This document shows, in pieces, positions 1-64,000 of a stretch of DNA of 64,000 nucleotides. The number at the start of each line of letters is the position of its first letter. The first letter of the stretch is position 1. A program made the translations under genes and the position numbers. The notes under the pieces are model-generated. The model was not told the DNA's origin, made no database searches, and saw nothing but the letters and a program-made list of their open reading frames with translations. Source of the DNA: Microbacterium wangchenii (GTDB lineage Bacteria; Actinomycetota; Actinomycetes; Actinomycetales; Microbacteriaceae). The stretch lies in the NCBI RefSeq assembly GCF_004564355.1, contig NZ_CP038266.1, positions 3,764,280-3,828,279 of the forward strand. The letters are read 5' to 3'.

Positions 1-514
1 TGGCCTCGGCGAAGTGCGCCATGGCGTGCGGGTCGTACCAGACGTGCTCGTTGAACCCCTCGACGTGGGCGTGGTCGCCGTGGTCGTGCTCGGTGTGCTC
101 GTCTTCGGCGTCGTCGGTGTGCGCGGCCTCCGCCTCGTGCCCCGCGTTCTCGGGCCAGTCGTGGGAGAACTCCGCGGCGGTCAGGACCGGCGCATCCACG
201 CCCGAGGACTCGATGAGGGCGTCGATGAACCCGTCGTAGCCGCCGCCGTTCTCCAGGATGAGGTCGGCGCGGCTCACCGCGAGCTGGTCCTGCGCGCTCG
301 GTTCGAAGGAGTGCGGATCCTGCGCCCCCGACGTGACGATCGAGGTGACTTCCACCGCATCCCCGCCGATCGCCTCGGCGATCTGCCCGTAGACGTCGGT
401 GGAGGCGACCACCCGGACCGCTCCGTCGTCGGCGTCGGGGCCGCTCGCGCAGCCGGCGAGCGCCAGGGCGGACACGGCGAGCAGGGAGAGCGGAGCCAGG
501 CGCGAGGACGTCAT
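1..514 (-). CDS. Zinc ABC transporter substrate-binding lipoprotein (ZnuA-like), truncated by the window edge
   Basis: The reading frame starts at ATG 514 and runs off the left edge, so only about 171 N-terminal residues are visible. It begins with a lipoprotein signal ending in LAGC (Cys22). A cluster A-1 metal-binding fold start follows (VVASTDVYGQIAEAIGG, DPHSFEPS), then a His/Asp/Glu-rich loop (HTEHDHGDHAHVEG) and WYDPHAM. DPHSFEP and the His-rich loop are hallmarks of ZnuA/AdcA zinc-capture proteins, which deliver Zn2+ to a ZnuBC-type importer at the outer face of the membrane. The importer genes would lie further left, outside the window. A Zur-type palindrome sits 20 bases upstream of the start and supports zinc rather than manganese. 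The metal specificity is family knowledge plus the operator, not a direct observation. Confidence 0.9.
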   Translation of the reverse strand, partial: MTSSRLAPLSLLAVSALALAGCASGPDADDGAVRVVASTDVYGQIAEAIGGDAVEVTSIVTSGAQDPHSFEPSAQDQLAVSRADLILENGGGYDGFIDALIESSGVDAPVLTAAEFSHDWPENAGHEAEAAHTDDAEDEHTEHDHGDHAHVEGFNEHVWYDPHAMAHFAEA

Positions 515-534
515 GCCGCCACTCTACCGGCTAA

Positions 535-549
535 TGAGAATCGTTATCA
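535..549. promoter_or_regulatory. Zur box upstream of the zinc-uptake gene
   Basis: TGAGAATCGTTATCA is an imperfect palindrome (TGAnAA-nnn-TTnTCA) in the 59-base gap between the E2 gene stop and the start of the ZnuA-like gene. It matches the general form of actinobacterial Zur operators, which repress zinc-uptake genes when zinc is plentiful. The site is AT-richer than its surroundings and sits where the promoter of the downstream gene should be. A Zur regulator gene is not in the window. Confidence 0.75.
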
Positions 550-573
550 CCACACCGTGGGCGTGGGATGCGG

Positions 574-1908
574 TCAGTCCAGGAGGAGGGCGGGCTCCTC
601 GAGGATCGAGGCGACGTCGGCGATGAAGCGGCTCATGCCGTCGCCGTCGATGACACGATGATCGAACGACCCGGCGACGGTGGTGACCCAGCGCGGACGC
701 ACCTCGCCGTCCACGACCCACGGTTTCTGGCGGATCGTGCCGAGCGCGACGATGCCGGCCTCCCCGCCGTTGATGATGGGCGTGCCCGCATCCATCCCGA
801 ACACGCCGATGTTGGTGATGGTGATCGTGCCGCCCCGCTGGTCGGCCGGGGTGGTCTTGCCCTCGCGGGCGGTGAGGGTCAGCTTCTCCAGCGCGCGGGC
901 CAGCTCGCGCATGCTGAGGTCCTGCGCATCCTTGATGTTGGGGACGAGGAGCCCGCGCGGGGTGGCCGCGGCGATCCCCAGATTGACGTAGTGGTGCAGG
1001 CGGATCTGCGCGCCCTCTTCGCCGTCGACCCATGCCGCGTTCACCATGGGCGTGCGCCGCACGGCCCAGATGACCGCGCGCGCCATGATCAGCAGCGGCG
1101 AGACCTTCACGTCGGCGAAGTCGGGCGAGGACTTCAGCCGCTTGACCAGCTCCATCGTCCGGGAGGCATCGACGTCGGTCCACACCGACACGTGCGGCGC
1201 GGAGTAGGCGGTGCGGACCATGCTGCTGGCCACCGCCTTGCGCACGCCGCGGACGGGGATCGACTCCTCGCGGTCACCTCCGGCGGGCGCCGCAGCCGCC
1301 GGCTCGGGGGCGGCCTCGGCGGGCACGGGGATCGTCTCCTCACGCACGGCGCCCCACTCGGGCGTTTCGATGTTGCGGAAGACGCTGGCCTGCGACGCGT
1401 GCCGGACGACGTCCTCGCGTGTGACCTCGCCGGCCGAGCCGCTCGGGCTCACGGCGGACAGGTCGACGCCGAGGTCGCGCGCGAGCTTGCGGATCGGGGG
1501 CTTGGCGATGACCCCGACGGATGCGGCGACGGGGCGCTCCGCGGGGCGCCGGCGCCGCGACTGCACGTGCCCGCCGGTGCCGTACCCGACGAGCACGGCG
1601 CCACCGGCATCGGCCCCGCCCGGGTCGGAGGGCTGGGGGACGGTGGTGTCCGCAGCCGCAGCGGCCGCGGCATCCGCGATCGTGATGATCGGCGCGCCGA
1701 CGTTGACGGTGTCGCCCTCGGCGGCGAGGAGGTCGCCGACCGTCCCGGCGAACGGGGAGGGGAGCTCCACGAGCGACTTCGCCGTCTCGATCTCCACGAT
1801 CACGTCGTTGACGGCCACGGTGTCGCCGGGCGCGACCCGCCACGACACGATCTCCGCCTCGGTGAGGCCTTCACCCACGTCGGGGAGGAGAAAGGTCTGA
1901 GTGCTCAT
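574..1908 (-). CDS. bkdC: Branched-chain 2-oxoacid dehydrogenase E2 (dihydrolipoamide acyltransferase)
   Basis: The 444-residue protein starts [14 protein letters not shown] at ATG 1908, preceded by AAAGGA; a longer frame upstream has no support. Domains in order: an N-terminal lipoyl domain with the lipoylated lysine in EIETAKS (Lys44), an Ala/Pro-rich linker, a peripheral-subunit-binding domain ([14 protein letters not shown]) around residues 155-190, and a C-terminal acyltransferase domain ending in the catalytic [11 protein letters not shown] motif. E2 transfers the acyl group from lipoamide to CoA in the multi-enzyme complex that degrades Val, Leu and Ile and supplies branched starter units for iso/anteiso fatty acids, the main lipids of this group of bacteria. 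It is the last gene after E1 alpha and E1 beta. Substrate class is inferred from the separate E1 alpha/beta subunits. Confidence 0.93.
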
Positions 1909-1942
1909 CGCATGTCCTTTCGACGACCGATCCGGCGACCGA

Positions 1943-2920
1943 TCAATAAGCGAGGGCGCGGTCGACGGCCTCGAGGATGCGGTCGGCATCCGGTAGGTAG
2001 GTGGCTTCGAGCTTGGCCGGGGGGAACGGGGTGTCGAACCCCGACACGCGCAGCACGGGCGCCTCGAGCGAGTAGAACGCCCGCTCGGCGACCGTCGCGG
2101 CCACTTCGCTGCCCAGGCTCGTGAATCCCGGCGCCTCCTGGGCGTAGACCATCCGCCCCGTGCGCCGCACGGAGTCCAGGATCGGTCCGTAGTCCACCGG
2201 CGACAGCGAACGCAGGTCGATGACCTCGCAGCTGGTGCCCTCGCCCTCCGCGAGCGCGGCGGCCTGCAACAGCGTCGTGACCATCGCGCCGTGGCCCACG
2301 AGCGTCACATCCGTGCCGCGCCGGACGATGCGGCTGGCGTGCAGCGGCAGGCCCGGCGCCGTCGTGTCGACGTCGCCCTTCTGCCAGTACTTGCTCTTGG
2401 GCTCGAGGAAGATGACCGGATCGGGCGAGGCGATCGCCTCCTGGATCATCCAGTACGCGTCGTGGGACGTGGACGGGCTCACCACCCGAAGCCCGGCGGT
2501 GTGGGTGAAGTACGCCTCGGGGCTCTCCTGGTGGTGCTCGATCGCGCCGATGTGCCCGCCATAGGGGATGCGGATCACGACCGGCATCTGCACGGCGCCC
2601 TCGTGCCGGTAGGTGAGCTTGGCCAGCTGCGTGGTGATCTGGTCGAAGGCGGGGAAGACGAACCCGTCGAACTGGATCTCGCACACCGGACGGAACCCGC
2701 CCATCGCGAGCCCGATCGCGGTGCCCACGATGCCCGACTCGGCCAGCGGGGTGTCGATGACGCGCTGCGGCCCGAACTCCGCCTGCAGGCCCTCCGTGAT
2801 GCGGAAGACCCCGCCGAGCGGCCCGATGTCCTCGCCCATCAACAGCACGCGGTCGTTCTCGGCGAGCGCGCGGCGCATGCCCGCGTTCAGGGCCTTGCCC
2901 AGCGGCATGTTCTCGCTCAT
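1943..2920 (-). CDS. bkdB: 2-oxoisovalerate dehydrogenase E1 subunit beta
   Basis: The 325-residue protein starts [19 protein letters not shown]; its ATG overlaps the stop of the E1 alpha gene as ATGA, which indicates translational coupling. Recognisable family segments are [21 protein letters not shown] near the N terminus, [20 protein letters not shown], the [10 protein letters not shown] region and a transketolase C-terminal domain ending in a helical tail. The beta subunit pairs with E1 alpha to form the thiamine-diphosphate-dependent decarboxylase that feeds acyl groups to the lipoyl domain of E2. The size and motif order are normal for the family. It lies 34 bases before the E2 gene in the same operon. 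Confidence 0.93.
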
Positions 2921-4068
2921 GACGCCCCCTCCTCGAACGACGCCTCGTACGCGGCGAGCCATTCGCGCTGCTCGTCGATGCGCGGATGCGGTTCGGAGTA
3001 CACGTTGGCGAAGATCTGTGCGGGGTCCAGCGTCGTGGCGGAGTCGGTGGTGCGCACGCGGATGTCGTCGGCCAGCGCCTGGCCCTCGGCCTCCGCGTCG
3101 TCGAAGAACGCCTGCGAGGCGCCGCGGGACTCCAGGAACGCGCGCATCCGCACGATCGGGTCGCGCGCGACCCACGACTGCTCCTCCGCCGAGGTGCGGT
3201 ACTTGGTCGGGTCATCGCTCGTCGTGTGCGCACCCATGCGGTACGTCATCGCCTCCACCGCGCGGGGCCCCCCGCCGGCGCGCGCCTCATCCAGCGCGAC
3301 CTTGGACACGACGTAGCTGGCCAGCACGTCGTTGCCGTCGATGCGGATGCTGGGGATCCCGTAGCCCGCGCTGCGGCGGTACAGCGGCGAGCGCGACTGG
3401 GTCGAGACGGGGACGGAGATGGCCCACTGGTTGTTCTGCAGGAAGAACACCTCGGGCGCGTTGAAGCTCGCCGCGTAGACCATCGACTCGTGCACATCGC
3501 CCTGGCTGGAGGCGCCGTCGCCGTAGTAGACGATCACGGCCTCGTCGCGCTCCGGGTCACCGGTGCCGCACTTGCCGTCGAACACCAGGCCCATCGCCAG
3601 TCCCGTCGCGTGCAGGGTCTGTGCGCCGAGGACGAGGGTGTACAGGTGCGTGTTGCCGTTGGCCGGATCGAAGGGATCCCACCCGCCGTGCGTGAGACCG
3701 CGCATGAGCCGCAGGATGTGCAGCGGGTCGACTCCCCGCACGCGCGCGACGACGTGCTCGCGGTAGGAGGGGAAGAGGTGATCCTGCGCGCGGGCGGCGC
3801 GCACCGAACCGACCTGCGCGGCCTCCTGGCCCCAGCTCGGCGGCCACAGCGCGAGCTGGCCCTGGCGCTGCAGGTTGGTCGCCTGCCGGTCGAACGCGCG
3901 GATGGAGACCATGTCGCGGTAGAACTGCTCCAGCTCGGCGTCCGAGAGCGCCTCGGCGATGCCGCGGTACCGCTCGGCGGCCGGCGTGGGCGCGAACGAC
4001 CCATCCGCATCCAGCAGGCGCACCAATTCCTGGTCGTCGTGCGTTCCGGTCTCTTCGAGCCCTGTCAC
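2917..4068 (-). CDS. bkdA: 2-oxoisovalerate dehydrogenase E1 subunit alpha
   Basis: I place the start at GTG 4068, where GTGA overlaps the stop of the aminotransferase gene; this gives 383 residues. The thiamine-diphosphate signature is clear: GDGASSQGDVHES followed by QNNQWAIS. The TSDDPTKYR segment is the usual phosphorylation-loop-like region of branched-chain E1 alpha. The protein decarboxylates branched 2-oxo acids and reductively acylates the E2 lipoyl group. The frame stays open far upstream (to about 5682), but that stretch is antisense to the aminotransferase and low in family features, so I treat it as a shadow. A GTG at 4077 is an alternative start; the coupling overlap favours 4068. 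Confidence 0.92.
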   Translation of the reverse strand: MTGLEETGTHDDQELVRLLDADGSFAPTPAAERYRGIAEALSDAELEQFYRDMVSIRAFDRQATNLQRQGQLALWPPSWGQEAAQVGSVRAARAQDHLFPSYREHVVARVRGVDPLHILRLMRGLTHGGWDPFDPANGNTHLYTLVLGAQTLHATGLAMGLVFDGKCGTGDPERDEAVIVYYGDGASSQGDVHESMVYAASFNAPEVFFLQNNQWAISVPVSTQSRSPLYRRSAGYGIPSIRIDGNDVLASYVVSKVALDEARAGGGPRAVEAMTYRMGAHTTSDDPTKYRTSAEEQSWVARDPIVRMRAFLESRGASQAFFDDAEAEGQALADDIRVRTTDSATTLDPAQIFANVYSEPHPRIDEQREWLAAYEASFEEGAS

Positions 4069-5189
4069 AGTTCCCACGCTAACGTGCGCCCCGGATGCCG
4101 TTCTGGGAGGGTACGGACAACGGATGCGGCGACGCGTAGGACCTTCTCGACAGACTCCTCCTCGCCGACCGACACCCGCAGGCCGTCGCCGGCGAACGCG
4201 CGCACGATGATCCCCTCCTCGGCGAAGGCCTCCGCGAACGGCTCGGTGTGCGCGCCGGCGGGTAGCCACACGAAGTTGCCCTGCGCGTCGGGGATGCGCC
4301 ATCCCGCCTCCCGGAGCCCGGCGGCCAGGCGATCGCGGCGCTCCGCGATCGCGGCGACGCGCTCGAGCAGGGCGCCCTCGGCGTCCAGGCTCGCCAGCGC
4401 CGCGGCCTGGGCCTGGGCGGTCACCGAGAGCGGGATCATCGTCGCCCGGGCGGCATCCAGCACGCGGGGATGGCCGATGGCGTAGCCGATCCGCAGCGCG
4501 GCCAGCCCGAAGGCCTTGGAGAAGGTGCGCAGCGCCACGACGTTGGGCCGGCCGAGCAGGCCCAGGACCCGCATGCCGTCGACGGCATCGGGTGCCGTGA
4601 CGAACTCGGCGTACGCCTCGTCGAGGATCACCATGACGTCGCGCGGCACGGCGTCCAGGAACGCGGCGAACTCGTCGTGGGTGACGACCGGACCGGTCGG
4701 GTTGTTGGGGCTGCACACGAGGATGACGCGGGTGCGCTCGGTCACGGCGGCCGCCATCGCCGGAAGGTCGTGGCGGGAGTCGTCCGTCAGCGGGATCTCG
4801 ATCGCGGTCGCGCCACTGACGGCGACGAGCGTCGGGTAGGCCTCGAACGACCGCCACGCGTACATCACCTCGTCTCCGGGACCGGCGGCGGCGAGGATCA
4901 GCTGCGCGATGAGGGACACCGACCCCGCGCCCACGTGCACCGCTTCCACGGCGACGCCGTAGCGGGCGGCGAGACGTTCGCGCAGCCGCATCGCCATCGC
5001 GTCGGGGTAGCGGTTGAGCTCCGCCGCACCGCGTACGGCGTCGAGCACACCCGGCAACGGCTCGAAGGGGTTCTCGTTGCTCGAGAGCTTGAACGCGTCG
5101 GCGGCCGCCTGGCGCCCCTGACGGTACACCGGCAGGGAGGCGATCTCGGGCCGGATGCGGGGGAGGACGGGGGCGTCGTCGTCGATCAC
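4065..5189 (-). CDS. Histidinol-phosphate/aromatic aminotransferase family protein
   Basis: This 374-residue type I fold PLP enzyme starts at GTG 5189 (MIDDDAPVLPRIRPEIASLPVYRQGRQ). The substrate loop SSNENPFEPLP and the PLP-lysine motif TFSKAFGLAALRIGYA (Lys near 221) are typical of HisC-like enzymes. In actinobacteria a HisC2/Pat-type gene often sits directly before the branched-chain 2-oxoacid dehydrogenase genes, as here, and its stop overlaps the E1 alpha start. The context suggests it may transaminate aromatic or branched-chain amino acids, but histidinol phosphate cannot be excluded from sequence alone. A gene name would over-claim. It is the promoter-proximal gene of the operon. Confidence 0.88.
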   Translation of the reverse strand: MIDDDAPVLPRIRPEIASLPVYRQGRQAAADAFKLSSNENPFEPLPGVLDAVRGAAELNRYPDAMAMRLRERLAARYGVAVEAVHVGAGSVSLIAQLILAAAGPGDEVMYAWRSFEAYPTLVAVSGATAIEIPLTDDSRHDLPAMAAAVTERTRVILVCSPNNPTGPVVTHDEFAAFLDAVPRDVMVILDEAYAEFVTAPDAVDGMRVLGLLGRPNVVALRTFSKAFGLAALRIGYAIGHPRVLDAARATMIPLSVTAQAQAAALASLDAEGALLERVAAIAERRDRLAAGLREAGWRIPDAQGNFVWLPAGAHTEPFAEAFAEEGIIVRAFAGDGLRVSVGEEESVEKVLRVAASVVRTLPERHPGRTLAWEL

Positions 5190-5247
5190 CCGTAGAGCCT
5201 AACCGGGCGCCCTGTCCCTGCCGAGGGCGCTCTGCCATAGTGGGCGC

Positions 5248-5640
5248 GTGAGTTTCCTCCTGCGAGTCATCCTGAACGCCTTCGCGATCTGGCTGGTGTC
5301 CCTGATCCCCGTGCTGCAGGTGTACCTGATCCCGTTCGCGCCGGGCGACTGGTTCCAGGTGGCCCTGACGGCGCTGCTGGTGGGCCTCATCTTCGCGATC
5401 GTCAACGCCATCATCGGCACGGTGCTGAAGGTGCTGGCGATTCCGCTGTACATCCTGACGCTGGGGCTCATCTCCCTCGTGATCAACGGATTCCTGCTGT
5501 GGCTGACGGCGTGGATCACGACGCTGTGGAGCTTCGGCCTGCGGGTCGAGAGCTTCTGGTGGGGCGTACTGGCGGCCCTGCTCATCACGATCATCAACGG
5601 CATCCTCGGGCTCATCTTCCGCCCGAGCCGCCGGGACTGA
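5248..5640 (+). CDS. Phage holin family IV-like small membrane protein
   Basis: This 130-residue protein starts at a GTG and consists of four hydrophobic segments (residues about 3-25, 34-54, 58-85 and 105-125) linked by short polar turns, the pattern of the widespread bacterial family annotated as 'phage holin family protein' (PF04020-like, about 115-130 residues). It ends in a basic FRPSRRD tail. Despite the name these are chromosomal inner-membrane proteins of unknown role, and nothing nearby suggests a prophage. No strong ribosome site precedes the GTG, and a CATAGT hexamer a few bases upstream may indicate a leaderless message. The 3' end overlaps the convergent hydrolase gene by 29 bases. 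Confidence 0.8.
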   Translation: MSFLLRVILNAFAIWLVSLIPVLQVYLIPFAPGDWFQVALTALLVGLIFAIVNAIIGTVLKVLAIPLYILTLGLISLVINGFLLWLTAWITTLWSFGLRVESFWWGVLAALLITIINGILGLIFRPSRRD

Positions 5641-6916
5641 CCCGCTCGGCGGCGTACTCCCGCGCCACCACGGTCTCCGCACGGGCCAGGCCCGCGAAGA
5701 CGGATGTGAGGCGCTGCACGCGCGGATCGTCCGACCCGTCGACGAGCGCGGCGGTCTCGGCGTACGCCGACATGTGGTGGGCGGGCAGCGTCGCGTCGTG
5801 CAGGCCGGGCATCGGATCCGCCGTCCGCTCGACGACGAGGCTGCCGGGGGCGCCCACCGAACCGGGATGCCCGCCGCCCTGCAGCGCGGCGATCGGGTCG
5901 TCGGTGTGACGCACCGTCACCGCGAGCGTGCCGGCGCCCACGTCGGCCTGCACGGGTGCGCCGAACGACACCAGCGTGCGGGTGTCGTACGGACCCTCCA
6001 GCGCCAGGCGCTCGGTGACCATGGCGCCCTGCGAGTGCCCGAACGCGTGCACCACGTCGCCGGGCCGTGCGCCGGCCTCGCGCAGGGCTTTCAGAGTGGC
6101 CTCGTACGACGCCGACTTCTCGCCGGCGTACAGCTGCAAATTGGATCGGACGTCGAACGGATCGGATCCGCCCACCGAGCGGGTGCCGGTGACGTACACC
6201 GCGAACTGCTGGGAGCCGCCTGGCATCGTGTACCGCTCCACGCGCACGTGCCCCTCCCCCGAACCGGGGATGCGCGCCGCCGCCGCCGCGAGGGTGGCCG
6301 GCGGTGCGACGGAGCTCGCGGCCAGCGGCCGGACGGTGACGGGGTCGCCACCCCCGGTCAGCCGGTCGCGCGCAGCCACCGGGCCGAGGCCGAGCGCGTC
6401 GACGCCGAAGCCGAGCGCAACCAGGGTGGCGGGAACGAGCATGCCGACCACCGGGTCGAGGCCGCGAGAACCCCACCACGCCTGGCGGGACAGATCGCTG
6501 CCGTCGCCGCCGGCTGCCACGAGCTCCTGCGCCCTCCGCGCCACGTCGGGATGGTCCGCGACCACGCGCTCGAGTCTCGCGTCGAGTCGGTCCACGGCGG
6601 CAGCGTCCCCGGCCGCCGTCGCCACCGCTCGCTGTGCGAGCAGCTCCACCGCCTCGTACAGGTCCGCCGCCTCCTCCAGCGACGCGGCGAGTTCGTCGGC
6701 CTCGGCCGCGGCGTCGCGCAGGAGCGTGTGCACCGTCAGGAGCTCGCCCACCGACGGAGACCCCGGCACGGTGAGGAGCTGCTCGGGCGCGCCGCGCACG
6801 TGCGACGACGCCGCATCCGCCTTCCCCGCGAGCGCCCGAAACCGCCTCCCCGCCGATCGCAGCGACGCCGTGTCGACCTCGATGCCGCCGCCGGAGCGGA
6901 TGACCAGGTCGCTCAC
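5612..6916 (-). CDS. Protein with WXG-like helical N terminus and alpha/beta-hydrolase C terminus
   Basis: The 434-residue frame starts at GTG 6916, overlapping the upstream gene stop as GTGA. Residues 1 to about 150 are alpha-helical and charged (SLRSAGRRFRALAGKADAASSHVRG, then a long AAEADELAASLEEAADL helix), resembling the WXG100/LXG domains of ESX substrates. The C-terminal half is an alpha/beta hydrolase with the nucleophile elbow AFGHSQGAMVTERL near residue 290, an Asp in a VRHTDDP segment and a late His in the PAHHMSAYAET region. There is no signal peptide. Paired genes coding for a small WXG-like helix protein and a hydrolase of this type are common in actinobacteria; a role in cell-envelope esterolysis or ESX-type export is inference only. 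Confidence 0.75.
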   Translation of the reverse strand: MSDLVIRSGGGIEVDTASLRSAGRRFRALAGKADAASSHVRGAPEQLLTVPGSPSVGELLTVHTLLRDAAAEADELAASLEEAADLYEAVELLAQRAVATAAGDAAAVDRLDARLERVVADHPDVARRAQELVAAGGDGSDLSRQAWWGSRGLDPVVGMLVPATLVALGFGVDALGLGPVAARDRLTGGGDPVTVRPLAASSVAPPATLAAAAARIPGSGEGHVRVERYTMPGGSQQFAVYVTGTRSVGGSDPFDVRSNLQLYAGEKSASYEATLKALREAGARPGDVVHAFGHSQGAMVTERLALEGPYDTRTLVSFGAPVQADVGAGTLAVTVRHTDDPIAALQGGGHPGSVGAPGSLVVERTADPMPGLHDATLPAHHMSAYAETAALVDGSDDPRVQRLTSVFAGLARAETVVAREYAAERVSPGGSGGR

Positions 6917-7194
6917 GGCGCCACCGCGGACGCCACGATCCGGTAGCGGGCGTGCCGCAGGTCGTCGGCCGCCTGGTCGAGGGTGGACCGGACGGTGCGC
7001 AGCATCCGCTCGAGCCCGTCCGCCCGGGTCGCGAACGCGCGGGCCGACGGCGCCTGCCATTGCACCGCGTCACGAGCATGCGTGGCGGCGGCCGCGAGGT
7101 CGTCGACGTCGTCCCGGAGGGCGGCCATCGTGTGCAGGACGGCGTCGATCGTGTGCAGGTGGGCGAAGGCCGGGCTGAGGACGGGGTAGGTCAT
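6913..7194 (-). CDS. Small helical WXG100-like protein
   Basis: This 93-residue protein starts MTYPVLSPAFAHLHTIDAVL at ATG 7194. It is almost entirely helical, with a central turn carrying a tryptophan and spaced small residues (AVQWQAPSARAFATRADGL) that resembles the WxG turn of WXG100 helical-hairpin proteins, although the Gly is replaced by Ala. The length is right for that family. Its stop overlaps the start of the hydrolase gene, so the two are probably made together and may form a heterodimer through their helical domains. I do not recognise a precise family; the ESX connection is an inference from size, fold and partner. Confidence 0.65.
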   Translation of the reverse strand: MTYPVLSPAFAHLHTIDAVLHTMAALRDDVDDLAAAATHARDAVQWQAPSARAFATRADGLERMLRTVRSTLDQAADDLRHARYRIVASAVAP

Positions 7195-7307
7195 CGCCCC
7201 ACGGTGCCCGCCACCACCGCCCGCGCAGCGGCCGCGCGGGCATCGGTGGACGGTCGGCGGGACGGCTGGGCCTGTGCAGGAATGGTCGGCGGCGCCACAA
7301 TAAGGGG

Positions 7308-7814
7308 ATGACCGCGAGCGCCACGCAGCCGTTCCGCGTCGTCTTCGTCTGCAGCGGCAACATCTGCCGCTCACCGATGGCCGACGTCGTGTTCCGCTGG
7401 TTCGCGGATGCGTCGGGTGTGGGCATGCGGGTGGCGTCGTCGTCGGCGGCCACCGGCGACTGGCATGTGGGCGAACGCGCCGACTCCCGGACGCTGGAAG
7501 CCCTCATGCGCCGGGGCTACGACGGCTCCCGCCACCGCGCCCGGCAGTTCACCGCGAGCGACTTCGACCGCAACGATCTCGTCGTGGCGCTGGACCACAG
7601 TCACGAGCGCGTGCTGCGGGGGTGGGCCCGCAGTGAGGGCGACGCCGACAAGATCGCGCTGCTGATGTCGTTCGATTCGGCGGCGAAGTCCCTCGACGTG
7701 CCCGACCCGTACTACGGGTCGCCGGCGATGTTCGATGAGGTGCTCGGTATGATCGAGGGCGCGAGCCGGGCGCTGTTCCGCCAGCTCGAGCCCGCGATCC
7801 GCTCCGCGGTCTGA
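7308..7814 (+). CDS. Low-molecular-weight protein tyrosine phosphatase family protein
   Basis: The 168-residue protein has the P-loop VCSGNICRSPMA close to the N terminus (Cys15 as nucleophile and Arg21 as phosphate binder) and the DPYYG general-acid loop (VPDPYYGS) near residue 130, both in the expected order for low-molecular-weight PTPs. The size is normal for the family. These enzymes dephosphorylate protein tyrosines or, in related proteins, reduce arsenate; the DPYYG loop favours the phosphatase. The AAGGGG stretch abuts the ATG, which leaves the initiation signal unusual. It is followed after 28 bases by purB, so they may share a transcript. Confidence 0.92.
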   Translation: MTASATQPFRVVFVCSGNICRSPMADVVFRWFADASGVGMRVASSSAATGDWHVGERADSRTLEALMRRGYDGSRHRARQFTASDFDRNDLVVALDHSHERVLRGWARSEGDADKIALLMSFDSAAKSLDVPDPYYGSPAMFDEVLGMIEGASRALFRQLEPAIRSAV

Positions 7815-7842
7815 CGCTTCGACCGCCCCCGACGGGAGACCC

Positions 7843-9222
7843 GTGACCTCTCTGCCCCCGCAGCCGCTCAGCCCCCTGGACGGCCGCTACCGCGCCGCGG
7901 TGTCGCCCCTGACCGATTACCTCTCCGAGGCCGGGCTCAACCGCGCGCGCGTCGAGGTCGAGGTCGAGTGGCTGATCGCCCTCACGGATCGCTCGCTGTT
8001 CGGCACCGCACCCCTCGGCGACGACGACAAGGCGCGGCTGCGTGCCCTGTACCTCGAGTTCGGCCAGAGCGAGATCGACTGGCTGGCCGAGAAGGAGGCC
8101 GTCACGCGTCACGACGTCAAGGCGGTCGAGTACCTCGTGCGCGATCGCCTGGCCGCGCTGGGCCTGGAGTCGGTGGCCGAGCTCACCCACTTCGCGCTGA
8201 CCAGCGAAGACGTCAACTCCACCGCCTATGCCCTCACCGTCCAGCGCGCGGTCACCCGCGTGTGGCTGCCGCGGCTGGAAGCCGTCGCCGATGCGCTGGC
8301 CACGCTGGCCCGCGACACCCGCGATGTCGCGATGCTCTCGCGCACGCACGGGCAGCCGGCGACCCCGACGACGATGGGCAAGGAGATCGGCGTGTTCGCG
8401 TGGCGCCTGCGCCGCGTGGCCGCCCAGGTCGCCGCATCCGAGTACCTCGCGAAGTTCTCCGGAGCCACCGGCACGTGGTCGGCGCACCTCGCCGCCGATC
8501 CCACCGCCGACTGGCCCGCCATCTCGCGGGCTTTCGTGGAATCCCTCGGTCTGGGCTTCAACCCCGTGACCACGCAGATCGAATCGCACGACTGGCAGGT
8601 CGAGCTCTACGACCGCGCCCGTCACGCCGGCGGCATCCTGCACAACCTCGCCACCGATGTGTGGACGTACATCTCGATGGGCTACTTCACCCAGATCCCC
8701 GTCGCGGGGGCGACCGGGTCGTCCACGATGCCGCACAAGATCAACCCGATCCGCTTCGAGAACGCCGAGGCCAACCTGGAGATCTCCGGTGGCCTGTTCG
8801 CCACGCTCGCCCAGACCCTCGTGACCTCGCGCCTGCAGCGCGACCTCACCGACTCCACGACGCAGCGCAACATCGGCGTCGCGTTCGGGCACTCCCTGCT
8901 GGCCCTGGACAACCTCGAGCGCGGCCTGCGTGAGATCTCCCTCGCGCCCGACGTGCTGCGTGCCGACCTCGACGCGAACTGGGAGGTGCTGGCCGAGGCC
9001 ATCCAGACCGTCGTGCGCGCCGAGATCGCCGCCGGCCGCTCCTCGATCACCGACCCGTACGCGCTCCTGAAGGAGCTCACGCGCGGTCGCCGGGTGGGCG
9101 CCACCGAGCTGGCGGAATTCGTGCACGGGCTCGACATCGGCGACGCCGCGAAGGAGCGTCTCCTCGCGCTCAGCCCCGCGACGTACACGGGCTTGGCTTC
9201 CGCGGTCGTCGACCAGCTCTAG
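7843..9222 (+). CDS. purB: Adenylosuccinate lyase
   Basis: The 459-residue protein starts at a GTG with GGGAG five bases upstream. The fumarase/aspartase superfamily signature SSTMPHKINPIRFENAEAN near residue 290 contains the catalytic loop. LSRTHGQPATPTTMGKEI and TSEDVNSTAYAL are the other conserved blocks. PurB cleaves adenylosuccinate to AMP and SAICAR to AICAR in purine synthesis; it acts in the cytosol as a tetramer. The N-terminal SPLDGRY block and the length place it in the E. coli-type PurB clade. The stop codon overlaps the convergent regulator gene by four bases. Confidence 0.96.
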   Translation: MTSLPPQPLSPLDGRYRAAVSPLTDYLSEAGLNRARVEVEVEWLIALTDRSLFGTAPLGDDDKARLRALYLEFGQSEIDWLAEKEAVTRHDVKAVEYLVRDRLAALGLESVAELTHFALTSEDVNSTAYALTVQRAVTRVWLPRLEAVADALATLARDTRDVAMLSRTHGQPATPTTMGKEIGVFAWRLRRVAAQVAASEYLAKFSGATGTWSAHLAADPTADWPAISRAFVESLGLGFNPVTTQIESHDWQVELYDRARHAGGILHNLATDVWTYISMGYFTQIPVAGATGSSTMPHKINPIRFENAEANLEISGGLFATLAQTLVTSRLQRDLTDSTTQRNIGVAFGHSLLALDNLERGLREISLAPDVLRADLDANWEVLAEAIQTVVRAEIAAGRSSITDPYALLKELTRGRRVGATELAEFVHGLDIGDAAKERLLALSPATYTGLASAVVDQL

Positions 9223-10319
9223 GGCAGAGGAGCGGTGGATTCACCGATCACCAGCTCGGTGCTCAGCGTGACCTTGCGGACCTCGCGGGGGTCGCGGATG
9301 AGCGCGAGGGTGAGGTCCACCGCCGCATCCCCCATGCCCTCCTGATCTTGGCGGATGTGGGTGAAGCGGTAGCGCCCGGGATCGTAGAACGCATCCGGGT
9401 GGTCGAAGCAGACGATCGAGAGGTCGTCGGGGATGCGCCGTTGCATGCGGTCCGCGGCCACGCGGAGCATCGCCGCGATGTAGTACTCGGTCGCCACCAC
9501 GGCGGTGACTTCCGGGTGGTCCCGCAGATACGCCTCGAGGTGATTCACGTCTTCCGCCGGGCTGATCGTGCTGCCCGGGGTCGTGGAATGGACCAGGTCG
9601 AACACCAGCGCATCGTCGTGAGGGATGTGGTGCATGGCGTGCGCCTTCACGTAGCCGTCGCGGCGCTCGCGCAGTGTCGACACCGTGCTGTCGGAGCTGA
9701 CGAGTCCGACGTGCTCGTGGCCGAGGGAGAAGAGATACTCGGTCGCCTGCTGGCCGGCGGCGATGTTGTCGGAGCACACCGTCGACACCGGCACCCCGTC
9801 GAACCCGCGGTCGAGGATGACGACGGGAAAGTCCTTCGTGACCAGTTCCAGCACGGCCGGCGGAATGTACACCGACGAACTAGGCTGCAGGATGAGCGCG
9901 CGGACCCCGCCATCGACGAGCGCCCGGATGAGTCGGTCCTCCGCCGACGCATCGCCGAGGCTGCGCTTGACCAGCAGGTTGGCGCTCGCGTTCGCGCGAT
10001 CCAGCAGCCCGCCGAGGATGCGCGTGCCGAACGTGTCGTCGAAGTTCGTCACGATGAGGCCGACGAGCGGGTGCGTGAGGGAGTGTGAGGCCGGGGCCGC
10101 CGTGGCGACGTCGCTGATGACCGTCGTCCCGACTCGGGGGCGCCGGCTGATGTACCCGTCGTTGCGCAGCAGATCGAGCGCCTTTTTCACCGTGATGACG
10201 CTGACACCATGCTTCTCGGTCAGCTCGGCGTCGGACGGCAGGCGCTGGCCGACCGGGTAGTCCCCTCGCTCGATCGCCGCGCGAAGGTCGTCGAAGACCT
10301 TCTGGTAGAGAGCCACCAT
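9219..10319 (-). CDS. GntR-headed, LacI-type sugar-sensing transcriptional regulator
   Basis: The 366-residue protein has a GntR winged helix at residues 1-70 (YQKVFDDLRAAIERGDYPVGQRLPSDAELTEKHGVSVITVKKAL) fused to a LacI/periplasmic-binding sensor domain (LIVTNFDDTFGTRILGGL, VVILDRGFDGVPVSTVCSDN, SIVCFDHPDAF). This architecture is that of AraR-like regulators, which release DNA on binding a sugar. It is the last gene of the mannan locus and is read in the same direction. An AT-rich sequence 22-42 bases upstream of its start shares an 11-mer with the region before the first gene of the locus, which suggests it controls itself and the operon. The likely effector is mannose or a short alpha-manno-oligosaccharide, by inference. 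Confidence 0.88.
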   Translation of the reverse strand: MVALYQKVFDDLRAAIERGDYPVGQRLPSDAELTEKHGVSVITVKKALDLLRNDGYISRRPRVGTTVISDVATAAPASHSLTHPLVGLIVTNFDDTFGTRILGGLLDRANASANLLVKRSLGDASAEDRLIRALVDGGVRALILQPSSSVYIPPAVLELVTKDFPVVILDRGFDGVPVSTVCSDNIAAGQQATEYLFSLGHEHVGLVSSDSTVSTLRERRDGYVKAHAMHHIPHDDALVFDLVHSTTPGSTISPAEDVNHLEAYLRDHPEVTAVVATEYYIAAMLRVAADRMQRRIPDDLSIVCFDHPDAFYDPGRYRFTHIRQDQEGMGDAAVDLTLALIRDPREVRKVTLSTELVIGESTAPLP

Positions 10320-10340
10320 TCCGGGTCCCCGTCCTCCCCA

Positions 10341-10361
10341 ATGAACATATTTAATTTAGCA
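10341..10361. promoter_or_regulatory. Candidate operator of the mannan-locus regulator (site 2)
   Basis: An AT-rich run containing GAACATATTTA (10343-10353) lies between the GH76 gene and the regulator gene; the TAA stop of the GH76 gene lies inside it. The same 11-mer occurs upstream of the first gene of the locus at 18648-18658. Such AT-rich sequence is very rare in this window. It is a good candidate for the binding site and promoter through which the regulator represses its own gene. Confidence 0.55.
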
Positions 10362-11412
10362 TCCGTGCCTGGCGTCGTGCCCGCAGTTCCAGCGCCATGA
10401 TGGCGCTGAGGTGAGTGGAGAAGTCCACCCTGCCCGGCGCGGACGCCGACCAGTCGTCCCCGGGGAGGAGCCACGAGTCGACCTGGGCGTTGCGCCACAA
10501 GGCGTCCGTGCTGCTGCGGAGGAACCCCTCCAGCGTCCGAGCGGCCTCACCGGCGGGATCGAGGTGTTCGAGGAGCGTGCCGACGTAGCGGTAGTAGACG
10601 CCCTTGAACAGCCCTTCGTCGCCGCCGGCTCCTTCCTGCCGGAAGATCCCCTCCTCGGCCAGCTCCCGCAGTGCCGCCAGAGCAGTCTTCTCCGCGTCAT
10701 CGAGGTATCGGCGCTCACCCGTGGCCTCGAAGAGGGCGACGCCGGCACCGACGAACAGCCCCTGGTTGTAGGTGAAGCGCCAGTGCCGGTCGAGCTCACC
10801 GTTCTCCTCCCGGTTGATGCCGTCCTCGACGAAGCCATCCGGGCGCACGACCGTCGCGCCGAGCCAGCGATAGGCGGTGAGGGCGTAGTCGAGGTATCGG
10901 CTGTCCTGGCCGCGGCGGAAGAGCCGTGCGGAGAGGATGACGAAGGGGCCGTTCGCCGGGGTGTTCTTGTAATACGGCTGCTGCTTGCGCCACGCCACGC
11001 TGGGCCCCATCGTGTCGTTCCACCCGTGGTCCACGACGTGCGTCCAGATGCTCTCCGCAGCGGCGAGGTGGCTCCGATCGCCCGAGGCGCCGTACAGCCG
11101 GAGGATCGCGAGGCCGTACCACAGCATGTCGTCGAAGTAATCGTTGAACAGCGAGCCGCCATTGCGCTCGAGCACGTTGCGGTAGACCGTCTCCGCTTTG
11201 GCGAGCCACACGGCGTCTCCGGTGCGTTCGAACGCGTCGATGCGGGCATCGACGAGATGCGCCAGCCACCAGTAGTTGAAGGTGGAGTCGTCACCGGCGG
11301 GGTAGCTGTTGTGAAGCATCTGGGGGTGGTCGGCGCCGAAGAAGTGATCGAGGCTGTTCTGCGCGATGGTGGCGCGCTCGTCCCACGTCGTCGTCTGCGA
11401 GGCGGTCGTCAT
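10351..11412 (-). CDS. Glycoside hydrolase family 76 protein, cytoplasmic (alpha-1,6-mannanase family)
   Basis: The 353-residue protein starts MTTASQTTTWDERATIAQNSLDHFF at ATG 11412 and has no signal peptide. The (alpha/alpha)6-type repeats of GH76 are evident: NYWWLAHLVDARIDAFERTGD, DYFDDMLWYGLAILRLYGA with the catalytic Asp pair (Asp94-Asp95), KNTPANGPFVILSARLF, and FTYNQGLFVGAGVALFEATGE. GH76 enzymes cleave alpha-1,6-mannan backbones; this one would act inside the cell on imported oligosaccharides. It is separated from the binding-protein gene by a perfect 16-bp hairpin. Possible alternatives within the family are other alpha-linked mannosides. Confidence 0.88.
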   Translation of the reverse strand: MTTASQTTTWDERATIAQNSLDHFFGADHPQMLHNSYPAGDDSTFNYWWLAHLVDARIDAFERTGDAVWLAKAETVYRNVLERNGGSLFNDYFDDMLWYGLAILRLYGASGDRSHLAAAESIWTHVVDHGWNDTMGPSVAWRKQQPYYKNTPANGPFVILSARLFRRGQDSRYLDYALTAYRWLGATVVRPDGFVEDGINREENGELDRHWRFTYNQGLFVGAGVALFEATGERRYLDDAEKTALAALRELAEEGIFRQEGAGGDEGLFKGVYYRYVGTLLEHLDPAGEAARTLEGFLRSSTDALWRNAQVDSWLLPGDDWSASAPGRVDFSTHLSAIMALELRARRQARMLN

Positions 11413-11436
11413 GGAGGCTCCTGGAGAGGATCGGAT

Positions 11437-11471
11437 GGCGCGGCGGGCGGCACCGTGCCGCCCGCCGCGCC
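11437..11471 (-). terminator. Intra-operon hairpin between binding-protein and GH76 genes
   Basis: Two perfect 16-base arms (11437-11452 and 11456-11471) flank a three-base loop in the 66-base gap after the substrate-binding-protein gene. There is no run of T after the stem on the transcribed strand. It is best read as a stabilising 3' stem or partial terminator that keeps binding-protein mRNA abundant relative to downstream genes. A similar stem follows the polyol binding-protein gene at 27321-27356. Confidence 0.7.
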
Positions 11472-11478
11472 GCAGCGG

Positions 11479-12729
11479 CTATCGGTTGTCGGCGAGGATC
11501 TGGTCGCCCAGTTCCTGGGCTTCGGAGAGCGCCTGCTCGGCGGTCACCTCGCCGGCGAGGAATTTCTCGAGGGCGGGGATGAGCGCCTTGCCCTCGACAT
11601 CGGATGCTCCGGGGATGCGGGAGCGCACCTTGGCGTACTCCAGCGTCTCGATGAAGGCGGCGTACTTGGGGTTCTCGGTGAAGTACGCGTCGTTCGCCGC
11701 TTCGATGTTGGCCGGGATCCAGCCCGAGATCTCACCGAATGAGACGCCGTTCTCCGGTTGGGTCGTCCACCACTTGATGAACTCCCATGCACCGTCGGCG
11801 TTCTTCGCCCCTTGCGGGATGACGAGGCCGAAGCCGCCCATTCCGGCGCCTCGGTCACCGGTCGGGCCGGCGGGAGGCTGCACGATGCCGTACTCGGTAT
11901 CTGTCTTGTCCAGACCCGACAGCGCCCATGGCCCGTCCAGCTTGAGGGCGACGTTGCCTTCGGCGAACGCATCGACTCCTTCACCGAAGCCGAGTTCGTA
12001 CACCCCCGCGTCGAGCATGCTCTGCCAGAAGTCGAGCACCTCAAGACCCTGAGGGCTGTTGAACGCCGTCGTCTCTCCGTCCTCGCTGTACATCTGGCCG
12101 CCCGCCTGGGTGAGCCACATGTTGAACAGACCCGGGTCGTTGAGCTGGAAGCCGGCCCGCGTCAGAGTCCCGCCGTCGCGGACGGTCGTCGCCTCGGCGG
12201 CCGCCCTCAGCTCGTCCCAGTTGGTCGGTGGCTCGACGCCGGCCTCGGCGAGCGCGGTGACGTTGTAGAACAGCGAGCGGTTGTCCACGAGAAGCGGGAT
12301 GCCGTAGGTGACGTCATCGATGACCAGCTCGCCGAGCGCCTGGTCGTAGAACTGTCCGAGGTCCACGCCGTCCTCGTCGATGTACTCGTCGAGCGGGGCG
12401 AGTGCGTTCGTGGGAACGTAGATCGGTGTGTTGTACCGGTCCCACAGCACGACATCGGGCACGTCACCCGACGCCAGTCCGGTGAGCAGCTGCTCCTCGA
12501 CGAGTTCCTGCGGGACATAGGTGACCTCGTAGTCGTCCTGCGACTCGTTGAAGGCGTCGGCCTGCGCCTCGAGTTGGGCGACCTGATCGCCCGACCAGGA
12601 GCCCCAGAAGACGACCTTCTCGGCGCCGGTGCCGGTGCCGGCCGTGTCGCCGCCCGAGCATGCGGCGAGGCCTGCCACGAGGACGGCGACGGCGCCGGCC
12701 GCGAGAACAGAGCGGTATGTGGTTCTCAT
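11479..12729 (-). CDS. Sugar ABC transporter substrate-binding lipoprotein (mannan locus)
   Basis: The 416-residue protein starts MRTTYRSVLAAGAVAVLV at ATG 12729 with GGAG upstream, and has a lipobox ending LAAC (Cys24). The mature part is a family 1 extracellular solute-binding protein: KVVFWGSWSGDQVAQLEAQADAF at the start, WDRYNTPIYVPTNALAPLD, GIPLLVDNRSLFYN, and an aromatic-rich ligand-cleft region. It should capture alpha-manno-oligosaccharides released outside the cell and hand them to the two permeases encoded just upstream. The substrate is inferred from the flanking GH76 and GH125 genes. Confidence 0.9.
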   Translation of the reverse strand: MRTTYRSVLAAGAVAVLVAGLAACSGGDTAGTGTGAEKVVFWGSWSGDQVAQLEAQADAFNESQDDYEVTYVPQELVEEQLLTGLASGDVPDVVLWDRYNTPIYVPTNALAPLDEYIDEDGVDLGQFYDQALGELVIDDVTYGIPLLVDNRSLFYNVTALAEAGVEPPTNWDELRAAAEATTVRDGGTLTRAGFQLNDPGLFNMWLTQAGGQMYSEDGETTAFNSPQGLEVLDFWQSMLDAGVYELGFGEGVDAFAEGNVALKLDGPWALSGLDKTDTEYGIVQPPAGPTGDRGAGMGGFGLVIPQGAKNADGAWEFIKWWTTQPENGVSFGEISGWIPANIEAANDAYFTENPKYAAFIETLEYAKVRSRIPGASDVEGKALIPALEKFLAGEVTAEQALSEAQELGDQILADNR

Positions 12730-12796
12730 TGCTGATCTCCGTTGGGTGTTGGGTGGGTAGGAGGAATCGGAGCGCCGGGCGGCGACTCCGCCACGA

Positions 12797-13723
12797 TCAC
12801 TTCGTGCCGGAGCTGGCGAAGTTCTGCACGATGTATTTCTGGGCGAGCACGAAGACGATGAGCACGGGGAGGCTCGTGATGATGGTTCCGGCCATGAGCG
12901 GTCCGTAGTCGGTGTCGTACTCGTTGACATAGGAGGCCAGCCCGACCTGCACGGTGAGCATCGCGGGGTCCCTGAGCACGATCAGCGGCCACAGGAAGCT
13001 GTTCCATCCGGCCTGGAAGGTCAGCACGCCGAGCACCGCCGCCCCCGCGGTCGACAGCGGGAAATAGACACTGCGGAAGATGCGGAACTCGCTCGCTCCG
13101 TCGATGCGCGCAGCGTCCCCGAGCTCGTCGGGCAGCGCTTCGAAGACCTGCTTCATGAAGAAGACCGCGAACGCCCCCGCCGCGAACGGGATGAGCACGG
13201 CGCCGTAGTTGTTGATGAAGCCGCTGCCGCCCTGACCGAAGAGGTCGTTTCCCCCGGCGAGGGGGAAGTAGCGCAGCACGAGGAACGTCGGGATCATCGT
13301 GACGATGGCGGGGATCATCATCGAGGCCAGAAACGACCCGAAGACGGCCACCCTCCCCCGGAACTTGAGCTTGGCGAGGGCGTATCCCCCGAGGCTGCCG
13401 AAGAAGACGTTCGTGAGCGTGCCGCCGACGGCGAGGATGAACGAGTTCGTGAGGTACTGCGCGAACGGCCCGTCGACGAAGAGCGCGATGTAGTTCTCCA
13501 GCGTCGGTGTGCGCGGGATGATCTCGAGGTGGCTCGAAAGGATCTCGCTCTCCGGCTTGAGCGAGGTGGACAGCGTCCAGATCAGCGGCAGCACCGTCGA
13601 GATGCTCACCGCGATGACCGCGAGGTACCAGATGCTGCTGCCGACGAAACGCCGCCGCCGAGCGGTGCGCCGGGCGGGGGTGATCGCGGGGCCGGCGGGG
13701 GAGGTGGTGGTCGTGGTCGTCAT
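12797..13723 (-). CDS. Carbohydrate ABC transporter permease (MalG type)
   Basis: The 308-residue protein starts MTTTTTTSPAGPAITPARR at ATG 13723; longer open frames upstream are antisense shadow. It has six predicted membrane segments, the first after a basic RRRRF cluster, and the EAA-type loop that docks with the ATPase (DAARIDGASEFRIFRSVYFPLS). It is the second permease subunit of a CUT1-type importer together with the MalF-type gene two bases upstream. No ATPase gene accompanies the operon. The mannan-derived substrate is inferred from context. Confidence 0.92.
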   Translation of the reverse strand: MTTTTTTSPAGPAITPARRTARRRRFVGSSIWYLAVIAVSISTVLPLIWTLSTSLKPESEILSSHLEIIPRTPTLENYIALFVDGPFAQYLTNSFILAVGGTLTNVFFGSLGGYALAKLKFRGRVAVFGSFLASMMIPAIVTMIPTFLVLRYFPLAGGNDLFGQGGSGFINNYGAVLIPFAAGAFAVFFMKQVFEALPDELGDAARIDGASEFRIFRSVYFPLSTAGAAVLGVLTFQAGWNSFLWPLIVLRDPAMLTVQVGLASYVNEYDTDYGPLMAGTIITSLPVLIVFVLAQKYIVQNFASSGTK

Positions 13724-13725
13724 CG

Positions 13726-14709
13726 TCAGACCGCCTTGCTTCGGGTGATGCGCGCGTTCGCAAGAGAGAACACGAGGATGATGAGGAAGAGGATGAACGA
13801 CAGCGCCGACGCGTAGCCCATCTCCAGGCGGCCGAATCCGCGGTCGTAGATGTAGTACACGAGGGTCAGCGTGGAGTTGCCCGGCCCTCCCTTCGTCAGC
13901 ACGTAGGCCTGGTCGAAGACCTGGAACGCCGCGATGAGAAGCAGAGTGGTGATGAGGAACGTCGTGCGCGAGATCGCCGGAAGCGTCACGTGCCAGAAGA
14001 CCCGCCAGTTGCTCGCACCATCCAGTCGCGCCGCCTCGATGAGCTCTCTGGGCACGCCCTGGAGGGCTGCGAGGAAGATGATCATGTTGGCGCCGAAGCC
14101 GGCCCATACGCTCATCAGGACGATGGCGATCATCGCCCACTGCGAGTCGTAAAGCCACGCAGGACCCTTGATCCCGAACCACCCGAGCACGACGTTGAAC
14201 AGTCCGTACTGCGGATTCAGCAGCCAGAACCAGATCGACGCGGTGGCGACGGTGGAGGAGATGACCGGGATGTAGAAGAGAGTGCGGAAGACCCGCACCG
14301 CCTTGGAGTTGCGGTTGAGCAGGAGCGCCGTGCCCAGAGCGACCACCAGGCCCAGAGGCACGAACAGAGCCGTGTAATAGGCGGTGTTGCGCAGCGCGAT
14401 CCAGAAGATCGGGTCTTGGAACACCCGGACGTAGTTGCTGACCCCGACCCATTCGAAGTCGCCGATGACGGCGTAGTCGGTGAAGCTCGTCACGAGTGCG
14501 ATCCCGATCGGGCCGAGCAGGAACAGGACGAAGAGCACGATGGGCACCGCCAGGAAGAGCCACGCGTTGCGCGTCTGCTGACGACGGGTCGCGCTCACCC
14601 CCGATGCGCCCCGCTCGGGCAGGCGGCGCCGCCATCCGGAGCGCTTCTGCGGGGGCGCCGTCTCCTCCTCCGCGAGCACCCGCTGCGTGACGTCGACGAG
14701 GGCGCTCAT
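13726..14709 (-). CDS. Carbohydrate ABC transporter permease (MalF type)
   Basis: The 327-residue protein starts MSALVDVTQRVLAEEETAPP at ATG 14709; this ATG overlaps the stop of the GH125 gene as ATGA. A polar cytoplasmic N terminus is followed by six membrane segments beginning NAWLFLAVPIVLFVLFLLGPIG, and the EAA loop EAARLDGASNWRVFWHVTLPAIS. It forms the membrane channel with the MalG-type subunit. Tight spacing on both sides shows it belongs to a single mannan-utilisation transcript. Confidence 0.92.
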   Translation of the reverse strand: MSALVDVTQRVLAEEETAPPQKRSGWRRRLPERGASGVSATRRQQTRNAWLFLAVPIVLFVLFLLGPIGIALVTSFTDYAVIGDFEWVGVSNYVRVFQDPIFWIALRNTAYYTALFVPLGLVVALGTALLLNRNSKAVRVFRTLFYIPVISSTVATASIWFWLLNPQYGLFNVVLGWFGIKGPAWLYDSQWAMIAIVLMSVWAGFGANMIIFLAALQGVPRELIEAARLDGASNWRVFWHVTLPAISRTTFLITTLLLIAAFQVFDQAYVLTKGGPGNSTLTLVYYIYDRGFGRLEMGYASALSFILFLIILVFSLANARITRSKAV

Positions 14710-16010
14710 CGTGTCTCCGCATCCGTCGGGCGCCGCACGTGTGTGCGCAGGCCGGCGAGCTCCAGCGCGAGCTCGCAGAACATGGCGTTCGCCCACGAGA
14801 ACCAGGGCCTGGTGTAGACGGCCGGATCGTCCTTGTCGAACGACTCGTGCATGGCACCGGTGCCCGCATGGGTCGACAACAGCGTGTCGAAGACGCGTCG
14901 ACGCTCGGAGTCGTCGAGCGCGGTCAGCCCCTGCACAGCCAGCGCGATGGGCCAGATGGAGCCGTGTGGCGTGTGCGGGCTCCCGATGCCTTCGGCAGCT
15001 GTGCCCCGGAAGAAGGTGGGGTTGGCGTCGCTGAGCACGAATGCGCGGGTCGCCAGGTAGGTGGGGTCATCCGCCGCGCACCATCCGAACAGCGGCATCG
15101 ACAGCAGGCTGGGCGTGTTGGCGTCGTCGGTCAGCAGCGCGTTGCCGCATCCGTCGATCTCGTAGGCGTAGATCTCGGATCCCGATGGGAGAGACACCAC
15201 GGCGTGCCGAGCGACGGCGTCGACGACCTCGGCTCGCAGAGTCCGGGAGGATGCGGCGAGCTCGGAGTCGTCGAAGACACTCTCGGCGAGCTCGGCGATA
15301 TCGCCGAGCACGGTGGCCGCCATCATGTTGCCGGGGACGTTGTAGTGGTGCACGCACGCGTCGTCGCTCGGACGGAAGCCCGACCACGTCAGCCCGGTGA
15401 CGGCGGTGGGCCGGCCGAGTCCGTTCCGCTCCAGACTGTCGCTCGCCGGGCCGGTCGTGCGCTGGAACCGATAGGGCGACCGGGACTCATGCTCCTGTTC
15501 GATTCTCCACACCGAGACGACGGTCCGTGCGGCCTCACGAAAATCGCCCAAGTGGTCGGTGCGACCCGTCAGGCGCCAGATGTCGTGAGCCAGCTGCAGG
15601 GGGTAGGCGAGGGAGTCGATCTCGTACTTGCGCTCCCAGATCGCCGGCGACATGTCGGTGAGGTCGTCTTGATGCCCACCGCCGTCGGCCGCGCGGTTGA
15701 ACGCGTTGGCATACGGGTCCTGCAGGAGGAAGCCGAGCTGACGGCGGGAGACAGCCACCGCCGTGTCGGCGAGCGCCTCATCCTCGACGAGGAAGTGCAG
15801 GTACGGCGTCAGTTGCACGGTCGAGTCCCGCAGCCACATCGCGGGGATATCACCGGTCACGACGAACGCCGTGCCGTCGGTGAGCACCTCGATCGTGCGG
15901 TCGAGGGTGTCGAGGAAACACCGGCGGAAGACGTCGCCCGCATCGGCGCCGAGGCGATCGACGACCGTGGCGACCACCCGGTTCGCCAGGTCCGGTGAGT
16001 AGAGGTTCAC
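14706..16010 (-). CDS. Glycoside hydrolase family 125 exo-alpha-1,6-mannosidase
   Basis: The start is GTG 16010, whose GTGA overlaps the stop of the secreted GH76 gene, giving 434 residues with no signal peptide. The family signatures are clear: TGDIPAMWLRDSTVQLTPYL near residues 52-71, QDPYANAFNRAADGGGHQDD and WERKYEIDSLAYPLQLA. GH125 enzymes remove terminal alpha-1,6-mannose with inversion, so this one would finish the intracellular breakdown of imported manno-oligosaccharides to mannose. It lies between the secreted GH76 and the permease genes. Confidence 0.93.
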   Translation of the reverse strand: MNLYSPDLANRVVATVVDRLGADAGDVFRRCFLDTLDRTIEVLTDGTAFVVTGDIPAMWLRDSTVQLTPYLHFLVEDEALADTAVAVSRRQLGFLLQDPYANAFNRAADGGGHQDDLTDMSPAIWERKYEIDSLAYPLQLAHDIWRLTGRTDHLGDFREAARTVVSVWRIEQEHESRSPYRFQRTTGPASDSLERNGLGRPTAVTGLTWSGFRPSDDACVHHYNVPGNMMAATVLGDIAELAESVFDDSELAASSRTLRAEVVDAVARHAVVSLPSGSEIYAYEIDGCGNALLTDDANTPSLLSMPLFGWCAADDPTYLATRAFVLSDANPTFFRGTAAEGIGSPHTPHGSIWPIALAVQGLTALDDSERRRVFDTLLSTHAGTGAMHESFDKDDPAVYTRPWFSWANAMFCELALELAGLRTHVRRPTDAETR

Positions 16011-18583
16011 GAGGCTCCCTGCTCTGGTGCGACGGTGACGGTGATGGGCGCGCTGCTCGTGGCACCCGCCGCGTTGGTGAATTCGACCCGGTAGACGTGC
16101 GCGCCCGGGACCGCGCCGGTCACGGAGTGGCGGGCCGTCTGAGCGGACGGAGTCGCGTCGGTGAGAGCCCCCTCGGTGATCACGGTGCTGCCCTCGAGGA
16201 AGCGGTACGAGGTGGCGTTCGTGCCCCACCACAGATTCGCGGTGAGCGTGTAGTCGCCGTCACCATCGTTGTTGTCCGAACTCAGCACCGGCACTCCGGG
16301 CCGAGCGTCGCGGACGGTCACCGTGAGGGGCGCGGTCGGCGTGGTGCCCTGGGAGTTCACGAGCTCCGCGGTGTAGACGTACTCGCCGTTCGCGCGGCCG
16401 CTGATCGCCTCGGACACCTGCTGCGGGTCGGGGGACGACGGTGTCAGCGTCCGCTCCACGAGAAGCTGGCCATTCTCGTAGAGGCGGTAGGTGCCGGCGT
16501 TCGTCCCCCACCACAGGTTCATCGTCACGGTGTAGCTGCCGTCGTGGAGGCCGGTGTCCCACCCGTTGTCGGAGCTGAGCACGCCCTTCGCGGGAGGCGC
16601 GGTCGCGCCGTCCGGTGCCTCGTCGCACGCGCCGTCGGGGAAGGACACGGGCTCGCGCGCGTCGAACTCCGCCGGCGCGTCGTGCACGTATCGCAGCGTG
16701 AGGTGGTCGAGGTTCAGCCAGTTGCGACTGCCTTCCGACTGGTCGAACACGAGGGAGATCGTGTTCTCGCCGGACGCCAGCGGCACGTTCGGCACGGTGA
16801 CGGTCTGCCACGCCTCCCACGACCCGGTGCCGGGGAAAGCCTGGTCGGCGACGACCTCTGTGCCGTTCACCGCCACGCGGCGCGACGCCTCGCCGGCGCC
16901 GGCGGCGTACCGCAGCGTCACGTCATAGCGACCCGCCTTCTCCACGGCGGCCCCGAGCTCCACTCCCCGGCCGTCGCCGTTCCATCCGGCGAGATATCCG
17001 TCGCCGGTGTGGCCGTTCGCGTTCGATTCCACATCGACGCCCGAGCGGACGCCGGTCTCCGCCTCCAGCTGCCGCGACACGAGGAGCCGGTCGAGGTTGA
17101 GGTACTGGCTCGAGCCCGAGCCGCCGGCGTACTCGACGCGGATGGTGTTGTGCCCGGCGAGGAGGTCGACGTTGTCGAGGTCGGTCTCCGCCCACGTCGA
17201 CCACGAGCCCGTGCCCGGGAAACGGTGGTTGCTCCCCACTTCCGCGCCGTTCACGAGGATGCGGCGCGTCGCCTCGCCCGCTGCGGCGGCGTAGCGCAGC
17301 CGCAGCTCATGGGCGCCGGCGGCCGCGGTGTCCACATGAAACGTCACCGCCTGACCGTCGGTGTTCCATCCGGCCAGGTATCCGCGGCCGAGGAAGCCCT
17401 CGCTCGAGCTTTCCGCGCCGATCGAGGTCGTGACCGCGTTCTCAGCGTCATAGATGCCGGTGCCGGGCTGCGGCCCGGAATACCCATTCGAGGGGACGAC
17501 CTGCAGTGCGCTGACCGCCGCCGCCGCCGTGAGGCTCTGGAGGCGACCGTCCTCCGTGGGCGCCGACCAGTTCCACCCGGCCAGGTTGTCGCCGGCCCGG
17601 CGGTGGTCCCATGCCTGCGTGACGTTCGCCTGCAGCAGCGGCAGATACTGCGGCTGATCATGGACGGTCGCGAGGTAGGTGAGATGGCGGATGAGGATCG
17701 TCTTGAAACCAGCGCCGTCGTTGATGCCTTCGTCGATGACCGTGCCGCCGTTGGTCAGGTAGGTGGTCGCCCAGTCCGCGGCGGCGATCGCCTTGTCGAG
17801 GTACATCGCGTCTTCCGTCGCCTCGTACAGGGCAGTCGCCGCACCAATGTAATTGCCGAAGTTGTAGGTGAAGTCCCATTTCACCAGCGTCCCGTCGCCC
17901 GGCCCCTCGAGGTGGTCGAACACGTGTCCGTCGACCTGCAGGTGGGTGTCGACCCAGTCGAACAGCTGCTCGGCCTTGTCGAGGTATCCGTCGTCTCCGG
18001 TGGCCTGATACAGCCGCGTCGCAGTGATCGATGCGGGCCCGTTCGTGGCGACGTTCTTCTGGTCGCGCGGATCTTTCCGCCACCAGATCCCGCCGCCGTA
18101 GGTGGAATCCCACTCCGCCCAGATGCCCTCGAAGAGCTGCTTCGATCGCTCAAGGTAGCGGCAGTCCTTGGTGAGTGCGTAGGCACGGATGGCACCCTGA
18201 GCCCACCATCCGATGTCATCGTTGAAGTTGTTCTCGAAGTCGGGGTGATACGCGACGAAGCCGTCGTAGACGTCGTCGATCATCGGCCGCTGCTCGGCAT
18301 CACCTGTGCGCTGATAGGCGTCCATCACCGTTTCCCACAGCTGCGCCTCCCACCAGAAGTCGGTGTAGAGCCCCTTCTCGGGTCCGAAGGCGTGCGCGGG
18401 GTCGATCACATGGTCGCTGTTGGTGAAGAAGTAGTTCTTCGCCGGATCCCAGAACGCGTCCACAAACGCGTCGAACGCCTGATCGGCATCATCCGCCGTC
18501 GAGGCTGCCGCCGGCGTCGCGATGCCGACGCTGAGAGCAAGAGTCGCTGTCGCCAGCATTCCGAGGGCCGCACGCTGCGTCAT
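16007..18583 (-). CDS. Secreted modular GH76 alpha-mannanase with carbohydrate-binding modules
   Basis: The 858-residue protein starts MTQRAALGMLATATLALSVG with GGAGA upstream and has a Sec signal peptide cleaved after about residue 28 (PAAAS). A GH76 catalytic domain spans about residues 30-365 with the Asp pair in NNFNDDIGWWAQG (Asp122-Asp123). Two CBM6/35-like beta-sandwich modules follow (about 378-505 and 506-635), each with a LAGWN..DG and RFPGTGSW or AFPGTGSW motif. Two Ig-like repeats of about 85 residues end the protein, each with the block NLWWGTNA. It has no cell-wall anchor, so it is probably released to attack fungal or mycobacterial-type alpha-1,6-mannan. It is the first gene of the locus. 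Confidence 0.92.
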   Translation of the reverse strand: MTQRAALGMLATATLALSVGIATPAAASTADDADQAFDAFVDAFWDPAKNYFFTNSDHVIDPAHAFGPEKGLYTDFWWEAQLWETVMDAYQRTGDAEQRPMIDDVYDGFVAYHPDFENNFNDDIGWWAQGAIRAYALTKDCRYLERSKQLFEGIWAEWDSTYGGGIWWRKDPRDQKNVATNGPASITATRLYQATGDDGYLDKAEQLFDWVDTHLQVDGHVFDHLEGPGDGTLVKWDFTYNFGNYIGAATALYEATEDAMYLDKAIAAADWATTYLTNGGTVIDEGINDGAGFKTILIRHLTYLATVHDQPQYLPLLQANVTQAWDHRRAGDNLAGWNWSAPTEDGRLQSLTAAAAVSALQVVPSNGYSGPQPGTGIYDAENAVTTSIGAESSSEGFLGRGYLAGWNTDGQAVTFHVDTAAAGAHELRLRYAAAAGEATRRILVNGAEVGSNHRFPGTGSWSTWAETDLDNVDLLAGHNTIRVEYAGGSGSSQYLNLDRLLVSRQLEAETGVRSGVDVESNANGHTGDGYLAGWNGDGRGVELGAAVEKAGRYDVTLRYAAGAGEASRRVAVNGTEVVADQAFPGTGSWEAWQTVTVPNVPLASGENTISLVFDQSEGSRNWLNLDHLTLRYVHDAPAEFDAREPVSFPDGACDEAPDGATAPPAKGVLSSDNGWDTGLHDGSYTVTMNLWWGTNAGTYRLYENGQLLVERTLTPSSPDPQQVSEAISGRANGEYVYTAELVNSQGTTPTAPLTVTVRDARPGVPVLSSDNNDGDGDYTLTANLWWGTNATSYRFLEGSTVITEGALTDATPSAQTARHSVTGAVPGAHVYRVEFTNAAGATSSAPITVTVAPEQGAS

Positions 18584-18645
18584 CCGTATCTCCGTCGATG
18601 TGAATGGGTCCGCGGCGTCGATGCCGACCGGACGCGATCACACTA

Positions 18646-18665
18646 ACGAACATATTTATATACGT
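18646..18665. promoter_or_regulatory. Candidate operator/promoter of the mannan locus (site 1)
   Basis: The 20-base sequence is an imperfect palindrome (14 of 20 positions symmetric; outer arms ACG and CGT) centred on ATATTTATAT. It lies 63 bases upstream of the first gene. It contains GAACATATTTA, also found before the regulator gene at 10343-10353. Flanking AT-rich sequence (18661-18690) probably holds the promoter, but I cannot assign -35 and -10 elements with confidence. The rest of 18584-18807 shows no gene. Confidence 0.6.
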
Positions 18666-18807
18666 CTAGTAGGACTCTTTATACTCATTGTGACGATTGC
18701 GCGACACGGCGTAGCGCGGAGCGCGGGTGCTCCGATCGCATGCTCATCGACGCCGCGGGGAGCCCGGCGCAATCGCGAGGATTCAGGGTGCGGAAGCGGC
18801 GTGCTGA

Positions 18808-19143
18808 TCAGGTCGCGGGCGGAGTGCGGCCGTCGCGGGCCTCGGGATCGTCGGATGCGGCGTCCTCGCCTGGCAGCAGCACGGGGCGGTCGACCGGCTT
18901 GGCCACCTGCGCGGGGTCGACGGCGAGGAGCAGCAGCGCGACGATCACCAGCACCGCGATGAACGCGATGCCCGCGGCGATGGCGCCGAAGACCAGGGCG
19001 CGCTGGGCCTGGCCGGCGGGGCCGTCCTGGAAGAACCCCATCGTGACCATCGTCACGATGCCGGCGAACGCCGCCGTCAGGAACGCCAGCCCCAGCAGGT
19101 GCAGCGGGCGCATCAGATCGCGGCGGGTGGGTTTGTCGGTCAT
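18808..19143 (-). CDS. Small two-helix membrane protein
   Basis: This 111-residue protein starts MTDKPTRRDLMRPLHLLGLAF; its ATG overlaps the stop of the upstream gene as ATGA. Two hydrophobic segments (about residues 14-37 and 48-72) are followed by an acidic, disordered tail (PGEDAASDDPEARDGRTPPAT). I do not recognise the family. The coupling to the neighbouring multi-span membrane protein suggests that the two act together. Confidence 0.7.
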   Translation of the reverse strand: MTDKPTRRDLMRPLHLLGLAFLTAAFAGIVTMVTMGFFQDGPAGQAQRALVFGAIAAGIAFIAVLVIVALLLLAVDPAQVAKPVDRPVLLPGEDAASDDPEARDGRTPPAT

Positions 19144-19778
19144 GCGCCGACCTCCTCAGCAGATGTGGGGGCCGCCGCCGCGTCGCGTCGCGGCGAGAAT
19201 CCGGCGATGCCGAGGTACACCGCGAGAATCGCGGCGTAGACGCCGAAAATCCCCACCGCGATGATCGTGCCGGTCAGGGTGAACGACTGGCCGACCTCCT
19301 CGATGTAGTACTCCAGCGCGTATCCGGCGGGCACGACCGCGACGCCGACGGCGAAGGCGGCGCTGAGGATGCCGACGTTCAGCGTGTCGCGAGGCGCGCC
19401 CCGCTTGGCCTGTCCGCGGCGTTCGCGCACGCCCGCGACGATCTCCACGAGGCCGGTGAGCGCACCCCACGCGATGAAGACGATGAACAGCATCGTCGTC
19501 GTGCGCCAGGGCGCGACGCCGACCACCATGCCGGCGGCGAGGTTGAGGGCCGCCAGCACAAGGGCGGGAGCGCGGCCGCCAGCGGGATACACGAGCCACG
19601 CGGCCAGAGCGAAAACCAGCCCGGTCGCGATCGCGAAGCCGCTGAAGACCGACAGCCCGAGCGCGGCGGAATGGTCGGGCGAGAACGTCACCATCACGGC
19701 CGCCAGCGCGGCGAAGAGCGCGCGGGCGAGCTGCAGGTGCCGCACCTCGAAGGCGCGGACGGATGGCGAAGCGGTCAC
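19140..19778 (-). CDS. Six- to seven-span membrane protein of unknown function
   Basis: I choose GTG 19778 (VTASPSVRAFEVRHLQLARALF), which has CCAGGA at a proper distance; the frame stays open upstream through repeat sequence without a better signal. The 212-residue protein has about seven hydrophobic segments, including LAAVMVTFSPDHSAALGLSVFSGF, LVLAALNLAAGMVVGV and a final GIFGVYAAILAVYLGIAGF, with a basic loop VRERRGQAKRG in the middle. It resembles HdeD/DUF308-like or other small integral membrane families, but I cannot assign it. Its stop overlaps the next gene. Confidence 0.65.
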   Translation of the reverse strand: MTASPSVRAFEVRHLQLARALFAALAAVMVTFSPDHSAALGLSVFSGFAIATGLVFALAAWLVYPAGGRAPALVLAALNLAAGMVVGVAPWRTTTMLFIVFIAWGALTGLVEIVAGVRERRGQAKRGAPRDTLNVGILSAAFAVGVAVVPAGYALEYYIEEVGQSFTLTGTIIAVGIFGVYAAILAVYLGIAGFSPRRDAAAAPTSAEEVGA

Positions 19779-19887
19779 GACACGTCCTGGAGAAGGGAAA
19801 GGAGGATGCCTCCAGTGTAGGTCGTGCCTACCTGAGTGCCCGCGGAGCGTCTCGCCGGCGAACGATCCGCTGGCCGCCCCGGCGGCT

Positions 19888-19960
19888 CGGCGAGAGTGCA
19901 TCACCTCGGCGAGAGTGCACCGGATCCGATGCACTCTCGCCCGGATGGTGCACTTTCGGC
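19888..19960. repeat. Nested inverted repeat built from CGGCGAGAGTGCA (copy A)
   Basis: Two direct copies of CGGCGAGAGTGCA (19888-19900, 19907-19919) are followed by two inverted copies (TGCACTCTCGCC 19930-19941; TGCACTTTCGGC 19949-19960). The outer pair would form an RNA stem with a G-U wobble and the inner pair a perfect stem. A second copy with the same layout is at 42712-42782. It lies between two minus-strand genes, in a 195-base gap without a gene. It may be a dispersed REP-like element or act as a terminator. Confidence 0.85.
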
Positions 19961-19973
19961 GTCGCGGGGCCGG

Positions 19974-20789
19974 TCAGGCGCCGGCCTGGGCGAGCCAGTC
20001 GGCGAGGAGGGCGGCCACAAGGGCGGGGCGCTCGTGCGGGAGGGCGTGGCCCGCATCGGCGACGGTGACCACTGTCGCGCGCGGATAGACCGCGCCCAGC
20101 TCCTGCTGCCGCTCCCACCCCACCCACCCGTCCTGGCGGCCGCACGCGACGAGCACGGGAGCCTCGATCACGCCGGCGTCGGCGTCGAGGGCGTCCAGCG
20201 CCCGCTCGAAGACCGCGTCATCCACCGCGCCGGATGCCGGGGCCACCGCCGCGCGGAACCGGGCGAGGGTCTCGGCCGTGCGCACGACGAAGTACCCCTC
20301 GTAGGCGTCGCGCGCGTCGGGGTCGAGGTCGCCGGACACGCCGTCGTCGCGCACGACGGACGCCTGCGCCGGGCGCTGGGGTCCGTCCAGGTACGGGCAC
20401 AGGAGCGCCAGACCCGCGACGCGGTCTGAGTATCTCGCTGCCATCGCGCGGGCGACGAGCCCACCGAGCGAGTGGCCGAGGAGCAGGAACCGGCCGTCGA
20501 TCCCCTCCGCCTGCAGCAGCCGGTCGACGAGGTCGAACACGCCCTGCGCGCCGTCGACGCCATCCGACGGGCGGGAGTCGCCGTGGCCGGGCAGGTCGAC
20601 GTAGATGCGCCGCACGGCGAGCCCCTCGAGCACCGGCTCGAGGAATCCGCGCACCTCCCCGCGCGCCGAGTACGCACCGTGGAGGGCGAGCAGCGGGATG
20701 CCGCTGCCTCGGACGTCGTACGCCAGGCTCGCGTCCGGACGCGTGCCGACCCGGCGGGTGACGACGGGTCGCGCGGATGCTCCACTCAT
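19974..20789 (-). CDS. Alpha/beta-hydrolase fold protein
   Basis: The 271-residue protein starts MSGASARPVVTRRVGTRPDASLAYDVRGSG at ATG 20789, overlapping the permease stop as ATGA. The fold is clear: the oxyanion strand LLALHGAYSARGEV, the nucleophile elbow LLGHSLGGLVARAMAARY (Ser about 108), LVACGRQDGWVGWERQQ with the acidic residue, and the catalytic His in VADAGHALPHERP. It is cytosolic. Being last in a sugar ABC operon, it may hydrolyse an ester on the imported compound, such as an acetylated or feruloylated glycoside, but the substrate cannot be told from sequence. Confidence 0.88.
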   Translation of the reverse strand: MSGASARPVVTRRVGTRPDASLAYDVRGSGIPLLALHGAYSARGEVRGFLEPVLEGLAVRRIYVDLPGHGDSRPSDGVDGAQGVFDLVDRLLQAEGIDGRFLLLGHSLGGLVARAMAARYSDRVAGLALLCPYLDGPQRPAQASVVRDDGVSGDLDPDARDAYEGYFVVRTAETLARFRAAVAPASGAVDDAVFERALDALDADAGVIEAPVLVACGRQDGWVGWERQQELGAVYPRATVVTVADAGHALPHERPALVAALLADWLAQAGA

Positions 20790-21709
20790 CCCTTCACGGC
20801 GCCCTGCGTGACGCCCTCCATGACCCACCGCTGCGTGAACAGGTAGGCGATGATCGCCGGCGCCATCGCCATCAGATATGACGCGAAGGCGACGTTGTAG
20901 TTGTTGCTGAACTGGTTCTGGAAGAGGTTCTGGCGCACGGGGAGCGTCTGCATCGCGGGGTCGGAGATGATGAGCGAGGGCATCATGAAGTCGTTCCATG
21001 CGTACAGGAAGGCGAAGATGCCGACGGTGGCGCTCATCGGCGCGAGCAGCGGGAAGATCAGCTGCCAGAAGGTCTGCCACGTCGACGCGCCGTCGATGCG
21101 TGCGCTCTCCTCCAGTTCGATCGGGATCGAGCGCAGGAACGCCGTGAACAGCAGCACGCTGAAGCTGAGCTGGAACATCGTGGCGAGGATCACGACCCCC
21201 ACCGGGTTGTCGAGCCCGACCCGGCCGGTCAGCTGGATCTGCGGGAGCGCCACGACGGGAAAGGGGATGAACATCGCCGCCAGCAGGTAGTAGAACGAGT
21301 ACCGGAAGAGCCGGCGGTCCCAGTTGCGCACGATCGCGTAGGACGCGAACGCCGCCAGGACGATCGTCAGGACGACGGTGCCGGCCGTGACGAACAGCGA
21401 GACGGCGGCGCCGACGGGGAACTTCGTCAGGTTCCACGCCTCGACGAATCCGTCGAAGCTGAACGGAGCGGGAAGCGAGAAGGCGTTGCCGTCCACCGCC
21501 TGCGCCGACGTCTTCAGCGACATCGAGATCGTCACGTACAGGGGCAGCAGCACGGTCACCGTGCACAGGATCAGGATGATCGTCCACGACCAGCTGGTGC
21601 GCTCCTGGCCTGTACGTCCGCGGGAGCGGGGAGGGGCGGGGGCGGATCCGCGCTCGGCGATCAGCTCGCCTTCGGCGGTCTCGGCGGCGAGGGCGGGTTG
21701 CGTGGTCAT
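20786..21709 (-). CDS. Carbohydrate ABC transporter permease (MalG type), second sugar operon
   Basis: The 307-residue protein starts MTTQPALAAETAEGELIAERG at ATG 21709, sharing one base with the preceding stop (TGATG). Six membrane segments begin WSWTIILILCTVTVLLPLYVTI, and the EAA loop is ESARIDGASTWQTFWQLIFPLL. It pairs with the MalF-type permease directly upstream. The long open frame extending to 22852 on this strand is antisense read-through and is not part of the gene. Confidence 0.92.
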   Translation of the reverse strand: MTTQPALAAETAEGELIAERGSAPAPPRSRGRTGQERTSWSWTIILILCTVTVLLPLYVTISMSLKTSAQAVDGNAFSLPAPFSFDGFVEAWNLTKFPVGAAVSLFVTAGTVVLTIVLAAFASYAIVRNWDRRLFRYSFYYLLAAMFIPFPVVALPQIQLTGRVGLDNPVGVVILATMFQLSFSVLLFTAFLRSIPIELEESARIDGASTWQTFWQLIFPLLAPMSATVGIFAFLYAWNDFMMPSLIISDPAMQTLPVRQNLFQNQFSNNYNVAFASYLMAMAPAIIAYLFTQRWVMEGVTQGAVKG

Positions 21710-22620
21710 CAGAAGACCTTCCTTCCACGCGTGAGCGAGAGTTGGAGGAGCGAGATGATCACGGCCACGAGGAAGAAGATCGTGGCGTTGGCCATCTGGT
21801 AGGAATAGTCGCCGGTGTTGAAGCCGAAGATGATGCTCATCGCGACGCTGCGGGTCGCCGTGCCCGGCCCGCCATTGGTCAGACCCACGATCACGTCGTA
21901 GGCGTTGAGGAAGTTCTTGAAGCTCAGGATGACGTTGATCACGACGTAGCCGGCCACGAGCGGGATCGTGATCCGCAGCATCTGCTGCATCTTGCCCGCC
22001 CCGTCGATGTCGGCGGCCTCGTACACCTCGCCGGGCACCGACAGCAGCCCCGCGATGTAGATGAGGAGCGTTCCCGGGATGGCCTGCCAGGCCGTCACGA
22101 TCACGATCGCGATCCACGCCAGGTCGGGGTTGGCCAGAAGGCTGGATTGCAGCCACGTGAGGCCGGTGGCCTCCCCGACGGCGGGCACCGAGTTGGAGAA
22201 GAGGAAGTTGAAGACGTAGGCGATGATGATGCCCGAGATCACCATGGGGATCACGAAGATCGTGCGCAGGCCGGTCTTGAATCGGATGCGGGCGGTCAGG
22301 CCCACCGCGAGCAGGAACGCGAGAACGTTCACGACGATCACGGTCGCGATCGAGAATCCGAAGGTGAACAGATAGCTCTGCAGGATGGCAGGGTCGCTGA
22401 AGAGGGCGATGTAGTTCGTGAACCCGATGAAGTTCCACTCGCCCAGCCCGATCGAGTCGGTGAAGCTGAAGAAGATCCCCACGATGCCCGGCACCGTGAT
22501 CGCGAGGGTGAACAGGACGAGGGTCGGCAGCAGGAAGACGTAGTAGATCGGCTCGACGCGCCCCTTGGGGCGTTTGGCCGCCCGTGCACCGCCGCTCACG
22601 ATCGTTTCGGTGGCGGTCAT
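21709..22620 (-). CDS. Carbohydrate ABC transporter permease (MalF type), second sugar operon
   Basis: The 303-residue protein starts MTATETIVSGGARAAKRPKGRVEPIYYVF at ATG 22620, overlapping the binding-protein stop as ATGA. It has six membrane segments and the loop EAADIDGAGKMQQMLRITIPLV for ATPase docking. Its coupling to both neighbours shows a single transcript: binding protein, two permeases, hydrolase. As in the other two operons, no ATPase gene is present. Confidence 0.92.
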   Translation of the reverse strand: MTATETIVSGGARAAKRPKGRVEPIYYVFLLPTLVLFTLAITVPGIVGIFFSFTDSIGLGEWNFIGFTNYIALFSDPAILQSYLFTFGFSIATVIVVNVLAFLLAVGLTARIRFKTGLRTIFVIPMVISGIIIAYVFNFLFSNSVPAVGEATGLTWLQSSLLANPDLAWIAIVIVTAWQAIPGTLLIYIAGLLSVPGEVYEAADIDGAGKMQQMLRITIPLVAGYVVINVILSFKNFLNAYDVIVGLTNGGPGTATRSVAMSIIFGFNTGDYSYQMANATIFFLVAVIISLLQLSLTRGRKVF

Positions 22621-23930
22621 CGGGAGGTCTCCTCTGCCTGGGCGTCGGTCTCGCTCGAGGGGATCGGCGAGCGGAAGGCGAGGCGCGCCCAGTCCGCGTC
22701 CATCGTGCGGAGCGTGGCGGCCGGATCGGCGCCCAGCGCGAGCGACTGCGCGTAGGCGTAGACGGGGATCGTCCTGGGCACCAGTACGGAGGGGCCCTGA
22801 TAGAAGCGCCCCTCGTCGTAGTAGGCGGCCATGCCCTCGACGCGTGGATCACTCGGGGGCGGCGCGTCCTCCGTAGGGGTGAAGCCCAGTTGCGACTCGT
22901 TGTATGACTGGATGTTCTCGGGTTGGTAGAGGAACTCCAGGAAGTCGCGCGCGGCCTCCTGGTGACGGGATTCCGCCGGGATCATGGCGGCGAGGTCGGT
23001 GTTCACGCGCACTTTCAGGTCGGCGGGGTCGTTGGTCATCGGCAGCGGGAAGGTGCCGAGCTCGAGGTCGGGGGCGGTCTTGGCGATCTCGGCGAGCGCC
23101 CACGGCCCCTGCAGGTACATCGCCGCCTCGCCCTTGCCGAACGCGAGATTCCCGTCGTTGTAGGCGCGGCTCTCGGCGTCGTCGTTCGTATACGTCGCGA
23201 GTTCGGCCATCTGCGCGAGCGGTTCGGCGAAGCCCTCCTCGAACGACACCTCCGACCCGCCGCCCACGTCGGCGCCCTGGTCGGCGAGCGCGTTGAAGAA
23301 CTCCACCAGGTCCAGCGATCCGCCGATCGTGTAGTCGTACCATCCCTGTGCGACGGTCCAGTCGTCTTTGAACGTGGCGTAGAACGGTGTGACACCGGCG
23401 GCGGTGAGCGCCTCGCACGCCGCGATCAACTCGTCCCACGTCTGCGGCACCTCGATGCCGTTGTCGTCGAAGATCTGCGTGTTGTAGATGACCGATGACG
23501 CCATCACCGAGTAGGGCAGCGCGCTTGTGCGGCCTTCGCACGTGCCGTACTGCGCCATGAGCACGTCGAGGTCGTCGCGGATCGTGGCCGCCGCATCCGT
23601 CTCGGACAGATCCGACAGCGCGCACCGGTCCACGAACCGCGCGACTTCGTAGTTGTAGTTCGCGAGCATGAAGTCCGGCGGATTTCCGCGCACGAAGCTG
23701 GCCGCGACCACGTCGATCCCGGAGGTGTCCATCTCCACGCGCACCCGGTCCTGCGACGCGTTGTACTCCGAGACCAGCTCGCCCATGATGTCGAGCGCCT
23801 CGCGCTTGCTGAAGGTGAACCGGATCGTCTCGCGCCCGTCGGCGGAGCATCCGGCCAGCAGTGCCGCCGCCAGGGTGACTGCTCCGCCGAAGGCCAACGC
23901 GCGCGTCCCCGTCGAGGATCTCGAAGCCAC
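22617..23930 (-). CDS. ABC transporter substrate-binding lipoprotein, second sugar operon
   Basis: I choose GTG 23930 (VASRSSTGTRALAFGG), preceded by GGAAGGGG; the GTG at 23945 lies inside that ribosome site. The 437-residue protein has a lipobox LAGC (Cys28) and a family 1 solute-binding fold (ETIRFTFSKREALDIMGELVSEYNASQDRV, YNTQIFDDNGIEVPQTWDELIAACEAL, GNLAFGKGEAAMYLQGPWALAEI). It should bind a carbohydrate outside the membrane. No sugar can be named; the DUF1349 gene upstream and the hydrolase downstream hint at a plant- or glycan-derived oligosaccharide. The 155 bases upstream hold no gene. Confidence 0.88.
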   Translation of the reverse strand: MASRSSTGTRALAFGGAVTLAAALLAGCSADGRETIRFTFSKREALDIMGELVSEYNASQDRVRVEMDTSGIDVVAASFVRGNPPDFMLANYNYEVARFVDRCALSDLSETDAAATIRDDLDVLMAQYGTCEGRTSALPYSVMASSVIYNTQIFDDNGIEVPQTWDELIAACEALTAAGVTPFYATFKDDWTVAQGWYDYTIGGSLDLVEFFNALADQGADVGGGSEVSFEEGFAEPLAQMAELATYTNDDAESRAYNDGNLAFGKGEAAMYLQGPWALAEIAKTAPDLELGTFPLPMTNDPADLKVRVNTDLAAMIPAESRHQEAARDFLEFLYQPENIQSYNESQLGFTPTEDAPPPSDPRVEGMAAYYDEGRFYQGPSVLVPRTIPVYAYAQSLALGADPAATLRTMDADWARLAFRSPIPSSETDAQAEETSR

Positions 23931-24085
23931 TGTCGCCCCTTCCACCCGCGGCGACCGTGCCGCGGAGTCGTCGGGCAGGCGATCCCGTCGCCGGCGTCAC
24001 CCGCCTCTTGCGCACTTTCGCAGGCGTGCACGGGGTGGTCAAGGGGTGGACAAGCGGCCTCCTGGCCCCTCGATCCGTGACGCGG

Positions 24086-24700
24086 TCAGGAGCCGTCGCG
24101 CAGCGCAGTGAGAGAGGTGGCGGTGAAGCGGATGTCGGAGAACGTCACGGCACATCCCTCGCCCACCGGCGCCTGCGCCTCGAAGCCCACGCGCACAGGT
24201 GCCGCGGTCGGGGCGAGCGCGAAATTCCGCACGAGTTGCCACCGCTGCCCGTCGAGGGAGGCGTGGTAGGCGAACGCACGTCCGATCCGGGACACCCGCA
24301 GCCACGCCGCGCCACCGTCGACGACGAAGGCGTTGGCGTCGTCGGAGACGTCACGGTTGATCACCGACACGATCATCGCCTCGCCGTCGGGGGAGTACTC
24401 GAAGCAGAGTTTGGCCCAGTTGGCCTCATCGCACCACAGCATCAGCACGCCCGCGTCGTACATGTCGGCGAAGTCGACCGTGACCCGCGCACTGAACTGG
24501 AAGTCGCCGTCGGGGGCCGGCCCGAGCAGCGTCACGGCGTTGTGCGCCGGCGCGCCGGTTCCGGCCGGGTCGACGAAGAAGTCGCTTCGCGGCGCCGCGG
24601 TGCCGTGCACGCGGTCGCCGGCGGGATCCACCGACCACGCGGATGCGTCCGAGGGGACGAGGTCGATGGGCATGCCGGCGACGGCGATGGATTCGGGCAT
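24086..24700 (-). CDS. DUF1349 domain-containing protein (concanavalin-like fold)
   Basis: The 204-residue protein starts MPESIAVAGMPIDLVPSDAS at ATG 24700 with GAGAGGAC upstream. It is a single DUF1349 domain: FQFSARVTVDFADMYDAGVLMLWCDEANWAKLCFEYSPDGEAMIVSVINRDVSDDANAF, then VRVGFEAQAPVGEGCAVTFSDIRFTAT near the end. The fold is a beta-jelly roll related to LamG/GH16-like domains that bind or cut carbohydrate; DUF1349 function is not established. It lacks a signal peptide and so acts in the cytosol. A decayed copy of its 3' end lies at 32961-33030. Confidence 0.85.
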   Translation of the reverse strand: MPESIAVAGMPIDLVPSDASAWSVDPAGDRVHGTAAPRSDFFVDPAGTGAPAHNAVTLLGPAPDGDFQFSARVTVDFADMYDAGVLMLWCDEANWAKLCFEYSPDGEAMIVSVINRDVSDDANAFVVDGGAAWLRVSRIGRAFAYHASLDGQRWQLVRNFALAPTAAPVRVGFEAQAPVGEGCAVTFSDIRFTATSLTALRDGS

Positions 24701-24781
24701 GGCGGTCCTCTCGAGGTGCACCGGCGCGGGTCCCCGCCGCCGGAGGGTCCTGCTCGACATTAGGGTCGGCCGCGGCGGGCG

Positions 24782-24863
24782 CCCGAACTCCTCAAAAGCG
24801 CGGCCAGCAGGTGCCTGTGCGCCGATTCCCGCCGGATCCACGCACGGATGTGAGGAGTTCGGG
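24782..24863. repeat. Perfect 13-bp inverted repeat CCCGAACTCCTCA with 56-base spacer
   Basis: The left arm is at 24782-24794 and the right arm (TGAGGAGTTCGGG) at 24851-24863, both perfect. A short CAGG/CCTG stem lies in the spacer. It occupies the 197-base gap between the SorC-type regulator stop and the DUF1349 start. It could be a terminator-like stem for the regulator mRNA, paired regulator sites for the DUF1349 operon, or another member of the intergenic inverted repeats seen elsewhere in the window. Confidence 0.7.
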
Positions 24864-24897
24864 ACGCTCGGCGCCGACGCATCCCGGTGGGCTCGGC

Positions 24898-25830
24898 TCA
24901 CATGTCCATCGCGCGCCGTGCGGTCACCTGGTCGGTGACGATGGCGTCGATGAGTCCCGATTTCAGTGCGGCGACGACCGCCTGCCGCTTTCCCGGCCCG
25001 CCCCCGATCGCCACACGGGTGGGGACGCGCGCGAGCTGGTCGGTGGTCACGCCGATGAGCCGCCCCTCCAGCGAGCGGACCACCCGCCCGTGCTCATCGA
25101 GCAGCGTGGTGCCGATCTCGGCCACCACCCCTGCCTCCAGCAGACCCTCCAGCTCACCGCTCTGCGCGAGCTGAGTGGCCAGCAGCGAGCTGGACGGCCA
25201 TCCGCCGACCGTCAGGACGGCCATGTCGAGATGGTCCATGCGCTGCAGCGCCTGGGTGACCGGCGCCTGCCCGGTGATGACGCGGGCGGAGCGACGGTCG
25301 GTGGTGAGGAACGGCGCGTGCAGGGGGAACATGCGTCCCTTCGCGACGGTGCGCAACCGCAGGATGGCGTCCAGATAGGTCTCGGGCTGATCCGTCGCCA
25401 CGCCGGTGAGCTGCACGACGTCGCACGTGTGGACGTCGACGATCCGCGCGCACATCTCCACGATCGTGCGCCCGGGTCCGAGGCCCACCACGTCGTCATC
25501 GCCGATCATGCCGGTCACCAGCCCTGCCGCCACGCCCGCCACGATCCCGCGGACCACATCGTCGGTGTCGATGTGCGAGACCACGACGAGAGCCGAGCGC
25601 AGCCCGTACCGGCGTGCCAGTGTCGCGGACAGCTCAGGATCGACCGGCTCGGGAAGCCGCGAGACCACCTCCACGAGTCCTTCGTCCCTGGCGCGCTTCA
25701 CCATGCGCCCGATCGCGAACCGCGAGAGCCCGAGCTCGTCCGCGATCTCCGTCGTCGGGCGTCCCAGCTGCAGGTGCTGCAGCGCGACGTACACCCGCAG
25801 GGTCGCGTCGGCGATATCCGCTGTGCTCAC
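24898..25830 (-). CDS. SorC-family sugar-responsive transcriptional regulator
   Basis: The 310-residue protein starts at GTG 25830. An N-terminal helix-turn-helix (LQHLQLGRPTTEIADELGLSRFAIGRMVKRARDEGLVEVVSRL) is followed by the SorC/DeoR sugar-phosphate-binding domain: DDVVRGIVAGVAAGLVTGMIGDDDVVGLGPGRTIVEM, VVQLTGVATD, and IAIGGGPGKRQAVVAALKSGLIDAIVTDQVTA. These regulators bind a phosphorylated sugar or polyol and control the adjacent operon. It is divergent from the polyol transport/dehydrogenase operon with 103 bases between starts, so that operon is the likely target; the upstream operon of the same strand is a second possibility. Confidence 0.9.
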   Translation of the reverse strand: MSTADIADATLRVYVALQHLQLGRPTTEIADELGLSRFAIGRMVKRARDEGLVEVVSRLPEPVDPELSATLARRYGLRSALVVVSHIDTDDVVRGIVAGVAAGLVTGMIGDDDVVGLGPGRTIVEMCARIVDVHTCDVVQLTGVATDQPETYLDAILRLRTVAKGRMFPLHAPFLTTDRRSARVITGQAPVTQALQRMDHLDMAVLTVGGWPSSSLLATQLAQSGELEGLLEAGVVAEIGTTLLDEHGRVVRSLEGRLIGVTTDQLARVPTRVAIGGGPGKRQAVVAALKSGLIDAIVTDQVTARRAMDM

Positions 25831-25933
25831 CTGAGCAACTTACCCGCACGGCGGAGCAGTGTCTCTACTCTTTTGTCCGGCAGTCGTCGCGCAACCGAGG
25901 CGGACCTGCCGCATGAGTGCAAGGGAGTACGAC

Positions 25934-27313
25934 ATGAACAGAGTCATCCGCCCCGGAAAGGCTCGAGTATTCGCGGCCGCCGCGATCGCCACGGCGGTCG
26001 CCATCACTGCGGCCGGGTGCTCGGCGGGCGAGAGCGGACCGCAGTCGGCCGCCGATGTCGAATCGTTCGACTGGAAGAACTACGAGGGTGAGGAGCTGAA
26101 CATCCTGCTCAGCCAGCACCCGCTGGCCGGCGCCATCCAGAGCAACGTCGCGCAGTTCGAGGAGCAGACGGGCGTCACGGTCAACATCGAGACGCTCAGC
26201 GAGAACGACTACATGGTCAAGCTCCTGACCGAACTGCAGTCCCAGTCGGGCTCATACGACGTCTTCATGACGTCGCAGCCCATGAACTATCAGTACGCCG
26301 CCGCCGGATGGATCGAAGACCTCCAGCCGTGGGTCGACGACGACAAGCAGACCGCCCCCGATTACGACTTCGACGACTTCTTCCCGGCGCTGATCGAGGC
26401 GGAGCGGTGGGACACCACCGACTTCGGCGGCGCGGGTGAAGGCGGTCTGTGGGCGATTCCCGCGAACGAGGAGGGCTACGCGCTCTTCTACCGCGCCGAC
26501 ATCCTCGAGGCCAACGGCATCGCCGTTCCCGAGACCATCGATGAGCTCATCGCCGCGGCGGAGCAGCTGGACGGCATCGAGTTCGAAGGAAAGACGATCT
26601 CCGGCTTCGTCAGCCGCGGCGACAAGACCTATCCCACGCTGAATCCCTTCTCCACCTTCGCCGGGGCCTACGGCGCTCGCGACATCACCGACGGCAAGGC
26701 CACGGTCAACGACGAGGCCGGCGTCACGGCGGTCGAGAAGTGGGTCGAGCTGATGCAGACCGCGCCGGCCGCAGCGAGCACGTACACCTGGTACGAGGCG
26801 CAGCAGGACTTCATCGCCGGCAACGCGGCGTTCTACATCGACGCCGACCACATGGCACCCGACTTCGAGAAGGAGGGCAGCGGGATCGCCGGCAAGGTCG
26901 GCTACGCCCTGCCTCCCGAGGGTCCGGAGGGCCGGGCGTCGAGCCTGTGGCTGTGGTCTCTCGGCATGAACGCCGCATCCGAGCACAAGGGTGCCGCCTG
27001 GCAGTTCATCCAGTGGGCGACGTCGAAGGAGCAGCTGACCGCGGCCATCGCCGAAGGGAACATGAACCCCACCCGCATCTCGGTCGCCGAGAGCGAAGAG
27101 ATGGCCGCAGCCACGGCGGAATGGGGCGACTACAACGAGGTGTGGAAGACGATCCTCTCCGACTACGCCTCGTGGCAGTACGCCCCGTCGGCCACCTGGA
27201 CGGAGGTCGGCGACATCTGGGCCACCGCCATCCAGTCCGCCGTCCTGGGTCAGAAGCCCGTGCAGGAGGCGCTCGACGACGCCGCGGCGAAGATCGACGA
27301 CGCCATCAAGTGA
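25934..27313 (+). CDS. Polyol/sugar ABC transporter substrate-binding lipoprotein
   Basis: The start ATG 25934 (MNRVIRPGKARVFAAAAIAT) follows AAGGGAG; the frame extends upstream without a better signal. The 459-residue protein has a lipobox TAAGC (Cys29). Features such as LSQHPLAGAIQSNVAQFEEQTGVTVNIETLSENDYMVKLL, GLWAIPANEEGYALFYRADI and WLWSLGMNAASEHKGAAWQFIQWATS are typical of SmoE/MtlE-type polyol-binding proteins. The polyol dehydrogenase at the end of the operon supports sorbitol, mannitol or xylitol as ligand. A strong hairpin follows the stop. Confidence 0.9.
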   Translation: MNRVIRPGKARVFAAAAIATAVAITAAGCSAGESGPQSAADVESFDWKNYEGEELNILLSQHPLAGAIQSNVAQFEEQTGVTVNIETLSENDYMVKLLTELQSQSGSYDVFMTSQPMNYQYAAAGWIEDLQPWVDDDKQTAPDYDFDDFFPALIEAERWDTTDFGGAGEGGLWAIPANEEGYALFYRADILEANGIAVPETIDELIAAAEQLDGIEFEGKTISGFVSRGDKTYPTLNPFSTFAGAYGARDITDGKATVNDEAGVTAVEKWVELMQTAPAAASTYTWYEAQQDFIAGNAAFYIDADHMAPDFEKEGSGIAGKVGYALPPEGPEGRASSLWLWSLGMNAASEHKGAAWQFIQWATSKEQLTAAIAEGNMNPTRISVAESEEMAAATAEWGDYNEVWKTILSDYASWQYAPSATWTEVGDIWATAIQSAVLGQKPVQEALDDAAAKIDDAIK

Positions 27314-27320
27314 TCCGCCC

Positions 27321-27356
27321 GTGGGGGCGGTGCTTCCGCACGCGCACCGCCCCCAC
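27321..27356 (+). terminator. Intra-operon hairpin after the polyol binding-protein gene
   Basis: Perfect 13-base arms (GTGGGGGCGGTGC at 27321-27333 and its complement at 27344-27356) flank a 10-base loop, starting eight bases after the stop codon. No T-run follows. Such stems after binding-protein genes usually protect the upstream mRNA and reduce transcription into the permease genes, giving more binding protein than channel. Confidence 0.8.
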
Positions 27357-27379
27357 CCCCGACCTGGACGACGCAGTCA

Positions 27380-28237
27380 ATGAGACATAAGCCTTATCTC
27401 CCCTACCTCCTGGTCCTCCCGGCGCTGGCGATCCTGGTGGCGATCCTGTATCCCTTCCTCACCGGCGCCTGGTGGTCGTTCAACTCCTACCGCCTGAACC
27501 GGGGCGGCCCCGAGTTCAACGGCATCGAGAACTACATCGACCTGTTCACCAGCGGTGAAGGCCTGCGCGCCATCGGCGTCACCCTCACCTACGCGGTGGT
27601 CGTCGTCGTCGTCGAATGCGTGCTCGGGATCGCGCTGGCGATGCTGCTGAACAGCGGCCGCTACGGCAGTGTGTTCCGCCTCCTGATCGTGCTTCCGCTC
27701 CTGCTGCCGCCCGTCATCGCGGCCCTCATGTGGAAGGTGATGCTCACCGAGAACGGCGTCGTCAACTGGATCCTGGAGTCCCTCGGGCAGCAGAAGCTGC
27801 TGTGGCTGAACGGTCCGGACAGCGCACTGTGGTCGGTGATCCTCATCGATGTGTGGATCTTCACCCCGTTCGTCATCCTGCTCGCCCAGGCGGGCCTGAA
27901 GAGCGTGCCCGTCGAGCTGCGGGAGGCCTCCGCCATGGACGGCGCCGGCCCCATCCGCAACTTCGTCTCCGTGACGCTGCCGATGCTGATGCCCGTGCTG
28001 ATCGTGATCATCGCCTTCCGCGGCATCGACTCGCTGAAGATGTTCGACATCATCTACACCACAACCGCCGGTGGACCCGTCGACGCCACCACGAATCTGC
28101 ACGTGCTCGGATACCTCGACGGCATCCGCAACCTCAACTTCGGGATGGCCATGGCGGCCCTCGTCGTGCTGTGGGTGCTGTGTTACCTCATGTCCTACTT
28201 CCTGCTGAAGGCACGTCGCGCGGAGGCCGTGAAATGA
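27380..28237 (+). CDS. Polyol/sugar ABC transporter permease (SmoF/MalF type)
   Basis: The 285-residue protein starts MRHKPYLPYLLVLPALAILVAILYPF, with membrane segments beginning almost at once. The EAA loop is EASAMDGAGPIRNFVSVTLPML. It has a weak ribosome site just downstream of the hairpin, in keeping with lower expression than the binding protein. Its stop overlaps the next permease gene as ATGA. It forms the membrane channel with that gene product. Confidence 0.92.
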   Translation: MRHKPYLPYLLVLPALAILVAILYPFLTGAWWSFNSYRLNRGGPEFNGIENYIDLFTSGEGLRAIGVTLTYAVVVVVVECVLGIALAMLLNSGRYGSVFRLLIVLPLLLPPVIAALMWKVMLTENGVVNWILESLGQQKLLWLNGPDSALWSVILIDVWIFTPFVILLAQAGLKSVPVELREASAMDGAGPIRNFVSVTLPMLMPVLIVIIAFRGIDSLKMFDIIYTTTAGGPVDATTNLHVLGYLDGIRNLNFGMAMAALVVLWVLCYLMSYFLLKARRAEAVK

Positions 28238-29172
28238 CCGTTGATCTCGGAGGACAGGTCGCCGCCGGCGGCGCTGCAGACACCCAGCGCTCGGCCCCGG
28301 CGCGAACCGTCGATCCGCGTCAGCATCTGGCCGCCCAGGCCCGGCGGCGCCGGAAGAAGATCGCCAAGCACACCGTCGTCATCGCTCTGCTGAGCATCTG
28401 GACGGTGTTCGCGCTGGCGCCCATCGTGTGGATCTTCCTGATGTCGCTGAAGCTTCCGCAGGACATCGTGGCCTACCCGCCGAAGTTCGTGTTCACGCCC
28501 ACGCTCGCCAACTATGCGGACGTCTTCACGGGGCCGGAGTTCATGACACCGTTCCTGAACTCGCTGATCGTGACGGTCGGATCGCTTCTGCTGACCCTCG
28601 TGATCGGGCTGCCGACGGCCTACGCGCTGGCGCGGTTCTCCTTCCGGGGCAAAGAGAACATCGCCTTCGGCATTCTGTCGCTGCGATTCGCCCCTGAGCT
28701 GCTGATCATCCTGCCGCTGTACCTCGTGTTCCAGAACGTCGGCCTGACCGACAACTACCTCGGGCTGATCCTCGCCTACCAGCTGGTCACCCTGCCGATG
28801 CTGGTGTGGATGCTGCGCTCCTTCATCGAAGACCTCCCGACCGAGCTGGAGGAAGCCGTTGCGGTGGATGGCGGCACGCGCTGGACGGCGTTCCGGCATG
28901 TCCTGTTCCGGCTCATCGCCCCGGGTCTGGGCGCGGCCCTCATGCTGTCGTTCATCTGGGCGTGGAACAGCTACACGCTGCCGCTCGTGCTCAGCGGCCG
29001 GAACACGCAGGTGATCACGACCGGCATCCAGCAGTACATCTCCTTCCAGTCGATCGACTGGGGCCCCATGGCCGCCGCGACCGTCGTCTCGATGGTTCCC
29101 GGCATCCTCTTCGCCCTCTTCGCCCTCCGATGGATCGTCGGCGGCCTGACCGCCGGCACCGTCAAGGGCTGA
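28234..29172 (+). CDS. Polyol/sugar ABC transporter permease (SmoG/MalG type)
   Basis: The 312-residue protein starts MTVDLGGQVAAGGAADTQRS at ATG 28234. A polar, basic cytoplasmic N terminus (HLAAQARRRRKKIAKH) precedes six membrane segments. The EAA loop EAVAVDGGTRWTAFRHVLFRLI has Gly-Gly-Thr in place of the usual Ala, and Arg before the last hydrophobic pair, but remains recognisable. It is the second channel subunit of the polyol importer. No ATPase gene follows; the next gene is the dehydrogenase. Confidence 0.92.
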   Translation: MTVDLGGQVAAGGAADTQRSAPARTVDPRQHLAAQARRRRKKIAKHTVVIALLSIWTVFALAPIVWIFLMSLKLPQDIVAYPPKFVFTPTLANYADVFTGPEFMTPFLNSLIVTVGSLLLTLVIGLPTAYALARFSFRGKENIAFGILSLRFAPELLIILPLYLVFQNVGLTDNYLGLILAYQLVTLPMLVWMLRSFIEDLPTELEEAVAVDGGTRWTAFRHVLFRLIAPGLGAALMLSFIWAWNSYTLPLVLSGRNTQVITTGIQQYISFQSIDWGPMAAATVVSMVPGILFALFALRWIVGGLTAGTVKG

Positions 29173-29200
29173 GAACCGACACTCCGAAAGGACCCCATCC

Positions 29201-30262
29201 ATGTCCCTCCCCGCCACCATGCAGGCCAGCGTCCTGCTCACGCCCGGCACGATCGAGCTGCAGGAGGTGCCCGTGCCCGCCGCCGGCCCGGGCGAAGTGC
29301 TCGTGCGCGTGACCGCCGTGGGTTCGTGCGGCTCCGATACGCACTTCTACGAGACGGGCGCGATCGGCGATCTCATCGTCCGCGGCCCCGTCGTGCTCGG
29401 GCACGAGACCGCCGGCGAGATCGTCGCCGTGGGTGACGGCGTGGATCACACCCGCGTGGGGACCCGCGTGGCCGTCGAGCCTCAGACGCCGTGCCGCCGC
29501 TGCGAGTTCTGCAAGACCGGCCGCTACCACCTGTGCCGCGACATCCGCTTCTACGGTGCGTGGCCGATCGACGGATCGTTCGCCGAGTACGTGATCGTCG
29601 ACGATGACTTCGCCCACGCCATCCCCGATTCCATGACGGATGAGGAGGCCGCCCTCGTCGAGCCGGTGTCGGTGGCCGTGCACGCCGCTCGTCGCGGCGG
29701 CGTCACCCGGGGCTCCAAGGTGCTCGTCACCGGCGCCGGCCCGATCGGGGTCATCGTCGCGCAGGTGGTGAAGTCGTTCGGAGCCGCAGAGGTCGTGATC
29801 AGCGACCCGATCCCCCATCGCCGCGACTTTGCCCTCAGCCACGGCGCGGACGTCGTGCTGGATCCGGCAGAAGCCGACCTCGACCAGTACAGCGAGTACT
29901 TCGACGTCTACATCGACGCGTCCGGGAACGCGCGCGCGGTGCAGTCGGCGTTTCCGACCATCGTCCGGGGCGGCACCGCGGTGCTCGTGGGAATGGGCGG
30001 GAACACCCTGGAGGTGCCGATCGCCATGATCCAGCACCGCGAGATCACGCTCACCGGGACGTTCCGCTACGTCAACACGTGGCCCACCGCGATCCAGCTC
30101 GTCGCCAGCGGCACCATCGAGGTCGCCTCGCTCGTGACAGGGAGATTCGGTCTGGAGGACGTCGAGAAGGCCCTCATGCAGTCCAAGACCGACCCGGTCG
30201 CCATCAAGACGATGGTCATCCCCGGCCACCGCGCGACCGCCCCGGCAACCGCCGGGGAGTGA
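29201..30262 (+). CDS. Zinc-dependent polyol dehydrogenase (sorbitol/xylitol dehydrogenase family)
   Basis: The 353-residue medium-chain dehydrogenase starts at ATG 29201 with GAAAGGA upstream. Catalytic zinc ligands are Cys43 (GSCGSDTHFY) and His68-Glu69 (LGHETAGE); the structural zinc site is complete with Cys98, Cys101, Cys104 and Cys112. The nucleotide fold has GAGPIGVIVAQV, followed by VISDPIPHRR; the Asp there favours NAD over NADP. It would oxidise the imported polyol, such as sorbitol to fructose or xylitol to xylulose. The exact polyol cannot be told. It is the last gene of the operon. Confidence 0.93.
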   Translation: MSLPATMQASVLLTPGTIELQEVPVPAAGPGEVLVRVTAVGSCGSDTHFYETGAIGDLIVRGPVVLGHETAGEIVAVGDGVDHTRVGTRVAVEPQTPCRRCEFCKTGRYHLCRDIRFYGAWPIDGSFAEYVIVDDDFAHAIPDSMTDEEAALVEPVSVAVHAARRGGVTRGSKVLVTGAGPIGVIVAQVVKSFGAAEVVISDPIPHRRDFALSHGADVVLDPAEADLDQYSEYFDVYIDASGNARAVQSAFPTIVRGGTAVLVGMGGNTLEVPIAMIQHREITLTGTFRYVNTWPTAIQLVASGTIEVASLVTGRFGLEDVEKALMQSKTDPVAIKTMVIPGHRATAPATAGE

Positions 30263-30379
30263 GCGGCTACCGAGCACCGTCCGCTCGCCTCCGGCGCCGT
30301 CCCGACAGACCTCGTCTGGACGGCGCGGGAGGTGGTCTGCCGACGCTCGGCGGGTCGTGCTGAAGCAGGTGTGGGGCCG

Positions 30380-31096
30380 TTATTGGGTGAGCTCGCGGTT
30401 CAACCGGTCCAGCAGTGCCTCCAGTGACACTTCGAATTCTTCGTCGCTGCGGTCCTCGCTGAGCAGTGTTCGGAGGCGTTTCACTTCGGGTGCAGCCTCC
30501 AAACTGACGTGCCCGTCGCCTTCGGGGATGGTGGCGTCGCCCTCGTCGAGGGGTTCTTCGACCGGGCCGGTTTCCGCGCCGCGCACGGCGGATTCCAGGA
30601 GCAGGTGGCCGAGCAGGAAGCTGCTGAAGGACCGGTAGGCATCCACGGCCTGCTGATCGGTGAAACCGTGCCCGATGAGAGTGCCGAGAAACGTGTTGAC
30701 CACTTCGACGCTGCGTAGCGGGGGGCGCAGCCACGGTGCCGCCGGGTGCCGGGTGGCAACCAGCGGAAACGCGAGCGGATGATCAATCGCGATCTGGCGG
30801 ACGTGGTGGGCGACGGTTTGCAGGAACCCCTGCCAGTGCTCGGCGAGCTCATCGTCAAGATCCGAGGTCAGGTTCTCCATCAGTAGAGCCACCACCCCCT
30901 CCAGCAGATCCTCTCGCCCGTGTACGTGCCGGTACAGCGACATCGCCTCTACACCGAGCTCCTGCCCCAAGGAGCGCATCGACAACCCCTGCGCGCCACG
31001 CCGGTCGATCTGCGCGAGCGCGGTCTCGATGATCAGGCCACGGCTCAGACGACCGGACTGCGCACCCGTCGGCTTCTTCGTCACCCGGACGCTCAT
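30380..31096 (-). CDS. TetR-family regulator with TetR_C-type ligand domain
   Basis: I choose ATG 31096 (MSVRVTKKPTGAQSGRLSRGLIIETAL) with AGGGA upstream, giving 238 residues. The DNA-binding domain is standard (IDRRGAQGLSMRSLGQELGVEAMSLYRHVHGREDLLEGV), with the SLYRHV helix shared with true tetracycline repressors; the C-terminal part (WQGFLQTVAHHVRQIAIDHPLAFPLVATRHP) fits the TetR_C_1 domain. It is divergent from the two-gene envelope/stress operon, and a perfect inverted repeat lies in the gap between them, so it probably represses that operon. The inducer is unknown. Confidence 0.88.
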   Translation of the reverse strand: MSVRVTKKPTGAQSGRLSRGLIIETALAQIDRRGAQGLSMRSLGQELGVEAMSLYRHVHGREDLLEGVVALLMENLTSDLDDELAEHWQGFLQTVAHHVRQIAIDHPLAFPLVATRHPAAPWLRPPLRSVEVVNTFLGTLIGHGFTDQQAVDAYRSFSSFLLGHLLLESAVRGAETGPVEEPLDEGDATIPEGDGHVSLEAAPEVKRLRTLLSEDRSDEEFEVSLEALLDRLNRELTQ

Positions 31097-31139
31097 AGCA
31101 CATTCCCTCCCATCACGCGCAACCCCCCTCGCCAAGTCG

Positions 31140-31183
31140 TTTCGGGCGCTGTACTGTCACGCTAGTCTGCTTACGGTGTAAGC
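31140..31183 (+). promoter_or_regulatory. Promoter and TetR-type operator of the stress/envelope operon
   Basis: TTTCGG (31140-31145) and TAGTCT (31163-31168) are spaced by 17 bases and may be the -35 and -10 elements. Directly after lies GCTTAC-GGT-GTAAGC (31169-31183), two perfect six-base arms around three bases. A regulator bound there would block the start of transcription. The divergent TetR gene is the obvious candidate. The promoter hexamers are only fair matches; the palindrome is exact. Confidence 0.65.
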
Positions 31184-31252
31184 CGGCTGGTAGCCGGTCC
31201 GCACGTTTCGACTCCTGCGGCTCCGACGCCCCAACCCAAAGGGATCGAAACA

Positions 31253-31936
31253 ATGGCAAACAATCGCACCGACAGCGCCGCAGCCCGACCTGTCATCGCA
31301 GACCACAACGACGACGCCGCGAAGGAGTCGCTGATCGGCACCGAAAGGGGTGGCCGCACCGCGAACATCTCGTGGGGGTCCGTCATCGCCGGGGTGGTGA
31401 CCTTCCTGGCCGTCACCATCCTGCTCTCCCTCGTCACCGCCGGCATCGGCCTGGGTGGTTCAGGCATCGGGGCGACCATCTGGAGTGTCATCGCCCTAGT
31501 GATCGCTCTTGCCGCGGCCGGCTTCGTCGCTGGCGCGCTGGCCTTGCGCAGCGGGCTGCTGCACGGATTCTTGACCTGGGCGACCTCGCTGGTTGTCGGT
31601 CTCGCCCTGACTGTGTGGCTCAGCGCCAGCCTCCTCGGCGGCGTTGTCAGCTCCGCCACCCAGGCACTGTCCGGGACCGACGTCACCCAGGTCGTCGAGG
31701 ACGTGCAGAGCAACGTCGACGAAGAAGAAGCGCAGGAGCAGACCGATGAGGCGCTGCAGGACGCGCAGCAGACGGCGGAGGATGCCGCCGAGACTGCTCA
31801 GGCCGCCTCGTGGTGGGGCTTCGCCGGGCTGCTGCTCGGCGCGGTGATCGCGGCCCTCGGCGGGATGCTCGGCGTGCGGAGCGTCGTCAAGCGTGACTCC
31901 GACACCACCGCCGTGCCGGTCACCACAACCCGGTGA
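31253..31936 (+). CDS. Four-span membrane protein with acidic helical loop
   Basis: The 227-residue protein starts at ATG 31253 with AAAGGGA upstream. A polar N terminus is followed by three hydrophobic segments (WGSVIAGVVTFLAVTILLSLV, IWSVIALVIALAAAGFVAGALAL, FLTWATSLVVGLALTVWLSASLLGG). A very acidic, probably coiled stretch follows (VEDVQSNVDEEEAQEQTDEALQDAQQTAEDAAETAQ), then a final membrane segment with GLLLGAVIAALGGMLG. This layout occurs in YrzE/TIGR04086-like proteins of stress-resistant actinobacteria, but no function is established. The PRC-barrel gene follows after 68 bases. Confidence 0.75.
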   Translation: MANNRTDSAAARPVIADHNDDAAKESLIGTERGGRTANISWGSVIAGVVTFLAVTILLSLVTAGIGLGGSGIGATIWSVIALVIALAAAGFVAGALALRSGLLHGFLTWATSLVVGLALTVWLSASLLGGVVSSATQALSGTDVTQVVEDVQSNVDEEEAQEQTDEALQDAQQTAEDAAETAQAASWWGFAGLLLGAVIAALGGMLGVRSVVKRDSDTTAVPVTTTR

Positions 31937-32004
31937 CACGGCTTCCGGTCGCGGGCCCCGCGCCGGTCTCAACACGTACGAACAAACGAACGATAGGAAC
32001 AGTC

Positions 32005-32796
32005 ATGATCAGCACAGAAAACATCGGCGGTCTCATGGGAGCAGCGGTGATCGACTCCGACGGGGAGAAGATCGGCACGCTCCAGCAGATCTACCTCGAC
32101 ACCGACACCGGGGCGCCCACCTGGGCAGCGGTGCGCACCGGTTTCTTCGGCACCTCGGAGTCCTTCGTGCCCATCGATGACGCCAACCAGGACGGCGAGA
32201 ACCTCCGGGTGGGCTACGCGAAGGAGTTCGTCAAGAACGCACCGCGCATCGACGCGGACGGGGCGCTGGAGCATGCGCAGGAAGATGAACTGTACGTCTA
32301 CTACGGCAACGGCTCCCGCAACGCCAGCGTCGACGAAGGCACCGGTACCGCCCGGGACGCCAGTGACGGCGCGGCGGATACGAGCACCGGGTATGACACG
32401 TCCGGTCCGACCACCGACGATGCGATGACCCGCTCCGAGGAGCGCCTCCGCGTCGGTACCGAGAAGGTTCAGACCGGTCGCGCACGGCTGCGGAAGTACG
32501 TCGTCACGGAGGAGAAGACCGTCACCGTCCCGGTGAGCCATGAGGAGGTGCGACTGGAGCGCGAACCCATCACCGACGCCAACGTCGCGGATGCCATGGA
32601 CGGGCCGGCCATCAGCGAGGAGGAGCACGAGGTCGTCCTCACGGAGGAGCGGCCCGTCGTCGCCAAGGAGACCGTTCCGGTCGAGCGTGTCCGCCTGGGA
32701 ACGGAAACGGTGACCGAGGACGAGACGGTCACCGAGCAGGTCCGCAAGGAACAGATCGACTACGACGACGGCACGGACCGCGCCGACCGCGCCTGA
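32005..32796 (+). CDS. PRC-barrel and DUF2382 (YsnF/AvaK-type) stress protein
   Basis: The start ATG 32005 (MISTENIGGLMGAAVIDSDGEKIG) follows GATAGGAA; the frame also runs in from upstream. The 263-residue protein has an N-terminal PRC-barrel (residues about 5-90, with IGTLQQIYLDTDTGAPTWAAVRTGFFG). A low-complexity linker leads to a C-terminal DUF2382 domain (SEERLRVGTEKVQTGRARLRKYV, VPVSHEEVRLEREPI, EEEHEVVLTEERPVV), whose repeating charged strands recall YsnF. Such proteins are linked to general, osmotic or desiccation stress in many bacteria. It lacks a signal peptide. Confidence 0.88.
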   Translation: MISTENIGGLMGAAVIDSDGEKIGTLQQIYLDTDTGAPTWAAVRTGFFGTSESFVPIDDANQDGENLRVGYAKEFVKNAPRIDADGALEHAQEDELYVYYGNGSRNASVDEGTGTARDASDGAADTSTGYDTSGPTTDDAMTRSEERLRVGTEKVQTGRARLRKYVVTEEKTVTVPVSHEEVRLEREPITDANVADAMDGPAISEEEHEVVLTEERPVVAKETVPVERVRLGTETVTEDETVTEQVRKEQIDYDDGTDRADRA

Positions 32797-32839
32797 CCCG
32801 TCAGTCGCGGGCCGCGCGCAGCCCGGCTGTCCGAGAAAC

Positions 32840-32873
32840 CATGAAAGCCCGTGGGATTCCGCGGGCTTTCATG
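32840..32873. terminator. Bidirectional-looking hairpin terminator after the stress operon
   Basis: Perfect 12-base arms (CATGAAAGCCCG at 32840-32851; complement at 32862-32873) around a 10-base loop, 43 bases past the PRC-barrel stop. The arms begin and end with A/T-rich triplets, so the stem can work on either strand. Confidence 0.8.
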
Positions 32874-32960
32874 GGTAAGTGCACGTTCCGGTGAGTGATG
32901 TCCCGCATGCGGCTGCGATAGCCCGAAATGTCCATTGGAGCCCCTCGGTCACCGGCTCGG

Positions 32961-33030
32961 TCAAGAGCCGTCGCGCAGGTCGCTGAGCGGGTGGCGGTGA
33001 AGCGGATGCCAGAGAAGGTCAGCGCGGTCC
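32961..33030 (-). pseudogene. Decayed copy of the DUF1349 gene 3' end
   Basis: About 70 bases, plus about 20 bases past the stop, align with the end of the DUF1349 gene at 24064-24155. The protein ending FTFSDIRFTATSLTALRDGS of the intact gene is matched by LTFSGIRFTAT, after which the relic lacks one base and shifts frame. The shared sequence runs past the stop codon, so the two copies come from the same gene context. No N-terminal part is present. Confidence 0.75.
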
Positions 33031-33040
33031 ATGCCTCCGG

Positions 33041-33135
33041 TCAGAGGCCGTGGCGGCTGAGAAACCCGCGCATCGCGGCGGTGAAGACCCGGGGATCCTC
33101 GAGGTTCGGGTAGAGCCATCCCCCCGAGCATCGGG
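33041..33135 (-). pseudogene. Relic of an alpha/beta-hydrolase-like C terminus
   Basis: One frame ends GWLYPNLEDPRVFTAAMRGF followed by LSRHGL and a stop at 33041-33043. A pattern of PNLEDP, then FTAAMRGFL, is typical of the last helix of alpha/beta hydrolases and esterases. Nothing upstream continues in frame. It lies directly beside the DUF1349 relic and is probably a leftover of deletion. Confidence 0.45.
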
Positions 33136-33224
33136 CGCGATGAGGCGCCGCTCGGGGAGGCGTCCCGCTGCGGATTCCACATCCGACGGTTTACCGCACC
33201 GCCAGCTCGCCGCATCCGCACCGC

Positions 33225-33340
33225 CCAGCCCGACGTAGACCGCGTCGGCGTCGTCGGGGATTTGGGAGATGATCGTCGAGTCCGTGGTGCCGACGGGCAC
33301 CCACGACGCACCGGTGCTCTCGACGCCCTCCCAGCCGACC
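33225..33340 (-). pseudogene. Relic of a LivJ/LivK-type amino-acid ABC binding protein
   Basis: A stretch reading GWEGVESTGASWVPVGTTDS then IISQIPDDADAVYVGLGGADA closely resembles the middle of branched-chain amino-acid/amide binding proteins. It breaks off after GADA, and the flanking sequence in all frames is not protein-like for this family. Together with the two adjacent relics it fills the 580-base gap between the hairpin and the next gene; I see no intact gene there. Confidence 0.6.
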
Positions 33341-33454
33341 GCTGGGCCGTCGTGACGTCGGTCTCGATTCCCACTCAATGGAAAAACGCGACGGGGCGGA
33401 GTGCCTCTGTTCGTAGCCTGGATCCGCTTCCCCGACACAGACGGAGGGTCGACG

Positions 33455-34858
33455 ATGACCACGGATCCCACGACAACCGCAACCGACACCAGGGCCGAGT
33501 CGCTCGCACAGGCGATCGAGCGGGCAGGCAGCCCCGCGGAACTGCTGCGGAACCAGAACTGGCCGGCATTCACGTTTCCGGTGGCGCCCGAGTTCACCAA
33601 CTGGCGCGACGAACAGCGTGCCTGGAACACCACGGTGGCGCTCATGGACCAGTCCCACCACATGACGCAGCTGTTCCTCGACGGAGAGGACCTCATCGCC
33701 CTGCTCAGCTCCATCTCGCCCAACACCTTCGCCACCTTCCGTCCCGGCGTCGCCAAGCAGCTCATCTCGGTCAACCAGGACGGCTACCTCATCGGCGACG
33801 GCATCCTGTTCTACAACTCCGATGGCCCGGAGGGTCTCGTGTTGATCGGGCACCACATCCTCATCGACTGGGTGCGCTTCAACGTCGAGAAGGCGCAGAA
33901 GGGCGGCAAGGATGTGCGCTACCGGTTGGAGCCGAACTCTCAGATGCGGCAGGGGCCGCCCACGTTCTACCGCTACGAGCTGCAGGGCCCGCACGCCGAC
34001 TCCGTCATGGAGAAGGTCTTCGGCGGACCGGTGCCCCACATCAAGTTCTTCCACATCGGCGACGTGACGATCGCGGGCCGGCCCGTGAAAGCCCTCCGCC
34101 ACGGCATGGCCGGCCAACCAGGTTTCGAGTTCTACGGACCGTGGGAGGACGCCGATGCGGTGCGCGACGCACTCATGGCCGCTGGCGAGGAGTACGGTAT
34201 CCGGCGAGTCGGGGCGAAGGCGTACTCCTCGTCGCCGCTCGAGTCGGGCTGGGTGCCGACACCGTTCCCGGCTGTGTTCGACGACGACTTCGCTGAGTAC
34301 CGCGAGTGGCTTCCTGCTGCCCGCATCGGATCGGTCGGCGGCTCACTGCACTCGCCGGACATCCACGACTACTACATGACGCCTTTCGACATCGGCCTCG
34401 GTCGCTCAGTGCGCTTCGACCACGAGTTCCACGGTCGCGAGGCCCTCGAGAATCACGCGGAGAACGTCCGCCGGCGCAAGGTCACACTGATCTGGAATTC
34501 GGACGACGTGGCGGCGGTCGTCCGCTCGCAGCTGGAGCCGGGCACCCCTGCCAAGTACCTCGACTTCCCCAAGGCGCGATACGGGTTCTACCAAATGGAT
34601 GAGATCCAGAGGAATGGCGAACGGGTCGGCATCTCCACCGATGCCGGGTATGTGTCGTACGACCAGCTGTACATGTCGCTGGCGACCCTCGACGCCGACG
34701 TGCGAGACGGCGATGAAGTCGAGGTGCTGTGGGGTGAGAGCCCCGTCTCGCGCAAGGACTCGGTCGACGCCGATCACCGACAGGTGCGCATCCGTGCCAC
34801 GGTCGCCCCGGCGCCGTATCACGACTACGCCCGAACGGTGTATCGCCAGAACGCCTGA
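33455..34858 (+). CDS. GcvT-like aminomethyltransferase family protein (LigM/DesA-like)
   Basis: The 467-residue protein starts at ATG 33455 with GGAGGG upstream. The GcvT fold is recognisable from WRDEQRAWNTTVALMDQSHHMTQLFLDGEDL, SVNQDGYLIGDGILFYN, GIRRVGAKAYSSSPLESGWVPTPFP and the C-terminal barrel (VTLIWNSDDVAAVVRSQ). Length and pattern are closer to tetrahydrofolate-dependent O-demethylases such as LigM and DesA than to glycine-cleavage T protein (about 370 residues). No glycine-cleavage partners are nearby. A role in demethylating a methoxy-aromatic or N-methyl compound is inference; the IclR gene after it is consistent with aromatic catabolism. Confidence 0.82.
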   Translation: MTTDPTTTATDTRAESLAQAIERAGSPAELLRNQNWPAFTFPVAPEFTNWRDEQRAWNTTVALMDQSHHMTQLFLDGEDLIALLSSISPNTFATFRPGVAKQLISVNQDGYLIGDGILFYNSDGPEGLVLIGHHILIDWVRFNVEKAQKGGKDVRYRLEPNSQMRQGPPTFYRYELQGPHADSVMEKVFGGPVPHIKFFHIGDVTIAGRPVKALRHGMAGQPGFEFYGPWEDADAVRDALMAAGEEYGIRRVGAKAYSSSPLESGWVPTPFPAVFDDDFAEYREWLPAARIGSVGGSLHSPDIHDYYMTPFDIGLGRSVRFDHEFHGREALENHAENVRRRKVTLIWNSDDVAAVVRSQLEPGTPAKYLDFPKARYGFYQMDEIQRNGERVGISTDAGYVSYDQLYMSLATLDADVRDGDEVEVLWGESPVSRKDSVDADHRQVRIRATVAPAPYHDYARTVYRQNA

Positions 34859-34923
34859 CCTCATCGACGGCCGGCGCCACCCAGAGCGGGGGCTAGCATG
34901 GCGGCGTCGTTGAGGAGGACGCG

Positions 34924-35877
34924 GTGGCACGAGAATCAGCCGGCGAATCGGTGCTGCGCCGCCACATGCGCGTGCTGGAGAGTTTCGATGCGTGGCACCC
35001 CTTCCTGACGCTCAGCGAGATCGCCGAGGCCAGCGGTCTCGCCGTCTCCACGGCCCACCGCCTGGTCGCCGCGCTGGAGGGCGAGGGCCTGCTCGAGCGG
35101 CTTCCCGATCGCACCTACCGCCTCGGCGTGCGGCTGTGGGAGTTCGCCAGCCGCACCCCCGGCGCCGTCGGGCTCCGGGAGATCGCACGGCCCTGGCTGG
35201 GCGCCGTGCATGAGCGCGTCCGCGAGCACGCCCAGGTCGGTGTGCTGAGCGGACGGGACGTGCTCTACATCGACCGGGTCTCCACCCGCGACGCCGTCGT
35301 CAACGCGACCCTCGTCGGCGGACGGATCCCCCTCCACGCGTCGTCGAGCGGGCTGGTTCTCCTGGCCCACGCGGATGCGACGCTCGTCGACGATGTCATC
35401 GCTCACGGCCTCCGCACCTACACCGAACGCACGATCCGCTCCGGACCCGAGCTGCGCGCACACCTGCGAAAGGTGCGCGACGAGGGATTCGCCGTGACGG
35501 ACGGGCACATCCATCCGGAGTCCCGAGGCATCGCAGTGGCCGTCACCGGCCCCGGCGGGAGCGTCTATGCCGCGATCGGCGTCGTCGTGCCGAACGACGG
35601 CGTCTCTCCCCATCCGTATGTCGAACTGCTGCGGCGTGCGGCCGTCGGCATCACCCACGACCTCGCGGTGGCGTATCGCCCGGACGTGGACGAGCGCACG
35701 CACGGCATCCGCTCACTCGTGCGCGGGTCACGCCGTTCGATCGAGTACCTCGAGAGTCTCGACGCCGACCCGCACGACGCCCCGCTGCCTGGGTGCTCCC
35801 GGCACGACGACCGGCCCGCGGATGCCGCGGTCGTGACCTCTCCGCGGGGTGCTGCATCTCCGGGGCCATGTCGGTGA
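34924..35877 (+). CDS. IclR-family transcriptional regulator
   Basis: The protein starts at GTG 34924 after GAGGAGG and is 317 residues long. An N-terminal winged helix (HMRVLESFDAWHPFLTLSEIAEASGLAVSTAHRLVAALEGEGLLERL) is followed by the IclR effector domain (RVSTRDAVVNATLVGGRIPLHASSSGLVLLAH, RDEGFAVTDGHIHPESRGIAVAV). Typical members are about 250-270 residues; here the tail from about residue 270 is Arg/Asp/Pro-rich. The final residues and stop are read from the 27-base sequence that duplicates the dnaB 3' end, so the C terminus may have been altered by a recombination event. It likely controls the preceding GcvT-like gene. Confidence 0.88.
   Translation: MARESAGESVLRRHMRVLESFDAWHPFLTLSEIAEASGLAVSTAHRLVAALEGEGLLERLPDRTYRLGVRLWEFASRTPGAVGLREIARPWLGAVHERVREHAQVGVLSGRDVLYIDRVSTRDAVVNATLVGGRIPLHASSSGLVLLAHADATLVDDVIAHGLRTYTERTIRSGPELRAHLRKVRDEGFAVTDGHIHPESRGIAVAVTGPGGSVYAAIGVVVPNDGVSPHPYVELLRRAAVGITHDLAVAYRPDVDERTHGIRSLVRGSRRSIEYLESLDADPHDAPLPGCSRHDDRPADAAVVTSPRGAASPGPCR
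35851..35877. repeat. Direct repeat of the dnaB 3' end (left copy)
   Basis: 27 bases match 38278-38304 with one mismatch; 23 bases (35855-35877 and 38282-38304) are identical. The right copy is the last codons and stop of dnaB. The two copies have the same orientation and bracket 2.4 kb of accessory genes, the form left by site-specific integration at a gene 3' end. No integrase is present between them. Confidence 0.7.
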
Positions 35878-35897
35878 GAAATGTCCCGGACGGCGTC

Positions 35898-36638
35898 TCA
35901 GCCGGCCGCAGCAGTCTGCGCCCGCTCGTTCAGCAGGGCGTGGAGGTCTCCTGAAGCGCCGAGGAGCACGACGCTACGGCGGCTGAGGACGGTCAGCCGC
36001 TCGTCGAGAAGTGCTTGCGCCTCCGCCGTCAGGCCGTGCTGGCGAAGCTGGTCGAGTACGCGCGCGATCGGTGGGATGCGGTGCCCGCCGCTTCGCAATG
36101 CTGCGACGATACGTGCTTCGGTGATTGCCCGGGCGTTGTATCGACGGGTTTGGGACCGGCTGACCCGGTCGGGGTTGACGAGTCCTTCGTGCTCCCAGTG
36201 GCGCAGTGCCGATGCGCGAACACCGAGTGCCTCTGCGAGCTCGCTGATCGTCATGGAGTCGTGGTCGTCGAAGACGTGGGTCGTGTCGGTGAGGACGGCT
36301 TGGAGACCGCGGCTTGCTTCGCGAATGTGGTCTCGGCTGCGGGCGAGCAAGGCGTGCAGGTCGTCGATCTTCTCGGCGGCGGCGTCGAGGGTGCCCTGCA
36401 CGAGCGTGGGCATCATCTGTCGCGCCGGCACGGGGCCGATCGCGGTGGCCAGTGCGCGATAGGCGCGGAGCGCGAGGATGTGGCGTTCCTGGTAGCGCCG
36501 GTATCCGTTGGGGGTGCGCTCGGCGGCAGGGAGGACTCCGAGCCGTTCAAGGTCGCGTACTTGTTGCGTGGAGTAGCCCACGAGCCGAGCGGCCGCAGCC
36601 GTCGTCCATCCCGCCTCTTGAGACTTGGTCGCTGGCAT
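35898..36638 (-). CDS. MerR-family regulator with two helix-turn-helix domains
   Basis: I choose ATG 36638 (MPATKSQEAGWTTAAAARLVGYS), preceded by GGGAG; ATG 36650 is an alternative. The 246-residue protein has one MerR-type winged helix at residues about 9-50 (QQVRDLERLGVLPAAERTPNGYRRY) and a second at about 130-180 (SMTISELAEALGVRASALRHWEHEGLVNPDRVSRSQTRRY). A helical linker with PVPARQMMPTLVQGTLDAA lies between them. No metal-binding cysteines are seen. Two-headed MerR proteins occur in actinobacteria, often near resistance or transport genes. It is divergent from the DUF6194 remnant with a 55-base gap. Confidence 0.85.
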   Translation of the reverse strand: MPATKSQEAGWTTAAAARLVGYSTQQVRDLERLGVLPAAERTPNGYRRYQERHILALRAYRALATAIGPVPARQMMPTLVQGTLDAAAEKIDDLHALLARSRDHIREASRGLQAVLTDTTHVFDDHDSMTISELAEALGVRASALRHWEHEGLVNPDRVSRSQTRRYNARAITEARIVAALRSGGHRIPPIARVLDQLRQHGLTAEAQALLDERLTVLSRRSVVLLGASGDLHALLNERAQTAAAG

Positions 36639-36693
36639 CCGTGCTCCCATCTAGCCAAGGTCCACATAAGCACTTGAAGCTGACGATTGAGGG

Positions 36694-37139
36694 ATGGAGA
36701 TGAAAGAGATCGTCCATGCTGTCAGCGGCTTCGAGGGCGTGCTCGTGGTCATTCCGGAAGAGGGGAGCGGTTCGCCGGCGCTGGCGTGGGGTGATGCGTT
36801 CTTCTACTACGCCCCGGATGGTGTGATGCCGGAGCGGACTCAGCCGTACGGGACGATCGTGACGAAGAACTATCCCGACGACGAGGAATCGAGACTCGAC
36901 GAGCCTGGTCGGTTCCGCGTGAACATCACGTCGGGCGCGACCGTGCACCGCAGATCGTGGACGAGGGTGCGAGCTCTGCGGATACCGACGTGTTCGTTTC
37001 GCACCCTCTGTACGGGACGGCCGGATGGGTGTCAGTGGTGAACCCTGCCGCCTCGACGTCGGAGCAGGCCATCTCACTGCTCCACGACGCGCATGAGGCA
37101 GCACGAGCTCGCGCTTCTCGTCGTTCCGGCACTGCGTGA
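36694..37139 (+). pseudogene. DUF6194 family gene, frameshifted
   Basis: The first frame (ATG 36694) encodes MEMKEIVHAVSGFEGVLVVI, then ALAWGDAFFYYAPDGVMPERTQPYGTIVTKNYPDDEESRLDEPGRFRVNI, the conserved N-terminal half of DUF6194. The rest of the domain (VGRDRAPQIVDEG, then FVSHPLYGTAGWVSVVNPAASTSEQAISLLHDAHEAARARA) continues in another frame. The frames join at about 36930, where one base appears missing in the codon after NI. The intact product would be about 148 residues. It is a recent lesion or a sequencing error, since both halves are well preserved. DUF6194 function is unknown. Confidence 0.8.
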
Positions 37140-37669
37140 TGGGATCGCCGCAGGCCTTGAGCGAGAACGATCGGCGAGTCGTGGCATGGTGGGCGGCGGA
37201 CTGCGCCGAACGAGTCCTCGCGATGTTCGAGTGGGAGTCACCTACCGACTCGCGGCCGCGTGATGCCATCGCTCGCACGCGGGCATTCGCGCGCGGCGAG
37301 CTCGATGCCGCGGGAGAGATCCGTCGCCGTTTCGTCGCGGGACGCGCTGCACACGACGTCACGAACCCGGCGGCCATCGCGGCCGCGCGAGCAGCGGCGC
37401 AAGCCGCCGGCGTGGCGCACATGGGTGCGCATGCCCTCGGGGCGGCCGCATACGCGGCCAAAGCTGCGGGCTTGTCGAGACCCAATCAGGTCGACGCCGT
37501 CCGCGACGAGATCCGCTGGCAGCTCGACCAGCTGAGCCCGGAAGCCACGACAGCGCTACGACGATTGCCGCTCCTCGGTGAAGACACGAGCGGTCCGCTC
37601 GGACCCGGTCTCCTCAGCCGAGGCGTCCTGGCAGCGAACATCCGCGCCATCCAAGCTCGTCTGACGTAG
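37139..37669 (+). CDS. Imm5-like putative immunity protein
   Basis: The start ATG 37139 shares one base with the stop of the DUF6194 frame (TGATG); GTG 37136 is an alternative. The 176-residue helical protein has the family landmarks LSENDRRVVAWWAADCAERVLAMFE, then DSRPRDAIARTRAFARGELDAAGEIRR and AARAAAQAAGVAHMGAHALGAAAYAAKAAG. These match the group annotated 'putative immunity protein' (Imm-5-like), named by association with polymorphic toxins. No toxin gene lies nearby, so it is either an orphan immunity gene or has another role. Confidence 0.78.
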   Translation: MGSPQALSENDRRVVAWWAADCAERVLAMFEWESPTDSRPRDAIARTRAFARGELDAAGEIRRRFVAGRAAHDVTNPAAIAAARAAAQAAGVAHMGAHALGAAAYAAKAAGLSRPNQVDAVRDEIRWQLDQLSPEATTALRRLPLLGEDTSGPLGPGLLSRGVLAANIRAIQARLT

Positions 37670-37932
37670 TCGCGTCCGAGCGCGACATTCGTATTGGGAG
37701 ACAAGGGCAGGTCCAGCGGGAATTCAGATCCAGGTGCAGGAATCGCTCGTACTTGTCCCGAGCGTCGTGGCAAGGGGGACTCGGCGCGCATTGACCCCGA
37801 CTGCGCGCCCGCGGCGAGGGGGGAACTGTGGACCCGCTCGCCCCTTGCGTGTGTTCCGAGAACACGGTGTCGACTACCTCTCAGCGGGAACCGTCCAGGG
37901 GCCCGCGACGAATCGTCTGAGAGGAAATGTCG

Positions 37933-38220
37933 ATGAGAAGCGCCAGAGTCCTGGTCCTGATCGTGGTCGTGATGGGCTGGATGGTAGCGGCGGGGAGCCT
38001 GCTGACCGGCATCGTCGATCTGCCGTCCCTGCCCGGGTTCGTGCAGAACGTGCTCGGGCTGTGGCCGGATCCCGCTACTCCCGCGAGCTGGGCGGTCCGA
38101 TTCGCGTCGATCGGCGTGGTGATCGTCGGCATCGTCGTGTTCCGGGCCCTGGGAAAGGCGCTTGCGCGTCGGGACAGCGCTCGCGACGCCGCCGCGCGGG
38201 GTCTCCCGGTCGCGAAGTAG
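37933..38220 (+). CDS. Small two-span membrane protein
   Basis: I choose ATG 37933, which has GAGAGGA at the right distance; ATG 37927 is too close. The 95-residue protein has hydrophobic segments at about residues 5-30 and 58-80, separated by a short extracytoplasmic loop (LPSLPGFVQNVLGLWPDPATPAS), and a basic C-terminal tail (RALGKALARRDSARDAAARG). No family is recognised. The 263 bases before it (37670-37932) show no gene that I can support. Confidence 0.6.
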   Translation: MRSARVLVLIVVVMGWMVAAGSLLTGIVDLPSLPGFVQNVLGLWPDPATPASWAVRFASIGVVIVGIVVFRALGKALARRDSARDAAARGLPVAK

Positions 38221-38278
38221 ACGACCATGCGGATCGGAAGGGTGGCGCCATGCGTCACTCATCCGACGACGCGGGTCG

Positions 38279-39646
<1,368 letters not shown>

Positions 39647-39848
39647 GCGCTCTCCATTCTCCGTCGGGCACGGGTGGGTCCATCAAGGCAGCACGAGACG
39701 CCGCTGGGAGCAATGGTCTCCGGGCACGCGCCATCCCGCATTCCTATCGGAACACGGACCCCCGACACGCCCTCGTCGACCTGCAGCGGCTCGTCCTTGA
39801 TGGACTGCACCCACGCTATGGAGGGGTCTTCCGGCATGCAAACCGGCC

Positions 39849-40060
39849 TGTGGATAAGTCTGTGGAAGGACTGCGCGAAACGCCGCCGAGCCTGTGCACA
39901 ACACCTGTGGACAACTCCGGAAAACTTTTGGATAGTGAAGACGGAATCGCCGAATGACCTGCGCTTTCCCTTTCCACAGGTGACCGCCGTCGATGTGCTT
40001 TAAGTGTGGGTTGAAGGTTCGTGGATACGGGTTCGGGGTTGTGTACAAATCCGGGGATAA
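39849..40060. promoter_or_regulatory. DnaA-box cluster between dnaB and a divergent secreted-protein gene
   Basis: The 534-base gap 39647-40180 has no gene but carries two perfect DnaA boxes, TGTGGATAA (39849-39857) and TGTGGACAA (39906-39914). There are two one-mismatch boxes, TGTGCACAA (39893-39901) and TGTGTACAA (40040-40048), and a weaker GGGGATAA near 40060. All have the same orientation. The region is also less GC-rich than its surroundings. It may let DnaA control dnaB or serve as a titration site some 24 kb from the origin. Confidence 0.7.
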
Positions 40061-40180
40061 CGGCGTGCGCCGTAGTGATAACCGCGCACTCTGTCAAGTC
40101 GTCTTGAGTCCCAGGGGTGGTAGGCCCTACGGTCTGTCCCACGAGCACACCGGCTCCGACGCTCACGCGGAGGTGAAGAC

Positions 40181-41239
40181 GTGGACATCGCGCAGTACCG
40201 CACTCGGCTCCGGCCGACTCGCCTGGTGCTGCTCGCGGTGCTCGCCGGGTTCGCCTGGTGCGTACTGAGCATGTTCGTCTCGGCGGGCTCGGCGTCCGCC
40301 CAGGAGGGGTCTTCCGATCGCGGCTCGGGCCTACTCGGTGCCGTGGGGGAGTCGCTGGACGGCGTCGGTGACACGCTGCAGCACACCAGCGGCGCGGTGG
40401 ACGAGGTCGTGGCGGACGTGGCCAGTCAGGTGGCCCCGCTGCTTTCGCGCACGGTGCCGCCCGAGGCCGAGCCGGTGGTCACGCCGGTCACCGCCGTCGT
40501 GGACGCCGTGGTGCGCACCGGCGACGCCGTGGTCGGTGCGACCGACGAGACTGTATCGACGGTCGTGTCGGCGACCACCGGGGCCATCACGGATGCTGCG
40601 CACGCGGGTGCGGTCCCCGCCATCGTGGCGCCCGTGGTCGACGCCGGCTCTCAGCTCCCGGTCGTGGCCGACGTCCTCGTGGGCACGGGCATCGACGATG
40701 CGCTCCGCGCGGTCGCCGACGGCGTTGACGATGCCGTCGCCGACGTCGTCGGCTCCGCGGCATCCGCTGGACCGCTGCTGCCGAGCCTCCCGCTCTCGGG
40801 CCTCACCGCGCTCACCGATGCCCTGCGCACCCCGGACGCCGGCACGACCCCGGGCGCCGGGACGGATCCCGCCCTCTCCGAAGCTTCCGTCCTTCCCGCC
40901 GCGACATCGATCGCCGCAGCATCCGTCCACCCGCCCGCCGTTGACGGCGCGACGCCCCGGCCCGCGGGGCGGGCGCCCTCCTTCGAGCAGGCCGCCGTTG
41001 TCGCCGCCGCCGCCGCCGCGCAGGCGCCCGCTGGCGGGCCGAGCTCACCCGCGCCGCCCGACGGCGCGACGGATGGGCCTGTCGGGATGGTGGCGGCTGG
41101 CGGCCAGGGCGGCGGCGCACTGCTCGCGCTGAGCCATGAGGACGCTCAGCACGCACGCGCAGCGTCGTCGTTGCACCACCTCGCCGACGACGCCCTCCCC
41201 GGCGCACCGGTATTCGACACCGACATCTCCCCCGACTGA
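40181..41239 (+). CDS. Secreted Ala/Val-rich protein of unknown function
   Basis: The 352-residue protein starts at GTG 40181 with GGAGGTGAA upstream. A signal segment (LVLLAVLAGFAWCVLSMFVS, cleaved about residue 40 after SASA) leads into a low-complexity body of Ala, Val, Asp and Gly in which amphipathic units such as VDAVVRTGDAVVG, VVSATTGAITDAA and VVADVLVGTGIDDALRAV recur. The C-terminal half is Pro/Ala-rich. There is no membrane anchor or sorting motif. It shares secretion and composition with the next, chaplin-like gene, so a surface or aerial-coat role is possible but unproven. Confidence 0.65.
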   Translation: MDIAQYRTRLRPTRLVLLAVLAGFAWCVLSMFVSAGSASAQEGSSDRGSGLLGAVGESLDGVGDTLQHTSGAVDEVVADVASQVAPLLSRTVPPEAEPVVTPVTAVVDAVVRTGDAVVGATDETVSTVVSATTGAITDAAHAGAVPAIVAPVVDAGSQLPVVADVLVGTGIDDALRAVADGVDDAVADVVGSAASAGPLLPSLPLSGLTALTDALRTPDAGTTPGAGTDPALSEASVLPAATSIAAASVHPPAVDGATPRPAGRAPSFEQAAVVAAAAAAQAPAGGPSSPAPPDGATDGPVGMVAAGGQGGGALLALSHEDAQHARAASSLHHLADDALPGAPVFDTDISPD

Positions 41240-41310
41240 GTGAGTGCTCCGCCGCGCCTGGGCGCGGCAGACGATCCCGCGCGTTCGCGCGCACCCATCT
41301 CACTCACTCA
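41237..41310 (+). promoter_or_regulatory. Long-range inverted repeat in the leader of the chaplin-like gene
   Basis: TGAGTGAGTG (41237-41246, starting at the stop codon of the previous gene) and CACTCACTCA (41301-41310) are perfect 10-base arms. The 54-base interval contains two further GC stems (CGCGCCTGGGCGCG; GCGCGTTCGCGCGC). The right arm ends two bases before the ribosome site GAAGGGG of the next gene. In RNA it forms a branched structure that could end or attenuate transcription or control translation. Confidence 0.65.
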
Positions 41311-41325
41311 CGAAGGGGTTACATT

Positions 41326-42681
41326 ATGCGCAGGTTCATCAAGAGAGGGCTTCTCGGAGCGCTCGTGGGGGGCGGGCTCGCCGTCCTCGGAGCAGGGGTC
41401 GCATCCGCGGCCGAAACGTCCGGCGACGACGGTCTGCTGTCAGGCACTCAGGGTCTCATCTCGGTCGAGCTCCCGGTCACCGTGGGCGGAAACGCCATCT
41501 CCGTCCTCGGCGACTCCTCCTCCCGCGACGCCGTCAGCACGACGCCGGCACCGGATCCCGCAGCGACGGCGGAAACGGACGGATCAGGGGGCACCGTCTC
41601 CGGAACTCAGGCGGTGCTCGCGGTGACCGTTCCGATCACCCTTACGGGCAACGGTGTCTCCGTCATCGGCGACAGCGCGTCCGCCGATGCCGCCACGGCG
41701 CCTCCCGCACCCACCGTCGCGGTGACGCCGCCGACGGAGGCCTCGGGAGAGGCGAGCATCCTGGGCGGCACGCAGGCGCTCGTGGATGCGGCCGTGCCCG
41801 TGACCGTCGGCGGAAACGCCATCTCGGTCCTCGGTGACAGCCGGTCCTCCGATGCCGCCACCGCGGCTCCGGCAGGGGCGGCGGCGCCACCGGCCACCGG
41901 CAGCGGATCCGCTGCCACATCCGGCGACGAGGCGATCCTCGGCGGAACCCAAGTGCAGGCGCCGGTGACGGCGCCGGTCTCGGTCGGAGGAAACGCCATC
42001 TCGGTCCTCGGCGACAGCACGACCGCCGGTGCCACGACGGTGGCCTCACCCGGTAGCGGCACCGCCGGCGACGCCGTCACGGGCGGCGACGACAGCGTCG
42101 CGGGGGGGACCCAGGTTCTCGCTCCGATCGCCGCTCCGGTGACCGCGGGCGGCAACGCCGTCTCGGTGATCGGCGACGCGGAGACCGACACCGCGACCAC
42201 GGTCGCAGTGCCGGGCGCGGGAACCACGGAGCCTTCCGCGGGCGGCACGGAGCCTTCGACGGACGGCGAGGGCAGCACCGCGGGCGGCACGCAGGTCGTG
42301 ACACCGGTCGCGATTCCCGTCACGGTGGGCGGCAACGCGGTGTGCGGGGTGGGCGACTGCTCGACGGCGGATTCCACCACGGTCGTACCGCCGGCCATCG
42401 TCGACCCGGCGGATCCGGGCGCGCCGCTGACCCCGGCGGATCCGGCTGACCCCGCGACTCCGGCCGACCCGACCATGCCGGGTGCACCGCCGGCCGCGGC
42501 GGGCCCCGCCATCGCGGACGACGGCGTGATCGGTGCGCCGGTCGCCCTGGCCGCCTCCACCACCCCGCCGGCCACCCTGGCCGACACCGGAGGCACGGGC
42601 ATGACCGCGACGCTGCTGATGGCGACGCTCCTCCTCGTCAGCGGCGCGGTGTTGTTCGCACTCCGGCGCGCCACGGCGTGA
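41326..42681 (+). CDS. Chaplin-like repeat protein with LADTG sorting signal
   Basis: The 451-residue protein starts MRRFIKRGLLGALVGGGLAV with GAAGGGG upstream and has a signal peptide cleaved near residue 28 (ASAAE). Six repeats follow, each with SGTQ or GGTQ, a hydrophobic VPVTV-type strand, and GGNAISVLGDS or a variant; the spacing and GN(x)(I/V)SV core resemble chaplin domains. The last repeat has two Cys (AVCGVGDCS), as in true chaplins. The C terminus has LADTGGTG, a hydrophobic helix and RRATA, a class E-type sortase anchor. It is probably displayed on the cell wall and could self-assemble. Confidence 0.8.
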   Translation: MRRFIKRGLLGALVGGGLAVLGAGVASAAETSGDDGLLSGTQGLISVELPVTVGGNAISVLGDSSSRDAVSTTPAPDPAATAETDGSGGTVSGTQAVLAVTVPITLTGNGVSVIGDSASADAATAPPAPTVAVTPPTEASGEASILGGTQALVDAAVPVTVGGNAISVLGDSRSSDAATAAPAGAAAPPATGSGSAATSGDEAILGGTQVQAPVTAPVSVGGNAISVLGDSTTAGATTVASPGSGTAGDAVTGGDDSVAGGTQVLAPIAAPVTAGGNAVSVIGDAETDTATTVAVPGAGTTEPSAGGTEPSTDGEGSTAGGTQVVTPVAIPVTVGGNAVCGVGDCSTADSTTVVPPAIVDPADPGAPLTPADPADPATPADPTMPGAPPAAAGPAIADDGVIGAPVALAASTTPPATLADTGGTGMTATLLMATLLLVSGAVLFALRRATA

Positions 42682-42711
42682 GACGGTGCGCCGACTCCGG
42701 CGCATCCCCCT

Positions 42712-42782
42712 CGCCGAAAGTGCACGAACCCGGCGAGAGTGCACCAGAATCGGTGCACTCTCGCGGGCCTGATGCACTTTCG
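42712..42782. repeat. Nested inverted repeat built from CGGCGAGAGTGCA (copy B)
   Basis: CGCCGAAAGTGCAC (42712-42725) and CGGCGAGAGTGCACC (42731-42745) are followed by GGTGCACTCTCGC (42752-42764) and TGCACTTTCG (42773-42782). Outer and inner pairs are both perfect. Relative to copy A (19888-19960) the outer left arm has changed G to A, which restores pairing with the right arm. It sits between convergent genes, in the 188-base gap after the chaplin-like gene. Confidence 0.85.
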
Positions 42783-42804
42783 TGACGGGGGCACGTGAAA
42801 CGAC

Positions 42805-42838
42805 GGATGCCGCGGACCACAACGGGTCCGCGGCATCC
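42805..42838 (-). terminator. Terminator of the rpsF-ssb-rpsR-rplI operon
   Basis: Perfect 14-base arms (GGATGCCGCGGACC, 42805-42818; complement 42825-42838) with a 6-base loop, 31 bases after the rplI stop. On the minus strand the stem is followed by CGTCGTTT. Confidence 0.88.
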
Positions 42839-42869
42839 GGGTGCGACCGACGGGCGGACGCTGCACGCG

Positions 42870-43322
42870 TTACTTCGCGGCGACCACCTGGAGGGTGATC
42901 ACAGCGGTGACGTCGTCACGCAGGCGGATCGTCGCCTCGTGCTCACCGACCGCCTTGATGGGCGAGGTGATGTGGATCTTGCGCTTGTCCAGGTCTCCGA
43001 AGCCGGCGGCCTTGACCGCGTCGGCGACGTCGCCGGTCTTGACGGATCCGAACAGGCGCCCTTCGGCACCCGCCTTCACCGACAGCTTGACCTTGTTGGA
43101 CTCGAGCGTGTTCTTGAGCGACACGGCCTCTTCGTGGTCGTGGATCGCGCGGGATTCGCGGGCGGCGCGGATGGACGCCACCTGCTTCTCCCCGCCACGG
43201 GTCCACGCCACCGCGAAGCCCTGGGGGATGAGGTAGTTGCGGGCGTACCCGTTCTTGACCTCGATCACGTCACCGGCGCTTCCGAGCCCGGCGACCTCAT
43301 TCGTGAGAATCAGCTTTGCCAT
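42870..43322 (-). CDS. rplI: 50S ribosomal protein bL9
   Basis: The 150-residue protein starts [37 protein letters not shown], the classic bL9 N-terminal domain. A long central helix ([23 protein letters not shown]) leads to the C-terminal domain ending [16 protein letters not shown] precedes the ATG. It binds 23S rRNA domain V at the base of the L1 stalk. It is the last gene of the rpsF-ssb-rpsR-rplI operon, 11 bases after rpsR. Confidence 0.97.
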
Positions 43323-43333
43323 GCGGGTGCCCC

Positions 43334-43588
43334 TTAACGGCCGGCGCCGGCGTAGGGCAGGAGCGCCATTTCGCGCGCGTTCTTGATCGCACGGGCGATC
43401 AGACGCTGCTCCTGCACCGAGACACCGGTGATACGACGGGCGCGGATCTTCCCGCGCTCCGAGATGAACTTGCGGAGGGTCGGGACGTCCTTGTAATCAA
43501 TGACGCCGACGCGGGTGGGCTTCGCCGGAGCGGTGGGCTTGCCACCCTTCCGCGGCTTGCGGCGGTCGCCGCTTGACTTTCCAGCCAT
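43334..43588 (-). CDS. rpsR: 30S ribosomal protein bS18
   Basis: The 84-residue protein starts [24 protein letters not shown]; its core [53 protein letters not shown] is characteristic of bS18. No zinc-binding cysteines are present, so it is the zinc-independent form. AAGGAAAG precedes the ATG. bS18 binds next to bS6 on the platform of the small subunit, which fits its linkage to rpsF. Confidence 0.97.
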
Positions 43589-43612
43589 CTTTCCTTCTTT
43601 CGTATGAAGCGC

Positions 43613-43642
43613 GGATGCTGCGGCTCAGGGCTCGCGGCATCC
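43613..43642 (-). terminator. Imperfect hairpin between ssb and rpsR
   Basis: Arms 43613-43622 and 43633-43642 pair at nine of ten positions (GGATGCTGCG against CGCGGCATCC) with a 10-base loop, in the 62-base gap. The stem resembles the operon terminator downstream but is shorter. It may be an attenuator or the site for autoregulation by bS6:bS18. Confidence 0.5.
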
Positions 43643-43650
43643 AGCGTGAA

Positions 43651-44169
43651 TCAGAACGGGGTGTCGTCCCCGTAGTTGCCGGGCGCGGACCACGCGTCTG
43701 CACCGCCGCTGGCACCGCCGCCGGCGGAACCGGGCGTGGACCACGGCTCATCCGCGGCGACCTGCTGCTGACGCGGCTGGCCACCGCCGCCGCCACCACC
43801 GGAGCTGGCCGCGCGCGTCACCTGAGCGGTGGCGTAACGCAGCGAGGGGCCGATCTCGTCGACCTCCAGCTCGATGGAGGTGCGGTTCTGGCCTTCGCGG
43901 TCCTGGTAGGAACGCTGCTTCAGGCGACCTGTCGCGATGACCCGCGCGCCCTTGGTGAGCGAACCGGCCACGTGCTCCGCGAAGTCACGCCACACGGATG
44001 CGCGCAGGAACAGCGCCTCGCCGTCCTTCCACTCGTTCGCCTGACGGTCGAACGTGCGGGGGGTGGATGCGATGGTGAAGTTCGCCACCGGCAGCCCGTT
44101 CTGCGTGTAGCGCAGCTCGGGGTCGGCCGTGAGGTTGCCCACGACGGTGATGACGGTTTCGCCGGCCAT
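43651..44169 (-). CDS. ssb: Single-stranded DNA-binding protein
   Basis: The start ATG 44169 shares one base with the rpsF stop (TGATG) and has AGAAGGAC upstream. The 172-residue protein has an OB fold at residues 1-110 ([70 protein letters not shown]), a Gly-rich linker, and the acidic tip DDTPF that contacts replication and repair partners. It coats single-stranded DNA as a tetramer. The rpsF-ssb-rpsR order is conserved in most bacteria. Confidence 0.97.
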
Positions 44170-44555
44170 CAGGCGTCCTTCTGGGCCGTCCGGGTCTCGG
44201 CGGCCGCCGCCTTGCGGGCAGCCTTGGCCTCCTTGCGCTGCGCCTCGGAGGCGACGAGCGCGATGGCCTCTTCGGCACGGAGGACCTTGGTGCGCATGAT
44301 CTGCTCGTTCAGCTTGAGCTGACGGTCGAGTTCCTGCGTGGCCTCGCTGCTCGCGGTGAAGTTCACGACGGCGTAGATGCCTTCGGTCTTCTTCTTGATC
44401 TCGTACGCGAGACGGCGGCGGCCCCAGATGTCGACGTTGTCGATGGTGCCTCCGTCGGTCGTGATGACCTTGAGGAAACCGTCGAGCTTCGGAGCGACCT
44501 GGCGCTCGTCGACCTCGGGGTCGAAGATGACCATGAGTTCGTACTGGTGCGTCAC
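44169..44555 (-). CDS. rpsF: 30S ribosomal protein bS6
   Basis: The 128-residue protein starts at GTG 44555 with a strong GAAGGAGGTGGG site. Core features are [33 protein letters not shown], then [28 protein letters not shown] and [12 protein letters not shown]. An Ala/Lys-rich tail extends it. It is the first gene of the ribosomal/ssb operon; its promoter lies in 44556-44700, where TACACT on the minus strand (44667-44672) is a possible -10 element. Confidence 0.97.
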
Positions 44556-44718
44556 TAACCCACCTCCTTCGGACTAGAACGGCTGCCGGGCATTTCCCGT
44601 CAGCAGGAGGGTGTGTGCATGTCGTCCGGGGTGAGACGCGCACAGGCGTCGCCGGACAACCTTCACAGTGTATCGGATGGCACCGCCCCTCGCACATCGC
44701 CGGCCCCGCCCCATCCGC

Positions 44719-44783
44719 GAGACACCACATCGCGTCCGAGACACCACGCGACGCGGTATGTCTCGGACGGAATGTGGTGTCTC
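44719..44783. repeat. Nested perfect inverted repeat (GAGACACCACAT family)
   Basis: The outer arms GAGACACCACAT (44719-44730) and ATGTGGTGTCTC (44772-44783) and the inner arms GTCCGAGACA (44734-44743) and TGTCTCGGAC (44759-44768) are all perfect. The inner left arm continues into a second direct copy of GAGACACCAC. The layout of two direct then two inverted copies matches the GAGAGTGCA elements, with unrelated sequence. It lies in the 325-base gap 44556-44880 between divergent rpsF and the DUF3137 gene, which otherwise shows no gene. Confidence 0.88.
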
Positions 44784-44880
44784 ACCCGGGGCTTGCTCGA
44801 TAACGTAGGCGCATGCCGTGGACCGCCGACGTCGCCGCCCGTGTCGCCCCACTGCCGGGGCGCCGTCGGGGAAGCCGCGG

Positions 44881-46014
44881 ATGACCGCGCCGGCGCCGGT
44901 CGCGTTCGACGCGCGGCCGCTGACCGATCCGGTCGACCGCGCCGCGGCGAAGGCGTTCGTCCGCGAGCTCCGCGCGCAGGGCAAGGCGCCCGGCTGGATG
45001 GCGGGATCCGGGGGCGCGGTGATCGCCGTGGCCGTCGTGCTCGGCATCATCGTTCTGGGCATGTCCGGCACGGTGTTCACGGCGCTGCTGGCCGTGCTCG
45101 CGAGCGGTGGAGGCTTCGTCTCGCTGTTCACCTTCGCCCCGTTCCTCATCATCGGGGGCGCCATCGCCGTGGTCATCGTGGCCCTTGTCCGCGGTGGCGG
45201 AGGAGGCGAGCGCTGGTACCGGCTGGACCGCTTCGCGCGCACGAACGGCATGAGCTTCCTCCCCACCGTCGCGAAGCCACCCCTGCCGGGGCTGATCTTC
45301 CAGCGCGGCAGCTCCCGGGCGTCCAGCGACATCGTCCGCGGGATGCAGCCGCGCTTCGTGGAGTTCGCGAACTATCGCTACACCACCGGGTCGGGCAAGA
45401 ACCGCACCACCCACCGGTGGGGATACGTCGCGGTGAAACTCGATGTGCCGCTGCCGCACATCGTGCTGGACGCCGTCGGCAACAACGGCCTGTTCGGCGT
45501 CTCCAACCTTCCCGCGGCATTCGACCGCGACCAGCGCCTGAGCCTCGAGGGTGATTTCGACCGATTCTTCTCGCTCTACTGCCCGCCCGATTACGAACGC
45601 GACGCGCTGTACCTGTTCACGCCCGACATCATGGCGCGCTTCATCGACAACGCCGCCGCCCTGGACGTCGAGATCGTCGACGACTGGCTGTTCCTGTACG
45701 CCAAGCGCGACCTTTCGACGCTCGATCCGGCGACGTGGGCGTGGCTGTTCTCGGTGGTCGCCGCCCTGCTCGACAAGTTCGCGCAGTGGGCCCGCTGGCG
45801 CGACGACCGGCTGGCATCCGGCCCCTCTGTCGACACGGCGGCGGTGGCCGCGGGCGCCGCCCCCTCCTCCGCTCCGATGATCACGCCGCCCCCGGCGGGA
45901 GTCGCCCCCGGCGGCCAGCGCCTGAAGACCCGGACCTCGGTGGTCACGGTCGTCGTCGTGATCGTCATGGTGGTGGTGTGGTCGATGCCCACGATCCTCG
46001 GCCTCTTCCACTGA
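44881..46014 (+). CDS. DUF3137-type membrane protein
   Basis: I choose ATG 44881 (MTAPAPVAFDARPLTDPVD), after GGGGAAG; the frame is open for 21 codons upstream. The 377-residue protein has two hydrophobic segments near residues 40-65 and 68-98. A soluble domain follows with RWYRLDRFARTNGMSFLPTVAKPPLPGLIFQRG, YRYTTGSGKNRTTHRWGYVAVKLDVPLPHIVLDA and YERDALYLFTPDIMARFID, and the protein ends in a final membrane helix (TVVVVIVMVVVWSMPTILGL). This resembles DUF3137 proteins of unknown function. Confidence 0.75.
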   Translation: MTAPAPVAFDARPLTDPVDRAAAKAFVRELRAQGKAPGWMAGSGGAVIAVAVVLGIIVLGMSGTVFTALLAVLASGGGFVSLFTFAPFLIIGGAIAVVIVALVRGGGGGERWYRLDRFARTNGMSFLPTVAKPPLPGLIFQRGSSRASSDIVRGMQPRFVEFANYRYTTGSGKNRTTHRWGYVAVKLDVPLPHIVLDAVGNNGLFGVSNLPAAFDRDQRLSLEGDFDRFFSLYCPPDYERDALYLFTPDIMARFIDNAAALDVEIVDDWLFLYAKRDLSTLDPATWAWLFSVVAALLDKFAQWARWRDDRLASGPSVDTAAVAAGAAPSSAPMITPPPAGVAPGGQRLKTRTSVVTVVVVIVMVVVWSMPTILGLFH

Positions 46015-46050
46015 CCGCCGCCCCCTCGTCCGGCAACGGCCGGGGCACCC

Positions 46051-46626
46051 TCAGGATGCGGGGGGAAGCAGACGCGCAGCGAGCGCCTCGACGACGGCGT
46101 CGGTGGGCGTGGCGGGATCGATCGGCGTGGTCAGCCGGTCCAGGAGGAGGCCGTCGATCGCATAGTGGAACAGCGCGATCTCCTCACGGCCGCCGGGCAG
46201 CCGCGCGCCGGTGTTGAATGCGACGTCGCCGTCGAATCCCGTCCGCAGCCACGTCCCGATCGCCTCGGCCACCTCCGGTCGCCGAGCAGATTCCAGCCGC
46301 AGCTCGAACAGCGCCAGCGTCACGTCGCGCTGGGTGCTGAGCCGCCGGACGATGTCGCGGAGGTACTCGGCGAACAGGTCCTTCGTCGGCGCCCGCTCCG
46401 ACAACTCCGCGTGCACGAGCGGGTCGGGTGCGAGCCGCTCCCCGATGCGGGCGACGAGCGCATCCAGGAGCAGCGCACGGCTGCGGAAGTAGTTCGACGT
46501 CGTCCCGGCCGGCACGCCGGCTTCGGCATCCACGGCGCGATGCGTGAGTCCTCGCGCACCCTCCCGCGCGAGCACGGAGATGCCCGCGTCGGCGAGCGAG
46601 GCACGGCGGGACGGATTGCGGGCCAT
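46051..46626 (-). CDS. TetR/AcrR-family regulator
   Basis: I choose ATG 46626 (MARNPSRRASLADAGISVLAREGARG); GTG 46632 is an alternative. The 191-residue protein has the TetR helix-turn-helix GARGLTHRAVDAEAGVPAGTTSNYFRSRALLLDAL. The C-terminal ligand domain includes RDVTLALFELRLESARRPEVAEAIGTWL, a pattern common in TetR_C_17-type regulators. It is divergent from the DHFR-family gene with 75 bases between starts, where a palindrome lies, so it probably represses that gene and itself. Confidence 0.88.
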   Translation of the reverse strand: MARNPSRRASLADAGISVLAREGARGLTHRAVDAEAGVPAGTTSNYFRSRALLLDALVARIGERLAPDPLVHAELSERAPTKDLFAEYLRDIVRRLSTQRDVTLALFELRLESARRPEVAEAIGTWLRTGFDGDVAFNTGARLPGGREEIALFHYAIDGLLLDRLTTPIDPATPTDAVVEALAARLLPPAS

Positions 46627-46646
46627 GCCCACACCCTAGCCAAATC

Positions 46647-46660
46647 ACAACAGTTGTTGT
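46647..46660. promoter_or_regulatory. Candidate TetR operator between divergent genes
   Basis: ACAACAGTTGTTGT has perfect arms ACAAC and GTTGT around AGTT, 21 bases from the regulator start and 42 from the DHFR-family start. A second weak dyad (GTAGT, then ACTAC) lies next to it at 46660-46677. Its place fits a shared operator. Confidence 0.6.
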
Positions 46661-46701
46661 AGTTTCGCTACCACTACTTCTGTCGTGGTAAAGGAGCAAT
46701 C

Positions 46702-47271
46702 GTGCGTGAACTGACGTACTACGTCGCCGTGACACTGGACGGGCGCATCGCCGGCCCGGACGGCGAGTTCGACGCCATCCCCGTCACCGGCGACCACATC
46801 GACATGGTGTTCCGCGATTGGCGCGACACCGTGCCACGGGTGGGGCTGGAGGCCGTCGGACTCGAAGCCGACGGCCGGCGCTTCGACGCGGTCGTGATGG
46901 GTTGGGAGACCTACGCCGCGGGCCTGGCAGCGACGGATGATCCCTACCCGCACCTGGACCAGTACGTCTTCAGCCGCCGCCACCTGGATGCCGACGTGCC
47001 CGCGGGCATCACGCTGACCGACGAAGACCCGGTCGCGCTGGTGCGGCGCCTGAAGGCCGGCGAGGGCGTGGGGATCTGGCTGTGCGGAGGCGGTGTTCTC
47101 GCCGGTGCCCTCATCGAGGAGATCGACCGCCTCGTGCTGAAGGTGAATCCGCTCGTGTTCGGTGCGGGGCTTCCGCTGTTCTCGGGGGTCTATGACCCTC
47201 GGTCGTTCGTGCTGGAGCGCTCGACGCCGTACGCCTCCGGTGTGATCGTCAACGAGTACCGGCGCGCCTGA
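46702..47271 (+). CDS. Dihydrofolate reductase family protein (RibD C-terminal fold)
   Basis: The 189-residue protein starts at GTG 46702 after AAAGGAG. The fold is visible in LTYYVAVTLDGRIAGPDGEFDAIPV at the N terminus, DAVVMGWETYAAGL in the middle, and IWLCGGGVLAGALIEEIDRLVLKVNPLVFGAGLPLF with the GGG nucleotide loop. These are YyaP/YwjB-like reductases rather than true FolA. The substrate is unknown. The divergent TetR gene suggests it is induced by a compound, perhaps a drug or flavin-type molecule. Confidence 0.88.
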   Translation: MRELTYYVAVTLDGRIAGPDGEFDAIPVTGDHIDMVFRDWRDTVPRVGLEAVGLEADGRRFDAVVMGWETYAAGLAATDDPYPHLDQYVFSRRHLDADVPAGITLTDEDPVALVRRLKAGEGVGIWLCGGGVLAGALIEEIDRLVLKVNPLVFGAGLPLFSGVYDPRSFVLERSTPYASGVIVNEYRRA

Positions 47272-47280
47272 CCCGGCGGA

Positions 47281-48708
47281 TCAGCTGCGCGCGGCCCACC
47301 ACTCCCGCAGCCGCCGTTCGGCCTCCTCCTCGCCGAGGGGGCCTTCGTCCAGGCGCAGCTCGAGCAGGAAGCGGTACGCCTCGCCGACCTCGCGCCCGGG
47401 GCGGATGCCGAGGATCTCCTGGATGCGGTTGCCGTCGAGGTCGGGACGCACCGAGTCCAGCTCCTCCTGCTCGCGCAGCGCGGCGATGCGGGACTCGATG
47501 TCGTCGTAGGCGCCGGCCAGCCGAGCGGCCTTGCGCTTGTTCCGGGTCGTGACGTCGGCGCGCGTGAGGATGTGCAGCCGCTCCAGCTGCTCACCGGCGT
47601 CGCGGACGTACCGGCGCACCGCCGAATCGGTCCACGCCCCCTCGGCATAGCCGAAGAACCGCAGGTGCAGCTCGATGAGGGTCGCGACCGAGCCGATCGT
47701 GTCGGAGTCGAACCGCAGCGCCTGCAGGCGCTTACGCGCCATCCGCGAGCCCTTGATGTCGTGGTGGTGGAAGGTCACGCCACCGCCGGGCTCGAGCCGT
47801 CGCGTGGCCGGCTTGCCGATGTCGTGCAGGAGGGCTGCCAGCCGCAGTGGCACGTCGGGGGCGGCCCCCGGGTGCCGCGCGTGCTCGAGCTCGATGGCCT
47901 GACGCAACACGGTCAGCGAGTGCTCGTAGACGTCCTTGTGGTGATGGTGTTCGTCCACCTCGAGGCGCAGGGCGGGCACCTCCGGCAGGAAGCGTTCCAT
48001 GAGCCCGGTGTCCACGAGGATCCGGATGCCCCGCACGGGATCGTCGGTGGTGAGGGTGCGCACCAGTTCTGCCTGGATGCGCTCGGCGCTGACGATCGAG
48101 AGCGTGTCGCCGAGCTCCGCCATCGCGGTGAGGGTGGCCGGATCGACCTGGAAGCCGAGCTGTGACGCGAACCGCGCCGCCCGCAGCATCCGCAGCGGGT
48201 CGTCGCCGAAGCTCACGGCCGGATCGATGGGGGTGCGCAGGCGACCGGCGATGAGGTCCTCCACGCCACCGGTGGGGTCGACGAGCGTCTTGCCGGGCAC
48301 GCGCAGGGCCATGGCGTTGACGGTGAAGTCGCGGCGCGAGAGGTCTTCCTCGAGCGTCTCGCCGAAGGCGACGGTGGGTTTGCGCGTGATCCCGTCGTAG
48401 CTGTCGGCGCGGTACGTCGTGATCTCCACCTGCTCGCCCGACACGCGCGCGCCGATCGTGCCGAAATCGCGCCCGACGTCCCACCGTGCGGAGGAGATCG
48501 GCGTGACGATGCGCAGGATCTCGTCGGGGCGGGCGTCGGTGGTGAAGTCGAGATCGTGGGTCTCGCGTCCGAGCAGCGCGTCGCGCACGGGCCCGCCCAC
48601 GACGGCCAGTTCGTGCCCGGCGTCGGCGAAGGCGCGGCCCAGTCGGGCGACGACGGCGGAGTCGGCGAGCGCATCCAGGCGCGCGACACCCTCGGCCATG
48701 TTCAGCAT
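47281..48708 (-). CDS. cca: CCA tRNA nucleotidyltransferase
   Basis: The 475-residue protein starts at ATG 48708 (MLNMAEGVARLDALADSAVVARLG); a second ATG three codons on is possible. The head domain has GHELAVVGGPVRDALLGRETHDLDFTTDA, with the catalytic GG and DxD, and LSRRDFTVNAMALRV. The neck has GDDPLRMLRAARFASQLGF. A C-terminal HD domain follows (HHHKDVYEHSLTVLRQAIELE, LAALLHDIGKPATR). It adds CCA to tRNA 3' ends; the HD domain also gives phosphohydrolase activity in some members. It faces the DHFR-family gene across a nine-base gap. Confidence 0.95.
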   Translation of the reverse strand: MLNMAEGVARLDALADSAVVARLGRAFADAGHELAVVGGPVRDALLGRETHDLDFTTDARPDEILRIVTPISSARWDVGRDFGTIGARVSGEQVEITTYRADSYDGITRKPTVAFGETLEEDLSRRDFTVNAMALRVPGKTLVDPTGGVEDLIAGRLRTPIDPAVSFGDDPLRMLRAARFASQLGFQVDPATLTAMAELGDTLSIVSAERIQAELVRTLTTDDPVRGIRILVDTGLMERFLPEVPALRLEVDEHHHHKDVYEHSLTVLRQAIELEHARHPGAAPDVPLRLAALLHDIGKPATRRLEPGGGVTFHHHDIKGSRMARKRLQALRFDSDTIGSVATLIELHLRFFGYAEGAWTDSAVRRYVRDAGEQLERLHILTRADVTTRNKRKAARLAGAYDDIESRIAALREQEELDSVRPDLDGNRIQEILGIRPGREVGEAYRFLLELRLDEGPLGEEEAERRLREWWAARS

Positions 48709-48739
48709 GCGTCGAGCCTAACCGCGGCCCGGGGCCGGG

Positions 48740-50263
48740 TCAGTCGGCGAAGCGGAGGAAGCCCGTGAACGTCAGTTCGCGCACGCGGGGGAGGAGGTCT
48801 GCGCGCAGCGCCGCCGCATCCACCTCCAGCAGCTGGGCGATCGCGTCGACGAGGGCGCCCACGGCGAGGTCGCCGTCGCTTGCTCCCACGAGCGCGGCCA
48901 GCGCCGGATCCACGGCCAGCGCCCGCCCGAATCCGCCGCCCTGGCGCAGCTCGATCACCGTGGGGGCCTCTTCACCGGGGCGGTGATGCCGCGCCTCCGT
49001 GACATCCGGGGCGACGACGAACCGGGATGCCGCGAGCTCGGCGTCGTCCAGCCGCGTGAGCCGGTCGTGCGCAGCGAGGGCGGCGGCCAGGTGGGCGCCG
49101 GGCGCGGCCGCCACGGTGCCGGGCACGCGCTCGAACCGGACGAGGGTGGGGCCGCCCTGGAGGGGCCGGCGCAGGAGCACGTATCCGAACCCGACGCCGG
49201 TGACCCCGCGTGCGGCGAAGTCGTCCAGCCACGCGTCGATGAGGTCGGCGAACTCCGGGGTCCCCGCCGCCGTGCCGCCGTCGCGCACCCACAGCTCGGC
49301 GTACGCGAGGGGGTCGAGCCGCTCCCGCTCGATCACCCACGCATCCAGCGGCACCGCCGCCTCGGCCACCCACGCCCGCACGCGGTCGAGTCCGTCCTCA
49401 TCGGCGCTGCTCTCCCAGTTCCCGAGCAGCTGGGCGACGCCGCCGGGGGCCAAGTGGGCGCCGGCGTCGCGGATCACGTCGGCCACGAGCGCGTCGCCGA
49501 CGCGCCCGCCGTCTCGGTACTCGTAGGCGGGCACGCCGGCACGCCGCGGCGTGATGACGAACGGCGGGTTCGAGGCGATCCGGTCGAATCGCTCTCCGGC
49601 GACGGGGTCGAACAGGCTCCCCGCGCGCGTCTCGATGCCGTCCACGCCGTTGAGGAGGGCGTTCAGCCGCGTGAACGCCAGGGCCCGCTCCGACACGTCG
49701 GTGGCCACGACGCGCGAGACGCTCCGCCGCATCCGCAGGGCCTGGATGCCGCAGCCGGTGCCGAGGTCCAACCCCGTCTCCGCCGCATCCGGCACCTGCA
49801 GCCCGGCGAGGGTGAGGGATGCTCCGCCCACGCCGAGCACGTGGTCCTCCGGCAGGGCGCCGCCGCCGCGGGCCGCCTCGTCGAGGTCGCTCGCGATCCA
49901 CCACTCGCCCTCTCCGGCGTCGTCGGCGAACGACTGCGGCCGGACCATGGCCGCGGCTCGCACCGTGTCGCCGGAGATCTCGGCCAGACCGAGGCGGGTC
50001 AGGCCCTCCGCGCCGGTGGCCGGGAGGGCGGCGTCCACCGCCGCCCGCGGCTGAGCGACTCCGAGGCCCAGGAGCCGTGCGAGCACCGCCAGCGCGTCGG
50101 TGCGGTCACGGAGCGCGCGCAGGGCGGGTCGGCGCAGGCCACGCGCGATCGCCTCGTCCGCCGGCGCGGTCCACGCCGAGCGCAGGCCGTCGGAGGTGTA
50201 TCCGGCGGCACGCAGATCGGCGGCGAGGGCCGCGGCGAGAGCGGGTTCGGGGTGCGGCAGCAT
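48740..50263 (-). CDS. DUF7059/methyltransferase protein (HemK-like)
   Basis: I choose ATG 50263 (MLPHPEPALAAALAADLRAAGYTSDGL), preceded by GGACGG, giving 507 residues. The N-terminal third is a helical, winged-helix-like domain found with these enzymes (DUF7059). The SAM-binding domain has GLDLGTGCGIQALRM, VVATDVSERALAFTRLNALLN and the NPPF motif in RIASNPPFVITPRR, typical of enzymes that methylate Gln, Asn or nucleobase nitrogens. A C-terminal extension of about 150 residues completes it. The target is unknown; PrmC proper is shorter. Confidence 0.85.
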   Translation of the reverse strand: MLPHPEPALAAALAADLRAAGYTSDGLRSAWTAPADEAIARGLRRPALRALRDRTDALAVLARLLGLGVAQPRAAVDAALPATGAEGLTRLGLAEISGDTVRAAAMVRPQSFADDAGEGEWWIASDLDEAARGGGALPEDHVLGVGGASLTLAGLQVPDAAETGLDLGTGCGIQALRMRRSVSRVVATDVSERALAFTRLNALLNGVDGIETRAGSLFDPVAGERFDRIASNPPFVITPRRAGVPAYEYRDGGRVGDALVADVIRDAGAHLAPGGVAQLLGNWESSADEDGLDRVRAWVAEAAVPLDAWVIERERLDPLAYAELWVRDGGTAAGTPEFADLIDAWLDDFAARGVTGVGFGYVLLRRPLQGGPTLVRFERVPGTVAAAPGAHLAAALAAHDRLTRLDDAELAASRFVVAPDVTEARHHRPGEEAPTVIELRQGGGFGRALAVDPALAALVGASDGDLAVGALVDAIAQLLEVDAAALRADLLPRVRELTFTGFLRFAD

Positions 50264-50362
50264 CCGTCCATTCAATCGTCCCGCGAGGCGCACGGGGGTC
50301 TCGGAGGCGCCGCCCGTAGAATCGCTGCGGTGCGGTCGCCCTCTTGCCCGCGCCGGAGCCAC

Positions 50363-52591
50363 ATGACCGACACCACATCCGCCCCGGCCCGCACGCCGCG
50401 TTCCCGCCCGCTGCGGCGCCTTCGCGCCGCCGGGCGCGCCGCGCTGGTGGTCGCCGCTCTGGTGGCGCCGATGCTGGCCGTTCCCGCGCACGCGACGCCG
50501 ACACCGACTCCGTCGGGGCCCGAGCTGTCGGGCGAGGCCGACCTCACCCTGTCACCCGTGGGCAACGGCATCGTGCGCCCCGGGGACCAGCTGGCCGTGT
50601 CGGCGACCATCGCCAACGGCACCGAGGCGACCGTGCCGGCGACGACGGTGACCCTCGAGCTCGGCACCGAGCCGATCCCCGACCGGAGCGGTCTGGCCTC
50701 GTGGCTCGCCGACACGGAGCCGGCGGCGCTCCCCCCCGTTGCCGAGGCGCCCCTGGCGGCGGTGGTCTCGGGCGCCGACGCCACATCGGCCATCGTGGTG
50801 CCGCCGGACGTGCCGGCCCTCGCCGAGCGGGGCGCGGGGGTGTATCCGCTGCGTGCCACCGCCGTCGTGGCGGGTCAGACGATCGCCGCCACGAGCGTGT
50901 TCATCGTTCCCGACGACGCGGTGACCGCGTCGGTGGGCGTCGTGGTGCCCATCACCGCCCCGCCCGGCAGCGCCGGTCTGCTCGGCGTCGACGACCTCGC
51001 CGAGCTCACGGCACCCGACGGCGAGCTCACGGCGCAACTGGATGCGGTGGAGGGGACCAGCGCGATCCTCGCCGTCGATCCCGCCCTGCCGGCCGCGATC
51101 CGGGCGCGCGGAACCGCAGCGCCGGAGAGCGCCATCGAGTGGCTCGCGCGCCTGGAGGCGCTGCCGCTGACCCGCTTCGCGCTGCAGTTCGGCGACGCCG
51201 ATCTGGCCACGCAGGTGCACGCGAGCCTTCCGACGCCCCTTCAGCCGACCTCGCTGGTGTCGTACCTGTCCCCCGAGGTGCTGGCGGATCCGCCGACCCA
51301 GACACCCCCCGCCACCCCCGACCCGACGGCGTCCCCCTCCCCGACAGCGTCCCCCTCCCCGACAGAGCCGGCGGACGACCCGGAGGGCACAGATCCGCTG
51401 CCCGATCTCGCACAGCTGACGGCCATCGGCAATCCGACGCAGGCGGGCGTCTTCTGGCCGGCGACCGGCTCCGCCGGCGGCGACGTGGTCGCAGCGCTCG
51501 GCGCGACCACGGTGGAGGGGGCTCCCCCCCTCACCCTCGTCCCTTCGGACACGACCTCCGCGGGCAGCGGGAACCGCACCGTGCGCGCCCGCGCCACGGC
51601 CGCGGGTGCGCAGCTGCTCGTATACGACTCGGAGATCTCGGCGGCGCTGCACCACGCGGCCGGCGAGACCGACACGCCCCGCCGTGCCGCGTCGCTGACC
51701 GAGGCCACCGCGTACCTGGCGTTCGCGGCGCGCGAGAGCGGCGGGCAGCCGATCCTCGTCACCGTCGATCGCGGCACCGACCGTGAGCGCGTCGGGTTGC
51801 GCACCGCGCTGAACGCCGCGGCGCTCGCCCCCGGCGTGACCCCGGCGGAGATGCCGGTGCTCACCGCCGCCGAACCGGTCGACGTCGGCGTCGGCGACAT
51901 CCCCGCCGACGCACCCCGCGTGGCCGAGCTCACGCAGCTGCTCGGCGACGAGGCCCAGATCGCGAGCTTCGCCACGATCCTGACGGACCCGGCGCTGCTC
52001 ACCGGGCGCCAGCGCGCGGAGATCCTGCAGCTCCTGGCGGTGGCATGGCGGGCGGAGCCGGAGGCGGCCACCGCCGCGCTGACGGGACACCGCGAACAGA
52101 CACGGGAAACCCTCGATGCCGTGGGCATCCTGCCCTCCAGCACGCTCAACCTCATCAGCTACGACGCGAACTTCGGCCCGTGGGTGCGCAACGACCTCCC
52201 CTACGAGGCGAACCTGGTCCTCATGGCTCAGCCCAACGACCCGCGCCTCGTCGTCACCGACCGCACCGAAGTCGTCGCCGCCGCCGCCCAGAACACGCGC
52301 GTGACCATCCCGGTGCAGGCCCGCATCGGCAACGGCAAGGTGACCCTGACGATGCAGCTGTACAGCCCGACGGGTGTGCCGATCGGCACGGTGCAGAGCG
52401 CCGAGGTCGAAGTGCGCGCCGAATGGGAGACCATCGGGCTCGTGATCCTCGTGAGCCTCATGGTGCTGTTCGTGGGACTGGGGATCTTCCGCACGGTGCG
52501 GCGCCGCCGCGCCCGCGCGCGCGAGCAGGCCGAAGCCTCGCTCGAACCGGAGGTCCGCACCGACGATCCCGGCCCGGAGGTCATCCCGTGA
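50363..52591 (+). CDS. DUF6049 family secreted membrane-anchored protein
   Basis: The 742-residue protein starts MTDTTSAPARTPRSRPLRRL at ATG 50363 with GGAG upstream. A long twin-Arg-rich signal segment (AALVVAALVAPMLAVPAHA) precedes an exported region rich in Ala, Thr and Pro, including a Pro/Ser spacer repeat (TASPSPTASPSPTEP near residues 315-335). A Reg-like sheet domain (NLVLMAQPNDPRLVVTDRTEVVAAAAQNTRVTIPVQARIGNG) and one C-terminal membrane helix (IGLVILVSLMVLFVGLGIF) with a basic tail complete it. The gene is found next to murJ across actinobacteria, and its stop overlaps murJ, which suggests a role in lipid II export or wall assembly. Confidence 0.88.
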   Translation: MTDTTSAPARTPRSRPLRRLRAAGRAALVVAALVAPMLAVPAHATPTPTPSGPELSGEADLTLSPVGNGIVRPGDQLAVSATIANGTEATVPATTVTLELGTEPIPDRSGLASWLADTEPAALPPVAEAPLAAVVSGADATSAIVVPPDVPALAERGAGVYPLRATAVVAGQTIAATSVFIVPDDAVTASVGVVVPITAPPGSAGLLGVDDLAELTAPDGELTAQLDAVEGTSAILAVDPALPAAIRARGTAAPESAIEWLARLEALPLTRFALQFGDADLATQVHASLPTPLQPTSLVSYLSPEVLADPPTQTPPATPDPTASPSPTASPSPTEPADDPEGTDPLPDLAQLTAIGNPTQAGVFWPATGSAGGDVVAALGATTVEGAPPLTLVPSDTTSAGSGNRTVRARATAAGAQLLVYDSEISAALHHAAGETDTPRRAASLTEATAYLAFAARESGGQPILVTVDRGTDRERVGLRTALNAAALAPGVTPAEMPVLTAAEPVDVGVGDIPADAPRVAELTQLLGDEAQIASFATILTDPALLTGRQRAEILQLLAVAWRAEPEAATAALTGHREQTRETLDAVGILPSSTLNLISYDANFGPWVRNDLPYEANLVLMAQPNDPRLVVTDRTEVVAAAAQNTRVTIPVQARIGNGKVTLTMQLYSPTGVPIGTVQSAEVEVRAEWETIGLVILVSLMVLFVGLGIFRTVRRRRARAREQAEASLEPEVRTDDPGPEVIP

Positions 52592-54198
52592 GCAGTCTCG
52601 GCCGCGCGAGCCTGCTCATCGGCGCCGGCACCGTCGTCTCCCGGCTCACCGGCTTCCTGCGAGCGATCGTCCTCGTCTCCGCGGTCGGCGCCACCACCGG
52701 CGCCGGCAACGCGTTCGCGACCGCCAACCAGCTGCCGAACAACATCTACGCGATCATCTCCACGGGCCTCCTCAGCGCCGTGGTCGTTCCCCAGATCGTC
52801 AAGGCCGCCGCGCACGACGACGGCGGCCGCGCGTTCGTGTCGAAGCTGTTCACCCTGGGCACCGTCGCACTCCTTGCCGTCACCGTCCTCGCCACCGCCG
52901 CCGCCCCTCTTCTCGTGCAGCTCTACGCCCCCGGATTCCCCCCGGAGCAGCAGGCGCTGGCGACCGCGTTCGCGTACTGGTGCCTGCCGCAGATCCTTTT
53001 CTACGGTCTGTACGCGCTCGTGGGCGAGGCACTCAACGCGCGCGGCGTCTACGGCCCGTTCACGTGGGCGCCCATCGTCAACAACATCGTCTCGATCGCC
53101 GGCTTCGGCGGGTTCATCCTGCTGTTCGGCTCCATCTCCGCCGTCGATTCCTGGACACCCGAGATGATCGCCGTGCTGGCCGGCACGGCGACGCTCGGAA
53201 TCGTCATCCAGGCGGGCATCCTGTTCGCGTTCTGGCGCCGCACCGGGCTGCGCGTGCGCCCGGACTTCCGGTGGCGGGGCGTGGGGCTCGACCAGATCGG
53301 GCGGCTCGCCGGGTGGACGTTCCTCATGGTGCTCGTCGGCCAGCTCGCCGGTCTGGTGCAGTCGCGCGTGCTCTCCGACGCCGCCGAGGACTTCCCGGGC
53401 GTCATGGTGTCCCAGAACGCGTGGCTGCTGTTCATGCTCCCCTACTCGATCATCGTGCTCTCGATCGGCACTCCCTTCTTCACCCGTCTCAGTCAGCACG
53501 CCGCGGCCGGCCGCGACGACGACGTGCGCGCCGACATCGTCCGCAGCATCCGCATCCTTGGACTCTTCGTCGTGGCCGCCACCGCCGCCCTCGCCGTGGC
53601 AGCGGTGCCCGCCTCCCGGATCTTCACCGGCAGCACGGAGGAAGCCGTCGCCGCCGCCGGCGTCCTGCTGTGCTTCCTGGTGTGCCTCATCCCCCTCGCC
53701 GTGCTGTTCGTCGTGCAGCGCACGTTCTACGCCTACGACGACACCCGCACGCCCTTCTTCTTCACCCTCCTGCAGGCGGCCCTCGTCGCCGGGACGGCCC
53801 TGGGCGCACAGGCTGCCCTGAACGCCGGCGTTCTGGGCATCGAACACCTCGCCGCCGCGATCGCCCTGGGCCAGGCACTGTCCAGCACCGTGCAGGTCGT
53901 CGTGGCCACCGTGCTGCTGCGCCGGCGCCTCGGCGACATCGGCGTGCGGACGTGGCTCACCGCGTTGGGTCGCTTCGTCCTGGCCGCCCTGCCGGCCGCT
54001 GCGGCGGGATGGGGCGTCTTCCTCCTGCTCGGCGGCGTCGGGGGATGGACCACCGCCGACAAGTTCCTCGGCGCGCTGGGGGCGGGCATCATCGGCTCCG
54101 TCGTGCTCGTCGTGTACGTCGGCGTCCTCGCGCTCCTGCGGGCGCCGGAGCTGACCCCCGCGGCCGGGATGCTACGCCGTTTTCTGCCACGCGGATGA
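52588..54198 (+). CDS. murJ: Lipid II flippase MurJ
   Basis: The start is GTG 52588, overlapping the DUF6049 stop as GTGA. The 536-residue protein has about 14 membrane helices with MviN signatures: GAGTVVSRLTGFLRAIVLV, GAGNAFATANQLPNNIYAIISTGLLSAVVVPQIV, YWCLPQILFYGLYALVGEALNARGVYGPFTWAPIVNNIVSI, and PYSIIVLSIGTPFFTRLSQ. It moves lipid II to the outer face for peptidoglycan synthesis. It lacks the C-terminal pseudokinase domain of mycobacterial MviN. It precedes trxB by 73 bases. Confidence 0.95.
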   Translation: MSSLGRASLLIGAGTVVSRLTGFLRAIVLVSAVGATTGAGNAFATANQLPNNIYAIISTGLLSAVVVPQIVKAAAHDDGGRAFVSKLFTLGTVALLAVTVLATAAAPLLVQLYAPGFPPEQQALATAFAYWCLPQILFYGLYALVGEALNARGVYGPFTWAPIVNNIVSIAGFGGFILLFGSISAVDSWTPEMIAVLAGTATLGIVIQAGILFAFWRRTGLRVRPDFRWRGVGLDQIGRLAGWTFLMVLVGQLAGLVQSRVLSDAAEDFPGVMVSQNAWLLFMLPYSIIVLSIGTPFFTRLSQHAAAGRDDDVRADIVRSIRILGLFVVAATAALAVAAVPASRIFTGSTEEAVAAAGVLLCFLVCLIPLAVLFVVQRTFYAYDDTRTPFFFTLLQAALVAGTALGAQAALNAGVLGIEHLAAAIALGQALSSTVQVVVATVLLRRRLGDIGVRTWLTALGRFVLAALPAAAAGWGVFLLLGGVGGWTTADKFLGALGAGIIGSVVLVVYVGVLALLRAPELTPAAGMLRRFLPRG

Positions 54199-54271
54199 CC
54201 CCCGAGCCCCGGAATACCCCGGGGCTACGATGGGTTGACACTCGAGGAAACACACGAAGGGGGCGACGCAC

Positions 54272-55258
54272 GTGCGTCACGTCATCATCATCGGATCCGG
54301 CCCCGCAGGCTACACCGCGGCCATCTACGCCGCTCGGGCCAACCTCGAGCCGCTCGTGGTCGCCAGCTCCGTCGAGGCCGGTGGTGAACTCATGAACACC
54401 ACCGACGTGGAGAACTTCCCCGGCTTCCCCGAGGGCATCCAGGGGCCCGACCTCATGACCCGCATGCAGGAGCAAGCCGAGCGCTTCGGCGCCGAGGTGG
54501 TCTACGACGACGTCGTCTCACTCGACCTCAAGGGCGACGTCAAGACCGTCACGCTGGGCAGCGGGGCGGTGCACACCGCCGCATCCGTCATCTACGCCAC
54601 GGGCTCGGCGTATCGCAAGCTCGGCCTTGCGGGCGAGGAGCGCCTCTCCGGCAGAGGCGTGTCGTGGTGTGCGACGTGCGACGGCTTCTTCTTCCGTGAC
54701 CGTACGATCGCCGTCGTCGGCGGCGGCGACTCCGCGATGGAGGAGGCGACCTTCCTGACGAAGTTCGCGTCGAAGGTCTACATCATCCACCGCAAGGACA
54801 CCCTCCGCGCCTCGAAGATCATGCAGGAGCGCGCGATGAGCAACGACAAGATCGAGTTCATCTGGAACTCCGAGGTCGCCGACATCCTCGGTGAGGATGC
54901 GGTCAACGGCGTGGTGCTGCGCTCCACCGTCGACGGATCCACGCGCCAGCTGCCGCTGGACGGCCTGTTCGTCGCGATCGGAAACGACCCTCGCACGCAC
55001 CTCGTGCACGGCATCCTCGAGCTGACCCCCGAGGGGACGATCTGGGTCGACGGCCGCTCCTCGCGCACCTCGGTACCCGGCGTCTTCGCCGCCGGAGATG
55101 TCATCGACCCCACTTACCGGCAGGCCATCACCGCCGCCGGCACCGGCACGGTGGCAGCCCTCGACGTCGAGCACTACCTCGCGGCGCGGGGCCAGGCGGG
55201 CCAGCCCGAGGTGACCGAAGACCAGATCGAAGGCCTCCCCGGCGCCGAAGCCGCCTGA
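54272..55258 (+). CDS. trxB: Thioredoxin-disulfide reductase
   Basis: The 328-residue flavoprotein starts at GTG 54272. It has the FAD motif IIIGSGPAGYTAAIYAARANL, the redox pair SWCATCDGFFF (Cys133, Cys136), the NADPH motif AVVGGGDSAMEEATFLTKFASKVYIIHRKD, and FAAGDVIDPTYRQAITAAGTGTVAALDVEHYL at the end. It passes electrons from NADPH to thioredoxin; the partner gene trxA follows after 61 bases. A C-terminal tail of about 15 acidic residues extends beyond the E. coli protein. Confidence 0.97.
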   Translation: MRHVIIIGSGPAGYTAAIYAARANLEPLVVASSVEAGGELMNTTDVENFPGFPEGIQGPDLMTRMQEQAERFGAEVVYDDVVSLDLKGDVKTVTLGSGAVHTAASVIYATGSAYRKLGLAGEERLSGRGVSWCATCDGFFFRDRTIAVVGGGDSAMEEATFLTKFASKVYIIHRKDTLRASKIMQERAMSNDKIEFIWNSEVADILGEDAVNGVVLRSTVDGSTRQLPLDGLFVAIGNDPRTHLVHGILELTPEGTIWVDGRSSRTSVPGVFAAGDVIDPTYRQAITAAGTGTVAALDVEHYLAARGQAGQPEVTEDQIEGLPGAEAA

Positions 55259-55319
55259 GGAACAATCACGCGCGCCGGCGCGTTACCGCTAAGACAAGCT
55301 TCCCGAAAAGGAGATCAAG

Positions 55320-55643
55320 ATGAGCGCTAAGGCAACGACCTCCGCGTCCTTCGAGCAGGACGTGCTGAACGCCGAAGGTCCCGTGCTGGTGGATTTCTGG
55401 GCCGAGTGGTGCGGTCCGTGCCGCATGGTGTCCCCCATCCTGGACGAGATCCAGGCCGAGAACCCCGAGAAGATCACCGTTCTCAAGCTCAACGTGGATG
55501 AGAACCCCGACCTGGCCATGAAGTACCAGATCACGTCGATCCCGGCGATGAAGGTCTTCCAGGGTGGCGAGGTCAAGACGACCATCATCGGCGCCAAGCC
55601 GAAGTTCGCCCTCGAGAAGGACCTCGCGCAGTACATCGGCTGA
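55320..55643 (+). CDS. trxA: Thioredoxin
   Basis: The 107-residue protein starts at ATG 55320 after AAAAGGAG. It has the canonical active site DFWAEWCGPCRMVSPILDEI (Cys31, Cys34), the cis-proline ITSIPAMKVF, and the C-terminal helix FALEKDLAQYIG. It reduces cytosolic protein disulfides and is recycled by TrxB encoded upstream. A strong terminator follows. Confidence 0.97.
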   Translation: MSAKATTSASFEQDVLNAEGPVLVDFWAEWCGPCRMVSPILDEIQAENPEKITVLKLNVDENPDLAMKYQITSIPAMKVFQGGEVKTTIIGAKPKFALEKDLAQYIG

Positions 55644-55659
55644 GCAGCATCCTTCGACG

Positions 55660-55690
55660 AACCCCCGGCGCCGCACGGCGACCGGGGGTT
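55660..55690 (+). terminator. Terminator of trxB-trxA
   Basis: Perfect nine-base arms (AACCCCCGG 55660-55668; CCGGGGGTT 55682-55690), 13-base loop, followed by CTCCGTGT; 16 bases after the trxA stop. Confidence 0.88.
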
Positions 55691-55778
55691 CTCCGTGTCG
55701 GGAGGCTCAGGATGCGTCGGAGTGAACTGACCGACCGGGGAGGCGAGGAGGAAGACTCTCACCGCGCTCACGCGCCGG

Positions 55779-56711
55779 TCAGCGGCGCGCACCACCTGCG
55801 CTGATGTCGATCTCGCCGTCGTACGCCGCCCACACGAGCCACCCCCCCGGGCCGATGGCCCGCGCCTCTGCGAGGACGTCGGCCGGGACGTCGGTCGTCT
55901 CGGCGAGGTCCGCCTCCCAGCGCTGACGCAGGTCCTCTCGCGCCGCCGTCCCGTCCGGCTGTGTGCGGGCCAGCGTCGCCGCGTACTCGAGCAGCCGCTT
56001 CGTCTCACGGCGCCATTCGGGGTCTCCGCGCCAGTTGACGCCCGCGGCGAGCTTCGCGCGCGCGCCCGCACGCCGCGCCCGCAGGGCGACGACGATGAGG
56101 AGCGCGAGCTGTGCGAATGTGAAGACGAACCAGAGCTGCAGCTGCGCCGCAGAGTAGGCGGTTCCCCCGGACGTCCCGACCACGGTCCGGTACCCGATGA
56201 CGACGACCAGCGCGCCCGCGGCGATCACAGACATCACCGATGCCGACCCCGAACTGTCCCGCGCCGGTGGCCGCAGCAGCGCGGCAGCGCCGAGGGCGAC
56301 GATCGCGAGGATCGAGGACGTCAGCATGAGCGGCACCGCTTCGGTCTGATCGAGACGGACACCCCGCAACGGCGCGTACATCATCGCCGCCGAGACGACG
56401 ACCGCCGCAATGCCGACCCCCGCCAGCCATATCCACACGTCCGGGCTCGGCACGGGCGTAGCAGCCTGCTGCTGCGGCTTCTCGGCGTCGACCGCGGCGA
56501 CGGCGACCCGCTTCGCACGCTCACGGGCGAGCGAGGACGTCGAGGTCAGCAGGCCGGTCATCGACGGATCCGCGGCGATGACCGCGCGCGCCCGCGCAGC
56601 CAGGCGCGCGATCGTCGCGTCGTCCCCAGGCAGCCGGAGGGGCGGTTTCCTCTTCACGTTCGACAGCGCCATGTCACGGAAGGGGATCCGGCCACTGGAT
56701 GTGTGCGGCAC
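55779..56711 (-). CDS. Membrane protein of unknown function
   Basis: GTG 56711 gives 310 residues and leaves four bases after the upstream gene; ATG 56672 (MALSNVKRKPPLRLPGDDA) is an alternative 13 codons in, without a ribosome site. A soluble N-terminal part of about 100 residues (TIARLAARARAVIAADPSMTGLLTSTSSLARERAKR) is followed by about five membrane helices (WIWLAGVGIAAVVVSAAMMY, LMLTSSILAIVALGAAALL, VMSVIAAGALVVVIGY, LWFVFTFAQLALLIVVAL). The cytosolic C-terminal domain is acidic (WRGDPEWRRETKRLLEYAATLARTQPDG). No family is recognised. Confidence 0.7.
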   Translation of the reverse strand: MPHTSSGRIPFRDMALSNVKRKPPLRLPGDDATIARLAARARAVIAADPSMTGLLTSTSSLARERAKRVAVAAVDAEKPQQQAATPVPSPDVWIWLAGVGIAAVVVSAAMMYAPLRGVRLDQTEAVPLMLTSSILAIVALGAAALLRPPARDSSGSASVMSVIAAGALVVVIGYRTVVGTSGGTAYSAAQLQLWFVFTFAQLALLIVVALRARRAGARAKLAAGVNWRGDPEWRRETKRLLEYAATLARTQPDGTAAREDLRQRWEADLAETTDVPADVLAEARAIGPGGWLVWAAYDGEIDISAGGARR

Positions 56712-56715
56712 GAGC

Positions 56716-57069
56716 CTAGATGCCCTGGGTCGAGGCGTTCACCGAGGCGTCCCACCGCCGGTGGGACTCGTCCTCTCCGAGCAGGCGCCATACCGCGCGC
56801 GTGAGCGGTGGGTAATCGATGGCGATCTGACGCAGGACCCGGTAGTGACGTGCGCGAGTGGGACGGACCCCACCGTTCTCCGTGATGTTCTCGGCCCTCA
56901 GGATGAGCACGACGAGTTCATCGACCGTAGGGAGGTCCTCCATGAAGTCCCACGGGTCTTCACCGCCCATGAGACGCTCGTGCACCAGCACCGACAATTC
57001 GTCGGCCGCCTCCGCGCGCAACAACTCCAGGCTCGCTCTGCGGCGCGGGGAGTGGTCGTGAGATGCCAT
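56716..57069 (-). CDS. Small soluble protein of unknown function
   Basis: The 117-residue protein starts MASHDHSPRRRASLELLRAEAADELSVL at ATG 57069. It is helical, with LVHERLMGGEDPWDFMEDLPTVDELVVLILRAENI in the middle and YPPLTRAVWRLLGEDESHRRWDASV at the end. It has no membrane segment or signal peptide. I do not recognise it. It is transcribed with the membrane protein downstream, four bases away. Confidence 0.6.
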   Translation of the reverse strand: MASHDHSPRRRASLELLRAEAADELSVLVHERLMGGEDPWDFMEDLPTVDELVVLILRAENITENGGVRPTRARHYRVLRQIAIDYPPLTRAVWRLLGEDESHRRWDASVNASTQGI

Positions 57070-57163
57070 GCATCCAGCGTACGACCGCCCGCCGTCACAT
57101 CGACCGCCGCGGCCGAACCGGGGACAATCCAGGTTCATGCCTCCTCAGGCATGAACGATCGCC

Positions 57164-58144
57164 TCAGCCGCCGAATCCGTCCTCGCCCAGCTCCGCCAGG
57201 ATCCGGTTGAGGTCCTGAATGGTCGCGAAATCGATCACGACCTGGCCTTTCTTGGCCGAGAGAGACACGCGGACGCGTGTGTTCAGTCGGTCGCCAAGGC
57301 GCTCCGCCACCTCCTCAAGGTGACCGCGCCGGGTACCCGGCTTGGGTGCCGTGCGGCGCACGCCGGCGTCCGTGCTCTTCGCCGCCGCCTCGGCGGCACG
57401 CACCGAGAGATCCTCGTTCACGATCTTGTCGGCGAGCTTGCGCATCGAGGCCTCGTCCTCGAGCGACAGGATCGCACGCGCATGGCCGGCGCTGAGAACG
57501 CCGGCGGCGACGCGCTGCTGAACCGGTACAGGCAGGCGCAGGAGCCGGATCGTGTTGCTGATCTGCGGTCGCGACCGCCCGATCCGGGACGCGAGCTCTT
57601 CCTGTGTGATTCCGAAATCCTCGAGCAGCTGCTGGTACGCGGAGGCCTCTTCCAGCGGGTTCAGCTGCGACCGATGCAGGTTCTCCAGCAGCGCGTCGCG
57701 AAGCAGGTGCTCGTCGGCGGTGTCGCGGACGACGGCGGGGATCGACGTCAGGCCCGCATCCCGCGCGGCGCGGGTACGACGCTCACCCATGATGAGCTCA
57801 TATCGCCCCTCCCCCACGTCGCGCACGACGATGGGCTGCAGGACCCCGAACTCGCGAACACTGTGGACCAGCTCGGCGAGGTCATCGGCATCGAAGTGGG
57901 TACGGGGCTGGCGGGGGTTGGGGACGACCGAATGCGGGTCGATGTGGAGCAGGCGCGCCCCGGGAACGGCAACCAGGTCGCTCTGCTGCTCCGCCTTCTC
58001 CGCTGCCGCACGCTCGGCCGCCGCGTCGGCCGATGCACTCTCCGCCGCGCCGGGGAAGAAGACGTCGACCGGCCGCGCCTCCGACAGTTCCGTCGTCGGG
58101 ATCAGCGCGCCGATCCCCCGTCCCAGTCCAGTCCGCTTCGCCAT
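57164..58144 (-). CDS. parB: Chromosome-partition protein ParB (CTP-dependent DNA clamp)
   Basis: The 326-residue protein starts MAKRTGLGRGIGALIPTTE, whose ATG shares one base with the parA stop. The nuclease-like N domain includes IDPHSVVPNPRQPRTHFDADDLAELVHSVREFGVLQPIVVRD and the CTP-binding GERRTRAARDAG. The helix-turn-helix that reads parS is ITQEELASRIGRSRPQISNTIRLLRLP near residue 175. The dimerisation domain ends the protein (RVSLSAKKGQVVIDFATIQDLNRILAEL). It loads at the six parS sites to the right and recruits SMC and ParA to segregate origins. Confidence 0.97.
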   Translation of the reverse strand: MAKRTGLGRGIGALIPTTELSEARPVDVFFPGAAESASADAAAERAAAEKAEQQSDLVAVPGARLLHIDPHSVVPNPRQPRTHFDADDLAELVHSVREFGVLQPIVVRDVGEGRYELIMGERRTRAARDAGLTSIPAVVRDTADEHLLRDALLENLHRSQLNPLEEASAYQQLLEDFGITQEELASRIGRSRPQISNTIRLLRLPVPVQQRVAAGVLSAGHARAILSLEDEASMRKLADKIVNEDLSVRAAEAAAKSTDAGVRRTAPKPGTRRGHLEEVAERLGDRLNTRVRVSLSAKKGQVVIDFATIQDLNRILAELGEDGFGG

Positions 58145-59058
58145 CAGGATTCCTTCTCTTTCGTGCCACGTTGAATGATCTCCACCGCTGCCTCACGGTA
58201 GGCGACTGCACCGGCGGATTGCCCGTCGTAGGCGATCACCGTCTGTCCGAAGCTGGGAGCCTCCGACACGCGCACCGAGCGCGGGATCACCGTCCGGAGG
58301 ACCTCCTCGGGGAAATGCGAGCGCACCTCTTCCGCCACCTGCTGCGCCAGGCGCGTGCGCCCGTCATACATCGTCAGCATGATGGTCGACACGTGGAGGC
58401 CGGTGTTGAGGTGGCGCTGGATCATCCGGACGCTTCCTAGCAGCTGGCTGAGGCCTTCGAGCGCGTAGTACTCGCACTGGATCGGGATGAGCACCTCGGA
58501 TGCTGCGGTGAAGGCGTTGATCGTGAGCAGACCCAGCGATGGTGGGCAGTCGATGATCACGAAATCCATGCGGTGCTCATCGGAGGCGAGGTAATCGTCG
58601 AGCGCCGTGCGCAGGCGGTGCTCGCGCGCGACCTGGGAGACCAGCTCGATCTCTGCACCGGCGAGGTGGATCGTGCTCGGCGCGCAGAAGAGATTGTCGG
58701 ACTCCGGGCTCTTCTGCACGATGTCGGCGAGCGGGAACTCGTCAATGAGTACGTCGTAGACACTCGGGGTGTCGGCCGTGTGCGGAACGCCGAGTGCGGT
58801 GGAGGCGTTGCCCTGCGGGTCGAGGTCGATCACCAGCACGCGGGCACCGACGCCGGCCAGCGCCGCCGCCAGGTTGACTGCGGTCGTGGTCTTTCCCACG
58901 CCGCCCTTCTGGTTCGACACGGTGAAGACACGGGTGCGCGTCGGCATTTCGACCGCCACTTCTTCCAGAGCTCGTCGCCGGGCGGAGAGATCCGCCAACT
59001 CACGGGCGATCGGAGAGTCGAACGTGATGCCGGACCCGGAGTCGTCGGATTGTTTCAC
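58144..59058 (-). CDS. parA: Chromosome-partition ATPase ParA
   Basis: The start is GTG 59058, in the centre of a parS site, with GGGAG about 12 bases before it, giving 304 residues. After a polar N-terminal extension of about 42 residues the P-loop FTVSNQKGGVGKTTTAVNLAAALA appears (deviant Walker A with both lysines), then LVIDLDPQGNASTALG and FVIIDCPPSLGLLTINA. ParA-ATP binds DNA non-specifically and pulls ParB-parS complexes. ATG 58947 (MPTRTRVFTVSNQKGG) would give a protein without the extension. The parS at the start allows direct repression by ParB. Confidence 0.96.
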   Translation of the reverse strand: MKQSDDSGSGITFDSPIARELADLSARRRALEEVAVEMPTRTRVFTVSNQKGGVGKTTTAVNLAAALAGVGARVLVIDLDPQGNASTALGVPHTADTPSVYDVLIDEFPLADIVQKSPESDNLFCAPSTIHLAGAEIELVSQVAREHRLRTALDDYLASDEHRMDFVIIDCPPSLGLLTINAFTAASEVLIPIQCEYYALEGLSQLLGSVRMIQRHLNTGLHVSTIMLTMYDGRTRLAQQVAEEVRSHFPEEVLRTVIPRSVRVSEAPSFGQTVIAYDGQSAGAVAYREAAVEIIQRGTKEKES

Positions 59059-59065
59059 GTGAAAC
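59051..59065. other. parS site 1
   Basis: TGTTTCACGTGAAAC, a 15-base match to the near-universal parS consensus. The GTG start codon of parA lies in its centre, so ParB spreading or clamping here would bear on parA expression. Confidence 0.95.
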
Positions 59066-59161
59066 GCTCTCCCTTGCCGGTCGGATCCAGACGCTCCAGT
59101 CTACCCGCGGCGAGTGACACCCCCCGACGGCAGGCTGACGCGCGCGGATCCCGGCCGCGGA

Positions 59162-59176
59162 TGTTTCACGTGAAAC
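59162..59176. other. parS site 2
   Basis: TGTTTCACGTGAAAC, identical to site 1, 96 bases into the gene-free region upstream of parA. Confidence 0.95.
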
Positions 59177-59216
59177 TTTCGGGCGCCAGCGGTGCGCCAA
59201 CACCCGCGCGCGTCGC

Positions 59217-59287
59217 GCAGAACTCAGGCGAAACGGTGGTTTCGCCCCGGTCTTCGGCGCCAGCAGCTGGATTCGCCCGAGTTCTGG
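59217..59287. repeat. Inverted pair 1 of the AGAACTCAGGCGAA motif
   Basis: GCAGAACTCAGGCGAA (59217-59232) and ATTCGCCCGAGTTCTGG (59271-59287) are inverted with one mismatch in the core. An inner stem GGCGAAA/TTTCGCC (about 59226-59245) overlaps the left arm, giving the nested form seen at 19.9, 42.7 and 44.7 kb. Confidence 0.8.
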
Positions 59288-59867
59288 ACCGGCGGCCTGA
59301 CGAACTCACCTCCCGCCGAAGCGCCGTGTCGCGCCGCCCGCACTCCGAACCCATCGACACGGCGGCCCCGCGTGCCTCACGACCGACGTCATCGCCTCAG
59401 TTGTCCCCACGGTCGGCAGTGGAGCAGAACTCAGGCGCGATCCACCCCCCGGCGGCTTGATCCCGCGCCCGGGACCGGATCTCCTGCACGGCGACAGGAA
59501 GGCCGCGCGTGCGTCACCACCCCCGACGCATCCGTGCTTGTCGGTTGTCGGTTCGACGGCTATTCGCCGTCGGTCGTCGGGCGGTCGGTTGGCGCAGTTG
59601 CTTAGACCGTGCAGAACTCGGGCGAATGCGGGAGATTCCGGCGTCATCGGAAATTAGACGGCATCATCGCGTGAGTTCAGAGGGGCGGGCTCGGATGGCG
59701 GCTCCCACCACAGACCGCGGCTGGTCGCGCAGCGGGCGACGGCTGCGCCGAATCAGACCGTCTTTCGGGGTCAGTGCTCCCACGAGGCATCCCGCCCGGC
59801 GCGGTCCTCGTCACCGTACTCGACACTCCGCAGCAGGCTGCGAACGCTGTTCACGACCCGTCTCCGA

Positions 59868-59938
59868 GCAGAGTTCAGACCCGATCGGGTGTGCGCCGCC
59901 GCACTGGTCACCCTCAGCCTGAATCGCCTGAGTTCTGC
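59868..59938. repeat. Inverted pair 2 of the AGAACTCAGGCGAA motif
   Basis: A degenerate left copy (GCAGAGTTCAGAC, 59868-59880) and a good right copy (AATCGCCTGAGTTCTGC, 59922-59938) enclose the perfect 12-base palindrome ACCCGATCGGGT (59879-59890). Length equals pair 1 (71 bases). Confidence 0.65.
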
Positions 59939-60040
59939 GCGAGCGACCGAGTGTTGCCGCGGGCTCTGATGAAGTGTCCGACCCTCCCTGGCGCCGTAGC
60001 GCAACACAGCTGCAATCCATGCGGCGCACTCCGGAGCTGA

Positions 60041-60055
60041 TGTTTCACGTGAAAC
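60041..60055. other. parS site 3
   Basis: TGTTTCACGTGAAAC, identical to the other five sites; it lies between inverted pairs 2 and 3. Confidence 0.95.
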
Positions 60056-60136
60056 CGCAGGCCTCGCGCCGTAGAAGGATGGGGTGTTGGGGCGCACACG
60101 GCTCACACGCCGGCGGAGCCTAACGTCCCACCGCTC

Positions 60137-60205
60137 GGAACTCAGGTCGAATCGACTCTCCGCGACTGGCGTCGCCCCCGACAAGGCGAATCGCCTGAGT
60201 TCTGC
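60137..60205. repeat. Inverted pair 3 of the AGAACTCAGGCGAA motif
   Basis: GGAACTCAGGTCGAAT (60137-60152) and GAATCGCCTGAGTTCTGC (60188-60205) are inverted; an inner TCGAATCGA dyad overlaps the left copy. Span 69 bases, close to pairs 1 and 2. Confidence 0.75.
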
Positions 60206-60307
60206 GTGAGGCACCGGGTTGCAGCGCTCACGCGTGAAGCATCCGACGCGCAACGGGCCGAGAACCAACGCAGCCGCAATGCATCCGCGGGACACCCCGG
60301 TGGCCGA

Positions 60308-60322
60308 TGTTTCACGTGAAAC
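60308..60322. other. parS site 4
   Basis: TGTTTCACGTGAAAC, identical to the other sites, about 100 bases beyond inverted pair 3. Confidence 0.95.
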
Positions 60323-60422
60323 GCCTAGCCCCCGGTAGGCAAATGAGACGAACTGCGTGGCGATGAGACGCACCGCGGCCCAGGCGCGCGGATTCGATCG
60401 CCGAGGTCACAACCGTCCGCGA

Positions 60423-60437
60423 TGTTTCACGTGAAAC
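60423..60437. other. parS site 5
   Basis: TGTTTCACGTGAAAC, 100 bases beyond the end of site 4, at the rsmG-side end of the gene-free region. Confidence 0.95.
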
Positions 60438-60535
60438 GGACAGCGGCTGCGTCCGCGGTCACGGCCCGAACCTGGCAGGCAACTCAGGCCTGCGATCGCG
60501 TGCCGAAAGTCGCAATTGGAAGTACGCGAAGTGGG

Positions 60536-61186
60536 CTACGCCCGGACGCGCGCACGGACCACGCGTGTCGGTTCGTCGAGGAGGCCGGCGCCCACGGTTT
60601 CCACCCGCACGTCCGTCAGGCGATACGCACGGATCTGCTTGGCGGCCGCGTCGATCTCCTTCTGCGCACTGGCGCCTTTCAGGAGGATAAGTTCGCCACC
60701 ATCGCGCACCAGCGGCGCGGTGAAGGGGATCAGGGTGCGCAGCGCGCTGACGGCGCGAGCGGTGACGGCGTCGAGGGATCCCGCCCCGGCCCAATCCTCG
60801 CCGCGCGAGCGCACGACCTCCACGTTGTCGAGCCCGAGGGCCTCGACCTGCTCCGTGAGCCACGCAGTACGGCGCTCCATCGGCTCGATCAGGACCCATG
60901 ACACGTCCGGGCGCGCAATGGCGAGGACGAGGCCAGGGAGACCGGCGCCCGACCCGACGTCGCCAACGCGGCCGGAGAACAGCGGAGCGACGATCGCACT
61001 GTTGAGCACATGGCGTGACCAGATCCGCGCCGGTTCGAGCGGCCCGATGAGCCCCCGTTCCTCACCGTGGCGCGCAAGCGCCTCGGTGAATCTCCGGGCC
61101 AGGTCGATCCGTTCGCCGAACAGCGTCGCAGCGGCTGCCGGTTCGGGCTCGATCTCGTTCATCGATGTTTCACGTGAAACGGTCAA
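60536..61186 (-). CDS. rsmG: 16S rRNA (guanine-N7)-methyltransferase RsmG
   Basis: The frame begins at TTG 61186 (TTGA overlaps the stop of the jag-like gene) and passes through a parS site, read as VSRET, to ATG 61162 (MNEIEPEPAAAATLFGERIDLA). Either start is possible; neither has a clear ribosome site. The SAM-binding motif is VGDVGSGAGLPGLVLAIARPD, and ILLKGASAQKEI is conserved. The protein is 208-216 residues, normal for RsmG, which methylates G527 of 16S rRNA; loss gives low-level streptomycin resistance. Confidence 0.94.
   Translation of the reverse strand: MTVSRETSMNEIEPEPAAAATLFGERIDLARRFTEALARHGEERGLIGPLEPARIWSRHVLNSAIVAPLFSGRVGDVGSGAGLPGLVLAIARPDVSWVLIEPMERRTAWLTEQVEALGLDNVEVVRSRGEDWAGAGSLDAVTARAVSALRTLIPFTAPLVRDGGELILLKGASAQKEIDAAAKQIRAYRLTDVRVETVGAGLLDEPTRVVRARVRA
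61166..61180. other. parS site 6
   Basis: TGTTTCACGTGAAAC, lying between the two possible starts of rsmG, just after the jag-like gene stop. Coding and parS sequence overlap here if TTG 61186 is used. Confidence 0.95.
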
Positions 61187-61692
61187 GCGCGACGCAGCAC
61201 GGTGTGGCGGTCCGCGCCTTCGCCGTAGGACTCCGAGGCGAGGCCGCGGTCGGCGGCGATGTCGTGAATGAGCTTCCGCTCGTAGCTCGACATCGGCGGA
61301 AGGGATGCCTGCGATGCGCCGGTGTCAAGGCGCTCGACGGCACGGTCCACGAGCTCCTCCAGCTCACGCTGCCGCGTCTCGCGCGAGCCGGCGATGTCGA
61401 GGATGAGGCGGGAGAACCGTCCCGTGCGGTTCTGCACCGCCAGGCGTGTCAGCTCCTGCAGCGCCTGCACCGTGTCGGGATCCGAGATCCGCGACAGGGA
61501 ATCGGATGCATCGGCCTCGACCGACACGTAGGCGCGACCCCCGCGGACCTCGAGCGCCAGGTCGCCGTCGATGTCGGCGATGTCGAGAAGCTCTTCGAGG
61601 TAGTCCGCCGCGACGTCGGATTCCTGCTCGAGCTGCTCGTCGCTCACGTCGACCGCAGCGGCGGGGGCGACGTCGGTGGATTCGGAGGTCAT
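61183..61692 (-). CDS. Jag-like KH/R3H RNA-binding protein
   Basis: The start ATG 61692 (MTSESTDVAPAAAVDVSDEQLEQE) follows AAGGA; 169 residues. An acidic N terminus precedes a KH-type domain (ADYLEELLDIADIDGDLALEVRGGRAYVSVEADASDSLSRI, then VQALQELTRLAVQNRTG) and an R3H domain (RLDTGASQASLPPMSSYERKLIHDIAADRGLASESYGEGADRHTVL). Such proteins, also called KhpB or EloR in firmicutes, bind RNA and influence cell elongation. The Jag-N domain is missing, as usual in actinobacteria. It follows yidC by 16 bases. Confidence 0.92.
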   Translation of the reverse strand: MTSESTDVAPAAAVDVSDEQLEQESDVAADYLEELLDIADIDGDLALEVRGGRAYVSVEADASDSLSRISDPDTVQALQELTRLAVQNRTGRFSRLILDIAGSRETRQRELEELVDRAVERLDTGASQASLPPMSSYERKLIHDIAADRGLASESYGEGADRHTVLRRA

Positions 61693-61708
61693 GATCGTCC
61701 TTCGTGCG

Positions 61709-62848
61709 TCAGGAGGTGGTGGGGGAGTCGGGAGACGAAGAGCCGTCCGCTGGCTTGGGCGCACCTCCGCTAGAGGGGCGCTTCTGTCCCTGCGCGCCCG
61801 GTCCGGGCTGCTTCGGCGCGGGCTGCTTCGGTCCCTGCTGCTTGGGCGCCTGCTTCTTGGCGCGCTGCTTACCGACGGGCTGCTGGCGCTTGGGGGCGGC
61901 GGCACGCGCGCGCTCCGCCTCCTCGAGAAGGCGCTGCTGCTCAGCTTGGTACTTCTCCATGGAGACGACCTTGCCGCTGGAATCGATCGCCTTGCCCTTG
62001 CGTGCGAGGCGCTCTTCGCGGGCCTTCGCCGCCTCGGAGCCGGGGGTGGGCATCTCGCGGATGACGATGAACTGCTGGACCATCGTCCACAGGTTGCTGA
62101 CGAACCAGTAGATGACGACGCCGAGCGGGAAGAACACACCCGAGAAGATGAAGGCCAGCGGCAGGATGTACAGCATGATCCGCTGCATCTGGTAGGCCTG
62201 GCCGGTCTTGGCCTCGGGGGAGAGGTTCTTGGAGATGATCTGCAGCTGCGTGAAGAACTGCGACGCGATCATGAGGACCACGAGGATGACCAGGATCGTG
62301 ATCGCGACCCCGTTGCTCGTCTCGACCGCGTTGATGAGCGTCTCGTGGAGAGAGGCCACGCCGAAGAGCTTGGCGTCGTAGAACTCCTGGGTGAGTTCGT
62401 TGTTGAGCAGACCCACGCCGCTGAACGTCGGATCCTTGGCGATCTTCTGGACGTCGTTGAGCACGCTGAACAGGGCAAAGAAGATGGGCATCTGCACGAG
62501 GAGCGGCAGACAGCTCGACACCGGTGTCGTGCCGTGCTTCTTGTACAGCGCCATGGTCTCGCGACTCATCGCCTCACGCGAGAGCTGATCCTTCTTGCCG
62601 CGATACTTCTCCTGAACTTTTCGCAGTTCAGGGGCGATTTCCATCATCTTCCGCTGGCTCTTGATCTGCCGTACGAAGAGCGGGATCAGCGCCGAGCGCA
62701 GGACGATCACCAGGCCGATGATCGACAGCACCCACGTGATGCCATCCGCCGGCGGAAGGCCGACGAGCGTGAAGAGTGCATGCCACCCGACGAGCACGAG
62801 TTCCACGACCCATTTGAGTGGCCAGAGGATGATTCCGATGAGATCCAT
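61709..62848 (-). CDS. yidC: Membrane protein insertase YidC
   Basis: The 379-residue protein starts MDLIGIILWPLKWVVELVLVGWHALF. The family core is clear: WVLSIIGLVIVLRSALIPLFVRQIKSQRKMMEIAPELRKVQEKYRGKKDQLSREAM (with the groove Arg), then TTPVSSCLPLLVQMPIFFALFSVL, VILVVLMIASQFFTQLQI and IMLYILPLAFIFSGVFFPLGVVIYWFVSNLWTMVQQF. The C-terminal 80 residues are basic and Gln/Pro-rich (KRQQPVGKQRAKKQAPKQQGPKQ), probably contacting ribosomes. It inserts small membrane proteins with or without Sec. Confidence 0.97.
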   Translation of the reverse strand: MDLIGIILWPLKWVVELVLVGWHALFTLVGLPPADGITWVLSIIGLVIVLRSALIPLFVRQIKSQRKMMEIAPELRKVQEKYRGKKDQLSREAMSRETMALYKKHGTTPVSSCLPLLVQMPIFFALFSVLNDVQKIAKDPTFSGVGLLNNELTQEFYDAKLFGVASLHETLINAVETSNGVAITILVILVVLMIASQFFTQLQIISKNLSPEAKTGQAYQMQRIMLYILPLAFIFSGVFFPLGVVIYWFVSNLWTMVQQFIVIREMPTPGSEAAKAREERLARKGKAIDSSGKVVSMEKYQAEQQRLLEEAERARAAAPKRQQPVGKQRAKKQAPKQQGPKQPAPKQPGPGAQGQKRPSSGGAPKPADGSSSPDSPTTS

Positions 62849-62854
62849 TACGGA

Positions 62855-63211
62855 TCAGTCCTTTCCAGGGGGCACGACGAAACCGTGCGGGGTGAGGTCG
62901 TAGCGGAAGGCGCGATGTGGTTTCACATCGTCGATGCCGCCCTGAGCCCAGGGGTGGCATCGCGCCAGGCGCGCCGCGGCCAGCGCCGCGCCCTTGACGA
63001 GTCCGTGCTGCTGGACGGCCCCGACCGCATACGCCGAGCAAGAGGGATAGTACTTGCACACATCCCCGTACAGATGGGAGATCGTTGCGCGATAGCCGTG
63101 AAGCAGCGCGAGTCCGGTGTTGCGCGGAACCAGCGGCAGCGAGCGAATCAGACCGGAGGCGGTGAGGCTGCCCGAGCCGATGAAGGCGGTGGGAAGGGTC
63201 GCGACGCTCAT
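62855..63211 (-). CDS. yidD: Membrane protein insertion efficiency factor YidD
   Basis: The start ATG 63211 overlaps the rnpA stop as ATGA; 118 residues. The family signature is YPSCSAYAVGAVQQHGLVKGAALAAARLARCHPWAQGGIDDV, with two conserved Cys and the GG(I/V)DxV motif. The N-terminal 40 residues (MSVATLPTAFIGSGSLTASG) extend beyond the usual protein. YidD sits at the inner membrane and helps YidC insert proteins. It precedes yidC by six bases. Confidence 0.95.
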   Translation of the reverse strand: MSVATLPTAFIGSGSLTASGLIRSLPLVPRNTGLALLHGYRATISHLYGDVCKYYPSCSAYAVGAVQQHGLVKGAALAAARLARCHPWAQGGIDDVKPHRAFRYDLTPHGFVVPPGKD

Positions 63212-63546
63212 GCCGCCGCCCTCCGCTGCAGGCACCGGGTGACCTCGTCGCGCAGCGATGCGAAATCGGCGGTCGCCGCGCTGGGCAGTGCGCGGATCAC
63301 GACGTCCACGTCGGGGCGAATCGTCGGGAGGACCTCGGCGCACACCGCCTTCAGCCGCCGGCGCACGGTGTTCCGCACGACGGCGGAGCCGACCTGCCGG
63401 TTCACGATGAAACCGAACCGAGCCACCGCGGGATCACCGGCACGACCCACGTAGGTGACCGTGTGCGCTCCTGCGCAGCGGTTACCTCGCCGGACGGTGG
63501 CCTTGTAATCCGATCCGCGGGTGAGTCGGTTCGGTTTCGCGAGCAC
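63208..63546 (-). CDS. rnpA: Ribonuclease P protein component
   Basis: The 112-residue protein starts at GTG 63546 (MLAKPNRLTRGSDYKATVRRGNRC). It shows RFGFIVNRQVGSAVVRNTVRRRLKAVCAEVLP, the RNR region that binds the catalytic RNA, and VDVVIRALPSAATADFASL. It helps M1 RNA mature tRNA 5' ends. It lies nine bases after rpmH. Confidence 0.96.
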   Translation of the reverse strand: MLAKPNRLTRGSDYKATVRRGNRCAGAHTVTYVGRAGDPAVARFGFIVNRQVGSAVVRNTVRRRLKAVCAEVLPTIRPDVDVVIRALPSAATADFASLRDEVTRCLQRRAAA

Positions 63547-63555
63547 TGGGGCAGG

Positions 63556-63693
63556 TCAGGCGGACAGCTCGGTGCGCCCCTTGGCGCGACGAGCGGAGAG
63601 GATGCCGCGACCGGCGCGCGTGCGCATACGCGCGCGGAAGCCGTGCTTCTTGGCGCGACGACGGTTGTTCGGCTGGAACGTACGCTTGCTCAT
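63556..63693 (-). CDS. rpmH: 50S ribosomal protein bL34
   Basis: The 45-residue protein starts [20 protein letters not shown] at ATG 63693 and continues [20 protein letters not shown] then TELSA. It is typical bL34: short, very basic, with the TFQPNN start. It is the first gene of the rpmH-rnpA-yidD-yidC block, which in nearly all bacteria is divergent from dnaA, so the origin should follow on the right. Confidence 0.97.
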
Positions 63694-64000
63694 GAGGTCA
63701 CTCCGGAGGTGGTGTTCCCCGGGAGCTCATACCGGGGATGATGCGGATCGGGACTGCCGTGTAGGCATAAGTCAACCGACTAAGGCTACGTCGGGACGGG
63801 GCATAACTCAAACCGGGGGATCCGCGGGCGCACATTATCCCCAACCCGACCGCGCATCCTCGGGGGGACACGCGGGGCGGATTTCCGCAGAGGGTTTGCT
63901 CTCCGAACGGTCCCTGACTAGCGTGTCTCCGTCAGTTATCCACAGGCTCGATGTGCCGTTTCGGCGCGATTCGTCGCCATCGACCACCCTCGGGGGAGCC
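63694..64000. other. rpmH upstream region and left edge of oriC
   Basis: These 307 bases hold no gene. A perfect DnaA box TTATCCACA is at 63936-63944 and a one-mismatch box TTATCCCCA at 63835-63843. TTGACT on the minus strand around 63770 may belong to the rpmH promoter, but I cannot fit a good -10. The region should run into dnaA beyond the window. Confidence 0.75.
63936..63944 (+). promoter_or_regulatory. DnaA box near oriC
   Basis: TTATCCACA, an exact match to the high-affinity DnaA box, 240 bases upstream of rpmH. Its place beside the rpmH block marks the start of the dnaA/oriC region. Confidence 0.85.

Follow-up and report, generated by a model that had tools for sequence, protein, structure and literature searches.

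The gap between parA and rsmG in this genome raises a simple question, namely whether the inverted repeats that stand among its parS sites belong to the partition site or are there for some other reason. The window, i.e., the whole stretch of 64 kb that was analysed, is the terminal part of a single-contig chromosome of 3.83 Mb, which its relatives place in the genus Microbacterium. Here, parA (58144..59058, minus strand) is an open frame that was named in an earlier note on this DNA; it contains KGGVGKTT, which we take to be the Walker A motif, and was employed as the ParA query in locating the corresponding gaps of relatives. The open frame of rsmG (60536..61186, minus strand), named in the same note, has relatives in named Microbacterium genomes. 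Gene calling by codon usage places no gene between the two, in agreement with the gene-free region that the note described.

Inverted pairs among the parS sites

Four parS sites, all on the plus strand, lie within the gap (59162..59177, 60041..60056, 60308..60323, and 60423..60438). A further parS-like site on the plus strand, with one mismatch to the 16-base sequence that we presumed to be the parS consensus and used for scoring, is located at the start of parA (59051..59066), while another lies within the 5' end of rsmG (61166..61181, plus strand). Six parS-like sites are therefore found within the 2.1 kb of 59051-61181, and the rsmG-internal one encodes VSRET.

The gap combines its four parS sites with four inverted pairs of GCAGAACTCAGGCGA, in which the spacing of the arms is always 58. 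Pair 1 occupies 59217..59287 (arms 59217+ and 59273-), pair 2 59611..59681 (arms 59611+ and 59667-), pair 3 59868..59938 (weak arm 59868+, exact arm 59924-), and pair 4 60135..60205 (weak arm 60135+, exact arm 60191-). When plus and minus arms at 20-150 bases from each other were combined (11-mer, up to three mismatches), four of four combinations had the spacing of 58. The earlier note had reported three pairs of 69-71 bases; the pairs are real, but the partner of 59611 at 59667- had been missed, so that there are four rather than three, each of 71 bases.

That copies of the motif are set among the parS sites is borne out by the counts. The 16-mer GCAGAACTCAGGCGAA, with up to three mismatches on both strands, occurs six times in the gap (59066-60535) and is not found in the remaining window, as compared to a mean of 0.03 per shuffled gap (30 shuffles). 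At up to five mismatches, the gap has 10 copies as against 0.73 in shuffled gaps, and the remaining 62.5 kb of the window have 32. The strong copies are 59217+, 59273-, 59424+, 59611+, 59924-, and 60191-. Among the copies listed previously the strong ones hold, whereas 59391-, 59868+, 60137+, and 60478+ are weak (at least three mismatches), with the exception of a match at 60136+, which has a single mismatch in the 11-mer; of these weak copies, the ones at 59868 and 60137 are relevant in that each supplies the missing arm of a pair. Three arms are single: a strong one on the plus strand (59424..59438) that has no partner at spacing 58, and two weak ones that may have arisen by chance, on the minus strand at 59392..59405 (three mismatches) and on the plus strand at 60478..60488 (three mismatches in 11).

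None of the parS sites within the gap (59162, 60041, 60308, and 60423) lies inside a pair; all four fall between them, as previously noted. The proposal that each pair has an inner dyad of its own found no support, with the cores of the gap pairs folding like shuffled cores (z 0.26, -0.40, 0.04, and -0.17) and a mean z of -0.48 against shuffles across 29 genomic elements. Rfam covariance models applied to 58900-60700 (E up to 1) and a distant-mode search of a plasmid collection returned no match.

Part of the alternation has a history of its own, since the gap contains an old tandem duplication. Unit A (59840..60070) comprises pair 3 and the parS at 60041, while unit B (60107..60337) comprises pair 4 and the parS at 60308; 145 of their 228 aligned positions are identical. 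At an offset of 267, which separates the two units, the gap matches itself better than at any other, reaching 0.507 in a 150-base window as opposed to a maximum of 0.473 in 20 shuffles. A pair and its parS were thus duplicated together at least once, and a single such event explains the interleaving at pairs 3 and 4; it accounts for these two alone and does not cover pairs 1 and 2.

A dispersed repeat family and its linked nucleases

The gap pairs represent a local offshoot of a family of repeats that is dispersed over the chromosome. The pattern TCAGGMGA..TCKCCTGARTT, which describes AACTCAGGAGA-type arms, has 29 forward matches in this genome, a lower bound for pairs elsewhere to which the four gap pairs, which do not fit the pattern, are additional. 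In the genus sample, the pattern is present in 10 of 119 genomes. Throughout the family the arms are near-identical, the spacing is fixed, and the cores are variable. The dispersed elements are 72 bases long and those of the gap branch 71; the latter carry CGA instead of AGA in the arm, with a spacing that differs by one base, and matches to the gap arm that keep the CGA (up to one mismatch) are confined to the gap in this genome. Measured by the pattern, the length is 70 in 27 of 29 elements in this genome and in 17 of 20 in G085, the nearest relative seen (RsmG 89% identical), while the 12 elements of other genomes measure 79-80 (nine) or 69-70 (three). This ten-base step would suit two subunits positioned on one face of the helix. 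A simple gene call places 27 of the 29 elements in intergenic DNA, 15 of them between convergent genes (the left gene being more than 1 kb away in three of these), nine between tandem genes, and three between divergent genes. Of the three readings offered in the earlier note, a REP-like family is the closest, given a distribution that is genome-wide and mostly intergenic and an architecture that resembles that of a REP doublet.

Three pairs of the dispersed family bracket a gene whose product combines an AbiEi-like DNA-binding domain with an EDxHD/Vsr homing-endonuclease-like domain. Residues 37-199 match the AbiEi fold (structure 6y8q, E 5.9e-4), and the C-terminal domain matches the fold of the EDxHD homing endonuclease catalytic domain (structure 3r3p). 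E207, D234, D246, H251, and D260 are present in 31 of 31 such nucleases, and we would equate these residues with the EDxHD motif.

A nuclease locus was considered bracketed if an inverted pair (11-base arms with up to one mismatch, 35-95 apart) lay within 900 bases on each side, and if both sides shared the arm (up to two mismatches) and the spacing (within 2). Bracketing by their own pairs was observed for 25 of 54 loci (56 fetched, two too short), a figure that includes the orthologue pairs L238/L239 and L248/L249 and hence represents about 23 independent cases; the other 29 fail, some of them with a pair on one side only. None of the controls were bracketed, be it shuffled flanks (0/270), rsmG loci (0/8), other genes (0/73), or genes near the parS gap (0/156). 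A repeat with at least five copies is found at 18 of the 54 EDxHD-type loci as compared to none of 16 GIY-YIG matches in long frames, which are mostly UvrC judging by frame length.

All four nuclease homologues of this genome pass (L238, L248, L263, and L364), as do four of six in G085 (L239, L249, L259, and, through a single weak match, L365), where L366 and L267 fail, the latter even though a pair is seen on each side. Two of the nucleases of this genome are encoded at G000:2603512-2604429 and G000:999831-1000661. The arm types differ between nuclease paralogues, and a weak correlation links the similarity of arms to that of nucleases (Mantel rho 0.25, p 0.003, 29 loci). None of the nucleases of this genome is bracketed by the CGA arms of the gap. 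The second nuclease (L248; G000:C1:999731-1000994) has a dispersed family of its own, GAACTCCTCA..TGAGGAGTTC: when its arms were used as a prediction, 28 pairs were found in this genome, 38 in G085, and none in the other 117. Two arm types are dispersed within this one genome. The fourth nuclease (L364; G000:C1:2141764-2142441) is flanked on both sides by pairs of AATTCAGGAGA in which further arms are nested; for the 11-mer shared with the first family, the spacing is 61 here and 53 there.

The link between nuclease and pairs is not limited to Microbacterium: in a class-level sample, six of 24 loci pass (27 fetched, three cut by contig ends), four of them outside the taxonomic family. The homologues L333, L336, L340, and L342, which come from other families within the class, have inverted pairs of unrelated sequence on both sides.

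Since similar repeats bracket homing-type nuclease genes, the gap pairs resemble targets or passengers of a nuclease more than partition machinery. The families appear to accompany nucleases with an AbiEi-like N-terminal and an EDxHD/Vsr C-terminal domain, whose genes can be seen to carry pairs of their own arm type on both sides. We therefore consider it probable that the pairs are a gap-confined branch of a nuclease-linked element family, i.e., target or passenger elements that behave like REPINs without a RAYT and have been amplified beside parS. A binding array for a second protein, as also suggested in the note, would be consistent with the spacing, which is fixed, and with the AbiEi-like nuclease linked to the family.

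The pairs that flank the nucleases could alternatively be autoregulatory operators of an AbiEi-like protein, with the dispersed copies acting as decoys or as operators of a regulon. AbiEi and Rv2827c are described (PMC7319586) as recognising their own promoters through paired inverted repeats of 23 bp, which are separated by 3 or 13 bp, and the bracketed loci indeed have one pair upstream of the gene. This reading is unlikely, however, because the downstream side also carries a pair and because the dispersed copies lie at gene ends, with 15 of the 27 intergenic ones between convergent and only 3 of 27 between divergent genes.

The parA-rsmG gap in relatives

A part in partition would lead the pairs to be looked for beside parS in other species. 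Of 80 named rsmG loci, 61 have parA within reach and 19, which do not, were left out. At least one exact 14-base parS core is present in 58 of the 61 gaps, while the arm (10-mer, up to one mismatch) is found in one. Related pairs beside parS are seen only in the gap of the nearest relative, G085, where short pieces of motif and parS alone align with the gap of the window.

Arrays of other sequences are a recurrent feature of this location. The gap is at least 600 bases long in 40 of the 61 cases, and 12 of these 40 contain a repeat array, defined as a family whose copy number exceeds the highest of three resampled controls by at least three, with the threshold set post hoc. The families concerned, e.g., GGTCTCGATACGC and CCGGTCGTTGAGC, bear no resemblance to the motif of the window; in the five gaps that were mapped, the arrays stand among parS sites. 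A small GIY-YIG gene is present in 15 of the 40 long gaps, that is, in 10 of 12 with arrays versus 5 of 28 without (Fisher p 1.7e-4), and 52 of 119 genomes of the genus carry such genes. Out of 30 small GIY-YIG loci, 26 have a repeat of at least five copies, 24 of them on both sides; at least two parS sites are nearby in 13 and not in 17, and the 13 is probably too high for the genus, since these 30 loci were the top-ranking hits of a query that itself came from a parS gap. Small GIY-YIG genes are absent from this genome and from G085, each of which has one GIY-YIG match, located in a frame as long as 846 and 907 aa, respectively, that we take to be UvrC. Taken together, these loci and the gaps of relatives indicate that gap arrays are recurrent and of differing make, and that the link between array and nuclease also holds away from parS.

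In the gaps of L117, L143, and L104, small GIY-YIG genes are located amid parS sites and regular arrays of inverted repeats, with up to 26 copies per 2.1 kb in L143. The more distant relatives L149, L159, and L160 have rsmG-parA gaps of approximately 40 bases that lack parS. L136, labelled Stenotrophomonas maltophilia, encodes an rsmG 73% identical to the present one with parA and parS adjoining, and is probably a mislabelled or contaminated contig.

These data bear on the view that the array belongs to the partition site and that its pairs bind a second protein, which organises ParB-bound DNA. The alternation of pairs with parS, the arrays of other sequence in 12 of 40 long gaps, and the retention of related pairs in the nearest relative, where the rest of the gap is unalignable, speak in its favour. 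Nevertheless, the family has at least 29 pairs at a distance from parS, 60 of the 61 resolved gaps of relatives lack the arm although nearly all have parS, one instance of alternation is due to duplication of a joint unit, and similar arrays flank small GIY-YIG genes far from parS (17 of 30 loci). We thus regard a partition role as very unlikely, and the structured centromere of the earlier note is unsupported, as is conservation of the motif in Microbacterium parA-rsmG gaps. That note had held that a motif spread over the genome with no link to parS would speak against its proposal, and this is largely the situation observed, as most of the family is remote from parS and the arm occurs in just one of the 61 gaps of relatives. 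A full dismissal would nonetheless go too far, given that the CGA arm with spacing 58 is restricted to the gap (up to one mismatch), that the nearest relative carries pairs of a related kind in its gap, and that other species have unrelated arrays there.

Turnover, mechanism, and comparison with known systems

Comparison with G085 was performed for 12 pairs of orthologous regions containing 16 alignable elements (one element without a counterpart was dropped). Differences amount to 31 of 480 bases in the arms (6.5%, a value biased downward, as the regions were chosen by arm pattern), 109 of 671 in the cores (16.2%), and 466 of 1841 in the 60-base flanks (25.3%), the latter two being less affected by this bias; whole orthologous regions differ at 4947 of 48014 positions (10.3%). 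A spacing of 59 is kept in all of four further orthologues aligned by their flanks, for which the stretches were taken from an interpolated position and three were picked with motif matches in mind. In L216/L359 the arms are identical and the cores mostly different. Presence also varies: the element of L202 is missing from G085, where the flanks on both sides of the spacer align, those of L199 and L201 are missing from the G085 sequence shown beyond the aligned left flank, and L198/L351 is a tandem pair here and single in G085 (L205, L206, L215, and L233 were not placed in this comparison). Neither a target-site duplication nor a clean empty site was seen in these spacers, which are too diverged for the junctions to be placed.

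The elements might instead be structures at 3' ends that the host maintains as terminators or as stabilisers of RNA, with the nuclease link a side effect of where the gene settled. Many elements do lie near stop codons (within some 50 bases) and between convergent genes, and their arms could pair into a long stem; yet the spacing is fixed, the cores fold like shuffled ones, and the pairs on the two sides of each nuclease are of its own arm type, with no such bracketing at the 73 control genes, which renders this explanation similarly improbable. Miniature transposons of an unrelated transposase are the most improbable origin: inverted ends, dispersed copies, and presence or absence between species would be expected of them, but the cores vary by locus, no target-site duplication was seen, and this genome has no transposase of the Y1 family, the one family covered.

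For nuclease-linked elements, the following mechanism may be envisaged. Two nuclease subunits would bind the two arms, with their helical phase fixed, and would be active within the core, after which repair of the nick or break would copy the element, a homing-type nuclease thus standing in for the RAYT. The array beside parS would then reflect local growth of elements in gene-free DNA and would constitute no partition device. I-Bth0305I is reported to dimerise on nearly 60 bp (PMC3943268), and AbiEi-type proteins to bind inverted repeats (PMC7319586). As cutting at some 30 chromosomal sites would harm the host, control of cutting must be assumed.

REPIN/RAYT systems share with the present family inverted doublets with conserved ends and a less conserved spacer, fixed spacing, extragenic dispersal, and linkage to an enzyme gene; a spacing of 71 bp is given for REPIN GI doublets in PMC3116915. 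In contrast, the consensus of 58 arms from this genome lacks GTAG, and the enzyme to which the family is linked, a nuclease, has a different fold. RAYT (Y1 transposase, PF01797) yielded no match in this genome or G085 and was positive in one of 18 genomes (G041), and the family is therefore not filed under REPIN/RAYT despite its REPIN-like working. The GTAG- and CGTC-tagged REPs are likewise palindromic intergenic families, those with CGTC having no known enzyme, but they are of other sequence, and neither an actinobacterial family nor a nuclease partner is named in the part of PMC3733652 at hand.

Compared to the EDxHD enzyme I-Bth0305I, as portrayed in PMC3943268, the nucleases described here have an AbiEi-like N-terminal part, a gene bracketed by intact pairs, and many dispersed pair copies, and their cutting is predicted. 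With AbiEi they share the fold and DNA sites that are inverted repeats; the AbiEi sites given in PMC7319586 are located in its own promoter, with 3-13 bp between repeats, whereas the arms described here are separated by some 40 bases and occur on either side of the gene as well as at dispersed sites, and a nuclease domain is fused. The small GIY-YIG systems of relatives are similar in that the nuclease gene lies inside its own inverted-repeat array, often in the parA-rsmG gap, but involve another nuclease family and other repeats and are absent from this genome. Both GIY-YIG and EDxHD are listed as homing endonuclease families (parts of PMC6083498 and PMC3943268). The literature searched, which included few subscription papers, contained no description of such a nuclease-repeat pairing; that on MTES_1575 names an REase domain (part of PMC3710099).

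Extended to the Actinobacteria, the chances seem about even that homing-type nucleases (AbiEi-EDxHD and, in parallel, small GIY-YIG) replace RAYT, each maintaining its own genome-wide family of two-armed targets of 70-80 bp, with the parS region as a recurrent site of amplification. For many families of bacterial repeats no enzyme is known, and the pairing found here is directly testable: one genome contains four nucleases, each with its own arm type, and the arms of one predicted a dispersed family. If confirmed, this would represent a second, non-transposase route for the spread of repeats, and the differing Microbacterium arrays beside parS would be explained without a partition role. The sole Y1 transposase among the 18 Microbacterium genomes searched is located at G041:C15:20980-21342 (L237).
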